64,000 bases of DNA, taken from positions 264,138-328,137 of the forward strand of contig JBBECT010000005.1 of assembly GCA_040881665.1 (NCBI GenBank), read 5' to 3'. This stretch comes from Actinomycetota bacterium (GTDB taxonomy: Bacteria > Actinomycetota > UBA4738 > HRBIN12). Below are positions 1 through 64,000 of this stretch, piece after piece. Both the position numbers and the translations under genes were made by a program. Numbering within the stretch: position 1 is the stretch's first letter; every line of letters begins with the position of its first letter. Under the pieces are notes generated by a model that worked only from the letters and a program-made list of their open reading frames with translations, made no database searches and had not been told where the DNA came from.

Positions 1-799
1 GCAGCACCACGAACAACGACAGGTGACTCACGATCGTTGCGATCGTGATCTTCCACGCCCGGCCGCGGAGCAGGTCGATCGTGTTCCGGCGGAATTCGAC
101 GGCCGACACCGCCCAGTCGCGCGTCCATGGACGGCGGAACAGGCGAACGACCCACCCGGCCGCGCGCCCGAGCGTGTCACCGACGCGACGGGCGAGCTCC
201 TCGCTCCGCAGCACGAGCCAGAACAGGACGATCGAGACCGTGAGCACCGCGACGCCGATCGGCGCCGCAAGCAACAGCGCCGAGGACACATCGCCCTGGA
301 TCGCGAGGAGCGCGACCGCCACGACCGGGGTTCCGAGCTTGACGAAGGTATTGAACACGCCCGAGACCAGCACGAGCCGAACGATCTGGGCCACGGTGAA
401 CCCCCACGAGGTGAACATCGCGTAGGTGAGGCCGACCGCGACCGCGCCTCCGGCCGGCACGGTGTTCGACACGGCGGTCGTGGCGTTCGTGACGACGAAC
501 GCCTCCCGTAGCCGCAGGCCGGGCAGACAACTCACGAGGACGGGCAGATAGCTGAGGACGTTCCAGATCGAGACGACGATCAGGCTCGCCACCTCGAGGC
601 CGGTCATCGCCCGGATCGTGGCCCAGACTTCTCCGTAGTCGGCGATCCGCGGGAAGATCCCCACGAACACGAGCACCACGATCGCGATCGTGACGATCCC
701 GCCGATGATCTGCTTCGAACCGATCCCTCGCTTCGCCCCTGCTGGATCGGGACGGTGTCCTGCCTGGTCGAGGGGGTTCTGATCCGGAGCGTCGGGCAC
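1..799 (-). CDS. Lysylphosphatidylglycerol synthase TM / flippase-like membrane protein (partial)
   Basis: This minus-strand gene runs off the left edge, so its C-terminus is missing; about 266 residues are visible. After a short polar N-terminus it is a string of hydrophobic helices, beginning with IIGGIVTIAIVVLVFVGIF, and it carries the stretch TNATTAVSNTVPAGGAVAVG, which is typical of the LPG_synthase_TM / UPF0104 family of integral membrane proteins. Members move or modify lipids (the MprF flippase half) or have unknown roles. I chose the GTG at 799 because an in-frame TAG lies just upstream and a TAGGAT -10 element (806-811 on the opposite strand) is only six bases from it, which suggests a leaderless message. 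Family assignment is fairly sure; the substrate cannot be told. Confidence 0.75.
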   Translation of the reverse strand, partial: MPDAPDQNPLDQAGHRPDPAGAKRGIGSKQIIGGIVTIAIVVLVFVGIFPRIADYGEVWATIRAMTGLEVASLIVVSIWNVLSYLPVLVSCLPGLRLREAFVVTNATTAVSNTVPAGGAVAVGLTYAMFTSWGFTVAQIVRLVLVSGVFNTFVKLGTPVVAVALLAIQGDVSSALLLAAPIGVAVLTVSIVLFWLVLRSEELARRVGDTLGRAAGWVVRLFRRPWTRDWAVSAVEFRRNTIDLLRGRAWKITIATIVSHLSLFVVL

Positions 800-852
800 C
801 GGCTCATCCTAGAGGGTCTGCCCGGAGGGGGCGGTCGCGGACCACGACGCAA

Positions 853-878
853 GGAACCCCGCCCGAAGGCGGGGTTCC
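853..878 (-). terminator. Hairpin terminator after sseA
   Basis: A perfect 11-bp stem, GGAACCCCGCC paired with GGCGGGGTTCC, closes on a CGAA tetraloop. It lies about 50 bases downstream of the sseA stop codon and just upstream of the next minus-strand gene. There is no clear T-run, as is common in high-GC actinobacteria. Confidence 0.7.
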
Positions 879-926
879 GATCGATCGTCGCCGTGCGTCG
901 TCGCGGTGCGGCGTCGCGGTCGGGCG

Positions 927-1772
927 CTACCCCTTCTCGACCGACGCGCCGACGAGGGAGCCGTACTCGGTCCACGACCCGTCGTAGTTCTTGACGTTGT
1001 CGAACCCGAGGAGCTCCTGGAGGGCGAACCACGTGTGGCTCGATCGCTCTCCGATCCTGCAGTAGGCGATCACCTCCGCCTCTCCGGTGATGCCCTGCTC
1101 GGCGTAGAGCTCGCGGAGCTCATCGGCCGACTTGAAGGTGCCATCCTCGTTCGCGGCTTGCGACCACGGGATGTTCGCAGCCCCCGGGATGTGCCCGGGC
1201 ACCTGCGATTGCTCCTGCGGGAGATGGTCGGGCGCGAGCTTCTCTCCGCGGAACTCCTCGGGAGATCGAACGTCCACGAGTTCGACGCCGGAGCCAACCT
1301 TGGCGATCACGTCGTCGCGCAGCGAACGGATCTCGGGACGCTCCGGGCCCGAGACCGCGATCTGAGTCGCCGGGTAGCTGGGAACCTCGCGCACGAGCTC
1401 GCGGGACTCGAGCTCCCACTTCTTGCGGCCCCCGTTGAGCAGTCGCACCGCGTCGAACCCCCGCAGCTTCAAGATCCAATACGCGTAGGCGGCGAACCAG
1501 TTGTTGTTGCCGCCGTACAGAACGACGGTCGTGTCCTGGTCGACCCCCGCATCGCGAAGGAGCGCGGAGAGCCCCTCCTGGTCGATGTAGTCGCGACCGA
1601 CATCGGTGTGTAGATCGGTCGACCAGTCCCACCCCACCGCGCCTCGGATGTGGCCCTTGTCGTAGGCCGAGGTGTCCTCGTCGACCTCGATCACGCGCAC
1701 CTTCTCGTCGCCCAGGTGCTCCTCGAGCCAGTCGGTGTCGACCAGCACGTCAGGCTTGGCGTAGTCCGCCAT
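927..1772 (-). CDS. sseA: Thiosulfate/3-mercaptopyruvate sulfurtransferase (tandem rhodanese)
   Basis: A cytosolic sulfurtransferase of 281 residues made of two rhodanese domains, roughly residues 5-125 and 155-275. Such enzymes move a sulfane sulfur from thiosulfate or mercaptopyruvate to cyanide or another thiol acceptor. The catalytic loop is in the second domain as CRIGERSS, matching the actinobacterial CysA/SseA pattern. The first domain has DKGHIRGAVGWDW and lacks a catalytic cysteine loop, as expected for the inactive half. A start seven codons upstream is possible, but I prefer the ATG at 1772 because GAGAGGAG sits eight to ten bases before it. It is followed by a strong hairpin and appears monocistronic. 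Confidence 0.9.
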   Translation of the reverse strand: MADYAKPDVLVDTDWLEEHLGDEKVRVIEVDEDTSAYDKGHIRGAVGWDWSTDLHTDVGRDYIDQEGLSALLRDAGVDQDTTVVLYGGNNNWFAAYAYWILKLRGFDAVRLLNGGRKKWELESRELVREVPSYPATQIAVSGPERPEIRSLRDDVIAKVGSGVELVDVRSPEEFRGEKLAPDHLPQEQSQVPGHIPGAANIPWSQAANEDGTFKSADELRELYAEQGITGEAEVIAYCRIGERSSHTWFALQELLGFDNVKNYDGSWTEYGSLVGASVEKG

Positions 1773-2143
1773 CGGTTTCAACTCCTCTCGCATCGTGCTT
1801 CGGATCGGATCGTGTCGTGATCCATATCGGATGCATCGATCGGGCGGATCGCTCGACGGCCCTCGATCCGTAGTCTCGGGTGTCGTCGGCCCCGCAGGAT
1901 CAGGGCCGGCCGGCGGGCGTCTATGCGAGGGCGCCGGAAGGCATACAGCACAGGCGCGAGGGGATCATCGCCGCCACCACCCCGATGCATCTCGTCCGAA
2001 CCACGGTTATCGACCGTCCCCTTCGGTGACGTTCAAGTGTTCTAGCGGCTTTGCAGGTGCGGTGTCAACCACGCGACCTGCGACGACACGTCTCGAGCGC
2101 GTGCGGGAACCCGCTCCGGGAGGACCGGGATCGCCTCGGGGGG
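1773..2143. other. Intergenic region with one inverted repeat
   Basis: This stretch of 371 bases lies upstream of sseA and downstream of the Fe-S factor gene. I see no convincing coding sequence. An imperfect inverted repeat at 2053-2081 (GCAGGT and ACCTGC arms with inner CG and GTG/CAC pairs) could fold, but it has no T-run and its role is unknown. The rest shows nothing I can name. Confidence 0.4.
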
Positions 2144-2599
2144 TCAGAAGACGCCGAGCGCTGCCTTGGCCTCGTCCGACATCATCTCCGGGCTCCACGC
2201 CGGCCGCAGGACCATCTCGGGCCGGATCTCGCCGACGCCCTCGAGCTTGCCCACGAAGGCCCGCATCTGATCCTCGATCATCGGACCGATCGGACACCCC
2301 ATCGTGGTGAGCGAGTAGGTGATGTCGACATCCCCACCCGAAAGATCGACCTCGTAGACGAGACCGAGGTCGACGATGTTGATCCCCAGCTCAGGGTCGT
2401 AGACGTTCTTCAGCGCTTCGAGCACCGCGTCTCGTGTCGGCCCGTCGGCCGAGCCCCGATCGGCCGAGGTCTGGCCGTCGGCGGCATCGGCGGATGCGGG
2501 AACGGCCTCGGCGCCCGCGGTCGCTGGGATGCCCTCGGGCGCACCGCTGTCGGCAGCACCGGAGGCGGGAGGGGTCCCCGCGATCGTTTGCTCGTCCAT
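2144..2599 (-). CDS. Metal-sulfur cluster assembly factor (DUF59/MIP18, SufT/PaaD-like)
   Basis: A protein of 151 residues whose C-terminal 100 residues form a DUF59 domain, the small fold shared by SufT, PaaD and eukaryotic MIP18, which help load Fe-S clusters onto target proteins. Visible marks are YDPELGINIVDLGLVYEV and the TTMGCP loop with the conserved cysteine. The first 45 residues are a low-complexity Ala/Gly/Pro-rich extension. The start may be ATG 2599 or the GTG one codon before it. It is not next to a suf operon here; the nearest gene, sseA, also deals with sulfur but is 370 bases away. The fold is sure, the exact client is not. Confidence 0.85.
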   Translation of the reverse strand: MDEQTIAGTPPASGAADSGAPEGIPATAGAEAVPASADAADGQTSADRGSADGPTRDAVLEALKNVYDPELGINIVDLGLVYEVDLSGGDVDITYSLTTMGCPIGPMIEDQMRAFVGKLEGVGEIRPEMVLRPAWSPEMMSDEAKAALGVF

Positions 2600-2657
2600 C
2601 ACACGTCCCTCGGGTCGGTACGACTATCCTATAGCCGCATCCGTCGAACGGAGTCTC

Positions 2658-3296
2658 ATGTCCAACATCCGCGCCCTGATCGTCGATGACCACCCGGTCA
2701 CCCGGGACGGTCTGCGCACCGCGCTCGAGCTCTCCGATGACGTCGTCATCGTCGGCGAGGCCGGGACCGGCGAGGAGGCACTGATCCAGGTCGACGAGCT
2801 GCATCCGGACATCGTGTTCATGGACGTCCGCATGCCGGGCATCGGGGGGATCGAGGCGACGCGCGAGATCCGCAAGGCCTCGCCCACGACACATGTGATC
2901 CTGTTCACCGTGGACGAGTCGCGCTCGGCCATCACCGAGGCGATCCAGGCGGGGGTCTCCGGATACCTTTTGAAGGATGCTTCCGCCGACGAGCTCGTCG
3001 ATGCAGCGAAGCACGCGCTCCAGGGCAAGGCCGTGATCCACCCGACCTTGACCCGCGCGTTCATCGAAGAGGTGCAGGTCCAGGACAAGGGCCCCGAGGT
3101 CGCGCCGTTGTCCAAGCGTGAGACGGAGATCCTCCAGAAGGTCGCGTACGGCGCGACCACGAAGGAGGTCGCCCGCGACCTCGAGATCTCACCGCACACC
3201 GTGAAGACCCATCTCGAGCGGATCTTCGAGAAGCTCGGCGCAAACGACCGGGCGCAAGCGGTCGCGATCGCGATCCGCAACGGGATCGTCGAGTAG
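2658..3296 (+). CDS. NarL/FixJ-family response regulator
   Basis: A DNA-binding response regulator of 212 residues. Residues 1-120 are a receiver with all the usual residues: the acidic pair in LIVDDHP, the phosphoacceptor aspartate in FMDVRMPG and the lysine in GYLLKD. Residues 145-208 are a LuxR-type helix-turn-helix (LSKRETEIL, SPHTVKTHLERIFEKL). It is a transcription factor presumably phosphorylated by a partner kinase; the kinase-like gene 200 bases downstream is a candidate. The ATG at 2658 begins exactly at the receiver. A TATCCT -10 element lies at 2625-2630, so this gene has a short leader. Confidence 0.92.
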   Translation: MSNIRALIVDDHPVTRDGLRTALELSDDVVIVGEAGTGEEALIQVDELHPDIVFMDVRMPGIGGIEATREIRKASPTTHVILFTVDESRSAITEAIQAGVSGYLLKDASADELVDAAKHALQGKAVIHPTLTRAFIEEVQVQDKGPEVAPLSKRETEILQKVAYGATTKEVARDLEISPHTVKTHLERIFEKLGANDRAQAVAIAIRNGIVE

Positions 3297-3495
3297 CCGC
3301 GCGGGGCGACGGGCTCCCGTTGCCTCCGAACGCGTCCGAGCGTAGCGGCCCGTTCGGGTGAGGGCGCACTCCCCCATCCGACCTGCGACGCATCCCCCTC
3401 AACTTCCGAGGGCCGGAGACGATACATCCATGGGGCGCGTGCGCCGTGGTCCCCGCGAGTGGCGGGCTGCGATCGACCGACCCCCAACGACCGTG

Positions 3496-4716
3496 ATGAA
3501 GATCCTGCTCTGTGACCGTGGCAACGTCCTCGCGGACTTCCAGCACCTCGTCCGCGCCGAGCATCCCGATGCCGTCGTCGAGATCGAGACGGACGGCTAC
3601 CGGGCGGTCGAGCTCGCCTACGCGGGACAACCCGACGTGGTCGTCACGGAAGTCGACCTCGCGGGCGTCGCGGGCGTGGAATTGATCCGCCGCTTCCGCG
3701 AGGCGGCCCCACGTACCCGCGTCCTCGTGTGGACGACGCTCGCCGCCGCCGACACGTCCCTCACGATGCTCGGAGCCGGGGCGGCCGGCTACCTGTTGAA
3801 GTCCGACGCCGCGGAGATCGTGGTCCGCGCGATCGACGCGGTCGTCCGCGGAGGGATCGCCCTCTCGCCGTCTGTGAGCTCGATGCTCGCCGAGCAGCAG
3901 GCTCGGGCCCGCCTGCGCGAGCTCGAACTCGAGGACACCCTCGCCCGCAGCGTCGGCGAACTGGAACAGATGACCACGGCCAAAGCAGAGTTCCTCGCCA
4001 ACATCTCCCACGAGCTGCGGACACCCGTGACCGTGGCCAAGGGCATCGCCCATGTGCTCGCGAATCGCGATGTGCCGGAAGAGGCGCGCAAGGAGTTCCT
4101 CGACAAGCTCGACGAATCGCTCGAGAAGCTGATGGGCATCGTCGACGGCATCCTCACGATCGCCGAGCTCGACAAGGGCAGCCTCGAGCTCGAACGCGCG
4201 GACGTGGATCTGGTGCCGGTGCTCCAGGAGATCTCGACGGATGTCGGAGCGAAGTACGATGACGTCTCGATCGAACACGCCTTGCCACCTCGCCTCCCCG
4301 CGAACTGTGATCTTCCGCGCATCGCCGAAGTCCTCAGACATCTCGTCGATAACGCCTGTCGCTACTCGCCGGCGGGAGGAACGGTGACCGTCCGGGCCCG
4401 GGCGATGGACGAGGGGGCGGTCGTCTCGATCACCGACCGGGGCGAAGGGATCCAGCGCGAGATGGTCAACCGTGCCTTCGACGAGCCCTTCTCGGTGGGC
4501 GAGGCAACGATCCGCAAGGAGCGTGCGGGTGTGGGGCTCGGGCTCCACATGGCCCGCAAGCTCGTGATCGAGCACGGGGGCGTGATGTGGGCCGACCCGT
4601 TGCCCGGGGGCGGTACGCGTGTGTCCTTCTGCCTGCCGGCCCGGCCGGGTCAGGCGATGACCCGTCCCCCGGCACTGCCCGCCGAACCCGCGGAGGCGGA
4701 CGCCGCGGTCTCCTGA
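3496..4716 (+). CDS. Soluble hybrid histidine kinase with N-terminal degenerate receiver
   Basis: A protein of 406 residues with no membrane segment. Residues 1-120 resemble a receiver, but the phosphoacceptor position reads TEVDLAG, so glutamate 52 replaces the usual aspartate, and one of the two N-terminal acidic residues is a cysteine (LLCDRG). The conserved lysine in GYLLKSD is kept. A HisKA domain follows with the phospho-histidine at about residue 172 (ANISHELRTPV), then an ATPase domain with VDNACRYSP (N box), ITDRGEGI and GVGLGLHMARKLV (G boxes). It is probably a cytosolic kinase whose input domain is not switched by phosphorylation. It lies 199 bases after a NarL-type regulator. The start at ATG 3496 matches the receiver fold; GTG 3493 is an alternative. 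Confidence 0.88.
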   Translation: MKILLCDRGNVLADFQHLVRAEHPDAVVEIETDGYRAVELAYAGQPDVVVTEVDLAGVAGVELIRRFREAAPRTRVLVWTTLAAADTSLTMLGAGAAGYLLKSDAAEIVVRAIDAVVRGGIALSPSVSSMLAEQQARARLRELELEDTLARSVGELEQMTTAKAEFLANISHELRTPVTVAKGIAHVLANRDVPEEARKEFLDKLDESLEKLMGIVDGILTIAELDKGSLELERADVDLVPVLQEISTDVGAKYDDVSIEHALPPRLPANCDLPRIAEVLRHLVDNACRYSPAGGTVTVRARAMDEGAVVSITDRGEGIQREMVNRAFDEPFSVGEATIRKERAGVGLGLHMARKLVIEHGGVMWADPLPGGGTRVSFCLPARPGQAMTRPPALPAEPAEADAAVS

Positions 4717-4835
4717 CCCTGCGGCGAGCAGAACCAACCCCTAGGCCTTGACTCGCCGGTCAGAACGACATCTTCACCGCCCACGTCTGGCGTCCCCGGC
4801 AGGCCCGGCCTATCCTCGCGCCAGAGGCCGACAGG

Positions 4836-5534
4836 GTGCGGAAGATCGTCGCGGGAATCGTGCTTGCCCTGGTCGCCGCGGGATGCCGCGACGGGCAGGT
4901 CAGCGCGCCCGTCGGCGCCCTCTCGGTCCTCGCTCCCGATCGCCCCTCGACCCTCGACGAGATCGCGGCGGGACCGGTGCGCGCGCTCGTGCCGGACGAA
5001 TGGAACACGATGCCGACGGGCTCTGCACTGCATCAAGGGGTCTGGGCATCCCCTCGTCCCGACGCCTGGCCGCGGATCGACGGATCGGTGGCCGGGATGG
5101 CAGCGACCTACGTCGATACCGGACGCACGGGCGTGCCGTCCGACTACTTCTACCTCGCCGCGACGGGACCCGCTCTGCGGCGACTGACCCGCTCCCACGA
5201 CTGCCGCGCGGATACCCGGCGGGTGGTGGTGGACAACCGGCCGAGGTTCCTCGACGGGAGACGTGGCTCCCCGGGCGACTACCTCGCGACGGCCGAGGGT
5301 GCGTGCCACGTGAAGGGCGCCCCGACCCGATGGGCCTACTTCGTCGCGGCACCCGGGTACGGCGACATGCGCAGGATCGGCATCCCCTCGTCCGGCCTGT
5401 ACATCGTGGTCGCGGTCGCACCGGACACGCGGCGGGGCAACGGGCTCGTTCGACGCCTCGTGGAGGGCGCTCGGTTCGGGAACGCGGGTGTCCGCGACTT
5501 CATCGCGGCCGCACGAGCCTCCGCCCCGCGCTAA
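4836..5534 (+). CDS. Secreted lipoprotein of unknown function
   Basis: A protein of 232 residues starting at GTG. The N-terminus is a lipoprotein signal: KIVAGIVLALVAAGC, with a lipobox cysteine at about residue 17. The mature part has two further cysteines (HDC and GAC) that could form a disulfide, and it is otherwise not familiar to me. A TATCCT -10 element occurs at 4811-4816. It stands alone between the hybrid kinase and convergent gcvT. Export and lipid anchoring are well supported; the function is unknown. Confidence 0.7.
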   Translation: MRKIVAGIVLALVAAGCRDGQVSAPVGALSVLAPDRPSTLDEIAAGPVRALVPDEWNTMPTGSALHQGVWASPRPDAWPRIDGSVAGMAATYVDTGRTGVPSDYFYLAATGPALRRLTRSHDCRADTRRVVVDNRPRFLDGRRGSPGDYLATAEGACHVKGAPTRWAYFVAAPGYGDMRRIGIPSSGLYIVVAVAPDTRRGNGLVRRLVEGARFGNAGVRDFIAAARASAPR

Positions 5535-5561
5535 CCGCCTCGATCCCCCGCAGATCCCCGG

Positions 5562-6671
5562 CTACCGAGGAGATCTGTCGACGAACGGGGGCCGCACGAT
5601 CTGCGCCGCTCCGCGGCGCCCCCTGATGTCCACCTCCATGCGATCGCCGGGAGACAAGCGGTCGGGCTCGGTCAGGTACGCCAACGCGATCCCCCGCTGG
5701 AGCAGAGGAGAGAACGTGCCGCTGGTCACTTCACCCACCGGATCGCCCCCGTCGAGCACCACGTGATGGGCACGCGGGATGTGGCGCCGTTCGTCCATCA
5801 TCAGTCCTCGCAACCGGCCCGGGATGCCGTGTTCGCGCTGGCGCTGCAGTGCCTCGCGGCCCCGGAAGTCCCCCTTGTCGAGGTCGACGGTCCACCCGAG
5901 TCCCGCTTCGAACGGGGTGCGGTCCTCGGAGAGATCCTGCCCGTAGAGCGGGTATCCCATCTCGAGCCGGAGGACGTCACGAGCGGCGAGACCACACGGC
6001 GCGATCCCCGCCGGTGTCCCGGCGGCGATCAGCGCGCTCCACAGATCCTCGGCGATGTCCTGGTAGGTGAACAGCTCGAACCCGACCTCGCCCGTGTATC
6101 CGGATCGCGTGACGATCACGGGGCGGCGGCGGAACTCGCTCTCCCGGCACTCCATGAATCCGAGCTGGTCGGCACCGTCGAAGAGGCCGGCGACGACCTC
6201 GGTGGCGCGCGGACCCTGCACGGCCAGGAAGCACCAGTCCTGGTGGTAGAGCAGGTGCAGAGGCTGGCTCGCTCGCGCCTCCTCGAGCATCCGGAGCACC
6301 TTCGTGGCGTTCGCGGCGTTCGGGACGACGAAGTAGCGCTCTTCCCCGAGCCGATACACGATCAGATCCTCGACGACCCCGCCTCGATCGTTCAGCACGA
6401 GGTTGTAGAGCGCCTCCCCGATCTGGACACGTTCCAGATCCCCGGTGACGACGTGCTGCAGCATCTCCAGCGCCCCCGGGCCGGTCACGTCGACCTTGCC
6501 GAGGTGCGTGAGATCGAACAACCCGACACGCTCGCGGACGGCTCGGTGCTCCGCGAGGGCACCCTCGTACTCGATCGGCATGTCCCAGCCTCCGAACGGG
6601 CCGAGCTTGGCGCCGAGCTCCCGGTGGATCTTCTCGAGCGGGCTGCGTTTCAGGACGGTGGAATCGATCAC
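5562..6671 (-). CDS. gcvT: Aminomethyltransferase (glycine cleavage T protein)
   Basis: A GcvT of 369 residues. The T protein takes the aminomethyl group from lipoylated H protein and, with tetrahydrofolate, makes methylene-THF and ammonia. Typical motifs are visible: GPFGGWDMPIEYEG near the N-terminus, GLFDLTHLGKVDVTGPGA, TRSGYTGEVGFELF, the ARDVLRLEMGYPLYGQDL segment and the C-terminal barrel GTFSPLLQRGIALAY. The GTG start is nine bases from a TAGGAT -10 element (6681-6686 on the opposite strand), which implies a leaderless transcript. The gene is divergent from lpdA, whose product (dihydrolipoyl dehydrogenase) is also the L protein of the glycine cleavage system. The P and H genes are not in this window. 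Confidence 0.93.
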   Translation of the reverse strand: MIDSTVLKRSPLEKIHRELGAKLGPFGGWDMPIEYEGALAEHRAVRERVGLFDLTHLGKVDVTGPGALEMLQHVVTGDLERVQIGEALYNLVLNDRGGVVEDLIVYRLGEERYFVVPNAANATKVLRMLEEARASQPLHLLYHQDWCFLAVQGPRATEVVAGLFDGADQLGFMECRESEFRRRPVIVTRSGYTGEVGFELFTYQDIAEDLWSALIAAGTPAGIAPCGLAARDVLRLEMGYPLYGQDLSEDRTPFEAGLGWTVDLDKGDFRGREALQRQREHGIPGRLRGLMMDERRHIPRAHHVVLDGGDPVGEVTSGTFSPLLQRGIALAYLTEPDRLSPGDRMEVDIRGRRGAAQIVRPPFVDRSPR

Positions 6672-6793
6672 GACGGGCGCATCCTAGCGGGGGGCGTACC
6701 GAAGCCACTGAACAGCCGTTCGAACCCCGGGTTCAAGCTGCTGGACCGGCCGGACGCCCAGGGTCCGGCACAGAGGACGGTAGTATCGGGACG

Positions 6794-8182
6794 ATGTCCG
6801 ACGACTACGACGTAGCGGTCATCGGCGCCGGCACGGGGGGCTACTCCTGTGCTCTCCGGGCCGCCGAACTCGGCGCTCGCGTCGTGCTGATCGACCGCGA
6901 CGAGCGCCTCGGCGGCACCTGCCTCCTGCGCGGCTGCATCCCGACGAAGGCGCTGCTGCGCTCGGCCGAGGTCGCCGACACCGTCGAGCGTTCCGAGGAA
7001 TGGGGTGTCGTTGCCGACGGGCACGTGGATTGGCCCGCGGTCGTGGCGTTCGAGAACCGCATCGTGGACAAGCTCGTCTCGGGCGTGACCACCCTCGTGA
7101 ACCTGCGGCGGATCGAGGTCGTGCGCGGCACCGCCACGTTGGTCCCGGGGACGGGTGACCGTCGCGCGATCGACGTCGCGGGACACGCGATCACGGCCGG
7201 CGAGGTCGTGATTGCGACCGGCTCGCGGCCGCGACTTCTCCCCGGTGTCCCGGTGACCGAGCGCATCCTCACGAGCGATCAGGCGCTCTGGCTCGACCGG
7301 ATCCCGGCCTCGGTCGTGATCGTCGGGGCCGGGGCCGTCGGCCTCGAGTTCGCTTCGATGTACCGCTCGTTCGGGGCGGAGGTCACCCTCCTCGAAGCGG
7401 CCGAGCGTCTCGCGCCTCTGGAGGACGAGGAGAGCTCCACACAGATCGCACGTGGGTTCCGTCGCCGGAAGATCTCCGCCACCACTTCGGTGAACGTCGC
7501 CGAGGTCAAGGACGCCGGCGACCGGGTCGATGTGACCTACGAACGGGAGGGCACTCCCACCACGGTCTCGTCTGAGGTGTGTCTGGTCGCGATCGGCCGA
7601 GAGCCCGTCACCGACGACCTGGGACTGGAGGCCGCCGGAGTGGAACTCGAACGAGGGTTCGTGAAGGTCGACAGCCAGTTGCAGACCACCGCCTCCCACG
7701 TCTGGGCGGTCGGCGACGTGGCCGCGACACCGCTACAACTCGCGCACGTCGCATTCACCGAAGGATTCGCCACCGCCGAGCGGATCGCGGGGCAACAGGT
7801 GCCCGAGATCGACTACACCCAGATGCCGCGGGTCACCTATTGCAGCCCCGAGATCGCGTCGATCGGGTTGACCGAGGCGCAGGCGCGAGCCCGTGGGGAG
7901 GACGTGCAGGTACAGCTCCTCGACCTCAAGGGGATCGGCAAGGCCAACATCCTCGGCGAAGGCGGCCTCGTGAAGGTCGTCGCTCGCACCGACGGACCGA
8001 TCCTCGGCATCCACATGGTCGGCCCGCACGCGACGGACCTGATCGCGGAGGGGATGCTGATCACGAACTGGGAGGCGACGGCCGCCGAGTTGGCCGAGCT
8101 GCACCATCCGCACCCGTCCCTGTCCGAAGCCTTCGGCGAGTCGTTCCTCGCACTCGCCGGCAAGCCCCTCCACTCCGCCTAA
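6794..8182 (+). CDS. lpdA: Dihydrolipoyl dehydrogenase (E3)
   Basis: A flavoprotein disulfide reductase of 462 residues that reoxidises dihydrolipoamide with NAD. The FAD-binding GAGTGGYSCA motif, the redox-active pair in GGTCLLRGCIPTK, the NAD-binding GAGAVGLEFASMY motif, the AVGDVA flavin motif and the C-terminal active-site HPHPSLSEAFGE are all intact. The redox loop reads CLLRGC where many family members have CLNVGC. A TAGTAT -10 element seven bases before the ATG suggests a leaderless message. It leads an operon with E1alpha (12 bases away), E1beta and E2, so it is the E3 of that complex and perhaps also serves the glycine cleavage system. Confidence 0.95.
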   Translation: MSDDYDVAVIGAGTGGYSCALRAAELGARVVLIDRDERLGGTCLLRGCIPTKALLRSAEVADTVERSEEWGVVADGHVDWPAVVAFENRIVDKLVSGVTTLVNLRRIEVVRGTATLVPGTGDRRAIDVAGHAITAGEVVIATGSRPRLLPGVPVTERILTSDQALWLDRIPASVVIVGAGAVGLEFASMYRSFGAEVTLLEAAERLAPLEDEESSTQIARGFRRRKISATTSVNVAEVKDAGDRVDVTYEREGTPTTVSSEVCLVAIGREPVTDDLGLEAAGVELERGFVKVDSQLQTTASHVWAVGDVAATPLQLAHVAFTEGFATAERIAGQQVPEIDYTQMPRVTYCSPEIASIGLTEAQARARGEDVQVQLLDLKGIGKANILGEGGLVKVVARTDGPILGIHMVGPHATDLIAEGMLITNWEATAAELAELHHPHPSLSEAFGESFLALAGKPLHSA

Positions 8183-8194
8183 GGAGGCGACCCC

Positions 8195-9265
8195 GTGGCC
8201 ACGGCGATGTCCTCGCAGACCGGCGCACAGGAAGGTCCCGGCGAGTTCGCCGGCCTGTCCGACGACCAGCTCAAGCGGATGCTCTATCTCCTGAAACTCT
8301 GCCGCCACTTCGACGAGCGCATGGAGTCGCTGTATCGCCAGGGGCGCCTGCCCGGCGCGATCTACTCCGGGCGGGGGCAGGAGGGGACCCACATCGGCGC
8401 GGCGTCCGCGCTGCAGCCCGAGGACTCGCTGTTCGTGACCCACCGAGACCTCTCGGCGCAGTTGACCAAGGGGCTCGAGCTCAAGCGCGTGATGGCGCAG
8501 TTCTGGGGCCGCATCGACGGCTACACGCGCGGGCGGGACGGCAACAGCCACATCGGCGACTGGTCGGGCTCGAAGACCTTCACGGTCGTGTCGATGCTGC
8601 CGAACTCCCACCCGGTCGCCGTGGGCGCGGCGTTGGCATACAAGCGAAGGCGCGAACCGAACATCGCGATGGCGATCTGCGGCGAGGGCTCGACGTCGAA
8701 CGGACGGTGGCACGAATCGTTGAACGTCGCCGCGATCCATCAGCTGCCCGTGGTCTTCTTCGTGAACAACAACCAATACGCCTATTCGACGCCGAACGAG
8801 CTCGAGTTCAAGGTCCCGACGGTCGCCGAGCGAGCTGTGGCGTACGGGATCCCGGGGGTTCGCGTCGACGGCGCGAACGTGCTCGAGGTCTACGAGGCCG
8901 CCGCCAAGGCCGCGGCGAAGGCACGGACCGGCGGAGGCCCGACCCTGATCGAGTCGGTGTCGCTGCGCTGGCGCGGCCACGCGGGACACGACGCCGCCAA
9001 GTACGTCCCGAAGGAACTGCTCGACGACCACCAGCAGAACAGGGACCCGGTGGCGCGATTCGAGCAGCTCCTGCTGGACAAGGGCGTGATCGCGCAGGGG
9101 GAGCTGGACGAGCTGCAGACCCGGATCCATGCCGAGTTCGCCGAGGGCTACGACTTCGCGCAAGCGTCCCCGTTCCCCGAGGGGGGCGACGTCACACGGG
9201 GCCTGTACACCGACGACGGCTACTGGAGCGGCGAACCCGGCCGCGAGGGAGGAACCGACGCATGA
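8195..9265 (+). CDS. 2-oxoacid dehydrogenase E1 component, alpha subunit
   Basis: The thiamine-diphosphate-dependent decarboxylase alpha chain, 356 residues, of a pyruvate or branched-chain 2-oxoacid dehydrogenase complex. The ThDP-binding motif is visible as CGEGSTSNGRWHE followed by FVNNNQYAYSTP, and the HRD loop as VTHRDLS. The GTG start is preceded by an excellent AAGGAGG. The stop overlaps the start of the beta subunit (ATGA). Sequence alone does not decide between pyruvate and branched-chain substrates. Confidence 0.93.
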   Translation: MATAMSSQTGAQEGPGEFAGLSDDQLKRMLYLLKLCRHFDERMESLYRQGRLPGAIYSGRGQEGTHIGAASALQPEDSLFVTHRDLSAQLTKGLELKRVMAQFWGRIDGYTRGRDGNSHIGDWSGSKTFTVVSMLPNSHPVAVGAALAYKRRREPNIAMAICGEGSTSNGRWHESLNVAAIHQLPVVFFVNNNQYAYSTPNELEFKVPTVAERAVAYGIPGVRVDGANVLEVYEAAAKAAAKARTGGGPTLIESVSLRWRGHAGHDAAKYVPKELLDDHQQNRDPVARFEQLLLDKGVIAQGELDELQTRIHAEFAEGYDFAQASPFPEGGDVTRGLYTDDGYWSGEPGREGGTDA

Positions 9266-10314
9266 GCCAGGCCTCCGCACCGGTCGAGTCCGGCGCCGCC
9301 GGCCACGGGAACGAGCCGCGCGGCAAACGCACCGATACCGGCGAGGCCACCTACCTGATCGCGATCGCCGAAGCGCTCTGGGAGGAGATGGAACGCGACG
9401 AACGCGTGTACCTGCTGGGCGAGGACATCGGCGTCTACGGCGGCGCCTTCAAGGTCACCGAGGGATTCATCGAGCGGTTCGGCGCCGAGCGCGTGATGGA
9501 TACCCCGATCTGCGAAGAGACGATCATGGGCATGTCGGTGGGATCCGCGATGGAGGGCATGCGCCCCGTGGCCGAGGTCCAGTACGCCGACTTCATCGTG
9601 AACGGCTTCGACGAGCTGGTGAACGTCGCCGGGAAGAACCACTACCGCTCGGGGGTGCCGGTGCCGATGGTGGTGCGCGGGCCTAGCGGGGGCGGTGTGC
9701 GCGCGAGCTCGTTCCATTCGCAGAATCCCGAACCGTGGTTCGCGTACACGCCGGGACTCAAGGTGATCTGTCCGGCCTTTCCGTCCGATGCCAAGGGCCT
9801 GTTGAAGTCGGCGATCCGGGACGACAACCCCTGCATCTTCTTCGAGCACAAGTGGATCTACCGGAGGATCAAAGAGGTGGTGCCGGAGGAACCCGACTAC
9901 ACCGTGCCGATCGGCACAGCCAAGGTGCGGCGTGAAGGCGCGGACGTGTCGATCGTCACCTACGGGGCGATGGTCCACAAGGCGCTCGAGGCGGCGGATG
10001 ACCTCGCTGAGAAGGGAGTGTCCGCCGAGGTCGTCGACCTGCGCACGATCACTCCCCTGGACACCGAGACCGTGCTGCGGTCGGTCGAGAAGACGTCGCG
10101 CGCGCTCGTGCTCTACGAGAGCCACCGGTTCCTCGGAGCCGGTGCCGAGGTGGCCGCGACGATCGCCGAGGAGGCGTTCGAGCACCTCGACGCGCCGGTC
10201 GCGCGACTCGCGCCTCCGAACGTCCCGGTGCCCTTCTCTCCGGCGCTCGAGGACGCGTTCCTCCCGGATGTGGCGGACATCGAGGAGGCGGTGGATCGGC
10301 TCGCGGCCTGGTGA
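9262..10314 (+). CDS. 2-oxoacid dehydrogenase E1 component, beta subunit
   Basis: The transketolase-like beta chain, 350 residues, that pairs with the preceding alpha chain to form the alpha2beta2 E1. Recognisable segments are LLGEDIGVYGGAFKVT, DTPICEETIMGMSVG, SFHSQNPEPWFAYTPGLKV and the C-terminal transketolase domain (SIVTYGAMVHKALEAA, DLRTITPLDTETV). A 25-residue hydrophilic extension precedes the domain. The start overlaps the alpha stop by four bases, so the two are translationally coupled. Confidence 0.93.
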   Translation: MSQASAPVESGAAGHGNEPRGKRTDTGEATYLIAIAEALWEEMERDERVYLLGEDIGVYGGAFKVTEGFIERFGAERVMDTPICEETIMGMSVGSAMEGMRPVAEVQYADFIVNGFDELVNVAGKNHYRSGVPVPMVVRGPSGGGVRASSFHSQNPEPWFAYTPGLKVICPAFPSDAKGLLKSAIRDDNPCIFFEHKWIYRRIKEVVPEEPDYTVPIGTAKVRREGADVSIVTYGAMVHKALEAADDLAEKGVSAEVVDLRTITPLDTETVLRSVEKTSRALVLYESHRFLGAGAEVAATIAEEAFEHLDAPVARLAPPNVPVPFSPALEDAFLPDVADIEEAVDRLAAW

Positions 10315-10366
10315 GCCCGAGCCCCGGAACACCCCCCGACCGACGGAGTGCGAGAGAGGATCCGAG

Positions 10367-11794
10367 ATGGCGAACGTGGTGATGCCCCAACTCGGCGAGA
10401 CCGTGATCGAGGGAACGATCATCCGGTGGCTCAAGGCCGAGGGTGACGAGATCGCGCTCGATGAGCCCCTGTTCGAGATCTCGACCGACAAGGTCGACAC
10501 CGAGGTGCCCTCGCCTGCGGCCGGAACCCTCGAACGCATCCTCGTCGCCGAGGGGCAGACCGTCCCCGTCGGCACCGAACTCGCACTGATCGGAGCAGCC
10601 GGATCCACCGGCGACGCCGACCGAGAGCTCCGGGACGAGGTTCCCCGCATGGCCGCGCCGGCCGAGCCCGCGACACCGGTGCCGGACGTTGCGGGGGGGC
10701 CCGCAGCCCCCCCGGCCGAACCGGCGGGTCCGCCGGCCACGCCCGCGATCCCTCCGACTCCGCCGGCCCCGCCCGTCGTGCGGATCGACGAGGGCGGTAA
10801 CGAACCGGCCGATCGCGGTGCCAGGAGCGCCGTCCTGTCGCCCGTCGTGCGGCGACTGGCGGCCGAGAACGACATCGATCTGTCCCGGATCACCGGAACG
10901 GGGACCGGAGGAAGGATCACGCGCGCCGACGTCGAGGCGGCGGTCGCGTCGCCACCTACCCAGGCACCTGTCCCTGGGGCCGCTCCCCAGGCACCCACCC
11001 CCGCCGAGCGCCTCGCCGCCGAGCCGCCGAGCGCCGAGCCACCCGCCGTCGCTCCCGCCGTCGCCGCCGCCGGCCCCGTGTCGTCGCCGTCCGAGGGTGA
11101 GGAGGTCCAGCCGCTCTCCCACCTCCGTCGGGCGATCGCGTCGCACATGGTCGCGAGCAGCCAGACGGCGGCCCGCGCGTGGACCGTCGTCGAGGTCGAC
11201 ATGGAGAACATCGTCCGCCTGCGCGTCCGCGTGAAGGACGGCTTCCTCGAGCGCGAAGGGTTCAAGCTCACCTACATGCCGTTCGTGACGCGCGCGGCGA
11301 ACGAGGCCCTGGCGGAGTTCCCGATGGTGAACGCGGAGCTTCGGGGCGAGGAGCTCGTCATGCGCCGTCAGTTCCACATGGGGATCGCGGTCTCGATCGA
11401 AGGCGGTCTGATCGTTCCCGTGATCGAGGACGCGGGATCGCTGAACCTCGTGGGCCTCGCCCGCGCGATCGACGACGTCGCGACCCGGGCGCGTTCCAAG
11501 CAGCTGAAGCCCGACGAGGTCCACGGCTCGACCTTCTCGATCACGAACCCGGGGGCCTTCGGCTCGCTTGCCTCGGTACCGATCATCAACCAGCCGAACA
11601 CGGCGATCCTCAGCTTCGATGCGATCGAACCCCGCGCGGTCGTGATCGACGACGCGATCGCGATCCGACACCGCGTCTACCTGTCGATGTCGTGGGACCA
11701 CCGGGTGATCGACGGAGCGCTGGCGACCCAGTTCCTGGTCCGGATCAAGGAGCATCTGGAGAAGTGGGACTGGGACGAGGATCTGCAGCGCTGA
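10367..11794 (+). CDS. 2-oxoacid dehydrogenase E2 (lipoyl acyltransferase)
   Basis: The E2 core of the complex, 475 residues. Residues 1-77 are a single lipoyl domain with the lipoylated lysine in STDKVDTEV. A long Pro/Ala-rich linker follows (about 95-150), then a peripheral-subunit-binding domain (about 155-195, VLSPVVRRLAAENDIDL), a second Pro/Ala linker and the acyltransferase domain (about 250-475) ending in the catalytic SMSWDHRVIDGA. GAGAGAGGATCCGAG precedes the ATG. lipB follows after two bases, which places a lipoate attachment enzyme in the same transcript as its main client. Confidence 0.94.
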   Translation: MANVVMPQLGETVIEGTIIRWLKAEGDEIALDEPLFEISTDKVDTEVPSPAAGTLERILVAEGQTVPVGTELALIGAAGSTGDADRELRDEVPRMAAPAEPATPVPDVAGGPAAPPAEPAGPPATPAIPPTPPAPPVVRIDEGGNEPADRGARSAVLSPVVRRLAAENDIDLSRITGTGTGGRITRADVEAAVASPPTQAPVPGAAPQAPTPAERLAAEPPSAEPPAVAPAVAAAGPVSSPSEGEEVQPLSHLRRAIASHMVASSQTAARAWTVVEVDMENIVRLRVRVKDGFLEREGFKLTYMPFVTRAANEALAEFPMVNAELRGEELVMRRQFHMGIAVSIEGGLIVPVIEDAGSLNLVGLARAIDDVATRARSKQLKPDEVHGSTFSITNPGAFGSLASVPIINQPNTAILSFDAIEPRAVVIDDAIAIRHRVYLSMSWDHRVIDGALATQFLVRIKEHLEKWDWDEDLQR

Positions 11795-11796
11795 AC

Positions 11797-12513
11797 ATGA
11801 CGCGCGACGGCTGGCTGCTGCGACCGGCTCCCGAACCGGACGGTCTCGTCGACTACGACGCGGCCAACGAGGCGATGCACGCCCTCGCCGAGCGCCGGCT
11901 CGCCGGCGACGTTCCCGACACACTGGTCGTGGTGGAACACCCCCCGGTGTTCACGGCGGGCCGAACCGCGAAACCGGAGCATGCGGTGTGGAGCGAAGCG
12001 CGGATCCACGAGGCGGGAGGGGCCGTGCGGTGGATCGATCGAGGCGGGTCGTTCACGTTCCACGGACCCGGGCAGCTCGTCGGCTACCCGATCGTCGATC
12101 TCGGCCCCCGTCCCGATGTCGTCGGGTACGTGCGGGCGCTCGAGGAGATCGTGATCCGCGCCGGAGCCGATCTCGGCCTGCGTCTGCACCGGAGTGAGGT
12201 TCAGACCGGCGTGTGGAGCGGCGATCGGAAGGTCTGCGCGATCGGCGTGCGCATCAAGCGGATGCGCGTCAGCCTGCACGGGTTCGCGGTGAACTGCACG
12301 ACCGATCTGAGCTGGTACGACGCGATCGTTCCCTGTGGCCTCGCGCACACGGGGGTCACGTCGCTGTCGGCGCTCGCCGGCCACTCGATCACCGTGAGCG
12401 ACCTCGAGCCGCTGGTCGTGGCGCACATGGAGGATCTGCTCGGGGTGCGGTTGCGCCCTGGTCCGGACGCCGAATCCACCGCGTTCGGTGCGATCCCCGC
12501 CGGGGTGTCGTGA
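11797..12513 (+). CDS. lipB: Octanoyltransferase
   Basis: LipB, 238 residues, moves octanoate from acyl carrier protein to the lipoyl domain lysine, the first step of lipoate synthesis. Visible signatures are the GGSFTFHGPGQLVGYPI motif, KVCAIGVRIKR with the conserved lysine, and VPCGL with the catalytic cysteine. It directly follows the E2 gene and acts before lipA, found 6 kb further on. Confidence 0.95.
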   Translation: MTRDGWLLRPAPEPDGLVDYDAANEAMHALAERRLAGDVPDTLVVVEHPPVFTAGRTAKPEHAVWSEARIHEAGGAVRWIDRGGSFTFHGPGQLVGYPIVDLGPRPDVVGYVRALEEIVIRAGADLGLRLHRSEVQTGVWSGDRKVCAIGVRIKRMRVSLHGFAVNCTTDLSWYDAIVPCGLAHTGVTSLSALAGHSITVSDLEPLVVAHMEDLLGVRLRPGPDAESTAFGAIPAGVS

Positions 12514-12531
12514 GCGGGAGGCTCCGGTCGG

Positions 12532-13275
12532 CTATGCGTCGGCCACCAGCACCCACATCGGGGTCGTCTCGAACCACGAGAGCACCGGTGGTCCGGCCTC
12601 GATCCGAGCCCACTCGACGTCGCGCAACCGACGGATGCGCACACCCCGCCACCCGGATCGGTAGAGCGCCTCGATCAAGGGTGCCGGGCCGGTCATCTGC
12701 GCGAAGGGGAGCTGCTCCCACAGGTCCGGCGCGTACTCGTCGTGATGGTCGTGTGGGATCCGATACGCGCGCCGAACCAGGTCCGCAGCTTTCTCGCGGA
12801 GGACGCGCACCGGGCCGGCCGCCGCCCAGCTCCCCTCGAACAGGACGAGCCGCCCCTGCGGGGCGATCGCTTCGCGCCACGCGTGCAGGATCGTGATGGG
12901 GTCCGGGGCGGTCCACAGCATGTGCCGCTCGATCACGGCGTCGAACGGCCCCTCCGGCGGTTCGTGTGCCGGGCCTTGGACGAACGACAGGTCGAGGCCA
13001 CGCTCCGCCGCCTTCCGCTTGGCCTGCTCCAGCATCCCTTCGGAGAGGTCGAGCGCGGTGACCTCGTGGCCGAGCTCCGCGGCGAGCAGGCTCATCGAGC
13101 CCGTTCCCGCCCCGGCGTCCAGGACCCGCGCCGGCGGAGGCGGCAGGACGTCGGACATCACGGCGCGCCACGCCGCCGCTTCGACCGGATCCGACAGACC
13201 ATGCGAGGGCGAGCGATCGTAGGTCTCGGCGTCACGGTTCCACCAGTGGCGCAGTTCGTCGTGGACGTCGGACAT
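12532..13275 (-). CDS. Class I SAM-dependent methyltransferase
   Basis: A protein of 247 residues with a UbiE/Methyltransf_11 core. Motif I is VLDAGAGTGSMSLLAAELG and is followed by VTALDLSEGMLEQAK. The substrate is unknown. The N-terminal DELRHWWNRDAETYD resembles other small-molecule methyltransferases. The ATG at 13275 has GGAGG-type sequence eight bases upstream (AGGTCGCAC preceded by GAAGG). It is convergent to lipB and follows the thioredoxin gene by 22 bases, so the two minus-strand genes are probably cotranscribed. Confidence 0.85.
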   Translation of the reverse strand: MSDVHDELRHWWNRDAETYDRSPSHGLSDPVEAAAWRAVMSDVLPPPPARVLDAGAGTGSMSLLAAELGHEVTALDLSEGMLEQAKRKAAERGLDLSFVQGPAHEPPEGPFDAVIERHMLWTAPDPITILHAWREAIAPQGRLVLFEGSWAAAGPVRVLREKAADLVRRAYRIPHDHHDEYAPDLWEQLPFAQMTGPAPLIEALYRSGWRGVRIRRLRDVEWARIEAGPPVLSWFETTPMWVLVADA

Positions 13276-13297
13276 GTGCGACCTCCTTCGAGCGGGT

Positions 13298-14119
13298 TCA
13301 GAACAGGGCGCTGGACAATTTGCGCCGGTACTCGCCCACGAGCGGATCGTCCTCATCGAGGGCGTTGAACAGGTCCAGCATCGCGGTCCGCGCCTCGTCG
13401 TCGGTCGGCGCCAGCTCGAGGAGATCATCGAGCGCTTCGCGGATCTGCCCCTTGACCGCGCGCACCTTCGCGGCATCCACACCGGTCGCCGCGGGGTCGA
13501 TCGCCGCCCACTCCCCCACCCGGACCTTCGACAGGATCCGTTCGGCCTCCGCGGACGGAAGCAGGGGTGTCACGAGCTCCCGGGCGTCGTCGAGATCCCC
13601 TCGCTCGGCGAGCAGCGCGCCGAGCCCGAGCCGCGCCTGCTCGTTGTCGGCGTCGCGAGCGAGGACCTCACGGAGCTCTGCCTCGGCGACGACGACGTCA
13701 CCCGCCTCGGCCTGTGCAACCGCCTGCTCGGCGGCCGCCTCCGTCTCGGAGGGCACCAGGCCGGCGACGAATCGCTCCACCTCGGGCTCGGGGTAGGAGC
13801 CGACGAACCCGTCGACCGGTTGGCCGTCCTTGAAGGCAACGACCGTCGGGATGCTCTGCACTCCCAGGGCGCCGGCGACCATCGGGTTCGCGTCCACGTC
13901 AAGCTTGGCCAGCAGGAACGCCCCGGCGTGCTTCTCGGCCGTCCGCTCGAGGATCGGGCCGAGCGTCTTGCACGGCTGGCACCAGTCCGCCCACAGGTCG
14001 ACGACCACCGGCCGGCGCTTGGACTCCTCGATCACGCTCTGTTCGAAGTCGGCGTCGGTGACGTCGACGGTGGTGGGCTCGGGACGTTCGAGGACGTGTC
14101 CCTGCATTGGTCCTGCCAT
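13298..14119 (-). CDS. Thioredoxin with C-terminal TPR (CnoX/YbbN-like)
   Basis: A 273-residue protein. Residues 25-130 are a thioredoxin fold with an intact WCQPC redox site, and cis-proline SIPTVVAF. The C-terminal half is a helical TPR-like region (AEAELREVLARDADNEQARLG) typical of CnoX/YbbN chaperedoxins, which hold stressed proteins and protect cysteines. Unlike E. coli CnoX, which lacks one active-site cysteine, this one keeps CxxC, as in many other bacteria. AGGAGGAGG precedes the ATG. It is divergent from the large PAS kinase. Confidence 0.9.
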   Translation of the reverse strand: MAGPMQGHVLERPEPTTVDVTDADFEQSVIEESKRRPVVVDLWADWCQPCKTLGPILERTAEKHAGAFLLAKLDVDANPMVAGALGVQSIPTVVAFKDGQPVDGFVGSYPEPEVERFVAGLVPSETEAAAEQAVAQAEAGDVVVAEAELREVLARDADNEQARLGLGALLAERGDLDDARELVTPLLPSAEAERILSKVRVGEWAAIDPAATGVDAAKVRAVKGQIREALDDLLELAPTDDEARTAMLDLFNALDEDDPLVGEYRRKLSSALF

Positions 14120-14300
14120 CGGCCTGTACCTCCTCCTCCAGCCTACCCGCGGCCACGACATGCGCCCGGTCCGCGTTGACCTGCGCGGATCGATCCTCAC
14201 CCGGTCCGGATGGGTCAGGAACCAATCCCCCGACCGCGCCGCGGATCTCCCCGTCCGGCGCTTGCAGAACGCCCTTGTGGGCAGGGACGATGGTGTGCTG

Positions 14301-17300
14301 ATGTCGACCAGTGCCGATCCCGGCCCGCCCGGGGAGCCCGAGCCGGGAGGACCCAAGCCCCGGAGAACGGCCACGCGAGACCTGATCCTGGTCTCCGTGC
14401 TCGTCGTGGTCGGCTTCGTCGCCGCCACCCGATACGACCTCGCGGAGCGCCTGCACGCGTTCCTGCAGGACAACGAGTCGATCGAGGCGGACGAGCTGAC
14501 GATCGTCCTCGCGCTGCTCGCGCTCGGCCTCGGCGTGTTCGCCCTGCTCAGGTGGAACGAGCGTCGCACCGAGTCCCGCGCACGCGAAGCGGCCGAGACG
14601 CGCTACCGCCAGCTGGTCGAGCGCGTTCCCGCGATCACCTACGTCTGGGACGCGGAGAACGAACAAGGGAGCGACCCGGCCGACTTCATCAGTCCGCAGC
14701 TGGAAACCCTGCTCGGCTACACGCCCGAGGAGTGGACCTCCGACCCGGGTCTGTGGGACCGGCTCGTCCATCCCGAGGACCACGACCTCGTGATCGAGGC
14801 TTGGCGGCGAGCCCTCGACGAAGGCGCCCCGTTCCGGATGGAGTACCGGATCGAGGCGAAGGACGGGCGCATCGTCTGGGTCCGGGACGAGGCGGTCTCG
14901 GTGCGGGGCGAGGGCGGGCGTGCGGTGCTGCAGGGCGTGATGTTTGACATCACCGAACGCGTGCGGATCGAGCACGCCCTGCGCGACGCGGAGGAGCGCT
15001 ATCGGACCTTGGTCGAGAGCGTTCCGACGATCACCTACATCGAGTCGCTCGATAACACGGGGCTGCTGTATGTCAGTCCGCAGATCACGACGATCCTCGG
15101 GTGGACCCCGGACGAGTACCGCAGCCTCGACCCCTGGCGGAACTATCTCCACCCCGACGATCGCGACTGGGTCCTCGCGGCCGATCGCCGATGCGACGAG
15201 ACCCTCGAGCCCTTCGATGCGGAGTACCGGCAGTTCGCGAAGGACGGGCGCGAAGTGTGGATCTCCGAACACGCGGAGCTCGTGCGCGACGAGGAGGGCG
15301 AGCCGCAATTCTGGCTCGGGATCCGCGCCGACATCACCGAACGCAAGCGCGCCGAACACCTGCTGCGCCAGGCGGAAGAGCGCTACCGGACCCTGATCGA
15401 GCACCTGCCCGCCGCCGTCTACCTCGAACAGCCCGACGACGTCGCCACCCCCCTCTACATGAGCCCCCGCTACGCGCAGATCACCGGGTACACCGCCGAG
15501 GAACGGATGCGGGATCGGGACATGTGGATCCGCCTGCTGCATCCCGAGGATCGTGATCGCGTCCTCGAGGAGTCGGCGCGGACGAACCGGACCGGGGAAC
15601 CCTTCAGCATCGAGTACCGGATGCAACACCGAGACGGCCATTGGGTCTGGGTGCGCGACGAGGCCTCGCTCGTGGGCGGCGACGAGGGCGAACCGCGACG
15701 CTGGCAGGGGGTGCTGCTCGACATCACCGAACGCAAGCGGGCAGAGGACGATCTCCGCCGTCGCGACGCGATCCTCGGCGCGGTCGGCCACGCGGCGCAG
15801 CGCTTCCTCAAGTCCTCCTCGTGGGACGAGGACGCGCCCGGCGTGCTCGCGCAGATCGGCGAGGCCACCGCCGTCAGCCGGGTTTACGTGTACGAGAACC
15901 TGCCCGATGCCGGCGAACACAGCGCTGCGACCGCCCGGTGTGAATGGCTCGCCGAAGGGATCGCCCCGAGCGAACCGGCCCCGCCGGATGCCCCGTGGCG
16001 GTACGAACCGAACTTCGCGCGCTGGCCCGAGGCGCTCGGCCGGGGAGAAGTGCTCTACGGGACGATCGATGCGTTCCCCGCGTCCGAGCGCAACAATCTC
16101 GAACGCGAGCGGATCCGCTCACTCGCGGTCGTGCCGATATTCGTCGACGACGTGTGGTGGGGGTTCATCGGTCTCGAAGACTGTGTCGAGGCTCGTCGGT
16201 GGAGCTCGCCCGAACTGGAATCCCTGCGTGCTGCTGCGGACATCCTCGGCACCGCGATCGGGCGCCAGCGCGCAGGCCTGCTGCTCGCCGAGACCGAACG
16301 CCGGTTCCGCAACCTCGTCGAACAGATCCCTGCCGTTACCTACCTCGACGCCGTGAGCGAGGGCGTCGTCCCGCTCTACGTGAGCCCGCAATACGAGTCG
16401 ATGTTCGGCTACACCCCGGAGGAACGGATGCAGACGCCCGGCCTGTGGGAACGACTGTTGCATCCCGACGACCGCGAGCGGGCGATCCAGGTCTCCGAAG
16501 GGGCGATCGCAACGGGGAACCCGCACGCGGACGAGTACCGCATGATCGCGCGCGACGGCCGCATCGTCTGGGTGCGCGACCAGTCGATACTGATCCGCGA
16601 CGAGGACGGCATCCCCCAGTACTGGCAGGGGATCCTGATCGACATCAGCGCGCAGAAGGAGATCGAAGGCCAGCTCCGAGACACCGAAGCGCGCTACCGG
16701 ATGCTCGTCGAGCAGCTGCCGGCCGTGACCTATGTCGACACGGTGGGTCGTCCCCCCACCTCGCTCTACATCAGTCCGCAGATCATCGAGCTCACCGGGT
16801 TCACCGTCGAGGAGTGGCAAACCGATCCCATGCTGGGCGAGTCCCGCATCCATGAGGACGACCGCCAGGACGTGATGGCGGAGAGCGACCGCACCGACGA
16901 CACGCTCGAGCCTTTCCGCACCGAGTACCGCTTCGTGCGCAAGGACGGGACGATCGTCTGGATCCGCGAGGAATCCGAGGTCGTCCGTGGGCCGGACGGC
17001 GACCCCCTCTTCTGGCAGGGGATCATGTACGACGTCACCGAGAGCCGGCAGGCGCAGGAGCAACTGCAGGAGGCGGAGGAGCGGTTCCGAACGCTCGTCG
17101 AGACCGTCCCCGCGATCACCTACGTGGACTCGGTCGAGGACCTGCACACGATGTATGTGAGCCCGCAGGTCGAGTCGATGCTCGGCATCAGCCAGCGGGC
17201 GTGGCTCGAGGACGACGACCTGTTCCTGCGGAACCTGCATCCCGACGATCACAAGCGCGTCCTCGCGACCCTGCACGAGCACAACACGAAGGGAGCCCTG

Positions 17301-18650
17301 TACGACGTCGAGTACCGGTTCCGGCACGCCGACGGATCCTGGCGCTGGATCCGCGACCAGGCCCAGGTCGTCCACGCTCCCGACGGCACGCCGATCGCTT
17401 CGCAGGGCGTGATGTTCGACATCACCGATCAGCGCGAGACGCAGGAGAGCCTGCGCGAGACCGAGGAACGCTTCCGTGCGCTCGTCGAGACGATCCCCGC
17501 GGCGCTGTACATCGAGCTGCCCGACGCCGACGTGCCGAGCCTGTACGTGAGTCCGCAGCTGACCGAGCTCGCCGGCATCACCCCCGAGGAGTACCTCGCG
17601 GACGCGACCATGTGGGAGCGTCTGCTGCACCCCGACGATCGAGCGCGCGCCGACGCGGAGTACCGGGCGGCGCTCTCGGCGGAGGAACCGTGGAGCATCG
17701 AGTACCGGTTGATCCGTCCCGACGGCCGCGAGGTGTGGATCAACGATCGCGCCCAGATGCTCCGCGACGACGACGGGAAGGTTCGCCTGACGCTCGGCTT
17801 CATGTTCGACGTGACCGAGCAGAAGCTCTACGAGCAGACCTTGAAGGATCGGGAGCAGCGCGAGCGGGAGGCGGCCGACCGGCTGCGCGCCCTCGACGAC
17901 ATGAAGAACACGTTCCTCGCCGCCGTCTCCCACGAGCTCCGGAGCCCACTGACCTCGATCCTCGGTCTGTCGCTGACCCTCGAGCGGCAACAGCAGTTGT
18001 CCGACGACGACAAGGAGGACCTCCTCGCCCGGCTCGCGGCCAACGCCCGCAAGCTCGACCGGTTGCTCAAGGACCTGCTCGACATCGACCGGCTCTCCCG
18101 CGGCATCGTCGAACCGCAGTACCGCACCACCGACGTCGGCGCCCTCGTGCGCCGGACGATCGAGTCGCTCGACTCCCTCGGGGGCCGGACGGTGATCGTC
18201 CAGACCGAGCCGGTCGTCGTGCCGGTCGATCCCGCGAAGGTCGAACGGATCGTCGAGAACCTCGTGTCCAATGCGGCCCGGCACACCGATAACGACGTGA
18301 CGATCTGGGTGCGCCTCCAGGCACGCGACAGCGGCGCGGAACTCACCATCGAGGACGACGGTCCGGGCATCCCCAAGGACATCCGCGAGGCGGTGTTCGA
18401 GCCGTTCCGGCAAGGGCCGACGGTGTCGAAGGCGCAGCCGGGAACCGGGATCGGGCTCTCCCTGGTCGCTCGGTTCGCCGAGCTGCACGGGGGTCGCGCC
18501 TGGGCCACCGAGCGCGAGGGCGGTGGCGCGTCGTTCCACGTGTTCCTGCCGGGGAAACCGCCCCGGTACGCCGGAGCGACCTCCGGCGAGGACGCGGGAG
18601 GCGGCGAGGGCGCCACCGTCACCCGTCTCCATCCGGCGGACGCCGGGTGA
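14301..18650 (+). CDS. Giant membrane sensor kinase, 7 PAS + GAF + HisKA + ATPase
   Basis: A 1449-residue histidine kinase. Two membrane helices near residues 30-48 and 65-82 have only a short loop between them, so nearly all of the protein is cytosolic. Then come seven PAS/PAC modules starting at about residues 101, 233, 360, 667, 797, 928 and 1056, each opening with a variant of ERYRTLVExVPAITY and closing with DITER or similar. A GAF domain sits at about 487-660 between PAS3 and PAS4. The HisKA histidine is at about 1211 (AVSHELRSPL), and the ATPase has VENLVSNAARH, DDGPGIP and GTGIGLSLVARFAELHGG. No response regulator adjoins it. The ATG at 14301 is the first that keeps the membrane helices without a long unrelated leader; the kinase lies among lipoate and dehydrogenase genes. 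Confidence 0.93.
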   Translation: MSTSADPGPPGEPEPGGPKPRRTATRDLILVSVLVVVGFVAATRYDLAERLHAFLQDNESIEADELTIVLALLALGLGVFALLRWNERRTESRAREAAETRYRQLVERVPAITYVWDAENEQGSDPADFISPQLETLLGYTPEEWTSDPGLWDRLVHPEDHDLVIEAWRRALDEGAPFRMEYRIEAKDGRIVWVRDEAVSVRGEGGRAVLQGVMFDITERVRIEHALRDAEERYRTLVESVPTITYIESLDNTGLLYVSPQITTILGWTPDEYRSLDPWRNYLHPDDRDWVLAADRRCDETLEPFDAEYRQFAKDGREVWISEHAELVRDEEGEPQFWLGIRADITERKRAEHLLRQAEERYRTLIEHLPAAVYLEQPDDVATPLYMSPRYAQITGYTAEERMRDRDMWIRLLHPEDRDRVLEESARTNRTGEPFSIEYRMQHRDGHWVWVRDEASLVGGDEGEPRRWQGVLLDITERKRAEDDLRRRDAILGAVGHAAQRFLKSSSWDEDAPGVLAQIGEATAVSRVYVYENLPDAGEHSAATARCEWLAEGIAPSEPAPPDAPWRYEPNFARWPEALGRGEVLYGTIDAFPASERNNLERERIRSLAVVPIFVDDVWWGFIGLEDCVEARRWSSPELESLRAAADILGTAIGRQRAGLLLAETERRFRNLVEQIPAVTYLDAVSEGVVPLYVSPQYESMFGYTPEERMQTPGLWERLLHPDDRERAIQVSEGAIATGNPHADEYRMIARDGRIVWVRDQSILIRDEDGIPQYWQGILIDISAQKEIEGQLRDTEARYRMLVEQLPAVTYVDTVGRPPTSLYISPQIIELTGFTVEEWQTDPMLGESRIHEDDRQDVMAESDRTDDTLEPFRTEYRFVRKDGTIVWIREESEVVRGPDGDPLFWQGIMYDVTESRQAQEQLQEAEERFRTLVETVPAITYVDSVEDLHTMYVSPQVESMLGISQRAWLEDDDLFLRNLHPDDHKRVLATLHEHNTKGALYDVEYRFRHADGSWRWIRDQAQVVHAPDGTPIASQGVMFDITDQRETQESLRETEERFRALVETIPAALYIELPDADVPSLYVSPQLTELAGITPEEYLADATMWERLLHPDDRARADAEYRAALSAEEPWSIEYRLIRPDGREVWINDRAQMLRDDDGKVRLTLGFMFDVTEQKLYEQTLKDREQREREAADRLRALDDMKNTFLAAVSHELRSPLTSILGLSLTLERQQQLSDDDKEDLLARLAANARKLDRLLKDLLDIDRLSRGIVEPQYRTTDVGALVRRTIESLDSLGGRTVIVQTEPVVVPVDPAKVERIVENLVSNAARHTDNDVTIWVRLQARDSGAELTIEDDGPGIPKDIREAVFEPFRQGPTVSKAQPGTGIGLSLVARFAELHGGRAWATEREGGGASFHVFLPGKPPRYAGATSGEDAGGGEGATVTRLHPADAG

Positions 18651-18677
18651 GTCCCTGCCGCCGATAGACTGCCCCGG

Positions 18678-19643
18678 ATGCCTTCGACGAACCACAATCC
18701 GCACGGACGCCGCCTGCACCTGCCGATCGTCGCGACCACCGACGGCGCACCACCCCCGTCGCCGGCCGGCCGCCGGCCGCCCTGGCTCAAGGTGCGCGCG
18801 AAGACGAGCCCGGACTACCTCGAGCTGAAGCGCCTGATGCGCGATCGCGATCTGCACACCGTGTGTGAGGAGGCGAGCTGCCCGAACATCTACGAGTGCT
18901 GGTCCGCACGGGAAGCCACGTTCCTGATCCTCGGCGATCGCTGCACACGACGATGCGGTTTCTGCGACGTGATGACCGCCAAGCCGATCGAGGACGGAGC
19001 GGGCGAGCCTGCGCGCGTCGCCGACGCCGTTCGCGCGATGGGCCTGCACTACGTCGTCGTGACCGGCGTGGCTCGCGACGATCTCGCCGACGGCGGCGCG
19101 AGCGTCTGGGCGGCATGCATCCGTGCGGTTCGTGACGCGGTTCCCGGGTGCGGGATCGAGGTGCTCCCCACCGACTTCAGGCAACGCGAACGCGACATCC
19201 CCGTGGTGATCGACGCAGAGCCGCAGGTGTTCGCCCACAACCTCGAGACGGTCCGGCGGCTCCATCCACGGATCCGTCCCGCGTTCGACTACGAGGGTTC
19301 GATCGACGCGCTGCGGATCGCGAAGTCCGGGCGAGCCGGTCAGGTCACGAAGTCCAACCTGATCCTCGGGATGGGCGAGCGCCCCGAGGAGGTCGGTGAG
19401 GCGATGTCCGACCTCCGCGATGCGGACGTCGACATCCTCACGATCGGGCAATACCTGCAGCCGAGCCGTCATCACCTGCCGGTCGACCGCTGGGTCACCC
19501 CCGAGGAGTTCGCGCAGCACGCGGCGTTCGGGACCGACGAGCTCGGCTTCGCCCACGTCGAGTCTGGTCCGCTGGTCCGCAGCAGCTATCACGCGGGCGA
19601 GCAGTACGCGGCGGCAGCGGCCCGCCTAACCTCTGCCCGATGA
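18678..19643 (+). CDS. lipA: Lipoyl synthase
   Basis: LipA, 321 residues, is a radical SAM enzyme that inserts two sulfurs into the octanoyl group on lipoyl domains. Both clusters are visible: the auxiliary cluster cysteines in CEEASCPNIYEC and the radical SAM triad in CTRRCGFC. The conserved C-terminal RSSYHA, whose serine ligates the auxiliary cluster, is present. TAGACT seven bases before the ATG points to a leaderless promoter. The stop overlaps the next start (ATGA). Confidence 0.96.
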   Translation: MPSTNHNPHGRRLHLPIVATTDGAPPPSPAGRRPPWLKVRAKTSPDYLELKRLMRDRDLHTVCEEASCPNIYECWSAREATFLILGDRCTRRCGFCDVMTAKPIEDGAGEPARVADAVRAMGLHYVVVTGVARDDLADGGASVWAACIRAVRDAVPGCGIEVLPTDFRQRERDIPVVIDAEPQVFAHNLETVRRLHPRIRPAFDYEGSIDALRIAKSGRAGQVTKSNLILGMGERPEEVGEAMSDLRDADVDILTIGQYLQPSRHHLPVDRWVTPEEFAQHAAFGTDELGFAHVESGPLVRSSYHAGEQYAAAAARLTSAR

Positions 19644-20440
19644 ACGGCAGGTTCGCCGGCCGCGTGGCGCTGGTGACCGGGGCCGGGAGCCCGACCGGGA
19701 TCGGATTCGCGACCGCGCGTCAGCTCGGTCGCGAGGGGGCGCGCATCGCCGTCGCCGCAACCACCGACCGAATCCACGAGCGTGCTGCCGAGCTCGCGGG
19801 TGAGGGGATCGACGCGGCCGGGTCCATCGCCGACCTCACCGATCCTACCCAGGCCTCTCGCCTCGCCACCGAGGTCCTCGAACGGTTCGTCGCGATCGAC
19901 GTTCTCGTCAACAACGCGGGGATGGTGCAGACCGGCACCGCGTGGTCGACGTTCGATCAGACACGCTTCTCGCAGATCACCGACGAGGCCTGGCGTCGCG
20001 AGCTCGCGCTCAACCTCGACACCGCCTTCTTCACCACCCGAGCCGTGCTCCCCTGCATGATCGAGCGGGGCTACGGACGCATCGTCATGGTGTCGTCGGT
20101 GACCGGGCCGAAGACGACGAACCCCGGTGACACGGGCTACGCGGCGGCGAAGGCCGGGATGGACGGGATGATGCGCACGCTCGCGATCGAGACCGCGCGG
20201 AGCGGGGTCACCGTGAACTCGGTCGCGCCGGGGTGGATCGCCTCCGGCTCGCAGACCGACGACGAGTCCGTCGCCGGGCGGCACACGCCGGCCGGCCGCT
20301 CCGGACGGCCGGACGAGGTCGCCGAGGCGATCGCGTTCCTGGCGTCGGAGGGCGCGAGCTATGTGACGGGTGCCTCGCTCGTGGTCGACGGCGGCAACGA
20401 CATCCAGGAGTTCAAGGGTCCCCCCGAGGGCTGGTACTGA
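19640..20440 (+). CDS. Short-chain dehydrogenase/reductase (FabG-like)
   Basis: A 266-residue SDR. The NAD(P) motif is GAGSPTGIGFATARQL, followed by NNAGMVQTG, the catalytic serine in VMVSSVTGP and the YAAAK catalytic pair. The C-terminus GASLVVDGGNDIQE is the usual oligomer end. The substrate is unknown. It is translationally coupled to lipA by an ATGA overlap. It is followed within ten bases by the 3' end of the oppositely oriented RNase P RNA. Confidence 0.9.
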   Translation: MNGRFAGRVALVTGAGSPTGIGFATARQLGREGARIAVAATTDRIHERAAELAGEGIDAAGSIADLTDPTQASRLATEVLERFVAIDVLVNNAGMVQTGTAWSTFDQTRFSQITDEAWRRELALNLDTAFFTTRAVLPCMIERGYGRIVMVSSVTGPKTTNPGDTGYAAAKAGMDGMMRTLAIETARSGVTVNSVAPGWIASGSQTDDESVAGRHTPAGRSGRPDEVAEAIAFLASEGASYVTGASLVVDGGNDIQEFKGPPEGWY

Positions 20441-20446
20441 GGGGAT

Positions 20447-20819
<373 letters not shown>

Positions 20820-20846
20820 GATCGAGCCTACCGCGCGCTCCCGGTC

Positions 20847-21725
20847 TCAACCGGTCAACGCGGTCCGCGCGAGGGAAACGATCTCGCGCGCGCTCGCGCG
20901 ATCGGGGTCCTTCTCGGGGTTGTAGCAGGCCAGACCCAACCCGACGCACGACGGATGCGCGGCCAGCGGGGAGAGCACGGCGGCCAGCTCCGACCAGTCC
21001 ATCCCGCCGGGCTGGAGAGCGTCGGTCGCGGGGAACGCTTCGGTGGACAGCACGTCCAGGTCCACGAAGATCCAGAACGGCCCCTGCCGCCCCAGCGCAT
21101 CGGCGGTCGCGGCACCGGTCGCGGACGGATCCTCGCGCACCTCGGTGAGATCGCGGAACGTCAGGCCGGGAACCTCCGACGGGTCGGTCGCCCCGAACCC
21201 CCGAGCCTCGTCGCGGTCGCGGTACCCGAGCAGAGCGGTCCGCCGCGCGTCGAGCGCGGGAACTCCCCCGGCCGCTCGCTGCCACGCCCGCGGGCCCCGG
21301 CCGAACAAGACCGACAGGGGCATGTCGGCCGCCTCGCCACTCGGTGAGGACCCTCCGTCGTACAGATCCGTGTGCCCGTCCAGGTAGGCGACACCCACCG
21401 GACCGATCGCATCGGAGAAGCCGGCCGCGACTCCGACCGCCATCGTGCAGCACCCGCCGAGCACCAGGAGTCGGCCCTGGGCAGAGGCGAGCTCGTGGAT
21501 GCGCTCGCGCAGGACCACTGTTGTCCGCGCCACCGAATCGACCCCGACGACGCCGCTCTCGGGGTCGCGCTCGGTCCCGACCACCCGAACGTCGAGGTCA
21601 CCCGCATCGCGTCCGGAGACGGCCTCGACGATCCCGGTCTCCCGGAGCGCCCGCGGGCCGAGTTCCGTCCCGCCGGCAATGCCCACCGAGTCGATCGGAA
21701 CACCCACGAGGGTCGTGCGGGTCAT
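20847..21725 (-). CDS. Ureohydrolase (arginase/agmatinase)-superfamily protein with altered metal site
   Basis: A 292-residue protein of the arginase fold. The DxHxD element is present (YLDGHTDLYD), and FVDLDVL with PGGMDW marks the usual C-terminal part. Two metal-site motifs differ from active arginases: the usual GGDH reads GGCC, so the first metal-binding histidine is missing, and the last aspartate of DxDxxDP is a serine (DLDVLST). It may have changed its reaction or bind one metal. The ATG overlaps the stop of the RNase HI gene upstream, so it belongs to a three-gene operon with a zinc-ribbon protein and RNase HI. Superfamily is fairly sure; activity is unknown. Confidence 0.75.
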   Translation of the reverse strand: MTRTTLVGVPIDSVGIAGGTELGPRALRETGIVEAVSGRDAGDLDVRVVGTERDPESGVVGVDSVARTTVVLRERIHELASAQGRLLVLGGCCTMAVGVAAGFSDAIGPVGVAYLDGHTDLYDGGSSPSGEAADMPLSVLFGRGPRAWQRAAGGVPALDARRTALLGYRDRDEARGFGATDPSEVPGLTFRDLTEVREDPSATGAATADALGRQGPFWIFVDLDVLSTEAFPATDALQPGGMDWSELAAVLSPLAAHPSCVGLGLACYNPEKDPDRASAREIVSLARTALTG

Positions 21726-22150
21726 GTCTCCCACCCGTCGGCGTTCGCGCGGCCCGCGAGCCACGCGTCGACACCCTCGTTGGCGAGCCGGTCGGCCTCG
21801 GTGTTGCGTTCACGCCGCACGTGCTCGTACCCCACATCGTCGAACCCGCGCGCGATCGCGAGGACTTCTGCATGCAGGGGCTTCATGTTCGGATGCTTGA
21901 CGCGCCACCGGCCGGCGAGCTGTTCGATCAGCAGCTTGCTGTCGGAGCGCAGCAGCACCTCGCGGGCGCCGAGCTGCTTCGCCTTCTTCAGTCCTTCGAT
22001 CGCCGCCGTGTACTCCGCCACGTTGTTCGTCGTCTCCCCGATCCCCTCGGCGATCTCCGCGAGCACCGCTCCGTCGGGGCCCGTGATCTGCACGCCGATC
22101 CCGGCGGGTCCGGGGTTCCCGCGGGAGGCTCCGTCGCACGCGACGATCAC
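21722..22150 (-). CDS. Ribonuclease HI family protein
   Basis: A 142-residue RNase H fold that cuts RNA in RNA-DNA hybrids. The four acidic catalytic residues are in ACDGASRGNPG (Asp), NNVAEYTAA (Glu), LLRSDSKLL (Asp) and ERNTEADRLAN (Asp). It matches the short actinobacterial and YpeP-like form without the basic protrusion of E. coli RnhA. Its GTG start overlaps the stop of the zinc-ribbon gene (GTGA), and its stop overlaps the ureohydrolase-like gene, so all three are coupled. Confidence 0.92.
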   Translation of the reverse strand: MIVACDGASRGNPGPAGIGVQITGPDGAVLAEIAEGIGETTNNVAEYTAAIEGLKKAKQLGAREVLLRSDSKLLIEQLAGRWRVKHPNMKPLHAEVLAIARGFDDVGYEHVRRERNTEADRLANEGVDAWLAGRANADGWET

Positions 22151-22857
22151 TCAATCACCAGGATCCGTCGGCAATGCTCGCACCGCTTGATGCCTTCGGT
22201 CTTCTTCAACCGGTCGACCTGGACCGCCGACAGCGTCTGGTGACACCCCTGGCACGCACCGTCGACCAGGGCGGCAGCGCCGATCCCCTTCTTGGAGGCG
22301 CGCAGGTCCTCGTAGAGATCGAGCAGCTCGGGGTCGATCTCGGGCACGAGACGCTCGCGCTGCGCCCGTGCGGCTTCGAGCTCGGTCGCGATCGTCGCGA
22401 GCTCGTCGGCGGAGGCCTCCCCCGCCTGTTCCCAGCGTGTGCGGGCCTCGGCGCTCTGCTTCTCCGCGTCCGCGACGCCCGCGGTCAGCTGATCGATCGT
22501 CTCCATGCGCTGGAGGACCTGGTCCTCGAATCCGCCGCGGCGCTGCTTCGCCCCGGTGATCTCGTGCTGCAGCGCCTCGAGCTCCTTCTGGTTGACGATC
22601 GAGCCGTCGTACATCCGCTTCTCCTCGGCCGCCTGGGTGCGTTCGAGTTGCTCGATCTCGGCCTCGAGGCGCCGCTGCTCGCGCTGCTCCACGTCGATCG
22701 CCATGCGCAGCTCGCCGAGCCTGGCCTCGGCGTCGTCGGCTGCCTGCTTCGCCGTACGGACCGCCTCGCCGCCCTCGAGCTCGTCATGACGATGTTCCCG
22801 CCGGAGGATCGACGTGTCGATCCCCTGGAGTTCCAGCAATCGGTCTTCGCCACGCAT
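22147..22857 (-). CDS. Coiled-coil protein with C4 zinc ribbon
   Basis: A protein of 236 residues. Residues 1-180 are almost wholly predicted helix and coiled coil (Glu/Ala/Arg/Leu rich heptads), and the C-terminus has two CxxC pairs, CQGCHQT and CEHCRRILV, forming a zinc ribbon. This is the CT398/zf-RING_7 family, found beside RNase HI in many actinobacteria; its role is not established. A TACCCT -10 element nine bases before the ATG suggests a leaderless operon start. Confidence 0.88.
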   Translation of the reverse strand: MRGEDRLLELQGIDTSILRREHRHDELEGGEAVRTAKQAADDAEARLGELRMAIDVEQREQRRLEAEIEQLERTQAAEEKRMYDGSIVNQKELEALQHEITGAKQRRGGFEDQVLQRMETIDQLTAGVADAEKQSAEARTRWEQAGEASADELATIATELEAARAQRERLVPEIDPELLDLYEDLRASKKGIGAAALVDGACQGCHQTLSAVQVDRLKKTEGIKRCEHCRRILVIE

Positions 22858-22919
22858 CGGAGCGACAGGGTACCCGACCCGCCTCGTCGCTCCGGACGCG
22901 GCGGACGCAACGTGCGGGC

Positions 22920-23933
22920 TCAAACGATCGTCAGCTGTCGCGGCTCGTCGGCTCCGGACCGTTCGGCTCGATCGCCACGGCCGAACCGCCCCCGCCGATC
23001 CCCTCCTGCGGACCGGAACCCGCCGAGCGCCCGGGAGATCCGCCCGACGGTGCGACCGAGGGCCTTCCGATCGGCCAAGGGAGCATACGGGCGCTGATAC
23101 ATCGCCTCGTAGCGCGGAACGAGGTCGGGATATGTCTCGGCGAGCCATGGAAGGAACTCCTCGCGGACCCCCGGTCGCAGATGGAGCAGGATCGGCGAGA
23201 CGTGCGTCGCACCCGCGTCGATCGCCGCGCGAACCACCTCGCGGAGCATCCGCGGGTCGTCGCTGATCCCCGGAAGCACGGGCGCGATCAGCACCCCGCA
23301 CCCGATCCCCGCCGCGTTCAGCTTCGCGACGGCCTCGATGCGCGCCCGGGGATGCGGCGTACCGGGCTCGGTGCGTCGCCACACCTCGTCGTCGAGCGTA
23401 CCGATCGAGAACGCGGTACTCACCTCGCTCACCCGCGCCGCGTCCACGAGCAGATCGAGATCGCGGAGCACGAGTGTGCCCTTGGTCAGGATCGAGAACG
23501 GGTTCCGGTAGTCGCGCAGGGTCTGGATGATGCGTGGCATCAGACGGTAGCGACCCTCGGCGCGTTGGTAAGGGTCCGTGTTGGTGCCCATCGCGATGCA
23601 CTCGCCCTTCCAGCGCTTGGCGGAGAGCTGGGCGCGCAGCACCTCGGGAGCGTTGACCTTCACCACGACCTTCGTCTCGAAGTCGCGCCCCGCGTTCATA
23701 TCGAGGAACGCATGGGTCGGTCGTGCGAAGCAGTACACGCACGCGTGCGTGCACCCTCGGTAGGGATTGATCGTCCACGAGAACGGCAGCGCCCCGCCGG
23801 GCACCCGGTTGATGATCGTCTTGCACTCCGCCTCGATGAACGTCACCCCGCGGAACTCGGGCGTATCGGCCTCGATGCGCCGCAGTTCGAAGAGTTGCTG
23901 GTCGGGAGGCATCGGGTTCAGACGATAGAACAT
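22920..23933 (-). CDS. Radical SAM protein (SPL-like, Rv2578c family)
   Basis: A 337-residue radical SAM enzyme. The cluster motif is CTHACVYCFAR near residue 60, preceded by NPYRGC, and the repair-like elements MGTNTDPYQRAE and LTKGTLVLRDLDLL are typical of the family that includes spore photoproduct lyase relatives. The reaction is unknown. I chose the ATG at 23933 (MFYRLNPMPP); a LexA box covers this start codon, so the gene is probably induced by DNA damage. It is divergent from the metallo-hydrolase gene with 43 bases between starts. Confidence 0.87.
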   Translation of the reverse strand: MFYRLNPMPPDQQLFELRRIEADTPEFRGVTFIEAECKTIINRVPGGALPFSWTINPYRGCTHACVYCFARPTHAFLDMNAGRDFETKVVVKVNAPEVLRAQLSAKRWKGECIAMGTNTDPYQRAEGRYRLMPRIIQTLRDYRNPFSILTKGTLVLRDLDLLVDAARVSEVSTAFSIGTLDDEVWRRTEPGTPHPRARIEAVAKLNAAGIGCGVLIAPVLPGISDDPRMLREVVRAAIDAGATHVSPILLHLRPGVREEFLPWLAETYPDLVPRYEAMYQRPYAPLADRKALGRTVGRISRALGGFRSAGGDRRGRFGRGDRAERSGADEPRQLTIV

Positions 23934-23940
23934 ACGTTCG
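23927..23940. promoter_or_regulatory. LexA (SOS) box on the radical SAM start codon
   Basis: AGAAC-ATAC-GTTCG is one base from the actinobacterial SOS consensus CGAAC-N4-GTTCG. It overlaps the start codon of the radical SAM gene and lies 37 bases before the divergent metallo-hydrolase start, so it could control either. From memory the mycobacterial homologue Rv2578c was listed among LexA-regulated genes; I could not verify this here. Confidence 0.65.
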
Positions 23941-23976
23941 ATTGCCGCAAGACCCCCGCCGGGCGAGGCTGGGCCG

Positions 23977-24642
23977 GTGAGCGAGCACCCCGTCACTCCC
24001 CGACCCTCCGAGACGCCCGAGTTCGGGTTCGTCCGGGCGGGCGGACCGATACACGCCTACGCGGAGACCGTCGGGATCGAGGTGATGAAGTTCGCGGTCG
24101 GTCGACTCGACAACGACGTCTACGTGATCCGCTCCCGGGGCCAGGCCGCGATCGTGGACGGCGCGGACGAAGCGGACCGGATCCTGGGCGAGGTGGACGG
24201 GTACGAGGTCCGGGCCATCGTCCAGACGCACAACCACAGCGATCACACCCGCGCGCTCCGCGAGCTCACCCTTCACCTCGGGGCCCCGGTCTATGCCCAC
24301 CCCGCCGATGCGATGCCCGTCCCCACGCTCGACATCCTCGATGGGCAGGCGCTGCAGATCGGCGCCGCGTCGCTGCGCGCGATGCACACTCCCGGCCACA
24401 CTCCCGGGAGCACGTGCTACCTGCTCGAGCCCGGCGGGTTCCTGTTCTCGGGCGACACCCTGTTCCCCGGAGGTCCCGGCAACACCGACGGCGATCCGAC
24501 GCGGTTCGCCCAGACGATGAGCGGTCTCGATCGGCTGTTCGAGCTCCCTGACGACACGCGCGTCTGCCCGGGTCACGGCCTCGACACGACGATCGGCCGC
24601 GAACGCCCCTACGTCGAGACCTGGCGAGAACGCGGCTGGTAG
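23977..24642 (+). CDS. MBL-fold metallo-hydrolase (glyoxalase II-like)
   Basis: A 221-residue metallo-beta-lactamase fold hydrolase. The metal motif is HNHSDHT, followed by HTPGHTPGST and SGDTLFPGGPGNTDGD, and a C-terminal CPGHG histidine. These fit the glyoxalase II / thioesterase branch that hydrolyses thioesters such as S-lactoyl-thiols. The start is GTG 23977. It is divergent from the radical SAM gene. The substrate is not shown by the sequence. Confidence 0.87.
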   Translation: MSEHPVTPRPSETPEFGFVRAGGPIHAYAETVGIEVMKFAVGRLDNDVYVIRSRGQAAIVDGADEADRILGEVDGYEVRAIVQTHNHSDHTRALRELTLHLGAPVYAHPADAMPVPTLDILDGQALQIGAASLRAMHTPGHTPGSTCYLLEPGGFLFSGDTLFPGGPGNTDGDPTRFAQTMSGLDRLFELPDDTRVCPGHGLDTTIGRERPYVETWRERGW

Positions 24643-24724
24643 CTCGGGGACGCCGCGTCGATACCTCGCGCCGGTCGAGCAGAACCACCGCCGCGCAGGC
24701 GACGGACGCATCTGGAGCCATGCC

Positions 24725-25843
24725 CTAGGGCGCGAGCAGCTCGAACGCTCCCACCGTGGCGTGCGCGACCGCGTCTGGATCCATCTCGATGCCCAAGCCG
24801 GGACCAGAGGGAGCGACAACCTTGCCGCCGGTCGTCCGGATCGGATCGATCGCACCGAACTCCCACGGCTCGGCCGGCCACGCCTGCTCGTAGTAGGAGC
24901 TGCGGTCGAACGCGAGCATCACGTGCAGGTTCGCCGCCTGCACCAGCGGCATCCCGTAGCTGACCCATTCGACCTCGAGATCGCGCTCCGTCGCGAGCTC
25001 GCAGAGCGCGATCGCGGGGGTCACACCACCGAGATGCGCCACCTCCGACCGCAGCGCGTCCCACGGAGGGTCACCGAGCGCCTCCCGGAACTGACGCACC
25101 TCCCACACGGCATCGCCCGCCGCAACGACGGGGGTCCGGATCGCCGCACGGACGCGCCGGTAACCTTCGAGGTCGAAGTCGCTGAGCGGCGCCTCGAACC
25201 ATCGGCACCCCGTCTCGTCGAGCGCTCGTCCGACCTCGATCGCGCCCTCGAGGTCGTAGACACCCTCCGCATCGTGGATCAGCGCGAGGGCGGGAAGGCG
25301 TTCGTGCACGGCGCGGTGCAGCGACGCGTCTCGTGCGGGATCGCCGGAGGCGTGCAGCTTCGCCGCCGGGAACCCGAGCTCGACGACCTCTTCCAGCACG
25401 CCGAGGTAGGCCTCGAGGTCCGGCAACGTCGGTACCGATGCGTAGGCGGGGATCTCGTCGCGCGTTCCTCCGAGGAACCGGAACAGCGGCTGTCCGGCAC
25501 GTCGCGCCGCCAGATCCCAGAGCGCAACGTCGATCGCACCCGCCGCCGCGGGCGGGAACGGGTTCACCCCATGCCAGCGGATCGCGTCGAAGACGGCCTT
25601 CCGATCGTCCGCCTCCCGGCCGAGCAGCGGGCGCGCGGCGGTGCGGACCTGTTCGAGCCCGGTCAGATCGAAGTCGCCGAACGAGTCGGCGTCGAACCCA
25701 CCCATCCCGACGGCACCCTCGGTGTCCTCGACCCAGACGATGGTCGTGGTCGTGTACGGCGCGTCGAGCGCCTCGGTGTAGCGCTCGCGCGGGATGTCGG
25801 GACCGACGGCCGCGGCCGCGATCCGTCGGATCGTCGGGCTCAT
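24725..25843 (-). CDS. Enolase-superfamily enzyme (mandelate racemase/muconate lactonizing-like)
   Basis: A 372-residue protein with an enolase-type N-terminal capping domain (about 1-115) and a TIM barrel. Likely metal ligands are in LIHDAEG (Asp), FEAPLSD (Glu) and AAGDAVWE (Asp); the proximal lysine is in AAKLHASG, and GGVTPAIALCELA follows. The reaction (acid sugar dehydratase, racemase or cycloisomerase) cannot be told. The ATG overlaps the stop of the DUF983 gene, so it is the second gene of a pair. Confidence 0.85.
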   Translation of the reverse strand: MSPTIRRIAAAAVGPDIPRERYTEALDAPYTTTTIVWVEDTEGAVGMGGFDADSFGDFDLTGLEQVRTAARPLLGREADDRKAVFDAIRWHGVNPFPPAAAGAIDVALWDLAARRAGQPLFRFLGGTRDEIPAYASVPTLPDLEAYLGVLEEVVELGFPAAKLHASGDPARDASLHRAVHERLPALALIHDAEGVYDLEGAIEVGRALDETGCRWFEAPLSDFDLEGYRRVRAAIRTPVVAAGDAVWEVRQFREALGDPPWDALRSEVAHLGGVTPAIALCELATERDLEVEWVSYGMPLVQAANLHVMLAFDRSSYYEQAWPAEPWEFGAIDPIRTTGGKVVAPSGPGLGIEMDPDAVAHATVGAFELLAP

Positions 25844-26349
25844 CGAGCCCGCGGAACGTAGCCCGGCTGGGTGCGCCACACGAGGTAGTCGATCCCTGCC
25901 CAGATCACCTTGGCGCGCCGGAAGAACAACAGGGGGACGGCGACGACCACGATCGCGCTCGTCACGATAAGGCCCGCGGTGCTGACGTCGGGAAGGTCGG
26001 CGATCAACCACGCGACCAACACCGCCACGAACGCGACGGCCGTCACCAGGTAGTTGACGGTCATCGCGCCGAGGAACCCGCCCTCCTCTCGCTCGAGCGG
26101 GAGCTCGCACGTCGGACAGACGCGCTTGATCGAGAACACCGAGGCGAACAACCCCGGGCTCGCGCATCGCGGGCACCGAACCCGCAGCGCGCGTACGAGC
26201 ACCGCCGTGGTGCCGGGCCGGGGCTCGCTCGGGGCCGGGCCACGCTCACGTCGAAGTTGCTCGACCTCCGGCGTGCCGAGCACCTCGCCCAGCGACGGCG
26301 GCTCGTGGCGGGTTCCGCCGTTCGTCCCGGATCCGTTCCCCGTGCCCAT
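25840..26349 (-). CDS. DUF983 membrane protein with zinc-ribbon
   Basis: A 169-residue DUF983 protein. A Pro-rich leader is followed by two CxxC pairs (CPRCASPGLF and CPTCELPL) and then two membrane helices (about 95-115 and 122-142) and a short cytosolic tail. The function of the family is unknown. A TACCGT -10 element eight bases before the start suggests a leaderless message. Confidence 0.85.
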   Translation of the reverse strand: MGTGNGSGTNGGTRHEPPSLGEVLGTPEVEQLRRERGPAPSEPRPGTTAVLVRALRVRCPRCASPGLFASVFSIKRVCPTCELPLEREEGGFLGAMTVNYLVTAVAFVAVLVAWLIADLPDVSTAGLIVTSAIVVVAVPLLFFRRAKVIWAGIDYLVWRTQPGYVPRAR

Positions 26350-26377
26350 CGTCGGTCACGGTAGCAGCGCCGGGACG

Positions 26378-26878
26378 TCAGCTCGTGGTGCGAGACGAGC
26401 TCTTGCTCGAGTTGCCGGAACCCTTCTTCTTCGCCGTGTCCGCCACCGATGCCGCCGCGTCGGTGACCTGGTCCTTGAACGCCGCGGTCTGCTCCTTCAC
26501 CTCGGCCGTGACGTCGGACGCCCGGTCGCTGAAGCCCTCGGGAACGACCCCGTTGCCCCGCTCTCGGGTGCGATCCCACCACGCGCGGATCTGCTCGTAC
26601 CGCTCACGTCCGGCCTTCGTCCCGGCGACATAGGCGCCTCCGGCGGCGATCGCCAGGGTCATCGTTCGACGGAGCCGATGCTTCTTTGGTGCGCTGGTGG
26701 TTGGCTGCAGTCCCTCGATCGCGTCGAGGAACCGGCTGCGGTCCTTCGCGGCCCGATCGAGCTCGGTCCGGAGGACCTCGTTCTGGGCACGGAGCCGTTC
26801 GTTGTCCGTTCCGGACTTGTCCAGGCGGGTCTCGTTCACGCGCGCCTTGGCGCGCTCCTTCAGCTGGGTGACGTCCAT
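26378..26878 (-). CDS. Hypothetical coiled-coil protein with one membrane segment
   Basis: A protein of 166 residues. Residues 1-60 are predicted coiled coil (ERLRAQNEVLRTELDRAA). A short hydrophobic segment at about 74-88 (TLAIAAGGAYVAGTKAG) resembles YtxH-type glycine-rich anchors, and the tail is Ala/Lys/Ser rich. No enzyme motif is seen. GGGGAGAG lies just upstream of the ATG. It is the last gene before the tRNA-Val island. Confidence 0.65.
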   Translation of the reverse strand: MDVTQLKERAKARVNETRLDKSGTDNERLRAQNEVLRTELDRAAKDRSRFLDAIEGLQPTTSAPKKHRLRRTMTLAIAAGGAYVAGTKAGRERYEQIRAWWDRTRERGNGVVPEGFSDRASDVTAEVKEQTAAFKDQVTDAAASVADTAKKKGSGNSSKSSSRTTS

Positions 26879-26971
26879 CAGGCTCTCCCCTCTCGGTGGG
26901 TGATCGATTCCTATCGATCCCTTAGAGAGGGGTTCCCTGCGCAGGGCCGGGGCAAACGCCGAACCTAACCC

Positions 26972-27022
26972 GGTGGGCGGTAGAGGATTTGAACCTCTGA
27001 CCTCTTCCGTGTCAAGGAAGCG
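26972..27022. repeat. Far attachment-site repeat (partial tRNA-Val copy)
   Basis: 51 bases identical to the 3' part of the tRNA-Val gene at 28427-28477, from the discriminator side through the anticodon stem. After the repeat the sequence departs from tRNA, so this copy cannot make a functional tRNA. It also reads CCG where the true gene encodes CCA. It marks the far end of an element that integrated into tRNA-Val. Confidence 0.85.
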
Positions 27023-27168
27023 AAGCCCGACGCCCTGACCAGCCAATCCGCATGTCACCTGCTATCTCTTCGCTACTCTACGACACGCAGCAGACGCCTG
27101 GATATCGGGGCTCTGTGACCACACCGTGACCAGGGGCCGAGCACACCTCCTTGAAATAGACTCTCCCC

Positions 27169-27339
27169 GTGTCCCACGTCTTCGTGATTACGCCCTTCTC
27201 CCCAGAGACCGCTGGTGGCGAGGATCATCGGCTGTTCTCGGCGGTGCAAGAAGCGATCAGAACGGGGGTCAGCGATCCAGACTTTAGTGGGTGCCTCCGG
27301 TCTCCCATCCATATTGAGATGCCTGAGCAGTGTTCATGA
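27169..27339 (+). CDS. Small protein resembling the N-terminus of a TIR-like/deoxyribosyltransferase-like domain
   Basis: A reading frame of 56 residues from GTG. Its opening SHVFVITPFSPETAG, followed by EDHRLFSAVQEAI, resembles the first strand and helix of TIR-like and nucleoside 2-deoxyribosyltransferase-like domains (pattern VFVIMPF...Y..I), but the rest of such a domain is missing, so this may be a truncated gene. ACCTCC-type purine-poor sequence precedes it, so the ribosome site is weak. Its TGA overlaps the ATG of the next gene, which supports translation of the pair. The resemblance is weak and short. Confidence 0.4.
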   Translation: MSHVFVITPFSPETAGGEDHRLFSAVQEAIRTGVSDPDFSGCLRSPIHIEMPEQCS

Positions 27340-27953
27340 ACGCCCAAAGGCGCCTCTCTGAAAACCGGATCATCATTGCGCTCTCTTTGATCGCCGTAAC
27401 TGGAGCCATCGTCTGGGTACGCGCCTCCCAGAGCACATCTGAGCGCGCAGATCAAGAAGCATTCAGCGAAACACCGTTCGATCTGCGGCCATTCGATCCA
27501 AGTGACGAACGTGCCCCCTTGCTTCAACCTGGGGAACAGGTGCCCCTTAGTCAGGCTGACGGGTCTTTTGGCCTTCCTTCAATACGCCCAAATCACGAGC
27601 TAGCGTCCGATGAGTCGCTTTCGGAAGCATGGGTCGGCGGAGGTGAGATCGCCTATCGGTACGAGTCCGGCCTTCGCGTCTACCTTGCGGGTTGGCCGGA
27701 AGAGTCTGACCCGGTCGACTTCTACTCCAGTTCCCAGAAGGAAACCGGGGCGGGCGAATTGGTATCGATCAGGGGACAGGTTGGATGGGCTGTACCGAAG
27801 GACGGTCAACAACCCGGCTATCCCACAGAGGCCTTCGTCCTGTTCGTAACGGATGGGGTGGAAGTGTCGCTTCAAGGAGGCGATCTAACCACCACGGAAC
27901 TTCTGGACGTGGCTGAGTCCGTGGGTTCCGCTAGCGGGACTGCGGAAAGCTGA
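27336..27953 (+). CDS. Membrane-anchored extracytoplasmic protein, unknown
   Basis: A protein of 205 residues with an N-terminal anchor helix (RIIIALSLIAVTGAIVWV) and a soluble outer domain. The C-terminal part (YESGLRVYLAGWPEE, GQVGWAVPKDG, FVLFVTDGVEVSLQGGDLTTTELLDVAESV) has the look of DUF4367-type domains found in anti-sigma factor relatives. Its codon use is less GC-biased than its neighbours, consistent with transfer. It overlaps the preceding small gene by four bases. Function is not known. Confidence 0.6.
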   Translation: MNAQRRLSENRIIIALSLIAVTGAIVWVRASQSTSERADQEAFSETPFDLRPFDPSDERAPLLQPGEQVPLSQADGSFGLPSIRPNHELASDESLSEAWVGGGEIAYRYESGLRVYLAGWPEESDPVDFYSSSQKETGAGELVSIRGQVGWAVPKDGQQPGYPTEAFVLFVTDGVEVSLQGGDLTTTELLDVAESVGSASGTAES

Positions 27954-28114
27954 CTCCGGCAGGCACCTTGCAGTTCAAAGGTCCAAACGTCGGGCCCTTC
28001 GGAAAGTAGCGTCCGCGCACGTAGCGTACGAATCGCCTGAGGGTCGTTGGACGCAAAGACCTCCGCGTCATCCTCAACGAGATCTGTTCAAAGGAACTCG
28101 GAGAGGAGAGCACG

Positions 28115-28340
28115 GTGGTCGAACCAACCATGGACGCTTTGGAATGGCTGCGCAGGCAGCTGATCGGGCGCACCCCGACCTGCTGCAGGAGATGGTGAAG
28201 GTCATCGCAGCTGATGGGAGCCGAGGCAGACGCCCTGTGCGGCGCGGCTAACGGGAGCACTCCCACGAGCGCACGAACCGGCGGAACGGCTACCCGTCCC
28301 GACCCTGGGACACCCGAGCTAGCACGATCGGGGCGAGATT
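28115..28340 (+). pseudogene. IS256/Mutator-family transposase fragment, frameshifted
   Basis: Reading across three frames gives pieces of the N-terminus of an IS256-type transposase: MDALEWLRRQ, then PDLLQEMVKVIA, then LMGAEADALCGAA, then ERTNRRNGY and RPWDTRAS. At least three frameshifts break it and the catalytic DDE part is absent. No terminal inverted repeats are seen. Confidence 0.7.
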
Positions 28341-28425
28341 CCTTCACCCGCACTGACAATGAGTGACATCCAGGACCCGATGACTTCGTCGCGCGAGAGA
28401 GGCGATTCGTTGAGCAGGCCTTTTG

Positions 28426-28500
28426 TGGTGGGCGGTAGAGGATTTGAACCTCTGACCTCTTCCGTGTCAAGGAAGCGCTCTCCCCCTGAGCTAACCGCCC
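28426..28500 (-). tRNA. tRNA-Val (GAC)
   Basis: A full cloverleaf on the minus strand. The acceptor GGGCGGT pairs with ACCGCCC. The D arm GCTCAGGGGGAGAGC, anticodon arm CTTCC-TTGACAC-GGAAG with anticodon GAC, and T arm with GGTTCAAATCC are present, and CCA is encoded. It is the target of the island at 26972-28477. Confidence 0.95.
28427..28477. repeat. Near attachment-site repeat inside tRNA-Val
   Basis: The second copy of the 51-bp direct repeat. It is the 3' part of the intact tRNA-Val gene, so integration left the tRNA whole, as is usual for tyrosine integrases that target tRNA 3' ends. Confidence 0.85.
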
Positions 28501-28816
28501 GTGCGCTGCACACAAACTCTATCGCTTCCGCGGAGCCACCCCAGCTGCCGGGCTGCCAATGGAGGTGACCTGCGCCGGATGGCCGCACCCGGTCGCTGGT
28601 CCGAACAGCCTGGAGCGCACAACTCTCTCCCTCAGTCTAGATACCCGCCGCGTGGCCAACCGTAAGTGGAAAGGCTGCCCGACCCATCGCGTCGTCTTCG
28701 TGAACCAGGCGGGTCACGCGATCTCGGCTGTCGTGCAGGACGCTGCGTGTCCCCCGTTTGCGTGCTAGAGGTGGAGATTAGTCTGACGGCAGACACGAGT
28801 CTGATCTGATGGAGCC
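28501..28816. other. Intergenic region, no feature seen
   Basis: 316 bases between tRNA-Val and the DUF1905 gene. I find no convincing gene, hairpin or known site; it must hold the promoters of the outward-facing neighbours. A possible start region TAGAGG...TAGTCT occurs near 28768-28782. Confidence 0.4.
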
Positions 28817-29110
28817 ATGGCGAGAAAGGAGGCCGGGATGGAGGCATTGGGTGAGGAGTTCACGGCACCCCTGCTGAAGAGCCCGAACAAGGGCGGGTGG
28901 ACCTATGTGGTGATGCCCGACTCAGTCGAGTTCTTCGGCACGCGGGACCTCGTGAAGGTACGCGGGACCGTGGAGGGGCACCCCTTCCGAAGCTCTTTCA
29001 TGGCGATGGGTGACGGAACCCACAAGCTCCCGATCAAGACCGACGTACGGCAGGCGATCGGCAAGGAGGAGGGCGACACGGTGACCGTGCGTCTGGAGGA
29101 ACGCCTGTAG
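28817..29110 (+). CDS. DUF1905 domain protein
   Basis: A 97-residue single-domain protein. The sequence [19 protein letters not shown], the central [17 protein letters not shown], and [20 protein letters not shown] are typical of DUF1905, a small beta-barrel of unknown function that is often fused to a YdeI/OmdA helical domain. Here the domain stands alone. The start codon is ATG 28817; a later methionine at residue 8 is possible. Confidence 0.85.
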
Positions 29111-29132
29111 CGATCCTCACGGCGGGGCGGCC

Positions 29133-30485
29133 TCAGAGTCCCCCGGGTTCGGGGTTGGGGTGCGAATCGGTGCCGGTCTTCACGAGCACGGCGTTCTCGC
29201 TCCCGCGCTCCTCCAGGACGCTGCCGTTCGTGCTCGGGCGGTTCGCGGTGCACCATCCGGAGGTGTTGAGGTTCGCCCGACTCGAGCCGCACATCGAAGA
29301 CGTCACACCGGACACCTTCTTCAGCCACATCTCCGCTGATCCGCCGCCGTCGAAGTTGATCGCGTTCCAGGTCTTCCTCGCGGCGTCCCCGCTGTGGTCG
29401 AACCGAGTGCGCCGCAGGAACGTCCCGAACTGCTTCAGGGTGAACCCCGACGACCACTCTCCCTGCCGCCCGTCGACCACCACGAGGAACACCCGGCACT
29501 CGGAGGCGGGGCCTTGCGCGCAGGCCCGATTGACGACCGCCCCCGAACGGGGATTCGCGCTGCATAGATCGCGGTTCACGTCCGGATCACAGGTCACCTG
29601 CCCCAGCGCACCGGCCTCGAGGAGCTGTTGCCGGCCCCCCACGACGTCGATCGCGCCGCGCGCACTCGTTCCCCACTGGAGGGTCACTCGGTTCCCCGCG
29701 GACAGACCTTTCAGGACCCTCGCCCCCGCGCCCCGCTGCTTCGAAGCGAGGACGACCTTCGCACCGGACGGCGAGGCCATCGCGCTGCCGCATCGTCGTG
29801 CCTCCACGGTGTAGCGACGCTTGATCTGGCGCTGGTTCGTCGTCCACGCGGGGGCGGTCGGATCCCTCAACAGCACCGAGCACGCGTTCCCCGGGGGCGG
29901 GCTTGGATTGCCGCCCTCGAACGAGTAGGCGGTGATCTCACCGGCGCCGGGCTTGGCGGCGTTCCACGCTTCGATCGGTCGCACCTTCGCGCCGACGTGG
30001 AGGTCAATCGCGGTCTTCGGCCGGTCGATGAACGCTCTCGTCTCGTCCTTGCGCACGCCGAAGATCGTCCCGCCGTTCCGCAGCCCGCTCGACCACACCT
30101 TGCCGTCCTCGATGAACACATGGTCGGGCCGCTTGATCCCGAAGTCGGCGTTGATCGACGCGATCGCTCCGTGGGCGAGCCCCATCGTCGACAGCTTCTG
30201 GGAGATCGGAAGCTTCGTTCCCCCCGCACCGACGTCGATCCTCGCCGGATTGCCGAACGGGGCGATCTCGAGGACGAAGGCGCGGACGTTCCTGCCATTG
30301 AGCCTCTGGAGGATCCGGGAGAAGCGAACGCCGGAGCCGGAGCCGCCGATCTGCACCCGATCGACCTCGAACGTGGTGGAACCCCACGTGTCGGCCGCGC
30401 TCGACGGGACGGTGCCGACACCGGCGAGGACGGTCACGGAGATCAGGGTGGCGAGGATCGCGCGAGGCAGGGGCACCCCCCGCAT
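29133..30485 (-). CDS. Secreted phosphodiester glycosidase-family (NAGPA) protein
   Basis: A 450-residue exported protein. A Sec signal (AILATLISVTVLAGVGTVPSSAA) precedes a NAGPA/phosphodiester glycosidase domain. Marks include INADFGIKRPDHVFIEDGKVW, VFLVVVDGRQGEWSSGFTLKQF and the INFDGGGSAEMW loop with the family's DGGGS. Enzymes of this group hydrolyse phosphodiester-linked sugars such as GlcNAc-1-phosphodiesters. Several cysteines suggest disulfides. I start it at ATG 30485, directly before the signal. It is divergent from the cupredoxin gene. Confidence 0.85.
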   Translation of the reverse strand: MRGVPLPRAILATLISVTVLAGVGTVPSSAADTWGSTTFEVDRVQIGGSGSGVRFSRILQRLNGRNVRAFVLEIAPFGNPARIDVGAGGTKLPISQKLSTMGLAHGAIASINADFGIKRPDHVFIEDGKVWSSGLRNGGTIFGVRKDETRAFIDRPKTAIDLHVGAKVRPIEAWNAAKPGAGEITAYSFEGGNPSPPPGNACSVLLRDPTAPAWTTNQRQIKRRYTVEARRCGSAMASPSGAKVVLASKQRGAGARVLKGLSAGNRVTLQWGTSARGAIDVVGGRQQLLEAGALGQVTCDPDVNRDLCSANPRSGAVVNRACAQGPASECRVFLVVVDGRQGEWSSGFTLKQFGTFLRRTRFDHSGDAARKTWNAINFDGGGSAEMWLKKVSGVTSSMCGSSRANLNTSGWCTANRPSTNGSVLEERGSENAVLVKTGTDSHPNPEPGGL

Positions 30486-30583
30486 CCTTCTGGAAGTCTC
30501 GCCGGGCGTCAATCCCGTCCGGGCTTGCGGCCGACTCAGGCCCGGGACTACGCTCGGAGCGATCTCCCCGGAAGGAGCCCCCG

Positions 30584-31210
30584 ATGCGCGCACGCACAGG
30601 CCCGGTCGTGCTGCTGGTCACGATCGTCCTCGGACTCACACCCTCGGCGGACGCCGGGATCGCGACGGTGGGGATCGACGACAACTTCTTCAATCCCAGC
30701 ACCGTCAGCGGCATCCAAGGCGGCGGGATCGCCTGGGACTGGCTCACGCCCAACCGCCAGCACAACGTCCGCCAGAACAAGGGCCTGTTCATCTCGGGGG
30801 CCCCGACGAGCAACGACGACGCGGTGTTCGTGCGCACGCTCTCCGCCGGCACGTTCCCCTACTACTGCGAGGTCCACGGGAGCCCGACCAGCGGCATGCG
30901 CGGAACGTTGAGGATCAAGCCGACCCTCGATCCGTCCCCCACGGGGCCACCCTTCACGGTCGCTTGGGCGGGGGCGGCGACGAACACTGGCAAGGCCTTC
31001 GATGTCGAGTATCGGGTCGGAGCCGCCGGAGATTGGCTGCCGTGGAAGACGGACACGACGCAGACCTCGGCCGTGTTCGGTCTCAACGACGATCCGGTGG
31101 CCATCGCGCCCGGCGCGACCTACCAGATCAGGGCCCGATCGCAGAAGTCGGTTACCGCGATCGGCAAGGTCAGCAAGTTCTCCCCGAGGGTCTCGATCCA
31201 GCCGGTCTGA
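30584..31210 (+). CDS. Secreted cupredoxin (plastocyanin-like) with C-terminal beta domain
   Basis: A 208-residue exported protein. After the signal (VVLLVTIVLGLTPSADA) comes a type I copper fold, about residues 25-110, with a copper-site histidine in NRQHNV and the Cys-His-Met loop YYCEVHGSPTSGMRG. The C-terminal 85 residues look like a fibronectin-III-type beta domain (FTVAWAGA, YQIRARSQKSVTA). It may carry electrons or bind copper outside the cell. GGAAGGAG precedes the ATG. Confidence 0.82.
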   Translation: MRARTGPVVLLVTIVLGLTPSADAGIATVGIDDNFFNPSTVSGIQGGGIAWDWLTPNRQHNVRQNKGLFISGAPTSNDDAVFVRTLSAGTFPYYCEVHGSPTSGMRGTLRIKPTLDPSPTGPPFTVAWAGAATNTGKAFDVEYRVGAAGDWLPWKTDTTQTSAVFGLNDDPVAIAPGATYQIRARSQKSVTAIGKVSKFSPRVSIQPV

Positions 31211-31254
31211 CCGCGGACCGGCGTGGGGCCGCGCTCGACCTCGACGGGAGACAC

Positions 31255-31560
31255 AGCACGATCGTGTCGGGTCCGGACACGGGACACGTACCGTTCCGGA
31301 TCGGGCGGAAGGTCCGACCGGAGATGCTCGTGGTCGGCGAGGAGCTGGTCCGGACGAAGCCCAAGGACCTGACGCGCGCGGGCATCGAGCGCGCGCCACG
31401 TGTCGTGGGCGCCCGGGACGGACGACCGCTGCTCGAAGACGGACGGGTGGTCGACGCCACGAACGTGGTCGGTGCACGGGTTTCACCCCCGGCTTCTCGT
31501 GGACTCGCTGCCGATCATCGAGAACGGGCAACCGAAGCACGATCGCCCGGATCGCCGACG
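31255..31560 (+). pseudogene. Possible decayed glycosidase-like gene piece
   Basis: The 460 bases between the cupredoxin stop and dapA (31211-31673) hold no intact gene. One frame gives RAPRVVGARDGRPLLEDGR, and after a frameshift near 31470 another gives VHGFHPRLLVDS. These recall the GGPLLLRDGRV and HPRTAIG motifs of phosphodiester glycosidases, the family encoded at 29133-30485. This could be a worn second copy, or chance in high-GC sequence. Confidence 0.3.
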
Positions 31561-31673
31561 CGATCGCGATGCGCACGACTCCGCGTGTCGAGCTCGCTAC
31601 GTCGACGTAAACCTGGGTCGACGGCGACCGATATTCTCTCCGGCGGCGTCCCGCAGCGATTCCCCAGTACCGG

Positions 31674-32567
31674 TCAGGGCACCGCGTCGATCGAGTGGAG
31701 GGCTCGCTCCAGCGCCTCAGCCGAGGCCGCAACCAGAGGCAGGCGAACGTCCGGCGTGGGTATCACGCCTTGCGCGTGGAGGACGGCCTTGAAGACGGCC
31801 GGACTAGGCTCGGCGAAGCACGCGGCGACCACGGGCAGCAGCTCCTCGTGATGCGACCTGCCCTCTTCGACCTTGCCCGCCATCCCGCACTCGACCATGT
31901 CCACGAACCGCTCGGTACACACGTGGGCGGACGCCGCGATGGCTCCCGAGGCGCCGAGCAGCATCATCGGGAACAGATACGGATCATCCCCGCCGAGGAT
32001 CGCGAAGCCTTCGGGCTTCTCGGCAAGGATGCGAAGCGTGGAGCCGTCGATCGAGCCCACGGCATGTTTCACGCCGATCACCTCGGGCATGTGAGCTAGC
32101 TGCAGCAGACCGTCGGGCTCGAGCAGCGTTCCCGTCCGGTACGGGATGTTGTAGAGCACGATCGGTACGGAGGAGGCGGCCGCGATCGCCTTGAAGTGTT
32201 GGACGATCCCCTCCTGGCTGGGTCGAAGGTAGTACGGCACGACGCACAACGCGGCGACTATGCCCGGGACATCGGCGATCGCCCGAGCGGAGGCGATCGA
32301 TTCCGCCGTGTCGTTGGTGCCGACGCCAACGATGAGTGGGACACCGCGGTCGACGCAAACTCGGGAACACACATCGACGACGGCCCGCTTCTCTTCCACC
32401 TCCAGGAGCGACGCTTCTCCCGTGGTCCCAAGGGCGACGAGCCCCGCCACTCCCCCCTCCAGGAGGCGATGACCGAGCCCCTCCAGGGCATCGAGCGCGA
32501 CCGATCCGTCAGGCGCGTAGGGCGTGATGACCGGTACGAACACGCCGCGCAGAGAATCGGAAGCCAT
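31674..32567 (-). CDS. dapA: 4-hydroxy-tetrahydrodipicolinate synthase family protein
   Basis: A 297-residue class I aldolase of the DapA family, which condenses aspartate semialdehyde with pyruvate at the start of diaminopimelate synthesis. Visible are GTTGEASLLEVEEK, the tyrosine in VLYNIPYRTG and the Schiff-base lysine in VIGVKHAVGS. A TATCGT -10 element seven bases before the ATG suggests leaderless expression. It lies 11 kb from the dapDCEF cluster, so it may be the DapA of that pathway or a related lyase such as an N-acetylneuraminate or sugar-acid aldolase; substrate within the family is hard to call. Confidence 0.8.
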   Translation of the reverse strand: MASDSLRGVFVPVITPYAPDGSVALDALEGLGHRLLEGGVAGLVALGTTGEASLLEVEEKRAVVDVCSRVCVDRGVPLIVGVGTNDTAESIASARAIADVPGIVAALCVVPYYLRPSQEGIVQHFKAIAAASSVPIVLYNIPYRTGTLLEPDGLLQLAHMPEVIGVKHAVGSIDGSTLRILAEKPEGFAILGGDDPYLFPMMLLGASGAIAASAHVCTERFVDMVECGMAGKVEEGRSHHEELLPVVAACFAEPSPAVFKAVLHAQGVIPTPDVRLPLVAASAEALERALHSIDAVP

Positions 32568-32742
32568 CGTCAGAACGATACAGGCGAGCGTCCGACGGCC
32601 CTTCGGCCCAGCTCACGGGGGCACTCAGCCAGCCCAAGACGACCAGGGAAGCTGCGTCGGGCGATGATTTCCGCGTACTCGGCCTGTCCCCGCTCGATGG
32701 GATGGAAGGCTCCCTATCGGCAGGGCACGGTCCGGTTGTGAG

Positions 32743-33282
32743 TCATCCCTCGAGTGACCATAGGTAGTCGAGGAACCCAAACTCACCGGGCGAAGAACCG
32801 GCCAGCGACAGCAGGGTCGCGACGTCGGCCTGCTGCTGTGCAGCATGCGTCACGATATGGACGAGGTAGTGCCAGAGCGGGCGCTCGTCCTGGGTTTGCC
32901 TCGATCGAACCCGCTCGGTTATCCGTTCGTCAGAAATCGTGTCCAGCCACGCACGCATCTCAGCCTCGTCCTCCCGCCACCGCGTGACGAGCGAGGCTGC
33001 ATCGGGGAACGACCCGGGATCAAGTTCTTCGTCCGCGGGGCCGGTCTTGCCCTGGAGGTTGAGCCGCCAGCTCCATTCGACATCGAGCTCGTGGACGAGT
33101 GTTCCGCGAAGATCGCGCGTTGTGACCGAGCTCGGAGCAACGAAGTCATCCGTGGAAAGCTCGCTCGCCATCTTGAGCAAGCGAGCGTTCACCCAGTACA
33201 TGTAGTCGATGAGGATCATGACATCGACCTTGTTCACGAGCTGCCTCCCGGGGTTGTGAGCCAGGTCTGCCCGGTCAGACAT
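32743..33282 (-). CDS. DinB-family protein
   Basis: A 179-residue four-helix DinB-type protein. The metal-binding histidines fit VHELDVEWSW near residue 60 and LVHIVTHAAQQQADVATLL near residue 140. Members of this superfamily are often thiol (mycothiol or bacillithiol) dependent transferases. The start may be ATG 33282 or an internal one at 33219 (MILIDYMYW). It is unrelated to the DinB polymerase. No SOS box was seen. Confidence 0.82.
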   Translation of the reverse strand: MSDRADLAHNPGRQLVNKVDVMILIDYMYWVNARLLKMASELSTDDFVAPSSVTTRDLRGTLVHELDVEWSWRLNLQGKTGPADEELDPGSFPDAASLVTRWREDEAEMRAWLDTISDERITERVRSRQTQDERPLWHYLVHIVTHAAQQQADVATLLSLAGSSPGEFGFLDYLWSLEG

Positions 33283-33357
33283 CGGCCATGAGTGATTTCC
33301 TACTCGTGTTCATGGGCTATTCTATGGCACCGCTGAGGCGTCGAAGGAGTACGAGAC

Positions 33358-34290
33358 GTGAGCGCCGCCGCCCCGCAGGGCCGGATCCGCGCGTGGTTCG
33401 CGAACCCGTGGGGGAAGCCGCGATTCTTGGCCCTGCTCACATGGGCGTTCGTGGTGTGGTTGGTCGTTCCTCTCGTGATCGCGATCCTGGTCTCCTTCAA
33501 CTCGAACCGATCGACGACGTTCGTCACAGGTCCGTCGCTGGCGTGGTGGATCGGCGGCGAGCTCGAGACCGGAGAGCGGGTTGGGGGCATCTTCAACGAC
33601 CCCGACTTGCGTGGCGCGCTCGCCCAGTCGCTGAAACTCGCGTTCGCGGACCTGCTGATCGCCACCCCGATCGGCGTCGCACTCGCTCTCGGGCTCGCCC
33701 GGTGGCGGGGCCGCGGATCGGGCTCGGCGAACCTTCTGATGATTGTGCCGCTCGTGACGCCGGAACTCGTGCTGGGAACGGCGCTGTTCCTCGTCTTTAT
33801 CAACCTCTACCACTTCGTGGACTTCGGCACGTCCGCGCAGGTCCTCGGGCACGTGACCTACTCGATCGTCTTCGTCGTGATCGTCGTGCGCGGCCGGCTG
33901 TTCACGATCGATCGGGAACAAGAAGAGGTGGCGATGGACCTGGGCGCGTCGCCGTTCGAGGCACTCCGTCGCGTGCTGCTGCCGCTGCTCGCGCCGGCGA
34001 TCTTCGCTGCGGCGATGATCGTGTTCGCGATCTCGATCGACGACTTCGTGATCTCGGCCTTCTTGGTCGGCGGCCAGGATTCCGTCACGGTCCCGATACT
34101 GATCTACGAGTCCGCCCGTACCGGCCCCACCCCGGCGCTGAACGCCGCGGCGACGTTCATCCTGGTGAGCTCGATGCTGGCGATCACGCTCGGCGTGCTG
34201 GTGCAGCGTCGAGTGAACAAGCGTCGCGGTGCGACCTCCGACTCGGCCGTGCAGTCGGTCGCGCCATTCGATACCACACGAGTGCTGTGA
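33358..34290 (+). CDS. ABC transporter permease (PotC/spermidine-putrescine type), orphan
   Basis: A 310-residue inner-membrane permease with six predicted helices. The ABC-contact EAA-like loop is AMDLGASPFEALRRVLLPLL, and the helix FAISIDDFVISAFLVGG is characteristic of PotC/PotI permeases for polyamines and similar solutes. The GTG start is preceded by AAGGAG. A full transporter needs a second permease, an ATPase and a binding protein, and none of these is adjacent: DinB lies upstream on the other strand and tRNA genes follow. It may be a relic of a broken operon. Confidence 0.87.
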   Translation: MSAAAPQGRIRAWFANPWGKPRFLALLTWAFVVWLVVPLVIAILVSFNSNRSTTFVTGPSLAWWIGGELETGERVGGIFNDPDLRGALAQSLKLAFADLLIATPIGVALALGLARWRGRGSGSANLLMIVPLVTPELVLGTALFLVFINLYHFVDFGTSAQVLGHVTYSIVFVVIVVRGRLFTIDREQEEVAMDLGASPFEALRRVLLPLLAPAIFAAAMIVFAISIDDFVISAFLVGGQDSVTVPILIYESARTGPTPALNAAATFILVSSMLAITLGVLVQRRVNKRRGATSDSAVQSVAPFDTTRVL

Positions 34291-34321
34291 CCTTGTGTGA
34301 TGCACTGTGACGAGGGATCGT

Positions 34322-34395
34322 TGGAGGCGGGGACCGGAATCGAACCGGTGTACAGGGCTTTGCAGGCCCTTGCCTAACCACTCGGCCACCCCGCC
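34322..34395 (-). tRNA. tRNA-Cys (GCA)
   Basis: Minus-strand cloverleaf. The acceptor GGCGGGG pairs with CCCCGCC, and the anticodon arm AGGGC-CTGCAAA-GCCCT has anticodon GCA. The T arm contains GGTTCGATTCC, and CCA is encoded. Confidence 0.95.
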
Positions 34396-34490
34396 GGGCG
34401 GCGATGCGTTCCGGATGCGGCCGAACGCACGAGGAGTCTACGCGAGCGCCGTGGGAATACCTGTGCAGCTCCGGACCGGCCCGGGGGATC

Positions 34491-34566
<76 letters not shown>

Positions 34567-34644
34567 GTGTGCTGCAACATGCAGTCTAGGAGCGGCCGCC
34601 GACCCCTTCAACCGGAACCGCCTCGTCGCGGCGGAAACCGCAGG

Positions 34645-35076
34645 TCACGACCCGGTGGAGCCGAAGCCTCCGTCGGCGCGCTCGGTGTCTGACAACGCTT
34701 CCACGAGCACGGGCTCGATCCCCGGAAGGCCGACGACCACGAGCTGCGCGATGCGATCGCCGCGCTTGATCTTCACAGCCTGGCTCGGATCCTGGTTCAC
34801 GACGGCGACGAGGATCTCGCCGCGGTAGCCCGGGTCGATCAGCCCGGGGGAATTGATCAGGGTGAGCCCGTACCGGGTCGCCAACCCCGAACGGGGCAGC
34901 ACCAGCCCGGCGTAGCCCTCGGGGATCTCGACGGCGACCCCGGTTCCGATCATCTTGCGCTCGCCGGGCTGCAGCTCATGATCTTCCGTGGCGTCCAGAT
35001 CCAGACCGGCGTCGCCCGGGCGCGCCTGCTTCGGCAGGTGGCCGCGCCGTTCGGTCTTGGTGAACCGCAGCTCCAT
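34645..35076 (-). CDS. dut: dUTP diphosphatase
   Basis: A trimeric dUTPase of 143 residues that turns dUTP into dUMP, keeping uracil out of DNA. All five motifs are seen: AGLDLDA, PRSGLA, GLIDPGYRGEI, RGDRIAQLVV and the C-terminal RADGGFGSTG that closes over the nucleotide. The start is ATG 35076 or the GTG one codon before it; either overlaps the VOC-protein stop. It sits close to nrdJ, another dNTP enzyme. Confidence 0.95.
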   Translation of the reverse strand: MELRFTKTERRGHLPKQARPGDAGLDLDATEDHELQPGERKMIGTGVAVEIPEGYAGLVLPRSGLATRYGLTLINSPGLIDPGYRGEILVAVVNQDPSQAVKIKRGDRIAQLVVVGLPGIEPVLVEALSDTERADGGFGSTGS

Positions 35077-35456
35077 CACTCACGTTCCTCGATCAGCTCA
35101 AGCCGGTTCCCGAAGGGGTCCCGCACATATACACGGTCGTAGCCCTCCATCTCGACGGTGTCGGTGACCTTGTAGCCGGCCTCTTCGATCCGCGCGCGGA
35201 TCTTCTCCAGTCCCTCGACCAGGATCGCCGGATGGGCCTTCACCGCGGGGCGGAAGACCTCCTCGACGCCCAGGTGCACCTCGAGGTCGCCGGAACGGAA
35301 CCACACCCCGCCGCGGGGCGAGAGCCTCGGCGGCTTGTCGACCTGCGTCAGACCGAGGGCGGTGCCGTAGAACCGTACGGCGTCGTGCTCCTCCCCGTCG
35401 GGCATCGCGAGCTGTACGTGGTGGATCCCCACCAGGCGGATGTCGTCGGTCCCCAT
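35076..35456 (-). CDS. VOC (glyoxalase/bleomycin-resistance fold) family protein
   Basis: A 126-residue single-domain VOC protein. It opens with LVGIHHVQLAMPDGEEHDAV and ends DPFGNRLELIEE, the usual paired beta-alpha-beta-beta-beta modules with metal ligands His and Glu. Its substrate is unknown. A TACAAT element about 65 bases upstream may be the -10 box. It is coupled to dut by overlap. Confidence 0.87.
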   Translation of the reverse strand: MGTDDIRLVGIHHVQLAMPDGEEHDAVRFYGTALGLTQVDKPPRLSPRGGVWFRSGDLEVHLGVEEVFRPAVKAHPAILVEGLEKIRARIEEAGYKVTDTVEMEGYDRVYVRDPFGNRLELIEERE

Positions 35457-35562
35457 GACCCCTCCCTCCCACGGTCGAGCACTCGTCGGTCACCGTCCCC
35501 GCTCGGGCGGACAGAGCGAGATTGTACGCAGGCGGGCGGGACCGGCGGGTGGGCACACGACG

Positions 35563-35586
35563 GCCCCGGGGGTAGTGCCCGGGGGC
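35563..35586 (-). terminator. Candidate hairpin terminator after nrdJ
   Basis: GCCCCGGG pairs with CCCGGGGGC (one bulged G) around a seven-base loop, 15 bases downstream of the nrdJ stop. There is no T-run, so the assignment rests on the stable stem and its position. Confidence 0.45.
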
Positions 35587-35600
35587 GTCGTCGACCGGGA

Positions 35601-38387
35601 TCAGGAGCAGCCGCTGGTGGAGCCGCAGCTCGAGCAGACGTAGCACGAGCCCGCCGGCTGCATCTTGGAGCCGCAGGAGTAGCACAGCGGCGCGTCGGCC
35701 GTGTGCGCCTCGACCTTGTCGTCCGGAGGCCTCCCCTGATCGGGACGCGGTTGCAGCTCGATCGGCCGGGCGGTGTCGGCCGGAACCTCAGCCTCGGGAA
35801 CCGCATCCGCCGGCGCCTCGACCTGACCGGACAGCTGCGACTGCGTATACCGCTTGCGCTCGTCCATCGACTGGATCCCCATGCCCGCGCGTTGCTCGGG
35901 CGTCAGGTAGTCGAGAGCCAGGCGGCGGAACACGTAGTCGACGAGCGAGCTCGCGAGCCGGATGTCCGGATCGTTCGTGAGGCCGCTGGGCTCGAACTTC
36001 ATGTTCACGAACTTCGACGCATACGCCTCGAGCGGAACGCCGTACTGGAGTCCGAGCGACACCGCGATCGCGAAGGCGTCCATGATCCCCGACAGGGTGC
36101 TCCCCTGCTTGGAGACCTTCAGGAACACCTCACCGATGCCGTCGTTGGGGTACTCCCCCGCGGTGATGTAGCCCTCGGCCTCGCCGACCGCGAACGAGGT
36201 CGTGCGCGACGGGCGCGACTGCGGCAGGCGCTTGCGGACCGGCTGGGCCAGTTGTGCGGGCTCCGGCGCCTCGGCAGCCACGCCCTTCTTCTTGTCGGCC
36301 GACAACGGCTGGGCGACCTTGCAGTTGTCGCGGTAGATCGCGACCGCCTTCAGGCCGAGCTTCCAGCTTTCGACGAGCAGGTCCTCGACGTCTTCGACCG
36401 TCGCGCTCTCGGGCATGTTCACGGTCTTGGAGATCGCGCCGGAGATGAACGGCTGCGCCGCCGCCATCATCCGCACGTGCCCCATGTAGTGGATCGACTC
36501 GGCGCCCATCGAGGTGTCGAACACGGGGTAGTGCTCGGCCTTGAGGTGCGGCGCGTCGGCCACCGAGTTGTGCTCGGCGATGTAGGCGACGATGTCCTCC
36601 TGCTCCGCCGCGGTGTAGCCGAGACGCTCGAGCGCGCGGGGAACCGTCTGGTTCACGAACTGCATCGTGCCGCCGCCGACGAGCTTCTTCGTCTTGACGA
36701 GCGCGAGCTCGGGCTCGATGCCCGTGGTGTCGCAGTCCATCATCAGACCGATCGTTCCGGTCGGAGCGAGGACCGACGCCTGCGCGTTGCGGTACCCGTG
36801 CTGCTCGCCGAGGGCGATCGCCTCGTCCCAGGAGCTCTTCGCCGCGGACAGGAGCCCCTCGGGGACCAGCTCGGGATCGATCTCGTCCGCCTTGCCCCGG
36901 TGCTTGCGAACCACGCGCAGCATCGCGTCCCGGTTCGGACCGAAGCCCGCGTAGGGACCGGTCACCGACGCGATCCGCGCGCTCGTTCGATAGGCCTGAC
37001 CCGTCATCAAGGCCGTGAGCGCTCCCGCCCACGCGCGTCCACCGTCGGAGTCGTACGGCAGTCCCCGCGCCATCAGCAGCGCGCCGAGGTTCGCGTACCC
37101 GAGACCGAGCTGACGGAAGGCCGCGGCGTTCCGCCCGATCTTCTCGGTCGGGTAGTCGGAGTTGCCGACGATGATCTCCTGCGCGGTGAACACGGTGTCG
37201 ACCGCCGACCTGAAGGCCGCGACGTCGAACGTGCCGTCGGCCTCCATGAACTTCAGCAGGTTGAGCGACGCGAGGTTGCACGCCGAGTTGTCCAGGTGCA
37301 TGTACTCCGAGCACGGGTTGGACGCATTGATGCGACCCGAGGCCGGGCACGTGTGCCACTCGTTGATCGTCGTGTCGTACTGCATGCCCGGATCGGCGCA
37401 CTCCCACGCGGCCTGCGCGATCTCGCGCATCAGGTCACGGGCGCGGACCGACTCGAGCTCTTCCCCTCCGAGCACGGCCTTGAGCTTCCAGTCGCGGTCG
37501 TCGAGGAACGCCTGCATGAACTCGTCGTTGACGCGCACCGAGTTGTTCGCGTTCTGGTACTGGATCGAGTGCGAGTCCTTGCCGTCCAGGTCCATGTCGA
37601 AGCCGTTGTCGCGCAGCACACGTGCCTTGCGCTCTTCGTCGGCCTTGCACCAGATGAACTCACGGACGTCGGGGTGATCGACGTCGAGGACGACCATCTT
37701 GGCCGCGCGGCGGGTCTTCCCGCCCGACTTGATCGTACCGGCGCTCGCGTCGGCGCCACGCATGAAGCTCACGGGGCCGCTCGCCGTTCCACCGCCGGCC
37801 AGGGGCTCCTTCGACGAGCGGATCCGGCTCAGGTTGATGCCCGACCCCGAGCCTCCCTTGAAGATCGTTCCCTCTTCGACGTACCAGTTGAGGATCGAGG
37901 TCATCTTGTCGTCGACGGCGAGGATGAAACACGCCGAACACTGCTGGGGGGTGTCGGGAACCCCGACGTTGAACCACACCGGGGAGTTGAACGCCGCCTT
38001 CTGGGTGATGAGCAAGTGGCTGAGCTCTTCGGCGAAGATCTGCGCGTCGGCCGGGGTGTCGAAGTAGCCGTCCTTCGCGCCCCAGCCGCGGATCGTGTCG
38101 ACCACGCGACCGACGAGCTGACGGACCGAGGTCTCGCGCTGAGGAGTGCCCAGGGTGCCCCGGAAATACTTCTGGGCGACGATGTTGGTGGCGTTCTGCG
38201 ACCAGGTCGTGGGGAACTCGACGTCGCGCTGCTCGAAGGCGTTGCCGCCCTCTTTGAAGTTCGGGATCACCGCGTCGCGCCGCTCCCACTCGATCTCGTC
38301 GAACGGATGCGTACCGTCCGTTGTGAAGAAGCGCTTGAACGTCAGACCGTTGCGGATGACCTGGACGTCGCCCTCTCTCGTTGCCAC
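35601..38387 (-). CDS. nrdJ: Adenosylcobalamin-dependent (class II) ribonucleotide reductase
   Basis: A 928-residue class II reductase that makes deoxyribonucleotides with B12 in place of a metal-radical subunit. The glycyl/thiyl core is uninterrupted: CSACFILAVDD, GSGSGINLSRIRS, the active-site INASNPCSEYMHLDNSAC, and ANLGALLMARG. The C-terminal tail has CYSCGSKMQPAGSCYVCSSCG, the zinc-finger-like cysteine-rich end that shuttles reducing power. No intein is present. Paired NrdR boxes lie 120-170 bases upstream and nrdR is the next gene, so expression is likely repressed by NrdR-dATP. It links this genome to the B12 uptake locus near 59 kb. Confidence 0.96.
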   Translation of the reverse strand: MATREGDVQVIRNGLTFKRFFTTDGTHPFDEIEWERRDAVIPNFKEGGNAFEQRDVEFPTTWSQNATNIVAQKYFRGTLGTPQRETSVRQLVGRVVDTIRGWGAKDGYFDTPADAQIFAEELSHLLITQKAAFNSPVWFNVGVPDTPQQCSACFILAVDDKMTSILNWYVEEGTIFKGGSGSGINLSRIRSSKEPLAGGGTASGPVSFMRGADASAGTIKSGGKTRRAAKMVVLDVDHPDVREFIWCKADEERKARVLRDNGFDMDLDGKDSHSIQYQNANNSVRVNDEFMQAFLDDRDWKLKAVLGGEELESVRARDLMREIAQAAWECADPGMQYDTTINEWHTCPASGRINASNPCSEYMHLDNSACNLASLNLLKFMEADGTFDVAAFRSAVDTVFTAQEIIVGNSDYPTEKIGRNAAAFRQLGLGYANLGALLMARGLPYDSDGGRAWAGALTALMTGQAYRTSARIASVTGPYAGFGPNRDAMLRVVRKHRGKADEIDPELVPEGLLSAAKSSWDEAIALGEQHGYRNAQASVLAPTGTIGLMMDCDTTGIEPELALVKTKKLVGGGTMQFVNQTVPRALERLGYTAAEQEDIVAYIAEHNSVADAPHLKAEHYPVFDTSMGAESIHYMGHVRMMAAAQPFISGAISKTVNMPESATVEDVEDLLVESWKLGLKAVAIYRDNCKVAQPLSADKKKGVAAEAPEPAQLAQPVRKRLPQSRPSRTTSFAVGEAEGYITAGEYPNDGIGEVFLKVSKQGSTLSGIMDAFAIAVSLGLQYGVPLEAYASKFVNMKFEPSGLTNDPDIRLASSLVDYVFRRLALDYLTPEQRAGMGIQSMDERKRYTQSQLSGQVEAPADAVPEAEVPADTARPIELQPRPDQGRPPDDKVEAHTADAPLCYSCGSKMQPAGSCYVCSSCGSTSGCS

Positions 38388-38508
38388 CAGGAGACCCCCT
38401 CTCTTCGTCGTGTTGCTGCCGTGGGCCGTGGGTCGCAGGGAAGGAACGACCGTGGAATTACAGGATCGTGATTCTGTCGCGCATCCCCCTCGGGGTCAAG
38501 ACCCTCGG

Positions 38509-38556
38509 ACCGAAGATGTAGTGTCACAACTCAAATCATACCACTAGATATTGTGG
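38509..38556 (-). promoter_or_regulatory. Paired NrdR boxes upstream of nrdJ
   Basis: Two 16-base sites begin at 38509 and 38541, exactly 32 bases apart, about three helical turns, which is the usual NrdR spacing. The site at 38541 (CCACTAGATATTGTGG) matches the ACACWATATATWGTGT consensus at 14 of 16 positions, and the one at 38509 at 12 of 16. This AT-rich patch stands out in the high-GC surroundings. The rest of 38388-38707 holds no gene. Confidence 0.8.
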
Positions 38557-38707
38557 TCCTGCCGAAACTTGCAGGTCACGTCGCGGTGGCCACGGGAGCC
38601 GCCGACCGCCGAGGTTCAGGCTACCGGGGGGCACCGACATGGCCGGGTCCGAAGGGGCTGGCCGCCGGTTCTTGACGGTCTTCTTCGGAGGCGCGACGGG
38701 CGGTCGC

Positions 38708-39184
38708 CTAACGCTTCGCGTCCTTCTTCGCCGGCTCGGACTTCTGGATCCGACCGAGCTCCCGCTGGAAATCCTCGATGTCCTCGAACCCCTTGTAGAC
38801 GCTCGCGAACCGCAGGTAGCCGACGTCGTCCAGCTTCTTGAGCGCGCGGAGCACCTCGACCCCGACCTCCTGGGAGGTCACCTCGGGACCGTGGCGGCGG
38901 AGCCGCTCCCCGACCCGATCGGCCACCTTCTGCACCCGCTCCTCATCCACGGGACGGCCGGCGAGTGCCTGGTGCAGGCCGGAAAGCACCTTGTCCCGCG
39001 AGTACGCCTGCTTGGTTCCGTCACGCTTGACGACCATAACCCCGAGCCCCTCGATCCGCTCGAACGTGGTGTACCGGCGGGAGCAGGACAGGCATTCGCG
39101 GCGCCGACGGATCGCCACGCCCGCTTCGGCAGGGCGAGAGTCGACGACACGGTCTTCCTCGTGGTGGCACCAGGGACATCGCAT
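38708..39184 (-). CDS. nrdR: Transcriptional repressor NrdR
   Basis: NrdR, 158 residues, represses ribonucleotide reductase genes when dATP is plentiful. Residues 1-40 are a zinc ribbon (MRCPWCHHEEDRVVDSR and CLSCSRRYTTFER), and residues 45-140 are an ATP-cone (VVKRDGTKQAYSRDKVLSGL). The start at ATG 39184 gives the standard length. The tail after residue 145 is Lys-rich. Its own target sites lie just downstream, before nrdJ. Confidence 0.96.
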   Translation of the reverse strand: MRCPWCHHEEDRVVDSRPAEAGVAIRRRRECLSCSRRYTTFERIEGLGVMVVKRDGTKQAYSRDKVLSGLHQALAGRPVDEERVQKVADRVGERLRRHGPEVTSQEVGVEVLRALKKLDDVGYLRFASVYKGFEDIEDFQRELGRIQKSEPAKKDAKR

Positions 39185-39268
39185 GGGGTCGGCCACAACA
39201 TCTTGTGGCAGGGGAAAGCTACCCCCGACATCTGGGGTCGTCAAACGAGGGCGGGGCGTGGGGGGCGG

Positions 39269-39565
39269 TCAGGCGCCCGCAGGGATGGCGAGCGCCTGAC
39301 CGGGGACGATCGCGTCGGCGTCGATCGAGTTGGCCTCGACGATCGCGTCGACGAGTGGCCGGGGATCGACCCCGGGATCCGCCTCGGACCGTGCGATCGA
39401 CCACAGGGTTTCCCCCGACACCACGACGTGCCGGTGGGAAGAGGTGTGCGCCGGCGGCCCGCTGAAGGCTCCCGCGGCCGGACCCCATAGGGTTAGGACC
39501 AGGGCCGGAACCCCCACGAGAACCGCGAGGCGGCGGCGGTGAACACGAACAGACGTTCGAGACAT
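39269..39565 (-). CDS. LysM protein next to lexA (YneA/ChiZ-like cell-division candidate)
   Basis: A 98-residue protein with one membrane or signal helix (RLAVLVGVPALVLTLWGP) and one LysM domain (HVVVSGETLWSIARSE to IVPGQALAIP), which binds peptidoglycan. Its position, divergent from lexA and followed by nrdR, matches Rv2719c in mycobacteria and the YneA layout in Bacillus, where LysM proteins halt division after DNA damage. A perfect LexA box lies inside its first codons and two more lie upstream. The ATG at 39565 is the best start. The role as SOS division brake is inferred from context. Confidence 0.8.
   Translation of the reverse strand: MSRTSVRVHRRRLAVLVGVPALVLTLWGPAAGAFSGPPAHTSSHRHVVVSGETLWSIARSEADPGVDPRPLVDAIVEANSIDADAIVPGQALAIPAGA
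39546..39559. promoter_or_regulatory. LexA (SOS) box 1, within the LysM gene start
   Basis: CGAAC-AGAC-GTTCG is a perfect match to the SOS consensus. It falls inside the first codons of the LysM gene, just after its ATG, where bound LexA would block its transcription. Confidence 0.85.
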
Positions 39566-39580
39566 GCCCCGCAGTGTGCC

Positions 39581-39594
39581 CGAACACCCGTTCG
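39581..39594. promoter_or_regulatory. LexA (SOS) box 2, lexA-LysM intergenic
   Basis: CGAAC-ACCC-GTTCG is a perfect consensus match in the gap between the two divergent genes. Confidence 0.9.
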
Positions 39595-39610
39595 AGGTCA
39601 AGCACCGAAC

Positions 39611-39624
39611 CGAACGTATGTTTG
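39611..39624. promoter_or_regulatory. LexA (SOS) box 3, over the lexA -35 region
   Basis: CGAAC-GTAT-GTTTG has one mismatch. It overlaps a likely lexA -35 (TTTGAA at 39621-39626), which is 18 bases from a TAGCGT -10 at 39645-39650, so it is the autorepression site. Confidence 0.8.
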
Positions 39625-39699
39625 AATCCGGCACGCCCCCGTGCTAGCGTCGCCTCGATCCGGCCGGGAGGGGCCGGACGCCGAGAGGAGCAGGCAGCC

Positions 39700-40323
39700 A
39701 TGGCCACCACGACCGCCGAACACGAGCTGACCGCTCGCCAGCGTCGGATCCTCGAGTTCATCGAGTCCACCGTCCGTGACCGCGGCTACCCCCCCACCGT
39801 GCGCGAGATCGGCGAGGCCGTGGGGTTGACCTCCTCCTCGAGCGTGCACAGCCAGCTCGAGAACCTCCAGAAGAAGGGCCTGCTCCACAAAGACCCCACG
39901 AAGCCCCGCGCGCTGATCCTCGACGCGCCACGACCCGAGGGCGCCGTCGTCCCTCTGGTCGGCCGGATCGCAGCGGGTGCCCCCGTGCTCGCGGAGGAGC
40001 ACGTCGACGAGTACCTGACGGTCCCGCGCGACTGGGTCGACGACAGCGAACACTTCGCGCTGAAGGTCACCGGCGACTCGATGATCGACGCGGGCATCCA
40101 CGACGGCGACACGGTGATCGTGCGCGGCCAGGCCTCGGCCGACGAGGGCGACATCGTCGCGGTGCTGTTGCCCGGTCCCGCCGAAGACGAGGCGACGGTC
40201 AAGCGCTTCCACCGCGATGGCGACCGGGTGATGCTCGTCCCCGAGAACCCTCGCCTCGAGCCGTTCGAGATGACCGACGGCAGCATCCTCGGGACCGTGG
40301 TCGCGGTTCTCCGCAAGCTCTGA
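39700..40323 (+). CDS. lexA: LexA SOS repressor
   Basis: A 207-residue LexA. The N-terminal winged helix (residues 10-70, TARQRRILEFIE, SSSSVHSQLENL) binds SOS boxes, and the C-terminal S24 peptidase self-cleaves when activated by RecA. The cleavage Ala-Gly is in RIAAGAPVLAEE; the catalytic serine is in TGDSMIDAGI and the lysine in ATVKRF. GAGAGGAG precedes the ATG. Three SOS boxes lie upstream. The SIS-domain gene begins three bases after the stop, so it probably shares the lexA transcript. Confidence 0.97.
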   Translation: MATTTAEHELTARQRRILEFIESTVRDRGYPPTVREIGEAVGLTSSSSVHSQLENLQKKGLLHKDPTKPRALILDAPRPEGAVVPLVGRIAAGAPVLAEEHVDEYLTVPRDWVDDSEHFALKVTGDSMIDAGIHDGDTVIVRGQASADEGDIVAVLLPGPAEDEATVKRFHRDGDRVMLVPENPRLEPFEMTDGSILGTVVAVLRKL

Positions 40324-40326
40324 CCG

Positions 40327-41346
40327 ATGGGCGCGGAGGGGTCCACGCCTGCCACGCCGCAGACGCGGCTCGAAGAGCAGATCCGGTCCCAACCCGACGA
40401 GCTGGAACGCATGCTCGGCGACCGCCCGACCCTCGACGCGATCCACGCTGCCGCCGAGGGACTCCAGCGGTGCAACCGTCTGTGGCTCGTCGGGACCGGA
40501 ACGAGCCAGCATGCGGCCGAGCTCGGAGCGGCGATGTTCCACGAGGCCGGCCGCGCCGCGAGCTGGAGCGCATCGATGCCCTTCGTCGATTGGGCCCCGG
40601 TCCTCGGGCCCCGCGACGGGGTGATCGTGATCAGCCATACCGCCGAGACGGCCTACGCCCTCTCGGCCCGTGCCCAGTCGTTCCTCGCGGGCCTGACGGT
40701 GATCCCGATCGCCCGAGAGGGCGTTCGGATCCCGGATGCGATCCCGACGGTTTCGAAGGAGACCTCGGAGACCTACACCGTCAGCTATACGACCGCGCTC
40801 CTCGCGCTCGCGATGCTCGTCCGCGCCATGGGCAGCGAGGCGATCACCGAGGACGCGCTCACACGGATCCCGGACGCGGTGCGTGCGGCGCTGGCGGACG
40901 AGACCCCCTTCGACGTCCCGCGGCCCGAACGGCTCCTCGTCGTGACCGGTGTGGGCGCCGGCGGCGTGACCGCACGGGAGGGGGCGCTCAAGGTCCGCGA
41001 AGCGGCTCGGGCCCTCGCCGAGGGTTACGACGCCGAGTACCTGCTCCACGGGTCGGCCGTTCCTCTCGACGGACGCGACCGAGTGCTCGCGATCGCGCCA
41101 CCTCAGGATGGCGAAGGGTTCCTGACGGGGGTTATCACCGCGGCCGAACGCGAAAGTGTCCCCGTCTCGTGGATCCGGGAACCGTACGGGCTCCCGGATC
41201 TGCTTGCGCAGATCCCCTTGACGGCGCGGCTCCAGGTGCTCGCGTTGCGGCTCGCGATCGAGGGCGGTGTCGATCCCGACCACGTGATCACCGGTTCCTG
41301 GGCCGACGAGGGCCTGTGGGAGATCGGCGCCCCGACCGAACCGTGA
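40327..41346 (+). CDS. SIS-domain sugar-phosphate isomerase/deaminase-like protein
   Basis: A 339-residue protein with two SIS domains and no glutaminase domain, resembling the isomerase half of GlmS and AgaS-type deaminases. It starts with EEQIRSQPDELERML, has VGTGTSQHAAELGAAMF and the serine/threonine-rich phosphosugar loop SHTAETAYAL in the first domain, and GVGAGGVTAREGALKVREAAR in the second. The substrate is probably an amino-sugar phosphate. It directly follows lexA, so it may be SOS-induced. It is convergent with hflX. Confidence 0.85.
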   Translation: MGAEGSTPATPQTRLEEQIRSQPDELERMLGDRPTLDAIHAAAEGLQRCNRLWLVGTGTSQHAAELGAAMFHEAGRAASWSASMPFVDWAPVLGPRDGVIVISHTAETAYALSARAQSFLAGLTVIPIAREGVRIPDAIPTVSKETSETYTVSYTTALLALAMLVRAMGSEAITEDALTRIPDAVRAALADETPFDVPRPERLLVVTGVGAGGVTAREGALKVREAARALAEGYDAEYLLHGSAVPLDGRDRVLAIAPPQDGEGFLTGVITAAERESVPVSWIREPYGLPDLLAQIPLTARLQVLALRLAIEGGVDPDHVITGSWADEGLWEIGAPTEP

Positions 41347-41368
41347 TGCGGCGTCTACGCAGGCGGGG

Positions 41369-42793
41369 CTACGCGGGTTCGGAACGCCGGTCCGCGGCCC
41401 GCGAAACAGCCTGTCCATCTGGTGTCGCGATGGGTCCGAGCAGATCCGATCCGAGCCCGTGCGCGGCCAGCCAGGTGCGCTGGGAGTCGGTCACCCGTAC
41501 ACGCATGTGGACACCGTCGTCGCTCGGGTCCGTTCCGAGGACCTCCGCCTCTCGGTAGAGCCGCGCGGCGACGTCCTCGCGCCCGTAGGGAACCAGCACG
41601 GCGATCTCGAGCGGGGGACGCAACAGTTCCTCGGCGGCCTCCAGCAGCGTCTGTATACCTTCTCCGGTCACGGCCGAGACCTGCACCGCGTCCGGATAGC
41701 GACGGGCGAGTCGGGCGCGCTCCACGTCCGAGAGCCGATCGACCTTGTTCAGCGCGAGGAGCTCGGGGATCTGTCCCGCGCCGATCTCCCCGAGCACCTC
41801 GCGGACGGCTCCGATCTGGCGCTCGATCTCGGGTGAGGCGGCGTCCGCGACGTGGAGCACGATCGTCGCCAGCGTCACCTCCTCGAGCGTGGACCGGAAC
41901 GCCTCCACGAGATCGTGCGGAAGCTGACGCACGAACCCCACCGTGTCGGTGATCGTCGCCTGCCGGCCGGCGGGCAAGGAAAGCTTGCGCGTCGTCGGAT
42001 CGAGGGTCGCGAACAGCTGATCGGCGACGAGAACGTCGGCTCCGGTGAGCGCGTTCGTCAAGGTCGACTTGCCGGCGTTCGTGTAGCCGGCGATCGCGAT
42101 CTGGGGAACTCCCGATCGTTCGCGGCTCGCGCGCTTGATCGCCCGCTGTTTGCCGAGCGCGACGATGTCGCGCTTGAGCTTCGCGATGCGCTTGCGGATG
42201 TGCTGGCGGTCGATCTCCATCTTCGTCTCGCCGCCCCCGAACCGCGTGCCGATGCCACCGCCGAGCCGCGACATCGCTTCACCCCAGCCCCGGAGCCGTG
42301 GCAGCAGGTAGTTCAGCTGCGCCAACTCGACCTGGGCCTTGCCCTCCTGCGAGCGGGCGTGCAGCGCGAAGATGTCGAGGATCAGCGCGGTGCGATCGAT
42401 CACGCGGACACGGAATCGTTCCTCGAGCGCTCGGAGCTGGCCCGGCGACAGCTCCCCGTCCAGGATCACGGCGTCCGCGCCGGTCGCGTGCAGCGTCCGG
42501 TGGATCTCCTCGACCTTGCCCTTGCCGACGTAGGTCGCCGTGTCGGGGACGTTCCGCGGCTGCACGACGCGCGCCACCGGATCCGCGCCCGCCGAGTCGG
42601 CGAGCGCCGCAAGCTCGTCGAGGTCCTCCTCGACGATGCCGGGCGCGACACCCACGAGCACGGCCTTCTCGCGCACGGCAGGACGCCACGTCGCGGCCAA
42701 GGGCGACTCGAGGGCGCCGGCGCCGGCGTGTGTGCCACGCGAACGTGTCCACGAGGGATCTGTCGTCGAGAGTTGGGGGGTGTCGTCGCTCAC
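41369..42793 (-). CDS. hflX: Ribosome-associated GTPase HflX
   Basis: A 474-residue GTPase that splits or rescues stalled ribosomes after stress. The N-terminal HflX domain (PDTATYVGKGKVEEI, GELSPGQLRALEE) and coiled linker are followed by the G domain: G1 GYTNAGKSTL, G3 DTVGF, G4 NKVD. Residues before 40 and the final 50 are variable. It starts at GTG. It follows dapD by nine bases in the miaB-miaA-dap operon. Confidence 0.95.
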   Translation of the reverse strand: MSDDTPQLSTTDPSWTRSRGTHAGAGALESPLAATWRPAVREKAVLVGVAPGIVEEDLDELAALADSAGADPVARVVQPRNVPDTATYVGKGKVEEIHRTLHATGADAVILDGELSPGQLRALEERFRVRVIDRTALILDIFALHARSQEGKAQVELAQLNYLLPRLRGWGEAMSRLGGGIGTRFGGGETKMEIDRQHIRKRIAKLKRDIVALGKQRAIKRASRERSGVPQIAIAGYTNAGKSTLTNALTGADVLVADQLFATLDPTTRKLSLPAGRQATITDTVGFVRQLPHDLVEAFRSTLEEVTLATIVLHVADAASPEIERQIGAVREVLGEIGAGQIPELLALNKVDRLSDVERARLARRYPDAVQVSAVTGEGIQTLLEAAEELLRPPLEIAVLVPYGREDVAARLYREAEVLGTDPSDDGVHMRVRVTDSQRTWLAAHGLGSDLLGPIATPDGQAVSRAADRRSEPA

Positions 42794-42802
42794 CCGACGA
42801 GC

Positions 42803-43627
42803 TTACGCGCCCTCGAGGGAGAGACCCATGTCACGAAGGGCGTCGTTCAGCTGCAGCTTCGCATCCGTTCCCTCACCGCGGTAGCCGATGATGAGCCCGC
42901 ACGGGAGCTGGTAGGTCCCGGCCGGGAACGCCCGCGGCCGCGTTCCCGGCACGACGACGGCTTCCGGAGGGACGACGCCTCGGTACTCGACCGGGTCGTC
43001 ACCGGTCACGTCGATCACGGGGGTGTTCGAGGTCAGCACGACCCCCGCTCCGAGCACCGCCCGCCGGCCCACGCGCACCCCCTCGACCACGATGCAGCGC
43101 GATCCGATGAACGCGTCGTCCTCGATCACGACCGGCACGGCCTGAATCGGCTCGAGGACGCCGCCGATCCCCACGCCCCCGGACAGGTGCACGCCGCTGC
43201 CGATCTGGGCGCACGAGCCGACCGTGGCCCACGTGTCGACCATCGTTCCCGCCCCGACCCAGGCGCCGATGTTCACGTAGCTGGGCATCAGCACGACGCC
43301 CGGTTCCAGATGCGCGCCGTACCGGGCGACCGCCGGCGGTACGACGCGAACCCCGTTCGCCGCGTGATCGGTCTTCAGAGGAAGCTTGTCGTGATACTCG
43401 AACGGACCCGCCTCCAGCGTCTCGAGCCCGCGGACCCGGAAGAAGAGCAGGACGGCCTTCTTGGCCCAGTCGTTGACGGTCCACGATCCGTCCGAGGCCC
43501 GCTCGGCGACGCGGATCTCGCCCCGGTCCAACAGCTCGATCGCACGCTCGACCGCCTCGGCGTCGGGCGGCTCCGACGGCGCGTCGAAGCTCTTCTCGAT
43601 CCGGTCACGGAGCTCCTCGTGGGTCAT
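42803..43627 (-). CDS. dapD: Tetrahydrodipicolinate N-succinyltransferase
   Basis: DapD, 274 residues, adds succinyl to tetrahydrodipicolinate on the route to meso-diaminopimelate and lysine. The N-terminal helical region precedes a left-handed beta helix of hexapeptide repeats (PSYVNIGAWVGAGTMVDTW, GSGVHLSGGVGIGGVLEP). The start overlaps the stop of dapC (ATGA). Confidence 0.94.
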   Translation of the reverse strand: MTHEELRDRIEKSFDAPSEPPDAEAVERAIELLDRGEIRVAERASDGSWTVNDWAKKAVLLFFRVRGLETLEAGPFEYHDKLPLKTDHAANGVRVVPPAVARYGAHLEPGVVLMPSYVNIGAWVGAGTMVDTWATVGSCAQIGSGVHLSGGVGIGGVLEPIQAVPVVIEDDAFIGSRCIVVEGVRVGRRAVLGAGVVLTSNTPVIDVTGDDPVEYRGVVPPEAVVVPGTRPRAFPAGTYQLPCGLIIGYRGEGTDAKLQLNDALRDMGLSLEGA

Positions 43628-44793
43628 CCGCCTACCTCCTCCAGGACGCCGTCCAACACTGCGACGGCCCGTTCGCACTCGTGCTGGGTCGGTACCATCG
43701 CGATCCGTACGTACCCCTCGCCCTCGGGGCCGAAGAACGACCCGGGAGCCACGACCGTTCCGGCTTCGTCGAGCAGGTGCATCGCGAACTCCGCGGACGG
43801 GGCTCCACCGGGCACCTCCACCCACAGGTAGAACGTCGCCGTCGATCCCACCACCCGGATCCCCTTGCGCGCGAACAGGTCCAGGAAGACCTGCCGCTTC
43901 TCGGCGTACCGGGCGCGATTCTCCTCGACGTGGGTCTCGTCGTTCCATGCGAGCACCGACGCCCGCTGGACGAACTCCTGCGGCGTGACCCCCGTCGAGG
44001 GCCGAAGCCTCTTCAGCCCGGCGATCAGCTCGGGGTCACCCGCCACGAACCCACTGCGATAGCCCGTCATCGAAGAGCGCTTGCTGAGCGTGTTGATGCA
44101 CATCACGTTGCTCAGGTCGCCGACCTGCAGCGCGGATGCCGGCGGCCCGCCCTCGAACCACAGCTCGGAGTACGCCTCGTCGGAGGCCCACACGAAGTCG
44201 TGCTCACGCGCGAGATGCGCCAGCCGTTCGTACCAGGGCAGCGGAGCGGTCGCCCCCGTGGGATTGTTCGGATAGTTCGTCCATACGAGGGCGGCACGGT
44301 CCAGCGTTGCGGTGTCGATGCCGTCGAGATCGGGGAGGAACGCGCCGCCCTCGGTCAACGGCAACCGGAGCACGTCGGCACCGACGAACCGTGCGCCCCG
44401 CTCGGGGATCGTGTAGCCGGGAGCGGTGACGATCACCAGATCCTTGCCCGCCGCCGGGTCGACGACGGCCGAGGCGAGGGAGAAGACGATCTCCTTCGAT
44501 CCCAGCGTCGGGAAGAGATCGGTCGCCGGGTCGAGCCGCACCCCGAACCGACCCTCGGCCCAGGCGGCGATCGCGTCCCGCAGCTGGGGAAGTCCCGCCG
44601 CGCGCGGATAGCTGGAGATCGGATCGATCGCGTCGATCAGTCCCTGTCGGATGAACGCGGGTGTCACCTCGCGGGGATCGCCGACGCCGAAGTCGATCAC
44701 CTCGCGTCCCGCGGTGAGCGCATTGGCCTTCGCCCGGTCGAGCGCCTCGAACGAATACGGCTCGATCCGCCTAATCCCGTGCGAGAGCGGCAT
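43624..44793 (-). CDS. dapC: N-succinyldiaminopimelate aminotransferase
   Basis: A class I/II PLP aminotransferase of 389 residues. The PLP lysine is in NTLSKRSSMTGYRSGF, with YPNNPTGA and the arginine in the C-terminal domain (YVRIAMV). Its place between dapE and dapD, with overlaps, identifies the succinyl pathway step that makes N-succinyl-LL-diaminopimelate. Alone the sequence would only say aminotransferase. Confidence 0.9.
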   Translation of the reverse strand: MPLSHGIRRIEPYSFEALDRAKANALTAGREVIDFGVGDPREVTPAFIRQGLIDAIDPISSYPRAAGLPQLRDAIAAWAEGRFGVRLDPATDLFPTLGSKEIVFSLASAVVDPAAGKDLVIVTAPGYTIPERGARFVGADVLRLPLTEGGAFLPDLDGIDTATLDRAALVWTNYPNNPTGATAPLPWYERLAHLAREHDFVWASDEAYSELWFEGGPPASALQVGDLSNVMCINTLSKRSSMTGYRSGFVAGDPELIAGLKRLRPSTGVTPQEFVQRASVLAWNDETHVEENRARYAEKRQVFLDLFARKGIRVVGSTATFYLWVEVPGGAPSAEFAMHLLDEAGTVVAPGSFFGPEGEGYVRIAMVPTQHECERAVAVLDGVLEEVGG

Positions 44794-44794
44794 C

Positions 44795-45898
44795 TTAGGG
44801 GGACTCCCCCGGCGACCGGCCCGTGAGGAGCCGGTACAGAACGTCGTAGCAGCCGACGACGTCGCCGACCCGCACCCGCTCGTCGTCGGTGTGGGCCAGC
44901 GCCGGGTCGCCGGGGCCGAAGTTGACCGCGTCCACCCCGACCAGGCCGAACTCGGCCACCGGCGTCCAGGCCTGCTTCGGCCGTGGTTCCGATCCGGCCT
45001 CCGACCGGAGACGCTCCACGAGCTCGTTGCCCTCGGGGACCGCTCCGGCCGGCGCGTTCCCGATCACCTCGACGCGCACACCGGCCGAGATCACCCAGCG
45101 GCGGAGCTGCTCCTCGGCCTCCCCGGGACTCCGATCGGGCGCGTACCGGTAGTTGACCCCGGCGCGTGCCTCCGCCGGGAGGACGTTCCGGGCCGTTCCC
45201 CCCGCGATCGATGTCACGTTGACGACCTCTCGGTACACGAGGCCGTCGATCTCGACGTCCCGGGGTTGCGTGGAGGCGATCTCGCGCAGGCCGTGGATCG
45301 CGGCGTGGATCGCGTTCTCACCGTGCCACGGGCGGGCGGAGTGGGCGCTCCGACCCGAGAAGACGAGATCCGCGTTCAGGTTCCCGAGACACCCGACCTC
45401 GAGCGCGTTCCCGGTCGGCTCGAGCACGATCGCAAGGGCCGCGCGCTCGATCAACGGCGTCGCCCGCAGGAACGGCAGCAGCGCGCTCTCGGCGAACGGA
45501 AGCTCCTCACGGCCGAAGAAGCAGTAGCCCACGTCGACCGGCAGGTCGTCGCGGCCGGCGCTGCCGAGGACTCTCGCGAGCTCGACCATCACGGCGAGCC
45601 CGGCCTTCATGTCGGCGCTCCCCCGTCCCGAGACCTCGTCGGCGGTCCGAGTGAGCGGCGGGCCTCCCGGCACGGTGTCTACGTGGCCGGCCAGCACGAC
45701 GAACGGCCGGTCACCCGGCGACTCGTGCGCGTAGAAACGCACGCCCGGATCTGCCTCGTCCCCGTGCCTCGGCAGGGCCCCGATCTCCCGATCGATGTGA
45801 TCGAGGATCGCCGCCTCACTCCCGCTGACCGACGGGATCGCCACGAGCCCGGCGGTCCGTTCGGCGAGGCGTTCGGCGAGGGCCGTGTCGGTCTGCAC
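44795..45898 (-). CDS. dapE: Succinyl-diaminopimelate desuccinylase
   Basis: An M20-family zinc peptidase fold, 367 residues, which frees LL-diaminopimelate. The metal and catalytic motifs are AGHVDTVPGG, GRGSADMKAGLAV, FGREELPF and FGPGDPALAHTDDE. A TAGGAT -10 element six bases from the GTG start shows that dapE-dapC-dapD can be transcribed from their own leaderless promoter within the larger cluster. Confidence 0.93.
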   Translation of the reverse strand: MQTDTALAERLAERTAGLVAIPSVSGSEAAILDHIDREIGALPRHGDEADPGVRFYAHESPGDRPFVVLAGHVDTVPGGPPLTRTADEVSGRGSADMKAGLAVMVELARVLGSAGRDDLPVDVGYCFFGREELPFAESALLPFLRATPLIERAALAIVLEPTGNALEVGCLGNLNADLVFSGRSAHSARPWHGENAIHAAIHGLREIASTQPRDVEIDGLVYREVVNVTSIAGGTARNVLPAEARAGVNYRYAPDRSPGEAEEQLRRWVISAGVRVEVIGNAPAGAVPEGNELVERLRSEAGSEPRPKQAWTPVAEFGLVGVDAVNFGPGDPALAHTDDERVRVGDVVGCYDVLYRLLTGRSPGESP

Positions 45899-45953
45899 GG
45901 GACCATCCTAGAGTGCGGACCAGCCGAGCCACGCCCGGTGCCCGATCGCGAGG

Positions 45954-46868
45954 TCAGCTGGGACGCAGCAGACGTGCCGGGTTCACGATGCCGTCGTAGA
46001 CGTGGACCGCCGGTCCGGTCAGCGTGACGTCTCCGTCATCCCGGCGTTCCACCGTCACGGGTCCGCCCGGGAACCGCACGACCGCTCGCAGCCCGATCAG
46101 TCCCGCCTCGTTCGCCGCAACCAGGGCCGCGCACGCGCCGGTTCCACAGGCCATCGTCTCGCCGACGCCCCGTTCCCACACGCGGACCGACAGTTCGTCG
46201 CCGTCCACTGCCACGAACTCCACGTTGGTCCTCTCGGGGAACAGCTCGTGCTGCTCGAGTGCCGCGCCGATGTGGGACACGTGGACGCGGGCCGGGTCGT
46301 CGTCGGTGAACAGCACCAGGTGCGGGTTGCCCATCGAGACGGCCGACGCCTTCATCGTGATCCCGCTCCCGAGCTCGAACGGCTCGTTCAGGAACGGCTC
46401 CCACGCCGGTCCGCGCATCGGGATCGAGGCGCGTGGGAATCGCGGAACACCCATGCCGACGCTCACCGAGAGCTCCCCGTCACGATCACCCACGCGCAGA
46501 TGCTTGATCCCAGACCGCGTCAGGACGTCGAGATGGTCTCCTCCGTCCAGCCCCTTGTCACGGACGTACGCCGCGAGGCATCGGATCCCGTTGCCACACA
46601 TCTCCGCGGTGGTCCCGTCCGCGTTGCGATGGTCCATGAAGAACTGTGCCCGTTCGGGGTCGACGTCTTGTGTCGCGGCGGTCTCCCGAGCCGCAGCCGA
46701 GCCGGGCCCGGTGATCCGGATCGTACCGTCGGCCCCGACGCCGTAGCGCCGGTGGCACAGCGCCACGGCGTCGTCGGCATGGATCCGCCGTTCGTCGAGC
46801 AGATCCTCCACCACGACGAAGTCGTTCCCGGTGCCCTGGTACTTCGAGAACCGGAGTTCGTCGCTCAT
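45954..46868 (-). CDS. dapF: Diaminopimelate epimerase
   Basis: DapF, 304 residues, turns LL- into meso-diaminopimelate for peptidoglycan and lysine. The two catalytic cysteines are in AEMCGNGIRCLA and MACGTGACAALVA, and the opening KYQGTGNDFVVVE is standard. The start overlaps the miaA stop (TGATG). A small insert of about ten residues near position 60 (RETAATQDVDPER) is longer than usual. Confidence 0.95.
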   Translation of the reverse strand: MSDELRFSKYQGTGNDFVVVEDLLDERRIHADDAVALCHRRYGVGADGTIRITGPGSAAARETAATQDVDPERAQFFMDHRNADGTTAEMCGNGIRCLAAYVRDKGLDGGDHLDVLTRSGIKHLRVGDRDGELSVSVGMGVPRFPRASIPMRGPAWEPFLNEPFELGSGITMKASAVSMGNPHLVLFTDDDPARVHVSHIGAALEQHELFPERTNVEFVAVDGDELSVRVWERGVGETMACGTGACAALVAANEAGLIGLRAVVRFPGGPVTVERRDDGDVTLTGPAVHVYDGIVNPARLLRPS

Positions 46869-47815
46869 CAGATCGATCCCCGGAGCGCCGAGGGCGTGAC
46901 CGCGATCAACATGTCCCGGAGGGTATCCACCGCCGTCGTCGCACCACCTTCTCCGACCGTGACCCAGCGCACACGTGGATCCTTGGCGAACCAGGCCATC
47001 TGGCGCCGAGCGAGGTTCCGCGTGCGCTTGGCGGTCGCGGCGACGGCCTCCTCCAGGGTCAGCTCCCCGGCCAGGTGCCGCGCGATCTCGGCGTACCCGA
47101 TCGCCTGGGTCGCGGTGAGCCGTCCGCCGAACCCGTCCCGTAGGAGCCCCGCGACCTCGCCGACGAACCCGGCATCGATCATCGCATCCACGCGGGCTCC
47201 GATCCGGGCGGCGAGCGCCGGACGTGCGATCTCGATGCCGGCGGCATGCAGGCGCTCCTGCGGGTAGCGCCCCCACGCCGCGGCGAAGTCCGAGAACGGA
47301 TGCCCGGTGATCGCGGCGACCTCGAGCGCACGGATCGTCCGCCGTTGGTTCGCCGGCTCGATCTTCGCCGCCGCCACCGGGTCGAGGTCGGCCAGGCGCG
47401 CATGGAGTCGTTCCGGCCCGAGCGCCGCCGCGCTGCGTTCGAGCTCGTGGCGCGTCCGGTCATCGGTTCCGGGGAACTCGAGGTCGTCGGCGACCGCACG
47501 CATGTACAGGCCGGATCCACCGACCAGCAACGGGGTCGAGCCGCGGCCCCGGATCGCCTCGATCGCTGCCCGGGCCAGCTGCTGGAACCGCTGCACCGTG
47601 AAGGGTTCGCTCGGATCCACGACATCGATCAGGTGGTGGGGAACCCGTGCCCGGTCGGCCTCGGTCGGCTTCGCGGTGCCGATGTCCAACCCCCGGTAGA
47701 CGAGCATCGAGTCGATCGAGACGATCTCCGCGCCGAGCCGCTCGGCGATCTCGATCCCAGCCTCGGTCTTGCCCGACGCCGTGGGACCCACCAGCGCCAG
47801 GAGGGGCTCCGACAT
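46868..47815 (-). CDS. miaA: tRNA dimethylallyltransferase
   Basis: MiaA, 315 residues, adds the isopentenyl group to A37 of tRNAs that read codons starting with U. The P-loop is GPTASGKT, followed by DSMLVYRGLDIGTAKPT, the LVGGSGLYMRA segment and the C-terminal TRNLARRQMAWF arginine motif. It lies four bases after miaB, which acts on its product. Confidence 0.95.
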   Translation of the reverse strand: MSEPLLALVGPTASGKTEAGIEIAERLGAEIVSIDSMLVYRGLDIGTAKPTEADRARVPHHLIDVVDPSEPFTVQRFQQLARAAIEAIRGRGSTPLLVGGSGLYMRAVADDLEFPGTDDRTRHELERSAAALGPERLHARLADLDPVAAAKIEPANQRRTIRALEVAAITGHPFSDFAAAWGRYPQERLHAAGIEIARPALAARIGARVDAMIDAGFVGEVAGLLRDGFGGRLTATQAIGYAEIARHLAGELTLEEAVAATAKRTRNLARRQMAWFAKDPRVRWVTVGEGGATTAVDTLRDMLIAVTPSALRGSI

Positions 47816-47819
47816 CGGC

Positions 47820-49184
47820 TCAGCGCGCCGTGGCGCCGGCGGGCGTTGGCTGGATGTCGCGGCCGGCGAGCGTGCCTGTGAGGTGGTGGGGAGCGGCGCG
47901 CGTGATCGTTGCCGGGACGAACGTGCCGGGCAGGATCTCCTCGTCCAGGTGCACGATCCGATTCGTCCGGGTCCGGCCTTGGGTCCCGCCGCCCTTCTTC
48001 CCGTCGCCCTCGATCAGGAGCTCGACCGTGCGTCCGACCTGGGCGCGACTGCGTTCGAACGAGATCGACTCCTGGAGAGCGACGAGTCGCTCGAACCGTT
48101 CCTGCACGACGGCCTTGGAGATCTGATCGGGCATCGCCGCCGCCGCCGTTGCGGGACGCGGCGAATACTGGAAGGTGTAGGCGGAGTCGAAGCGCGCCTC
48201 CTCGACGACCGCGAGCGTTGCCGCGAAGTCGTCCTCGGTCTCGCCCGGGAAGCCCACGATCAGGTCGGTGGACACCGCGACGTCGGGGATCGCCGCCCGG
48301 ATCCGTCGCAACCAATCGAGGTAGCGCTCGCTGCGGTAGGAGCGCCGCATCACCCTGAGAATCCGATCGGATCCCGACTGCAGCGGGAAGTGGATGTGCT
48401 CGCACACGCTCTCGCTCGATGCCATCGCATCGATCACGTCCGGCGTGAAGTCGTGCGGATGGGGGCTCGTGAAGCGCACGCGGCGGATCCCCTGCACCGC
48501 GTCGACCTGCCGCAGAAGATCGGCGAACAGAGGGCGGCGGCTGGATCCGGTAACCGTGAGGTCGCGGCCGAACGTGTTCACGTTCTGTCCGAGCAGGGTG
48601 ATCTCGACCACCCCGCGTGCGGCCAACCCCTGGACCTCGGCCAGGATGTCGCCGACCGAGCGCGATAGCTGCGGCCCACGGACGAGCGGCACGATGCAGA
48701 ACGTGCACGCGTTGTCGCACCCGGGCGCGATCGAGACCCAGGCCTTGAAGTCGTTGCCTCGGGCCGCCGGCAGGGCCGAGGGGAAGGTCTCGGTGTTCTC
48801 GGCGACGTCCATCTGCGGTCCCTCGGTCGCCGATCGCTCGATCAGCTCCAGCAGACCGGGAAGGGCGTGGGTGCCGACGACCACGTCGACCCAGGGAGCC
48901 TTGCGTTGGATCGTTCCCTGGTCCTTCTGCGCGAGGCATCCCGCGACGACGATCCGCATCCGGGGGTTCGCCTGCTTCAGCGGTCGCAGGTGTCCGAGGT
49001 TCCCGTACAGCCGGTTGTCGGCGTTCTCCCGGATCGCGCACGTGTTGAACACCACGACCTCGGCGGCGGCCGCGTCGGCGGCGGGCACCATCCCGTCCGC
49101 CTGCAGCAACCCGGCGATCCGCTCGGAATCGTGCTCGTTCATCTGGCACCCGAAGGTGCGAAGGAGGTATCGACGCTGCTCCAC
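47820..49184 (-). CDS. miaB: tRNA-2-methylthio-N6-dimethylallyladenosine synthase
   Basis: MiaB, 454 residues, methylthiolates the isopentenylated A37. The N-terminal UPF0004 domain has the three cluster cysteines (FGCQMNEHDSERI, FNTCAIR, GCLAQ). The radical SAM motif is CDNACTFCIVP, and a TRAM domain ends the protein. A TACGCT -10 element nine bases from its GTG start suggests a leaderless promoter for miaB-miaA-dapF. Confidence 0.95.
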   Translation of the reverse strand: MEQRRYLLRTFGCQMNEHDSERIAGLLQADGMVPAADAAAAEVVVFNTCAIRENADNRLYGNLGHLRPLKQANPRMRIVVAGCLAQKDQGTIQRKAPWVDVVVGTHALPGLLELIERSATEGPQMDVAENTETFPSALPAARGNDFKAWVSIAPGCDNACTFCIVPLVRGPQLSRSVGDILAEVQGLAARGVVEITLLGQNVNTFGRDLTVTGSSRRPLFADLLRQVDAVQGIRRVRFTSPHPHDFTPDVIDAMASSESVCEHIHFPLQSGSDRILRVMRRSYRSERYLDWLRRIRAAIPDVAVSTDLIVGFPGETEDDFAATLAVVEEARFDSAYTFQYSPRPATAAAAMPDQISKAVVQERFERLVALQESISFERSRAQVGRTVELLIEGDGKKGGGTQGRTRTNRIVHLDEEILPGTFVPATITRAAPHHLTGTLAGRDIQPTPAGATAR

Positions 49185-49205
49185 GGCGCTACGAGCGTAC
49201 CGGAG

Positions 49206-50759
49206 CTAGCGGGCGAACTCGATCGAGCGGCTCTCGCGCACGACCGTGATCTTGATCTGCCCCGGGTACTGGAGTTCTTCCTCGACCTGCTTGGCGATGT
49301 CGCGCGCCATCACGCCGGCGGCGAGGTCGTCGACCCCGTCGGGCTGGACGATCACGCGGACCTCACGGCCGGCCTGCATCGCGAACACCTTCTCGACCCC
49401 CTCGAACGCCTGGCAGATCTCCTCGAGACGCTCGAGGCGCTTCACGTAGGTCTCGAGGCTCTCCCGGCGCGCGCCCGGACGACCGCCGCTGATGCCGTCG
49501 GCGACCTGGGCGAGCACGGCGTCCACCGTGCGTTGCTCCACCTCGCCGTGGTGGGCCTCGATGCAGTGCACGACCTCGGGTGCCTCACCGAGCCGGCGTG
49601 CGATCTCCGCGCCGATCAACGCGTGCGAGCCCTCGACCTCGTGGGTCACGGCCTTGCCGATGTCATGAAGGAACGCGCCGCGCTTGGCCACGGTCGGGTC
49701 GATCCCGATCTCCGCCGCCAGTGAGGTCGCGATGTGCGCCGATTCGAGCAGATGCTTCAGCACGTTCTGCCCGTAGGAGGTACGGAACTGGAGCGCCCCG
49801 AGCAGGCGGACCAGCTCCGCGTGGAGGTCGGGGATCCCGACCTCGAGCACCGCCTCCTCCCCCGCCCGGCGGATCTGCTCCTCGATCTCCTCCATCGAGC
49901 GCGCGTGCATCTCCTCGATCCTGGCGGGCTGGATCCGGCCGTCGCCGACGAGCTTCTCGAGGGTCATACGCGCGGCCTCGCGGCGTACCGGATCGAAGCT
50001 CGAGAGCACGACCGTGTCGGGCGTGTCGTCGATGATCAGGTTCACCCCGGTCGCAGCCTCGAAGGCGCGGATGTTTCGTCCCTCCCGGCCGATGATGCGT
50101 CCCTTCATGTCGTCGGTCGGAAGCGTGAATACCGACACCGTCGACTCGGCCGTCTGCTGCGAGGCGACCCGCTGGATCGCGATCGTGACGATCTTGCGGG
50201 CGCGCTGCTCGCCGTCCTCGCGGGCGCGTTCCTCGATCTCGCGGACGGTCGACATCGCGCGTCGCTTCGCCTCGTCGACCACCTGGTCCGCCAGGGCATC
50301 TCTGGCTTCGCTCGCGGTCAGGCTCGCGATCTGCTCGAGCTTGGCGCGCTGGACCTCGACCTGCGCTTCCAGGGCCTCCCGCACCTCCGCGAGTGCCTTG
50401 TCGCGATCGTTCAACTCCTGACGACGCTCCTCGTGCTCGAGGAGCTTGCGCTCGAGGTGCTCGTCCTTCTCGTGGACCCGTTCCTCCTGCTGGGACATGC
50501 GCTGCTCCTGGCGCTGGAGCTCCTCGCGGCGAAGGCGCAACTCCTCCTCCGCTTCGCGGCGCATCGAGACGATCTCCTGGTTCGCCTCGGTCAGCGCCAC
50601 CTGCGACATCGTCGTGGCCTCGACCTCCGCATCGAGGACGACCTTCCGAGCGGTCGCCTCAGCGCTGTGCGCCTGGGATGAAGCGATCGCCTTCCGTGCC
50701 AGGAAGCCGATCGCAACCCCGACGGCGAGCGCGGCGACCGCGACCAATGCCTCCGTCAT
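49206..50759 (-). CDS. rny: Ribonuclease Y
   Basis: A membrane-anchored endoribonuclease of 517 residues that starts mRNA decay. Order of parts: an N-terminal helix (ALVAVAALAVGVAIGFLA), a long coiled coil (about 30-200), a KH domain (about 205-265, GRIIGREGRNIRAFEAATG) and an HD domain (about 330-425, FLHDIGKAVTHEVEGSHALIGA). GGAGGCAACG precedes the ATG. RNase Y is not used by mycobacteria or streptomycetes, so its presence helps place the organism. Confidence 0.95.
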   Translation of the reverse strand: MTEALVAVAALAVGVAIGFLARKAIASSQAHSAEATARKVVLDAEVEATTMSQVALTEANQEIVSMRREAEEELRLRREELQRQEQRMSQQEERVHEKDEHLERKLLEHEERRQELNDRDKALAEVREALEAQVEVQRAKLEQIASLTASEARDALADQVVDEAKRRAMSTVREIEERAREDGEQRARKIVTIAIQRVASQQTAESTVSVFTLPTDDMKGRIIGREGRNIRAFEAATGVNLIIDDTPDTVVLSSFDPVRREAARMTLEKLVGDGRIQPARIEEMHARSMEEIEEQIRRAGEEAVLEVGIPDLHAELVRLLGALQFRTSYGQNVLKHLLESAHIATSLAAEIGIDPTVAKRGAFLHDIGKAVTHEVEGSHALIGAEIARRLGEAPEVVHCIEAHHGEVEQRTVDAVLAQVADGISGGRPGARRESLETYVKRLERLEEICQAFEGVEKVFAMQAGREVRVIVQPDGVDDLAAGVMARDIAKQVEEELQYPGQIKITVVRESRSIEFAR

Positions 50760-51028
50760 CGTTGCCTCCTCAGAACGCAAAGAACGCCGAGGAGAGGGCC
50801 CATCGGCCGTCCTCGGCGTACGCGAATGAGGGTGGAGGGTCTTAGGTGTTCAACTGCCGTCGAGGCGTCGCGCGCCCTCCGCTTCCGCTGTGTCCCAGAT
50901 GGTCGTTTCCGCTGGTCAAGAGCGCTCTTTCATCGCGTATGTCGATCAGGTCGTAGGACATTCTCTCTGTCCGACCAACATACGCCCGGCCCTCGGATCG
51001 GGCAAGGGTTGCCTCCGCCGGAACCCGG

Positions 51029-51571
51029 CTATGCCTCGTCCGAGCCCTCCACGTCGAGCGCCTTCCGCGCGACGGTCCGCGACGTGTCGGGAGAGAAACC
51101 CCGCCGCATCAGGGCGGAAGACAGGCGCTGGAACGCCTTCGCATCCGGGAGGCCGGTCATCCGTCGCGCACGGCCCTCGGCGAACTCCATTGCTCGGTCG
51201 AACTCTCCCTCGCGCGAGCCCTCCACCGCTCGGTCGATCGTCGAACGATCGATGCCCTTCGCATACAGGGCGTTCGCGATCGCCCGACCACCCTTTCGGC
51301 TGGTGATCGCCTGCTCGGTGAGCGCGTCGGCGAAGGCTTCGTCATCGAGCAGGCCGGCCTCCTCGAGTCGAACGAGCTCGGCGGCGACCTCGTCGCGTTC
51401 GAATCCCGCGCGGACCAGCCGCTGTTCGAGCTCGCGGCGGCTGCGCATCCGCACCGCCAAGAGCCTGAGCGCTCGGTCATGCAGCCCGAGCTTCCGACTA
51501 CCCCGCGCGGCCCGGGTATCGGACCCTGCTTGAGGGTCGGAGCCCGTCTGCGTGCCGATGTCGGCGCTCAT
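51029..51571 (-). CDS. recX: Regulatory protein RecX
   Basis: A 180-residue RecX built of helical repeats (SRRELEQRLVRAGFERDEV, RLEEAGLLDDEAFADAL, GGRAIANALYAKGIDRSTI). It binds RecA filaments and dampens them. It starts ten bases after recA and surely shares its transcript and SOS control. Confidence 0.92.
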   Translation of the reverse strand: MSADIGTQTGSDPQAGSDTRAARGSRKLGLHDRALRLLAVRMRSRRELEQRLVRAGFERDEVAAELVRLEEAGLLDDEAFADALTEQAITSRKGGRAIANALYAKGIDRSTIDRAVEGSREGEFDRAMEFAEGRARRMTGLPDAKAFQRLSSALMRRGFSPDTSRTVARKALDVEGSDEA

Positions 51572-51581
51572 CACGGCCCCG

Positions 51582-52706
51582 CTAGTTGGCGGACGCGTCG
51601 GCCGGCTGCTTCCCTTTGGACTTCGGTGCAGGTGCATCCGCCGTCGGCGTGGCGGACTCGGCCGCCGGAGGCGCCTCGCTGTCGGGGATCTCGATCGGCT
51701 TGTCGTCCTCGGCGCCGAAGACATCGAGTCCGACCGCCTCGCGAACGCGGCGCTCGATCTCCTGTCGGACATCGGTGTTCTCGACCAGGAACTGCCGCGC
51801 GTTCTCACGACCCTGTCCCAGCTGTTCACCCTCGTAGGTGAACCACGCGCCGGACTTCTTGACGATCTCGAGATCGACCCCGACGTCGAGCAGGCTGCCC
51901 TCGGCCGACACGCCCTTGCCGTACATGATGTCGAACTCGCACTGACGGAAGGGCGGGGCCACCTTGTTCTTCACGACCTTGACCCGCGTGCGTGATCCGA
52001 CCACCTCGGTGCCATCCTTCAGGTTCTCGATCTTGCGAACATCGAGTCGCACCGACGCGTAGAACTTCAGCGCGCGACCGCCGGGGGTGGTTTCGGGGCT
52101 CCCGTACATGACGCCGATCTTCTCCCGGAGCTGGTTGATGAAGATCGCGGTGGTGTCGAAACGCGAGAGGGAGCCGGAGAGCTTGCGCATCGCCTGCGAC
52201 ATCAGGCGCGCCTGCAGACCGACGTGGGTGTCGCCCATCTCGCCCTCGATCTCGGCACGCGGGACGAGCGCCGCGACGGAGTCGATCACGACGAGATCGA
52301 GCGCTCCCGAACGCACGAGCATGTCGGAGATCTCGAGTGCCTGTTCCCCCGAGTCCGGCTGCGAGACGAGCAGCTCGTCGATGTTGACGCCCAGCTCCTT
52401 GGCATAGGTCGGGTCGAGCGCGTGCTCGGCATCGATGAATGCGGCGATGCCGCCCTTCTTCTGGGCCTCGGCGATGATGTGCAGACAGACGGTCGTCTTG
52501 CCCGAGCCCTCGGGACCGAAGACCTCGACGACACGCCCCTTCGGGATGCCACCGACGCCGAGCGCGATGTCGAGCGCCATCGACCCCGTCGGGATGATCG
52601 AGATGCCGTCGCTCATCGAGTGTTCACCGAGCTTCATCACGGCACCCTTGCCGAACTGCTTCTCGATCTGGGAGAGCGTGACGTCGAGCATCTTGTCCCG
52701 ATCCAT
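51582..52706 (-). CDS. recA: Recombinase RecA
   Basis: RecA, 374 residues, the strand-exchange protein and LexA co-protease. Walker A is GPEGSGKTT, with the ALDVVVIDS-like Walker B region ([15 protein letters not shown]) and L2 loop after [17 protein letters not shown]. The C-terminus is an Ala/Pro/Lys-rich tail. I start at ATG 52706 because AAGGAGGACCGC precedes it; a start five codons earlier would use that ribosome site as coding. No intein. A perfect LexA box lies 165 bases upstream. Confidence 0.97.
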
Positions 52707-53017
52707 GCGGTCCTCCTTCATCCCCCTCGTCGACGCACGCGGAGCGCCTCCGAGACCGTTGTGACCCTCTGCGCCTCGCGAGCGAGGAACCGATCGCGGC
52801 GAACGCTACCGAGGGGGTCTGACATGGATTACACCCCTGTCATTCGCGAACTGGCAAGCCCGAAGCTAGTCGAACACGTGTTCGAAGGCAAGCATCTCCC
52901 AACTCCGCAGGTCGAGCGCACAGGCCCTAGGGCCGAGGCCGGTTGTCCTCATCCCCCTCCATCCCGCACGATGGGGCGTCCCCCGAGGCGGCTCGGGGGG
53001 CCGAGAGGAGCGCGGCA
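52707..53017. other. recA / propeller-gene divergent intergenic region
   Basis: 311 bases between two divergent starts. It holds the LexA box at 52871-52884 and nothing else I can name with confidence; a GTGTAATCC stretch near 52825-52835 on the minus strand may be part of the recA -10 region. Confidence 0.5.
52871..52884. promoter_or_regulatory. LexA (SOS) box upstream of recA
   Basis: CGAAC-ACGT-GTTCG is a perfect palindromic match. It sits 165 bases before recA and 134 bases before the divergent secreted-protein gene. Confidence 0.92.
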
Positions 53018-54703
53018 GTGACGACCACCCCATCTCGACGACGCCTGCGTGCGGGCGGTCTGCTGGTGTCCGCGTTGCTGCTCGCCGGGATCATGGCGGG
53101 GCCGGCGCCCGCGTTCGTCGAGGCGGCGCCGGATCCCACCTGGCAGACGAACGGACGCGTCAACGCGATCGTCCAGGTCGGCACGACCGTCTACCTCGGC
53201 GGCCGATTCACCGAGGTGCACGACGGGAACGGAAACTCCCTCCCGCGTTCCCGGCTTGCCGCGATCGACCTGACGACCGGCGAGCCGACCGCCTGGGACC
53301 CGAGCGCCGACGATGAGGTGTTCTCACTCGCGGCGGCGCCCGACGGCTCGCGGATCTTCATCGGCGGGCAGCTGCGCTCGGTCGGCGGCGCCGAGGTGTT
53401 CAACCTCGCGGCGGTCGACCCGATCACCGGTGTGGCGGTGGCGGGTTGGCGGCCGAAGGTGAGCGCTCCGGTTCGCGCGCTGGCGACCTGGGGGACGCGT
53501 CTGTACCTCGGAGGAACGTTCGGAACGATCTCGGGAACGACCCGGCGCGGCCTCGCGGCCCTCAACGCGACGACGGGCAAGGTGATGAAGACGTGGTACC
53601 CGGGCGACGTCGACCGCAGCGTGCGGGCGCTCGCCGTCACGCCGACGCGGCTCGTGATCGGAGGGACCTTCGGATCGATCGGCGCGTTCTCCCGGCCGTT
53701 CGTGGCCACGGTCACGCACACGGGCGCGAAGGTGAAGCCGTGGGCGACGCCCCCTCTCGATCAGGTGCTCGCGCTCTCGGCGCTCGGCGAGCACGTCTAC
53801 GTGGGTTCGCGCTCGAACGAAGTGACCAAGCACGTGATGACGACCGGTCAGCAGATGTGGGCGGTCGGAGGCGACGGTGACGTCCAGGCCGTCCACGCGC
53901 AGGACGGGATCGTGTACGTCGGTGGACACTTCGAGATCTTCACCGGACAGCCGGAGAACAAGATCGCCGCGGTCTCGACCGACGGCGCGCGGGTCGAATG
54001 GGGAGCGTTCGCGAACAGCGTGCACGGAGTCTTCGCGATGTCGGGCGGTACCCATCTGTTCATCGGCGGGGACTTCACGATCGTCTCCGGCGCTCCTCGC
54101 CGCGGATTCGCGGCCTTCGCGGAGGGCGCAGCACTCCCCGAACCCGGCCAGGGTCTGCCCTTCGCCGACGACTTCACCGACGCCTTCGAGCATTGGAGTT
54201 CCGTGAAGGGCTTCTCGATCGACGCTGCATCGTTCGGTGCCGCGACCCCCAGCGCGGGGAGTGCGCTCACCCTCGACAAGGCGTTCGCGTTCCGCGACCT
54301 GGGAGCTCCCGAGCCGGACGTGTGCTTCGAGGCGGCGGTCAACGTCGTCTCGCACGCGGACTCCCTGACGCTGTTGCGGCTCCGCGAGCAGGACGGAACC
54401 GGACTCGCACGCATCTTCATCGACGCGGACCGCAGGATCCGGGTCCGCGCCGACCTCTCCGACATCACCTACACCGTTGCCGGAGTGAAGCTTCCCGCGG
54501 GCTGGAACACGCTCGAGCTGTGCGGCGACGGCCCCGCCGGTCAGATCACGGCTGAGCTCAACGACACGCCGCTGGGAACGTTCGCGGCCGACTTCGGGGC
54601 GCTCGGGATCGGCCGGGTCCAGATCGGCGACGACAACGAGAAGACGGCGACCTACAACTTCGACGACGTGGTGGCCTCCGACCCGACGCCTCCCGGCCCG
54701 TAG
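53018..54703 (+). CDS. Secreted beta-propeller-like protein (delta-60 repeat type)
   Basis: A 561-residue exported protein. A Sec signal (GGLLVSALLLAGIMAGPAPAF) is followed by repeats of about 50-60 residues, each with a core like VYLGGRFTEV, IFIGGQLRSV, LYLGGTFGTI, LVIGGTFGSI, VYVGGHFEIF and LFIGGDFTIV (residues about 50-385). These are delta-60 type repeats that likely close into a propeller. The C-terminal 170 residues form a jelly-roll-like domain (FADDFTDAFEHWSSV, ATYNFDDVVA) as in LamG/concanavalin-like carbohydrate binders. The GTG start has GAGAGGAG before it. Function at the cell surface is unknown. Confidence 0.78.
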   Translation: MTTTPSRRRLRAGGLLVSALLLAGIMAGPAPAFVEAAPDPTWQTNGRVNAIVQVGTTVYLGGRFTEVHDGNGNSLPRSRLAAIDLTTGEPTAWDPSADDEVFSLAAAPDGSRIFIGGQLRSVGGAEVFNLAAVDPITGVAVAGWRPKVSAPVRALATWGTRLYLGGTFGTISGTTRRGLAALNATTGKVMKTWYPGDVDRSVRALAVTPTRLVIGGTFGSIGAFSRPFVATVTHTGAKVKPWATPPLDQVLALSALGEHVYVGSRSNEVTKHVMTTGQQMWAVGGDGDVQAVHAQDGIVYVGGHFEIFTGQPENKIAAVSTDGARVEWGAFANSVHGVFAMSGGTHLFIGGDFTIVSGAPRRGFAAFAEGAALPEPGQGLPFADDFTDAFEHWSSVKGFSIDAASFGAATPSAGSALTLDKAFAFRDLGAPEPDVCFEAAVNVVSHADSLTLLRLREQDGTGLARIFIDADRRIRVRADLSDITYTVAGVKLPAGWNTLELCGDGPAGQITAELNDTPLGTFAADFGALGIGRVQIGDDNEKTATYNFDDVVASDPTPPGP

Positions 54704-54743
54704 CCCTCGCCCGCGTGTCGTCGGTGCGCGCTAGCGTTGCCCC

Positions 54744-55337
54744 ATGCCGAGTGAGGCTCCTTCGTCCGGGGTGCGCTGCGCCTGGGCGCGGAGCGACGAT
54801 CCTGCATACGTGGCTTACCACGACGATGAGTGGGGCGTCCCGGTGCACGAGGACCCGCGCCTCCTGGAGATGCTCACGCTCGAGGGGGCGCAGGCGGGGC
54901 TGTCGTGGTCGACGATCCTGCACAAGCGTGCGGGCTATCGCGCAGCCTTCGCCGGGTTCGATCCCGCCCGGGTCGCGAGCTTCGACGAGGACGCGATCGA
55001 CCGCCTGGTCGCCGACCCCTCGATCGTGCGGCATCGGGGGAAGATCTCCTCGACCGTGAACAACGCGGCTCGCGTCCTCGAGATCCAGCGCGAGTTCGGC
55101 TCGTTCGACGCGTTCCTCTGGGGGCTCGCCGGTGGAGCGCCCCTGATCGATCGGTTCGACACGATCGACGATATCCCTTCCGAGACACCGACGTCCGCGA
55201 CGATCAGCCGCGAACTCAAGCGCCGTGGGTTCGGATTCGTCGGACCGACGACGGTCTATGCGTTCATGCAGGCGGTCGGGATGGTCAACGACCACGTGCG
55301 CTCGTGTCCCCGATGGGTTCAGCTCGGCGGGCGGTGA
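54744..55337 (+). CDS. tag: DNA-3-methyladenine glycosylase I
   Basis: Tag, 197 residues, removes 3-methyladenine from DNA. It has the usual CAWARSDDPAYVAYHDDEWG opening, EGAQAGLSWSTILHKR and the C-terminal SCPRW zinc-site cysteine. TAGCGT lies six bases before the ATG, so the message is probably leaderless. Convergent with thpR. Confidence 0.95.
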   Translation: MPSEAPSSGVRCAWARSDDPAYVAYHDDEWGVPVHEDPRLLEMLTLEGAQAGLSWSTILHKRAGYRAAFAGFDPARVASFDEDAIDRLVADPSIVRHRGKISSTVNNAARVLEIQREFGSFDAFLWGLAGGAPLIDRFDTIDDIPSETPTSATISRELKRRGFGFVGPTTVYAFMQAVGMVNDHVRSCPRWVQLGGR

Positions 55338-55360
55338 TCCCCGCGCGCGGCTCGGTTCAC

Positions 55361-55936
55361 TCAGACCCCGAGCGGGAACGAGGCGATCTGTTCGTAGATG
55401 GGTGCCCGGCCCCGCAGGTGACTGCGGAACAGCACCAGGTGGGCCACTTCGAACGGCTCCGAGACGAGCGGCGGGAGCTCGGCCGGCAACGCGATCGGCG
55501 GGTCGAACCGGGCGAGCGTGACGTGGGGGGTGAATGCGCGCCCCTCCGGCTCGATCACCGGGGTGAGCGCGGCGTTGAGCGCGGCCGAGAGCCGCGCGAA
55601 CCCACCACCCTCGTCGTCCATCCCCGCCCACAGCACACGCGAGCGCCGTCGCCCCGGAGGGAACGTCCCGAGGGCGGTGAGCCGGGTCGTGAAGCGGGGC
55701 TCGGAACGCGCGATCCATTCGGCCGCCTCCCGAACCATCGGCAGGATCGACGGCCGGACCCATCCCAGGAACTTGACGGTCGCGTGCCAGTTCGCCGCGG
55801 GGGTCCAACGACCGACCGGAACCGATGTTCGCAGCACCTCGATCGACGTCGCCAGATCGCCGCGAGCCGCGTCGGGCAGCTCCACCCCGACGAACAGCCG
55901 AACGCGCTTGTCCTCGCCGGTGCGGGCGCTCGGCAT
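55361..55936 (-). CDS. thpR: RNA 2',3'-cyclic phosphodiesterase (2'-5' RNA ligase family)
   Basis: A 191-residue 2H phosphoesterase. The two catalytic HxT motifs are NWHATVKFLG and FTPHVTLARF. The family opens 2',3'-cyclic phosphates on RNA ends. It follows cinA by 12 bases and shares its transcript, an arrangement seen in other bacteria. Confidence 0.92.
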   Translation of the reverse strand: MPSARTGEDKRVRLFVGVELPDAARGDLATSIEVLRTSVPVGRWTPAANWHATVKFLGWVRPSILPMVREAAEWIARSEPRFTTRLTALGTFPPGRRRSRVLWAGMDDEGGGFARLSAALNAALTPVIEPEGRAFTPHVTLARFDPPIALPAELPPLVSEPFEVAHLVLFRSHLRGRAPIYEQIASFPLGV

Positions 55937-55948
55937 CCCGGTCCCGCC

Positions 55949-57211
55949 TTAGGCGTCGAGGTCCGATCCCGGGAGGGGCCGTGCCTCGAGGTGGCGTCGG
56001 ACGAGGTCCAGGGCCGCTTGCTCTGCCCAGCGCCGTACCTGATCGCGCTCGCCGGGCGAGGCGAACCCGCGGGCGTGCACCGTGGCGTCGTCCACGAGCG
56101 CGATCCACACCGTTCCCGGCGCGGCACCGTCGTGCGGTTCGGGACCGGCCGCACCGGTCAGCGACAGGCCGAGCGGCGCTCCGAGCAGTTTGCGAACGCC
56201 CGACGCCATCTCCAGGGCACAGGCGCGACTCACCACCCCGTGCGTCTCGACCGTGAGGCGAGTCACGCCGAGCACGCGCATCTTCGCATCGACGTCGTAG
56301 GTGACCGCGCCACCCACGAACGTCCGGGAGCTCCCCGGTGCGCGGGTCAGACGTTCGGCGACGCCTCCTCCGGTCAGGGATTCCGCGACCGCGATCCGGG
56401 TCCCCGCCGCCAACAGGAGCCGGGAGACCGCCTCTTCCAACGTCTCGTCATCGACGGTGAACACGACGTCGCCGAGCCGGTCGAGGACCTGCGCGAGCAC
56501 CGGTGCGATCAGCTCCTCGGCCTCTGCGGTCGTGGAGGCCTTGGCGGTCAGCCGCACCTTCACCTCGCCCAGGCTCGCGAGGTAGGCGACGGTCGGGTTC
56601 TCCGACACGTCGAACAGATCCGCCAGCTGCTCGGCCACGGACGATTCACCGATCCCCGCACACCGCACGATCCGCGACACGATCACCGAACCGGTCGCCG
56701 AGGCGAGCTCGGGAAGGATCGGGTCGTCCATCATCTCGCGCATCTCCGAGGGAACGCCGGGCAACAGGTACACGGTGCCGCCCGACGGAACGTCCGCGAT
56801 CAGTCCGGGCGCCGTCCCGCGCGTCGGCATGAGGTAGCGCGTCCCCTCAGGGACGTCGGCCTGTCGGAGGTTGCGTAGCGGCATCTCGCGACCGAGAGCT
56901 GCGAAACGTTCGCGGAGATAGGTCTCGATCTCGGCGCGGCGCACCATCGGCGTGCCGAGCACCTCCGCGAGTGCGTCTCGCGTGATGTCGTCCTCGGTCG
57001 GTCCGAGCCCGCCGGTCACCACCACGACGTCGGCACGGGCGGCCGCGCCGCGGAGGGCATCCACGATCCGCTCGCGATTGTCGCCCACGACCCGATGGTG
57101 GAGCACGTCGACGCCGACCGCGGCGAGTCGCTGCGAGATCCACTGCGCGTTCGTGTTCGCGATCTGTCCGAGCAGCAGCTCGGTCCCGACCCCAATCAGC
57201 TCTGCCCTCAC
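55949..57211 (-). CDS. cinA: CinA: competence/damage-inducible protein, NMN deamidase
   Basis: A 420-residue two-domain protein. The N-terminal MoCF/COG1058 pyrophosphatase domain (AELIGVGTELLLGQIANTN, VVTGGLGPTEDDITRDAL) is followed by a C-terminal deamidase domain (VAESLTGGGVAERLT, LSLTGAAGPEP) that recycles nicotinamide mononucleotide. The GTG start overlaps the RodZ-like stop (GTGA). The cinA-recA neighbourhood is common in Gram-positive lineages. Confidence 0.94.
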   Translation of the reverse strand: MRAELIGVGTELLLGQIANTNAQWISQRLAAVGVDVLHHRVVGDNRERIVDALRGAAARADVVVVTGGLGPTEDDITRDALAEVLGTPMVRRAEIETYLRERFAALGREMPLRNLRQADVPEGTRYLMPTRGTAPGLIADVPSGGTVYLLPGVPSEMREMMDDPILPELASATGSVIVSRIVRCAGIGESSVAEQLADLFDVSENPTVAYLASLGEVKVRLTAKASTTAEAEELIAPVLAQVLDRLGDVVFTVDDETLEEAVSRLLLAAGTRIAVAESLTGGGVAERLTRAPGSSRTFVGGAVTYDVDAKMRVLGVTRLTVETHGVVSRACALEMASGVRKLLGAPLGLSLTGAAGPEPHDGAAPGTVWIALVDDATVHARGFASPGERDQVRRWAEQAALDLVRRHLEARPLPGSDLDA

Positions 57212-58065
57212 GCCGGATCCTCCGCGGGCATCGACGGATCGGCGGTGGGACTGGTGCCGTCGGGATCCGACGTGGCCTCCGCGGCGGCCTCTCGAGCCGC
57301 GGCGATCGCTCCGAGGGCACGGGTCGCCCGGATCCGTCCATCCTCCGGAGGAGGGATCACGCTCGTATCGCTGAACGCGTCGCTCCACGCGCGTTCCCCC
57401 TTCGCGACCTCGATCGGCCCGGTCCCGTTGATCGTGATCGTCGCCGGACCGCCGTCCGGCAGCCCGAGCGTCAACAGATCGTCCGCTTCGAAGGTGCGTT
57501 CCTCCCCCCGGCGAACCTCGACGGTGCTCGTGGCGCCGTCGGCGTCCACCTCGACGGTCAGATCCGATCGCGAGGTCATCCCCACGACGACGTTCGACGT
57601 CTCGGGGTCGACGAGAACCGGCGACGCGGGCAACGCCGCGGGGGCGGGCGTCGAACCCGAGCGCGACAGCAACCCGAACGCACCGGCGACGATCACGACG
57701 ATCGCCACGACGAGCCAGGCGAGCCGATGCGTTCCCCGCCGCCGGTGGGTTCCGATCGCGCGCCGGATCTGCGTGGGAGGTTCGGGCCGCGAGGGAGCCC
57801 CTACGCCGGTGCCACGCTGATAGACCTCGAACACCTTGTCCGGATCGAGCCCGAGGTAGGCAGCGTAGGTGCGGAGAGCTCCTCGCACGTACACCTCGCC
57901 CAGCAGCGCGCCGAACCGCTCATCCTCGAGCGCCTCGAGGGAGTCGGCTCTGATCCGCGTCCCGCGGCTCGCTTCGTCGATCGTGACGTTGCGTCGCAGT
58001 CGGGCCTTGCGCAGCGCCGGTCCGACGCCGATCGGGTTCGCCACGGGCTCGTGTCTCTCCTCCAC
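57208..58065 (-). CDS. RodZ-like protein (HTH, membrane helix, DUF4115)
   Basis: A 285-residue protein. Residues 12-80 are a RodZ-type helix-turn-helix (LRKARLRRNVTIDEASRGTRI, GEVYVRGALRTYAAYLG), residues about 117-135 a membrane helix (AWLVVAIVVIVAGAFGLL), and the outer part a DUF4115 beta domain ending in an acidic Pro-rich tail. RodZ links MreB to the cell-wall machine in rods; the DNA-binding-like domain usually contacts MreB. The start may be GTG 58065 or GTG 58044. It is coupled to cinA. Confidence 0.85.
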   Translation of the reverse strand: MEERHEPVANPIGVGPALRKARLRRNVTIDEASRGTRIRADSLEALEDERFGALLGEVYVRGALRTYAAYLGLDPDKVFEVYQRGTGVGAPSRPEPPTQIRRAIGTHRRRGTHRLAWLVVAIVVIVAGAFGLLSRSGSTPAPAALPASPVLVDPETSNVVVGMTSRSDLTVEVDADGATSTVEVRRGEERTFEADDLLTLGLPDGGPATITINGTGPIEVAKGERAWSDAFSDTSVIPPPEDGRIRATRALGAIAAAREAAAEATSDPDGTSPTADPSMPAEDPA

Positions 58066-58127
58066 GTCTCGGACGCCGCCGATGATAGCGCGAGGGCCGC
58101 GCCGACCCCGAGGGTAGACTCCCGGTC

Positions 58128-58622
58128 ATGCGCGAGGATGCCCTGGTCAAGGTGGTCGTGGAGATCCCCAAGGGATCGCGGAACAAGTACGAGTGGGACG
58201 CCGAGGCCCAAGCGATGGTGCTCGACCGGATGCTCTTCACGTCGATGCAATATCCGGCGGACTACGGCTTCATCGCCGACACCCTCGGCGGCGACGGCGA
58301 CACCCTCGATGCGCTCGTGTTCGTCGGTGAGCCGACCTTCCCCGGGTGTCACATCGTGGCGCGACCGGTCGGACTGTTCCGCATGACCGACGAGAAGGGT
58401 CCCGACGAGAAGATCCTCTGCGTTCCCCTCAAGGATCCGATGTGGTCCCAGGTCGAGCGGATCGAAGACATCCCCCCGAGCCTGTTGAACGAGATCGAGC
58501 ACTTCTTCCAGGTCTACAAGGACCTGGAGGACAAGAAGGTCGACACCAAGGGCTTCGAAGGACGCGAGGCCGCCCTACACGTGATCGCCGAAGCGCGCGC
58601 ACGTCTACAGGCCGGTTCGTAG
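58128..58622 (+). CDS. ppa: Inorganic pyrophosphatase
   Basis: A family I pyrophosphatase of 164 residues. Metal ligands are in the stretch EIPKGSRNKYEWD, in YPADYGFIADT and in GDTLDALVFVGEPTFPG, with DEKGPDEKILCVP later. TAGACT seven bases before the ATG suggests a leaderless message. It lies directly upstream of the B12 riboswitch, but that has its own promoter. Confidence 0.96.
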   Translation: MREDALVKVVVEIPKGSRNKYEWDAEAQAMVLDRMLFTSMQYPADYGFIADTLGGDGDTLDALVFVGEPTFPGCHIVARPVGLFRMTDEKGPDEKILCVPLKDPMWSQVERIEDIPPSLLNEIEHFFQVYKDLEDKKVDTKGFEGREAALHVIAEARARLQAGS

Positions 58623-58649
58623 GTCGTGCAAAGGTCGTGCCGATGCTGC

Positions 58650-58655
58650 TAGGCT
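58650..58655 (+). promoter_or_regulatory. Likely -10 element of the B12-uptake operon
   Basis: TAGGCT has the TAnnnT form shared by other promoters in this window. Transcription would begin near 58662, at the 5' edge of the riboswitch. I see no clear -35 element. Confidence 0.5.
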
Positions 58656-58661
58656 CCCCAC

Positions 58662-58790
58662 GAACCACATATTCCACGTGATGACAGGCGAAGTCCGGTC
58701 AGAGTCCGGCGCTGTCCCGCAACGGTAGGTCCATCCGCGAGGGTGGGCGAGCCCGGTCGCCCTGTCGGTCACGAGGGCTGAACGACTTCC
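58662..58790 (+). ncRNA. Cobalamin riboswitch
   Basis: The conserved core is readable: GGCGAAGTCCGG, then GTCCGGCGCTGTCCCGC, then AACGGTA, and the B12-box-like GAGCCCGGTCGCCCTGTC at 58749-58766. It lies in the leader of the alpha-barrel/DUF4430/ECF operon and would lower expression when cobalamin is abundant. The exact ends are estimated from the -10 element and the last conserved pairing. Confidence 0.88.
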
Positions 58791-58830
58791 CGCGGAGGAA
58801 GGTCGCGCCCCCGGGCCCCGCCCGACGCGC

Positions 58831-58854
58831 CGACCCTCCCATCGCGGAGGGTCG
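58831..58854 (+). terminator. Candidate riboswitch expression-platform hairpin
   Basis: CGACCCTCC pairs with GGAGGGTCG around a six-base loop, followed by TTCCCGTT. It lies between the aptamer and the first start codon, so it may be a transcription terminator or a spacer; the ribosome site GGAAGGAG at 58882-58889 is outside it. Confidence 0.45.
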
Positions 58855-58895
58855 TTCCCGTTGGGCGCGAGGACACGCCCGGGAAGGAGCTCCAC

Positions 58896-59915
58896 ATGCG
58901 CACCGCCCTCCGAAGGTCGTTCGGCCTGCTCGTCGTAGCTGCACTTTCGCTGGCCACCGCCGTTCCGGCCACCGCGGCCCCATCCGACGAGGTGAAACGC
59001 TCACGGACCGCAGCGGGCTACCTCGCTTCGCAGCAGAAGCAGAACGGATCGTTCCCCGGATTCTCCCCGATCGGTTCCACCGCCGACGCCGTCACCTCAC
59101 TGGTCGCGGTCAAGCGCGGCAAGGGGAACATCACGAAGGCCCTGAACTTCCTCGCGCTCCAGACCGAGAACGGCAACACGACCGGAACCGGGCTCCAGGC
59201 CAAGGTGGCGCTCGCCGCGGTGGCCGGCGGCCGTAACCCCGAGAACTTCGGAGGAGAGGACCTCGTCGGCGCGATCGCGGACAGGGAACGGCCGAACGGC
59301 CGGCTCGGTGCGGGAACCGCCGTGTTCGATCAGGCCCTCGGCATCCTCGCCCTGGAGGCATCGGGCTCCGGAGCCTCCGCGAGCGCGAAGGACTGGCTCG
59401 TCGACGCGCAGTGCCCGGACGGCGGATGGGAGTACTCGGCCCGATGGACCGCGGGCAACGACGAGCACTGCACGAGCATCGCCGATCCCGGCAACGATTT
59501 CTTCTCCTCCGATACGAACACGACCTCCTACGCCGTGATGGCGCTCGAGGCGGCCGGCGCCGGTGCGCCCGACGAGAACCCGTTCGCGTTCTTCACCGAG
59601 ATCCGCGATCCGGCTCGTGGCGGCTGGGGCTACACGTGGGGGTTCCAGACGACCGACGCGAACTCCACGGGGCTGGTCCTGCAGGCGTACGCCGCTGCTG
59701 CCACCACAACCCCGGCGGGCAGTGTGAAGGCCCTGAAGGCGCTCCAGTACAAGCGCTGCGGCGCGTTCGCGTTCACCTGGAACGGCGCGGCGAAGACCCC
59801 ACCCGACCCCGGCGCCACGATCTCGGGCATCGTCGGTTTGCTCGGTCGCCCGTATCCGATCGCCGAAGCCGCGGTGACCAAGGCCGCACCTTCGACGCCC
59901 GCCTGCCCAGCGTAG
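58896..59915 (+). CDS. Secreted alpha/alpha-barrel protein, transcobalamin alpha-domain-like
   Basis: A 339-residue exported protein with a Sec signal (FGLLVVAALSLATAVPATAA). The mature part has prenyltransferase/squalene-cyclase-type repeats: LASQQKQNGSFPGF, ADRERPNGRLG, DAQCPDGGWEYS and RDPARGGWGYTWGF, separated by paired helices. This is the alpha6/alpha6 barrel also found as the alpha domain of intrinsic factor and transcobalamin. No enzyme active-site DxDD motif of cyclases is seen. It has no membrane anchor. Because a cobalamin riboswitch precedes it and a DUF4430 gene and an ECF transporter follow, I infer that it binds cobalamin outside the cell. Three cysteines in the second half may form a disulfide. 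RBS AAGGAG precedes the ATG. Confidence 0.82.
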   Translation: MRTALRRSFGLLVVAALSLATAVPATAAPSDEVKRSRTAAGYLASQQKQNGSFPGFSPIGSTADAVTSLVAVKRGKGNITKALNFLALQTENGNTTGTGLQAKVALAAVAGGRNPENFGGEDLVGAIADRERPNGRLGAGTAVFDQALGILALEASGSGASASAKDWLVDAQCPDGGWEYSARWTAGNDEHCTSIADPGNDFFSSDTNTTSYAVMALEAAGAGAPDENPFAFFTEIRDPARGGWGYTWGFQTTDANSTGLVLQAYAAAATTTPAGSVKALKALQYKRCGAFAFTWNGAAKTPPDPGATISGIVGLLGRPYPIAEAAVTKAAPSTPACPA

Positions 59916-59925
59916 GAGCGGATCG

Positions 59926-60858
59926 ATGCAGACCCCGATCGAAGCAACGACATCCGCGGGGGGCCGGCGACTCGGCCGGCTCCTCGCGGCCGTCCTGTTC
60001 GTCGCGCTGCTGGCACCGGCACCGGCCCTGCTCTCGGCCGCGCCCGCCTGTGCCGACAGCGATCAGCACGCCGCCCTCGTCGTGGACACGGGCGGTCAGG
60101 AGCTCTCCTACTGCGTGGCGATCCCCGGAACCGTCGACGGGATCGAGCTGCTGCGCCTCGCGAGCCGCCAGTACGGACTCTCGTACTCCCTCGGGTTCGG
60201 CGGGGAAGCCGTCTGCATGATCGCGGGCGTCGGGGTCAGCGGCGGCGACTGCTTCGCGGACTTCCCTCGCTTCTGGGGCTACTGGCGCGGCGCGCCCTCC
60301 GGCGGATGGAGCTGGTCGAGCGTAGGGGCCGGATCGGTCTCGGTCTCTCCGGGAGACGTCCAGGGATGGAGCTGGGGCAGCGGGCAGGACGGCTCCAACC
60401 ACCCCGCTCCCCCGGTCACCCCGTTCACCTCGGTATGCGAACCGGATGACCCGCCCGGGAACGGTGGGAACGGGGGCAACGGCGGATCGAACGTTGGCGG
60501 GGCGAGCGGTGGCTCGGGCGGAACCGCATCGGACGCCGGCGGGAGTGGCAACGGCGGACCCGCGAACGGTAACGGGAACCAGAACGGTTCCGACGACGAG
60601 CGGCGACGCGAGGAACGCAACGACGGTAACGATCGAAACGCCCGCCCCGAGGACGACCGGCCTCCGAGAACGGGGGTCGACGACACGGCAATGACCGACG
60701 AAGCGGTCGCCGCCTCCGCCACACCGGTGAACGCGGTCGCGCTCGGCGACGCTGAGGACGGCAGCTCGGGTGCGGCCGGCGCGGTGGTCAGCCTCGTCGC
60801 GCTCGCGGTGCTGATCGGGGCGGGTGCGTTCCTAACCTGGAAGCGCCGCGTCGGCTAA
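59926..60858 (+). CDS. Membrane-anchored DUF4430 protein, transcobalamin beta-domain-like
   Basis: A 310-residue surface protein. Signal or anchor helix at about 20-38; then a DUF4430 (transcobalamin C-terminal type) domain at about 45-150, with GGQELSYCVAIPGTVDGIELL, DFPRFWGYWRGAPSGGW and DVQGWSWGSG. A Gly/Asn-rich, then charged, linker follows (about 165-255) and a C-terminal membrane helix plus KRR stop-transfer, so the domain is held at the membrane. In animal B12 carriers this fold closes over cobalamin bound by the alpha barrel. It starts ten bases after the barrel gene. B12 binding is inferred from fold and context, not shown. Confidence 0.82.
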   Translation: MQTPIEATTSAGGRRLGRLLAAVLFVALLAPAPALLSAAPACADSDQHAALVVDTGGQELSYCVAIPGTVDGIELLRLASRQYGLSYSLGFGGEAVCMIAGVGVSGGDCFADFPRFWGYWRGAPSGGWSWSSVGAGSVSVSPGDVQGWSWGSGQDGSNHPAPPVTPFTSVCEPDDPPGNGGNGGNGGSNVGGASGGSGGTASDAGGSGNGGPANGNGNQNGSDDERRREERNDGNDRNARPEDDRPPRTGVDDTAMTDEAVAASATPVNAVALGDAEDGSSGAAGAVVSLVALAVLIGAGAFLTWKRRVG

Positions 60859-60860
60859 CG

Positions 60861-61646
60861 ATGTACCCGGTCGCGTGGATCGCGTGGGCGAGCGGAGCGG
60901 CCTTCGTCGCGTTCAGCACGGCGAACCCGTGGTACCTGCTCCCGCTCGTCGGCGTCGCCTGGTTCGTCCACGCCGCGCACCAGCGAGATGGACCATGGGC
61001 GCGCTCGTTCCGGATGTTCCTGACGTTCGCGGTGATCGCGATCGTCCTGCGGACCGGACTAGTTCTGTTCGGCACGGTGAACGCGTCCAACGTCGTGTAC
61101 GCGGCCTACGAAGGGCTCCGCCTCGGCGTGCTCCTCGTCGTGTTCGGCACCTTCAACTCGGTGACCGATCCGTTCGGGGTGCTGCGGCTCGCGCCGCGGA
61201 GGTTCCACGAGCCGGCGTTGGCGGCGGCGCTCGCGCTGTCGATCGCGCCGCGCACGATCGCCGCCGCCGGACGGGTCCGTGAGGCACAGGAGCTGCGCGG
61301 GTTCCGACTGCGGAAGTGGCGCTCGCTCCCAGCGCTGGCGGTCCCGGTGCTCGAGACGGGCATGGAAGAGGCGATGACGCTGGCCGAGAGCATGGACGCC
61401 CGCGGTCACGGCCGGGGGCGCCGGTCGCGCTACCGCCCCGAGCGCTGGAGCCCCGGCGCCGTCGTGACCGCCGCATCCGGACTGATCGCGGGGAGCGTGT
61501 TCGTCTCGCAGGCGATCGCGCATCGTCCGGACCTCATCCCGATCACCGATCCCCTCACCTGGCCGGAGGCGACCCCCTGGCTCGTCGGCGTGGTACTCCT
61601 CCTGGCGGTCCCCGGGCTGCTCCCCCGGAGAGACGAACGACGATGA
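60861..61646 (+). CDS. ecfT: ECF transporter transmembrane coupling protein EcfT
   Basis: The T component, 261 residues, with five to six membrane helices and the cytosolic coupling helices that contact the ATPases; the family Ala-Arg-Gly signature appears in ESMDARGHGRG, with a second one in EAQELRGFRLR. It couples ATP hydrolysis to toppling of the S component. It follows the DUF4430 gene by two bases and overlaps the ATPase gene (ATGA). Confidence 0.92.
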   Translation: MYPVAWIAWASGAAFVAFSTANPWYLLPLVGVAWFVHAAHQRDGPWARSFRMFLTFAVIAIVLRTGLVLFGTVNASNVVYAAYEGLRLGVLLVVFGTFNSVTDPFGVLRLAPRRFHEPALAAALALSIAPRTIAAAGRVREAQELRGFRLRKWRSLPALAVPVLETGMEEAMTLAESMDARGHGRGRRSRYRPERWSPGAVVTAASGLIAGSVFVSQAIAHRPDLIPITDPLTWPEATPWLVGVVLLLAVPGLLPRRDERR

Positions 61647-63244
61647 GCCCCGCGCTGCGCTACGAACGGGTCACCTTCCACTACCCCGATTCGGAGCGAT
61701 CCGCGATCACCGACGTCGACCTCGACATCGCGGAGGGATCCTTCGCGCTCTCGGCGGGACCGACGGGTGCGGGCAAGTCGACCTTGCTGCGCGCCGCGAA
61801 CGGACTCGTTCCTCACTTCACCGGCGGGGCCTTCGCCGGCCGGGTCACGGTCGCCGGCCGCGACACGACGACGCACCGACCGCGCGACCTCGCCGACGCC
61901 GTCGCGTTCGTCCCGCAGGATCCCGGCGCGTCGTTCGTCCTCGACCGGGTGGAGGAGGAACTCGCCTACGGGATGGAGAACCTCCAGGTCCCCTCCGGTC
62001 GGATGCGGCGCCGGGTCGAGGAGACGCTCGATCTGCTCGACATCGCTCCGCTCCGTGACCGCAGCGTCCGGACGCTCTCCGGTGGCGAGCGCCAACGTGT
62101 GGCGATCGCGGCGGCGCTCGCGGCGGGTCCGCGCCTGCTCGTCCTCGACGAGCCGACGAGTCAGCTCGATCCCCAGGGGGCAGAGGACGTCCTGGCCGCC
62201 CTCCAGCGCATGGTGCACGACCTCGGGATGACGGTTCTGCTGGCAGAGCACCGCCTCGAGCGGGTGGCCGGGTTCGCGGATATCGCCGTCGCGGTCCACG
62301 ACGGAGCGGTCACCTCCGGCGCGCCCTCCGACCTCCTCGGAAGGGTCGTCGGTGGACCGCCCGTAACACGGCTCGGCGATCTCCTAGGATGGGATCCCGC
62401 TCCGATCACCGTCCGCGAGGCTCGAGCGTTGGCGCGTGAGCTCGCGCTCGGAGTCGGTCCGTCCCCACCGACCGTGACGCCGGGAGCTCCCTTGGTGCGG
62501 GCCCGCGGGTTGCACGCGGGCTACTCGGGCGCGGGAGTGCTCCACGGCGTGGACCTCGAGCTCGGCGAGGGCGAGATCGTCGCACTGATGGGCCGCAACG
62601 GCGCCGGCAAGACGACCTTGCTCCGCTGCCTGACGGGCGTGCACGCGCCGGCGCGCGGAAGCGTCGAGGTCCCGTCACGACCACCCCGACCAGGCATCGA
62701 CGTGGCGCTGTGCCCCCAGGAGCCCGAGACCGTGCTGTTCGCCGAGACCGTCGAGGACGAGATCCACGCGTCGCTGCGAGCCCGAGGCCGGAGCGGCGAA
62801 CCCGCCCCTCACCTCCAACGGCTCGCCCTCGAGGGGTTGTCGGGGCGCCATCCCAGAGACCTGTCCTCCGGACAGCGCCTGCTGGTGGCCGCGGCGGCTG
62901 TGGCGGCGTCGGGCGCTCCCGCGCTGCTGCTCGACGAGCCGACCAGAGGTCTGGACCCCGAGGCGAAGCAGCGCCTGTCGACGTTCCTGCGCGCCCACGC
63001 GCGGGAGGGAGGGACGGTACTGTTCGCCACCCACGACGTCGAGCTCGTGGCGGCCCTCGCGACGCGCGTGGTGCTGCTGGCTGGCGGCGAGGTGATCGCG
63101 GACGGCAGCCCCTCGGAGGTGCTCGGCGACTCCCACGTGTTCGCGCCGCAGATGACCCGCGTGTTCGGCCCGGGCTGGCTGACCCCCGAGCAGGTCGCCG
63201 AGGCGACCGGGGCGCGCGGGCAACCGACAGAGGTCGTCCGGTGA
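61643..63244 (+). CDS. ecfA: ECF transporter ATPase, two nucleotide-binding domains fused
   Basis: A 533-residue protein with two ABC ATPase domains in one chain, standing in for EcfA1 and EcfA2. Domain 1 (about 1-235): GPTGAGKST, Q-loop FVPQDPG, signature LSGGERQRV, Walker B LLVLDEPTSQLD, switch LAEHRLE. Domain 2 (about 285-520): GRNGAGKTT, ALCPQEPE, LSSGQRLLV (a variant signature), ALLLDEPTRGLD, FATHDVE. The variant second signature is common in the EcfA2-type half. The stop overlaps the S component start (GTGA). Confidence 0.93.
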   Translation: MSPALRYERVTFHYPDSERSAITDVDLDIAEGSFALSAGPTGAGKSTLLRAANGLVPHFTGGAFAGRVTVAGRDTTTHRPRDLADAVAFVPQDPGASFVLDRVEEELAYGMENLQVPSGRMRRRVEETLDLLDIAPLRDRSVRTLSGGERQRVAIAAALAAGPRLLVLDEPTSQLDPQGAEDVLAALQRMVHDLGMTVLLAEHRLERVAGFADIAVAVHDGAVTSGAPSDLLGRVVGGPPVTRLGDLLGWDPAPITVREARALARELALGVGPSPPTVTPGAPLVRARGLHAGYSGAGVLHGVDLELGEGEIVALMGRNGAGKTTLLRCLTGVHAPARGSVEVPSRPPRPGIDVALCPQEPETVLFAETVEDEIHASLRARGRSGEPAPHLQRLALEGLSGRHPRDLSSGQRLLVAAAAVAASGAPALLLDEPTRGLDPEAKQRLSTFLRAHAREGGTVLFATHDVELVAALATRVVLLAGGEVIADGSPSEVLGDSHVFAPQMTRVFGPGWLTPEQVAEATGARGQPTEVVR

Positions 63245-64000
63245 GCGTGGCGGCGACCGCAACCGTTCGCGGTACACGCCTTCGCATCGCGCTGCTCGTG
63301 CTCGCGAACGTGATCGCCGCGCTCGCGTTCCTCTGGCCGTTCCTGGTTCCCGGACTGCTCGGCGAGAGCTCCCCGCACGCGGAGGACGCCCCGTTCCTGC
63401 TGCTCGCCGTCCTCGGCTGTCTCACCGTGGTGCTGTTCCTCGACCTGGGGCGGGGAGGGATCGGCCCGAAGGGCGTGGCGTTGATCGGCGTCTTGGGCGC
63501 CGCGATGGTCGCGCTCCGCCTCCCGGGGTTCGTGGCCGGATTCTCGGCGATGTTCATCATCGTGCTCGTCGCCGGGAACGCCTTCGGACCGGCGTTCGGG
63601 TTCGTGCTCGGCGCGATCGGGCTGTTCGCGAGTGGGCTGTTCCTCGGCGGGATCGGACCCTGGCTTCCGTTCCAGATGGCTGCCGTCGGGTGGGTCGGTC
63701 TGGGCGCGGGTCTGTTACCCGGGACCGAGACATCCTGGCGAGTCCGCCTGGGCGCGCTGGCCGCGTACGGGTTCGTGGTCGGCTACGCGTTCGGGATCGT
63801 GATGAACCTGTGGTCGTGGCCGTTCACGACTGCGGGCACCGCGATCGGCTGGGTCCCCCAAGAGGATCTGTCCGAGAACGTGCAGCACTACGCGACCTAC
63901 TACATGACCACATCGTTCGTGTGGGACACGTTCCGGGCGTTCGGGAACGCGGCGATGGTCCTCGTGCTCGGGCGTCCGTTGCTCGGAGCGCTCGACCGCG
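63241..64000 (+). CDS. ECF transporter substrate-binding S component (partial), probable B12
   Basis: The gene starts at GTG 63241, overlapping the ATPase stop, and runs past the right edge; about 253 residues are visible. It is strongly hydrophobic with at least six helices. Segments such as GNAFGPAFGFVLGAIGLFASG and GIGPWLPFQMAAVGWVGLGAG are typical of ECF S components. The riboswitch and carrier-like proteins upstream point to cobalamin as the substrate, as for CbrT, but S components cannot be assigned by sequence feel alone. Confidence 0.82.
   Translation, partial: MSVAATATVRGTRLRIALLVLANVIAALAFLWPFLVPGLLGESSPHAEDAPFLLLAVLGCLTVVLFLDLGRGGIGPKGVALIGVLGAAMVALRLPGFVAGFSAMFIIVLVAGNAFGPAFGFVLGAIGLFASGLFLGGIGPWLPFQMAAVGWVGLGAGLLPGTETSWRVRLGALAAYGFVVGYAFGIVMNLWSWPFTTAGTAIGWVPQEDLSENVQHYATYYMTTSFVWDTFRAFGNAAMVLVLGRPLLGALDR

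What the first reader, a model, noticed from the sequence alone, without database searches (positions are those of the whole stretch)
23927..23940. LexA box covering the start codon of a radical SAM gene of the SPL-like family
AGAAC-ATAC-GTTCG is placed exactly on the ATG, an ideal repressor position. The enzyme family is related to DNA photoproduct lyase and its reaction is unknown. SOS control suggests a DNA-repair or damage-response chemistry worth defining.
Basis: partly seen in the sequence, partly recalled or inferred. Interest (0 to 1): 0.55.

Follow-up and report, generated by a model that had tools for sequence, protein, structure and literature searches.

The report
SOS-controlled radical SAM repair-like enzyme gene
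A DNA-damage switch (a LexA binding site) really does sit on the promoter of a radical-chemistry enzyme that resembles a UV-damage repair enzyme, and this pairing recurs across much of its phylum, but the idea that such genes are SOS-controlled is already in print and what the enzyme does is still unknown.

Summary
The box is real. GAACATACGTTC lies at 23928-23939, and lexA itself, with three like boxes, is in the window. Relatives confirm it: 85 of 108 loci carry an exact GAACN4GTTC upstream, against 0.34 expected. In an even phylum sample 29 of 42 examined genomes do. Two corrections. (1) The ATG inside the box is probably not the start. Relatives put the start at the next ATG (23912-23910), so the box covers the promoter: -35 TTGCGG, 17 nt, -10 TATCGT sharing the box's last base, near-leaderless transcript. 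(2) The enzyme has the spore photoproduct lyase (SPL) fold (VIA Z 20.4). Yet it lacks two of the three residues of SPL's radical relay: Y99 is Phe in 74 of 78, and no Cys stands where C141 is expected. SOS control of SplB-like genes is published for other groups, including a Streptomyces LexA target. So: a well-supported new case of a known kind, attached to an orphan chemistry. The most novel reading, a distinct SOS radical repair reaction, is open and testable.

The parts
23927..23940 (-). LexA box, CGAACGTATGTTCT on the gene's strand
   Evidence: conserved in relatives
23945..23950 (-). putative -35 element TTGCGG
   Evidence: TTG at 16-19 nt spacing in 33 of 66 loci, 2.8 in shuffles
23922..23927 (-). 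putative -10 element TATCGT, 17 nt from the -35, sharing one base with the box
   Evidence: TANNNT at this offset range in 67 of 105 loci, 4.3 in shuffles
23910..23912 (-). likely start codon ATG (MPPDQQLFEL...)
   Evidence: in-frame stops or no earlier start in relatives
23931..23933 (-).
22920..23912 (-). radical SAM protein, 330 aa, closest to the Rv2578c family, SPL-like fold
23730..23753 (-). codons of CTHACVYC (Cys54, Cys58, Cys61), the iron-sulphur motif; next residue is Phe62
   Evidence: Cys invariant in 78 of 78; Phe62 in 74 of 78
39700..40323 (+). lexA (LexA_DNA_bind + Peptidase_S24)
39546..39624 (.). three LexA boxes upstream of lexA: 39546-39559, 39581-39594, 39611-39624
52871..52884 (.). 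LexA box upstream of recA (recA 51582-52721, minus)

Best explanation
Shown by comparison: a LexA operator (23940-23927, minus) sits inside the core promoter of a radical SAM gene, between a -35 and a -10 element and touching the -10, and this arrangement is kept in most relatives. Inferred: LexA bound there blocks RNA polymerase; after DNA damage RecA-driven LexA self-cleavage frees the promoter and the enzyme is made from a short-leader or leaderless mRNA starting at ATG 23912. The enzyme has an SPL-like barrel with one SAM-binding [4Fe-4S] cluster and would make a 5'-deoxyadenosyl radical. Inferred, weaker: it acts on damaged nucleic acid, but not through SPL's Cys141-Tyr99 hydrogen relay, because those residues appear to be absent; so either the hydrogen donor differs or the reaction does.
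For: Exact GAACN4GTTC in the upstream window of 85 of 108 loci, 0.34 expected from the same loci elsewhere. Even phylum sample: 43 of 119 genomes have a match at E<=1e-20; upstream DNA examined in 42 of these; exact core in 29, one mismatch in 2 (G033, G453), none in 11. The box is 15-36 nt before the first in-frame start after it in 95 of 105 loci with a box. -10 like TANNNT beside the box in 67 of 105 vs 4.3 shuffled; commonest gap from -10 to start 6 nt (26 loci), the leaderless spacing. lexA and recA in the same window carry such boxes. Other boxes of the genome precede a UvrD-type helicase, a DnaE-type polymerase and DUF222 proteins. PA0069-type cousins on plasmids carry other groups' motifs: GTTCN7GTTC in 5 of 6 alphaproteobacteria, CTGTATATATAAACAG in Aeromonas. 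Published: S. venezuelae radical SAM gene vnz_31145, LexA ChIP-seq peak and 20-fold mitomycin induction (PMC9380542, passages). Fold: SPL entries Z 20.1-20.4 over 265-267 residues, next family 16.1.
Against: No binding or induction data for this organism. Box missing in close relatives G455 and G490 although their lexA promoters have boxes. Box missing in all 8 examined f14 genomes, whose enzyme (tested on one, L047) is PA0069-type. vnz_31145 was not shown here to be the same family. Gene neighbourhood gives no repair partner. Loci are the best 80 of 580 and include near-duplicates, so counts are not independent.
Confidence: 0.78

Rival explanations
1. The box lies on the true start codon (ATG 23933): LexA blocks from a site covering the start, as first read.
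For: The ATG is in frame and open; in Solirubrobacterales-like relatives a GTG start (VRW...) begins at the box's last base (L066, L069, L083, L106, L121 and others); in the same genome a UvrD-helicase and a DnaE-type ORF also have an ATG inside their box.
Against: Close relatives have no usable start there and some have in-frame stops; spacing is not in threes; the -10 lies downstream of that ATG.
Confidence: 0.1
2. The box serves the divergent MBL-fold hydrolase (23977-24642, plus), not the radical SAM gene.
For: The box is 37 nt before that gene's GTG.
Against: A tblastn of the MBL protein over the loci hits only the window's own locus and, weakly (32%), L127, while the box stays with the radical SAM gene.
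Confidence: 0.05
3. The enzyme is a true SPL-type lyase that repairs spore photoproduct with another hydrogen donor.
For: SPL is by far the nearest solved fold; Tyr60 matches SPL Tyr97 (72 of 78); PMC5368176 reports a clostridial SPL with its cysteine at another place (passages); Cys205 is present in 50 of 78.
Against: TIGR04070 score 23.6 against cut-off 400; Tyr99 is Phe in 74 of 78; no Cys at 106-113 in any of 78; spore photoproduct is mainly a lesion of dry spores (recalled).
Confidence: 0.15
4. The enzyme is SOS-induced but acts on something other than DNA (tRNA, a nucleotide pool molecule or a protein).
For: Radical SAM folds with such substrates score Z 13-16 too; relay residues of SPL are missing.
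Against: SPL stands clear of them in Z and in length aligned; SOS membership recurs in groups with different LexA motifs (PMC3323433, passages).
Confidence: 0.25
5. The palindrome is chance.
For: The window is rich in GAACN4GTTC, some probably intragenic.
Against: Conservation far over chance.
Confidence: 0.01

Closest known systems
Rv2578c family radical SAM protein (NCBIfam NF038135)
   Same: Best family match, 415 bits, E 1e-124, over residues 22-300; relatives over the cut-off carry the same box (L032, L036)
   Different: 15 bits under the family's cut-off of 430; short N-terminus without the MRW start of other members
PA0069 family radical SAM protein (NF033668)
   Same: 262 bits; cousins in Proteobacteria carry their own LexA motifs
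   Different: Far under cut-off 360; a separate branch; f14 actinobacterial examples have no box
Spore photoproduct lyase (TIGR04070, PDB 4fhc)
   Same: Fold (Z 20.4), CX3CX2C cluster, Tyr before the last Cys, EPGT...R motif
   Different: 23.6 bits vs cut-off 400; relay Tyr99 is Phe; catalytic Cys141 not found
S. venezuelae LexA target vnz_31145
   Same: Radical SAM gene said to resemble thymine-crosslink repair enzymes, LexA ChIP-seq peak, 20-fold mitomycin induction (PMC9380542, passages)
   Different: Its listed box (TCGACCGTTCGCTC) is weaker; membership in this family not established
SOS-regulated splB (COG1533) of alpha- and beta-Proteobacteria and Bacteroidetes
   Same: Published SOS membership of SplB-like radical SAM genes (PMC3323433, PMC8565304, passages)
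   Different: Other phyla, other LexA motifs; photolyase role there is presumed by homology

Membership tests
LexA (SOS) regulon, actinobacterial type | CGAACRNNYGTTCG-like palindrome (motif recalled) at the promoter | tested here: met
   1 mismatch of 14; beside -10
LexA (SOS) regulon, actinobacterial type | Same box at lexA/recA of the same genome | tested here: met
LexA (SOS) regulon, actinobacterial type | Site conserved in orthologues | tested here: met
   85 of 108 loci; 29 of 42 in the even sample; exceptions told
LexA (SOS) regulon, actinobacterial type | LexA binding and damage induction | not testable with these tools
   no wet-lab data for this organism
Radical SAM superfamily (PF04055) | Score over gathering cut-off and CX3CX2C | tested here: met
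   60.8 vs 29.5; Cys54, 58, 61 in 78 of 78
Rv2578c family (NF038135) | Score over equivalog cut-off 430 | tested here: not met
   415.4, 415.2 on genome DNA
Spore photoproduct lyase (TIGR04070 / PF20903) | Score over cut-off | tested here: not met
   23.6 vs 400; 20.8 vs 27
Spore photoproduct lyase (TIGR04070 / PF20903) | SPL fold | tested here: met
   Z 20.4, rmsd 3.7-3.8, 266-267 residues; Foldseek E 8.6e-9
Spore photoproduct lyase (TIGR04070 / PF20903) | Relay Tyr99 (B. subtilis) | tested here: not met
   Phe62 in 74 of 78, Tyr in 4
Spore photoproduct lyase (TIGR04070 / PF20903) | Catalytic Cys141 (B. subtilis) | tested here: inconclusive
   No Cys at 106-113 in any of 78 and no invariant Cys beyond the cluster; the place was set by eye from spacing and a recalled SPL motif, no residue-level structure alignment was available
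Spore photoproduct lyase (TIGR04070 / PF20903) | Converts SP TpT to TpT | not testable with these tools
   needs assay

The most novel reading that the evidence does not exclude
This is one branch of an old, widespread SOS enzyme family (Rv2578c/PA0069) that uses the SPL fold for a different radical reaction on damaged nucleic acid, with no Cys141-Tyr99 relay; SOS control would then have been kept or regained under at least three different LexA motifs.
Probability: 0.45. Interest if true: 0.72.

Novelty: new member of a known kind. Interest (0 to 1): 0.42.

Why it matters
If right, a common bacterial damage-response enzyme that is usually annotated as a photolyase works by other chemistry than the one enzyme it is named after. 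The conserved promoter gives a clean reporter, and the missing relay residues give a clear assay question.

Tried and rejected
Start at ATG 23933: rejected on relatives. Divergent MBL gene as target: rejected. Gene neighbours as a clue to substrate: nothing recurred in more than about a tenth of 110 loci; RNase HI downstream in 7. Tie to S. venezuelae vnz_31145 through its printed box: pattern in 392 genomes gave 25 loci, none with the gene; left open. A true SPL in this genome: none found. PDB by single sequence: no hit. Papers on the reaction of PA0069 or Rv2578c: searches listed none on it; these hold open-access papers only. Apparent box in G455 is coding DNA for EQLFE inside the gene and was not counted. 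Canonical box at lexA of f14 genomes: not found, their LexA are divergent and some show CAAACN4GTTTG, so their lack of a box says little. VIA rows absent are not taken as exclusions. Recalled, from no call: that M. tuberculosis Rv2578c and P. aeruginosa PA0069 are in published LexA regulons; the consensus LexA motifs of the three groups; the SPL motif used to place Cys141.

Full report
What was checked. The 14-base site is in the sequence at the stated place, on the minus-strand gene's 5' end. The genome uses this kind of box: lexA itself is in the window at 39700-40323 with three boxes before it, and recA at 51582-52721 has one. Genome-wide, CGAACN4GTTYG gives 23 forward matches against 3 for the reversed control. 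Other sites precede a UvrD-type helicase (L003), a DnaE-type polymerase (L007; 'dnaE2' is my inference), DUF222 proteins (L130, L133) and an SLFN_AlbA_2 protein (L004); L008 and L136 ORFs had no family, and several sites look intragenic.

Conservation. tblastn of the protein found it in 110 loci. L040 and L124 were set aside because their N-terminal part was not in the hit. Of the other 108, 85 have an exact GAACN4GTTC within -150 to +34 of the place of query residue 1; the rest of the same loci hold 9 in 520 kb, which predicts 0.34. With one mismatch allowed in a window of 200 nt upstream, 105 of 108 have a candidate; L046, L047 and L104 do not. These loci are biased to close relatives (one search keeps 80 of 580) and hold near-duplicates. 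So I drew an even sample of the phylum: 119 genomes, 43 with a match at E<=1e-20. Upstream DNA was examined in 42 (16, 26; G471, with weak matches only, was not). The exact core is there in 29, one mismatch in 2, absent in 11: G455, G490, G058 and eight f14 genomes. The printed count (16 of 26) includes G455, which I dropped because the match is inside the coding sequence. G455 and G490 have canonical boxes at lexA, so there the control of this gene has been lost. The f14 enzyme tested (L047) is over the PA0069 cut-off, and f14 lexA promoters lack the canonical box.

Start codon and promoter. In nine close relatives no start codon can be used there, and four have an in-frame stop before the next start. 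The conserved start corresponds to ATG 23912-23910. Seen from it, the box is at -28 to -15. Upstream of it the window has TTGCGG, 17 nt, TATCGT, then 9 nt, then ATG. Across 105 loci a TANNNT sits at a fixed offset from the box in 67 (4.3 in shuffles), most often 6 nt before the start codon, which is the spacing of a leaderless transcript. A TTG 16-19 nt before the -10 is seen in 33 of 66 (2.8 in shuffles). So the operator fills the spacer and touches the -10: a classic block to RNA polymerase. In some relatives (VRW starts) the box does reach the start codon.

Which gene the box serves. The MBL-fold gene on the other side was found in only one other locus, weakly, and no neighbour is kept with the radical SAM gene across the loci. 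The box goes with the radical SAM gene.

The protein. Best family is Rv2578c, 415 bits, just under its cut-off of 430; PA0069 262 bits; SPL 23.6 bits. An alignment of 78 relatives keeps only the three cluster cysteines among cysteines. Its profile finds SPL as the best solved protein (E 4e-4 to 1e-3). AlphaFold2 on 69 relatives gives mean pLDDT 90.7, pTM 0.87. SPL entries lead by Foldseek (E 8.6e-9) and VIA-align (Z 20.1-20.4, rmsd 3.3-3.8, 265-267 aligned; next SuiB 16.1). In SPL the relay is C141, Y99, Y97 (PMC5368176 and PMC3742179, passages). By the profile alignment Y97 is kept (Tyr60, 72 of 78) and Y99 is Phe (74 of 78; Tyr in L047, L142, L143, L146). No Cys occurs at 106-113 in any of 78; the place of C141 was set by eye and by a recalled motif, so this point is inconclusive at residue level. 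Cys205 is present in 50 of 78 and could be a donor in part of the family.

Beyond the phylum. Of 66 plasmid records with a match I fetched 10. GTTCN7GTTC stands upstream in 5 of 6 alphaproteobacteria, CTGTATATATAAACAG in Aeromonas, CGAACATGTGTTCT in Streptomyces, nothing by these patterns in Pseudorhodobacter, Tsukamurella and Legionella. No chance rate was computed for these, but each of the five alphaproteobacterial loci held the motif only upstream of the gene. This fits papers that put splB under SOS control in alpha- and beta-Proteobacteria (PMC3323433, passages) and Bacteroidetes (PMC8565304, passages), though I did not test that their splB is this family. PMC3323433 says the trait was not seen in gammaproteobacteria, so the Aeromonas site would be an addition. 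In Streptomyces venezuelae a radical SAM gene is a LexA ChIP-seq target induced 20-fold by mitomycin (PMC9380542, passages). PMC12924846 (passages) notes that a Streptomyces Rv2578c-family protein is only 17.6% identical to SplB and calls a repair role speculative.

Verdict.

Noticed in passing
39269-39565, minus: Small protein with a possible LysM-like region, divergent from lexA, with a LexA box just inside its 5' end; looks like the SOS cell-division inhibitor position of Rv2719c/DivS/YneA (recalled, not tested).
   Followed up: no
L031, L039, L041, L043, L046 and others: Matches split near residue 67-75 with open frames of about 650-730 aa: intein insertions beside the iron-sulphur motif, as NCBIfam NF038136 describes.
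   Followed up: partly
L130, L133: DUF222 (one with HNH) proteins with LexA boxes upstream, several in one genome.
   Followed up: partly
L200-L208, L212: f14 genomes hold one to three divergent LexA-like genes; some have CAAACN4GTTTG upstream, possibly another LexA motif.
   Followed up: partly
L066, L069, L083, L106, L121, L179, L197: In these relatives the box ends at the GTG start codon itself, so the operator has shifted relative to the -10 between lineages.
   Followed up: partly
window 6710, 7649, 9730, 16296, 46848, 55819: Further GAACN4GTTC matches, probably mostly intragenic; the window is enriched for the core beyond the plausible operators.
   Followed up: no

Follow-up and report, generated by a model that had tools for sequence, protein, structure and literature searches.

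Two adjacent genes near the end of the window (by which is meant the whole stretch of 64,000 nucleotides analysed, from an Actinomycetota genome) encode the putative halves of a transcobalamin-like carrier. They are preceded by a candidate cobalamin riboswitch and followed by genes for an ECF-type transporter (Table 1). The first gene product, termed here alpha, is a predicted secreted alpha/alpha barrel, and the second, termed beta, is a beta-grasp protein predicted to be held to the membrane. The two open reading frames are separated by 10 nt and each has a ribosome-binding site; the limits given to both genes in the first-pass annotation, which was made from the sequence alone, proved correct. 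The genes for EcfT, the EcfA/A' ATPases and an S-component stand together, as is expected of an ECF transporter. The S-component gene extends 101 bp beyond the window and has its stop at L001:8239.

Table 1. Coordinates of the riboswitch, carrier and transporter features in the window
Feature	Position	Strand	Basis or remark
Cobalamin (AdoCbl-class) riboswitch aptamer, candidate	58664..58811	+	RF01482, 38 bits
Leader, aptamer to start codon, with strong hairpin; possible expression platform	58812..58895	+	
Alpha half, SCO2321-like alpha/alpha barrel, 339 aa	58896..59915	+	Signal peptide, no C-terminal anchor
Beta half, transcobalamin-like beta-grasp, 310 aa	59926..60858	+	AF2, Foldseek, SCO2322_fam
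EcfT (CbiQ-like) transmembrane coupling protein	60861..61646	+	PF02361 (CbiQ), E 3e-5, just below cut-off
EcfA-EcfA' fused double ATPase	61643..63244	+	Two ABC_tran domains; ECF_ATPase families, E ~1e-83
ECF S-component, start	63241..64000	+	PF12822 (ECF_trnsprt), E 1.7e-8

The alpha half

The N-terminal signal is the sole strongly hydrophobic segment of alpha and no transmembrane segment follows the domain; the protein is probably released into the medium. The AlphaFold2 model, which like that of beta represents a single chain without ligand, is an all-helical toroid (pLDDT 93.6). Alpha resembles the NCBIfam family SCO2321_fam (E 3.3e-26), with a score of 92 against 300 bits, below the cut-off.

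Family alignments of 63 alphas and 87 beta domains were made from gathered relatives. Squalene cyclases, drimenyl cyclases and Rab GGTase lead the matches both of the alpha family profile in HMM searches and of the alpha model in Foldseek. Transcobalamin appears in the Foldseek list from rank 33 (E 1.2e-4), and because terpene cyclases and Rab GGTase outrank it, the alpha fold alone is non-diagnostic. The family profile also matches transcobalamin-1 (E 0.0024) over positions 28-281 of 286. In local hhalign the alpha profile and human transcobalamin align in register (E 4e-4; the human sequence used is identical to 2bb5), such that YGLGILAL aligns with DQALGILAL, STPLALQ with STGLVLQ, and N208 and D254 with human Asp176 and Asn224; no alignment was obtained with global hhalign. 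The transcobalamin-family models of Pfam and NCBIfam match neither alpha nor beta of the window, and single-sequence searches with the window proteins give no significant match to the animal carriers.

The DXDD motif of class II terpene cyclases is absent from the motif site in all 63 alphas. The site reads D-x-N/D-T in this family, with a fourth position that is never D. An enzymatic role of alpha was rejected for want of DXDD at this site. Cysteines 173, 192, 288 and 337 of alpha are conserved within the clade to which the window belongs (the window clade), one of them at the extreme C-terminus.

The beta half

Beta consists of a signal segment, a domain at approximately residues 46-175, a linker (residues 172-283) and a C-terminal transmembrane helix (approximately 279-306), which is followed by KRRVG. 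The linker, of about 112 residues, is disordered and contains 26 glycines and 13 asparagines before it becomes charged, in line with its earlier description as a Gly/Asn and charged linker ahead of a C-terminal helix. The claim that only one half is anchored also appears sound, since alpha has no later hydrophobic segment and beta has the helix, as predicted from their sequences.

The AlphaFold2 model of the domain has a pLDDT of 93 and a pTM of 0.88. Its top Foldseek match in the PDB is the isolated human transcobalamin beta domain (5np4, E 7.7e-4; 5no0, E 9.8e-4), and each of the top 17 matches is a transcobalamin or an intrinsic factor, except for the two chains of R. gnavus 3u7z. The secondary structure elements of the model follow the order E3-9 E14-20 H27-38 E42-45 E50-54 E70-77 E83-85 E100-107. 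Its beta-grasp core carries a beta-hairpin inserted behind the helix, an arrangement that places the domain with the transcobalamin-like clade of SLBB domains, as the insert is defined in PMC1796856.

It was fold comparison alone that linked beta to transcobalamin: the beta profile gave no significant match to PDB sequences, transcobalamin included, and local hhalign with human transcobalamin gave an E-value of 0.08 and no usable alignment. Beta matches NCBIfam SCO2322_fam with an E-value of 1e-6 and 29 against 85 bits, below the cut-off. The label DUF4430, used for this half in the first-pass annotation, needs correction. PF14478, the DUF4430 model, has no match in the window protein or anywhere in the genome, and it weakly matches 3 of the 87 beta relatives (best E 0.0013). 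The kinship shows at the level of fold; by sequence, PF14478 does not reach the window beta. A plasmid search with beta gave no match. The locus search was performed with a closer set of beta sequences, the nine-sequence beta alignment being too diverse.

Cysteines 42, 63, 97, 109 and 171 of beta are conserved within the window clade. One of them coincides with the position where the signal is predicted to be cleaved (ACA), and processing or acylation may take place there.

The ECF transporter

The position of the EcfT gene is kept in relatives. The family profile of the S-component has a sole PDB match, 6fnp_A, which is CbrT of ECF-CbrT (E 1.4e-6 over 116 positions); as a single sequence, the window S-component finds no CbrT match in the PDB. 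By profile comparison the S-component is homologous to CbrT, and it may bind and transport B12.

ECF-CbrT of Lactobacillus delbrueckii (6FNP) imports cobalamin (PMC5997447), and it shares the ECF module and the homologous S-component with the window operon. Two differences should be pointed out. The gene for the CbrT S-component lies in an nrdJ-cbrS-cbrT-pduO cluster (PMC5997447), unlike that of the window operon. In addition, ECF-CbrT needs no extracellular binding protein (PMC5997447), whereas the window operon encodes alpha and beta.

The candidate riboswitch and the B12 economy of the host

The candidate aptamer has an E-value of 2e-5 with RF01482 (601 bp searched) and lies below the gathering score of 50. 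With RF00174 it reaches 28.3 bits (E 2.5e-5), where the cut-off is 31.5. This sub-threshold match is the only cobalamin riboswitch match in the genome. Among 27 related loci scanned, 20 have an above-threshold cobalamin riboswitch directly upstream of alpha. The hairpin of the leader has a 9-bp stem (CGACCCUCC/GGAGGGUCG), and the minimum free energy of the leader is -46.5 kcal/mol (z -2.0 relative to shuffles); the switching mechanism of the riboswitch may reside here. In one distant relative, tandem cobalamin riboswitches (n=2; L051:1018-1186 and 1335-1478) are found upstream of a beta-alpha fusion gene.

B12-binding domains were assigned by sequence at four places in the host genome, MetH, a methylmalonyl-mutase-type subunit and corrinoid methyltransferase operons among them. 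A gene for a PduO-type cobalamin adenosyltransferase is found 6 kb downstream of the operon. No gene for CobS, CbiC or a FecCD (BtuC-type) permease turned up in the host genome. The genome predicts a B12 auxotroph with the operon as the sole B12 importer in sight; the auxotrophy is predicted and not proven because the assembly is 96% complete. The B12 role put forward in the first-pass annotation agrees with the riboswitch match, the CbrT-like S-component and this auxotroph profile.

Two corrinoid methyltransferase operons (G000:C4:384573, L106; C4:123699, L107) also encode a corrinoid protein together with a ferredoxin-type activator, which suggests B12-dependent methyl-group metabolism in this actinobacterium.

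Distribution and fusion of the modules

The gene order alpha-beta-EcfT-EcfAA'-S, an unanchored alpha and a beta with linker and helix are uniform in 12 genomes of the window clade, which have a single alpha and a single beta each. Alpha and beta co-occur in the same 10 of 17 genomes of the same family, and neither was found in the remaining genomes. The earlier assignment of the halves of a transcobalamin-like carrier to two genes is borne out by the folds, the profiles and the uniformity of the pair in the 12 related genomes, and the arrangement does not owe itself to chance.

In more distant Actinomycetota and in Chloroflexota the modules are reshuffled. Alpha, beta and a transmembrane helix form a single chain in two loci (L030, L031), and a third locus (L137) has an alpha-beta protein with a CWB2-like (cell-wall-repeat-like) tail, together with a beta with transmembrane helix. 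The opposite order is seen in a beta-alpha fusion (L051) and in beta-alpha-alpha fusions (n=7 loci), and a separate membrane-anchored beta is also present where the contig reaches. Some distant relatives have a tandem alpha-alpha protein, a small beta (often with PEP-CTERM) and a membrane-anchored beta. Elsewhere alpha has its own anchor, in the form of SLH (L033), cell-wall repeats (L135) or a transmembrane segment (L035, L080, L100 and the Streptomyces-type L130). The linker-and-helix arrangement occurs in at least 51 betas, with linkers of 11-259 residues (median 125).

Tethered beta and the S-component share one reading frame in two genomes (L077:9905-12367, L097:9090-11297), and tethered beta and EcfT do so in one (L100:4848-6677). 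From the alpha-beta and beta-transporter fusions it follows that alpha belongs with beta and that tethered beta is located at the transporter. Neither the transporter operon nor the beta-S and beta-EcfT fusions, which reveal the necessary destination of docking, figured in the first-pass annotation, whose proposal of docking extended to alpha and beta. Lineages shuffle the alpha and beta modules: these are fused in either order, doubled or circularly permuted, and beta is also joined to the S-component or EcfT.

Many Anaerolineae have a second small beta (~190 aa), often with a PEP-CTERM motif, adjoining the tethered beta. Small-beta loci of Chloroflexota include L050, L052, L055, L056, L073, L088, L095, L096 and others. 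Several Anaerolineae with tandem alpha-alpha proteins have in this way two alphas and two betas. Secreted alphas of Chloroflexota also carry a recurrent C-terminal motif similar to YLPLVLR or WFLPLALRN (L050, L053, L065, L073, L077, L085, L096 and L099), which is possibly a sorting or anchoring signal.

Proposed mechanism and alternatives

The locus is best interpreted, with a probability of roughly three in four, as a naturally split transcobalamin placed outside the cell as the front end of a B12 importer of the ECF type. Under B12 scarcity, the riboswitch would switch the operon on. The alpha barrel would be secreted, and beta would be exported and anchored in the membrane through its C-terminal helix, on a flexible leash of about 112 residues, beside the S-component, a position that would allow hand-off of B12 to the ECF pump. 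We infer B12 binding, B12-dependent association and hand-off: B12 on one half would recruit the other, a ternary alpha-B12-beta complex would form at the cell surface, and B12 would be passed to the CbrT-like S-component for ATP-driven uptake.

Pairing in trans, as proposed in the first-pass annotation, is supported indirectly by the natural alpha-beta and beta-alpha fusions and by the human domains, which assemble solely upon addition of B12. Separately made human transcobalamin alpha and beta domains co-elute solely with CNCbl (PMC5599065). A further part of that proposal, that the soluble half binds B12 first, is conceivable but not supported. In the human system, the beta domain on its own binds CNCbl (5np4, PMC5599065) and needed extensive washing to lose B12, whereas alpha came empty (PMC5599065). 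The human case thus points rather to beta as the first binder. By analogy, it is equally or more likely that tethered beta binds B12 before alpha does, and the order favoured would be tethered beta first with alpha closing over. That the pair is a natural split receptor assembled by its ligand, in which free alpha joins the transporter-tethered beta only through a B12 molecule, so that closure and delivery occur only at the pump, is a tentative proposal with slightly less than even odds.

The main rival is a constitutive alpha-beta complex, in which beta does no more than anchor alpha to the membrane and B12 binds in a preassembled cleft, with no capture and docking. The presence of both genes in one operon and their 1:1 dosage in the window clade would fit such a complex, as would the fact that the window alpha has no other anchor and that elsewhere alpha is fused to beta or self-anchored. 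Human transcobalamin and intrinsic-factor domains, however, remain separate without cobalamin and have a very small interface (PMC5599065), and we regard the constitutive complex as rather unlikely.

It is less probable still that beta alone is the importer's B12 receptor and that alpha is a diffusible scavenger which hands over its cargo without a closed ternary complex. In the window clade alpha and beta are each encoded only once, and tethered beta is therefore the sole possible partner of alpha; this speaks against a division into carrier and receptor, which is nevertheless what the second soluble or PEP-CTERM beta of many Chloroflexota, present besides the tethered beta, resembles. The CNCbl-binding isolated human beta domain (5np4) is also in keeping with a receptor of this type.

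The cargo of the operon could be another corrinoid, e.g. cobinamide. ECF-CbrT also transports cobinamide (PMC5997447) and transcobalamin beta binds it (PMC5599065), but CobS, which is needed to complete cobinamide, was not found in the host; that incomplete corrinoids or another tetrapyrrole are carried in place of cobalamin is accordingly given little weight. Least probable is that alpha is a secreted enzyme of the terpene-cyclase, prenyltransferase or glycan-active fold and that a different ligand, or a corrinoid after processing, is taken up through the operon, as the leading cyclase and Rab GGTase matches might suggest, given that alpha lacks DXDD in 63 of 63 sequences, is secreted and is fused to a transcobalamin-like beta, and that B12 is indicated by the riboswitch and by the CbrT-like S-component.

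Some observations weigh against the split-transcobalamin importer itself. ECF-CbrT imports B12 without a soluble partner (PMC5997447). The folds nearest to the alpha model are terpene cyclases and prenyltransferases, with transcobalamin at rank 33; beta has no significant PDB sequence match to transcobalamin, and the window riboswitch falls below the Rfam cut-off.

If the interpretation is correct, a split transcobalamin would give ECF importers a receptor stage. To our knowledge, ECF importers normally have no extracellular binding protein, and we know of little on B12 capture by monoderms beyond ECF-CbrT and BtuFCD. The finding would also bear on the proposed bacterial origin of the animal B12 carriers. 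The alpha/beta pair is small and its soluble domains should express easily, and association solely in the presence of B12 can be tested chromatographically, for which there is the human precedent.

Relation to known systems

Animal transcobalamin, intrinsic factor and haptocorrin, like the window pair, combine an alpha/alpha barrel with a beta-grasp beta domain; both parts of this carrier fold, the barrel and the transcobalamin-type beta-grasp, were recognized in the window proteins by AlphaFold2 and Foldseek. The animal carriers are one chain, whereas the window and its 12 relatives have two genes, and the window beta is membrane-tethered on a long linker. The animal carriers feed an endocytic receptor; the window pair adjoins an ECF pump.

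Transcobalamin-like SLBB proteins of bacteria, linked to CbiO/CbiQ operons, have been proposed as B12 scavengers (Burroughs 2007, PMC1796856), and this general idea of B12 capture is thus already published. The available part of that paper describes toroid-SLBB fusions in both orders, mainly in low-GC Gram-positives, and suggests that paralogous SLBB proteins build surface complexes (PMC1796856). A secreted or surface SLBB domain, an alpha/alpha toroid and ECF-type genes in one operon are common to those systems and the window. The same part of the paper mentions neither a two-gene split nor a one-sided tether, and neither a CbrT-like S-component nor fusions of beta to S or EcfT; this clade in Actinomycetota or Chloroflexota is likewise absent from it. 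The split with its one-sided tether, and its spread in Actinomycetota and Chloroflexota, look new in the literature searched; so do the CbrT-like S-component, the beta-S and beta-EcfT fusions, and the permuted alpha and beta of Streptomyces-type operons.

Streptomyces-type operons and circular permutation

SCO2321/SCO2322 of Streptomyces share with the window both the gene pair and its ECF operon. The window alpha and beta score far under the NCBIfam cut-offs for SCO2321 and SCO2322, and a search of the literature on SCO2321-2325 found nothing relevant. The Streptomyces-type alpha differs by its transmembrane helix, and circular permutation relative to the window forms is seen in alpha as well as in beta. 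Permutants of both proteins were found in L130, L131 and L142 (G047, G251 and G183), termed Streptomyces-type on their SCO2322_fam score, and in L132. The permuted alphas follow profile positions ~70-275 and then 1-100; doubling of the sequence lifts their score (e.g. from 133 to 180 bits), and does not lift that of the window alpha. In the permuted beta, the YW...GDVxG half precedes the VVxDFG half.
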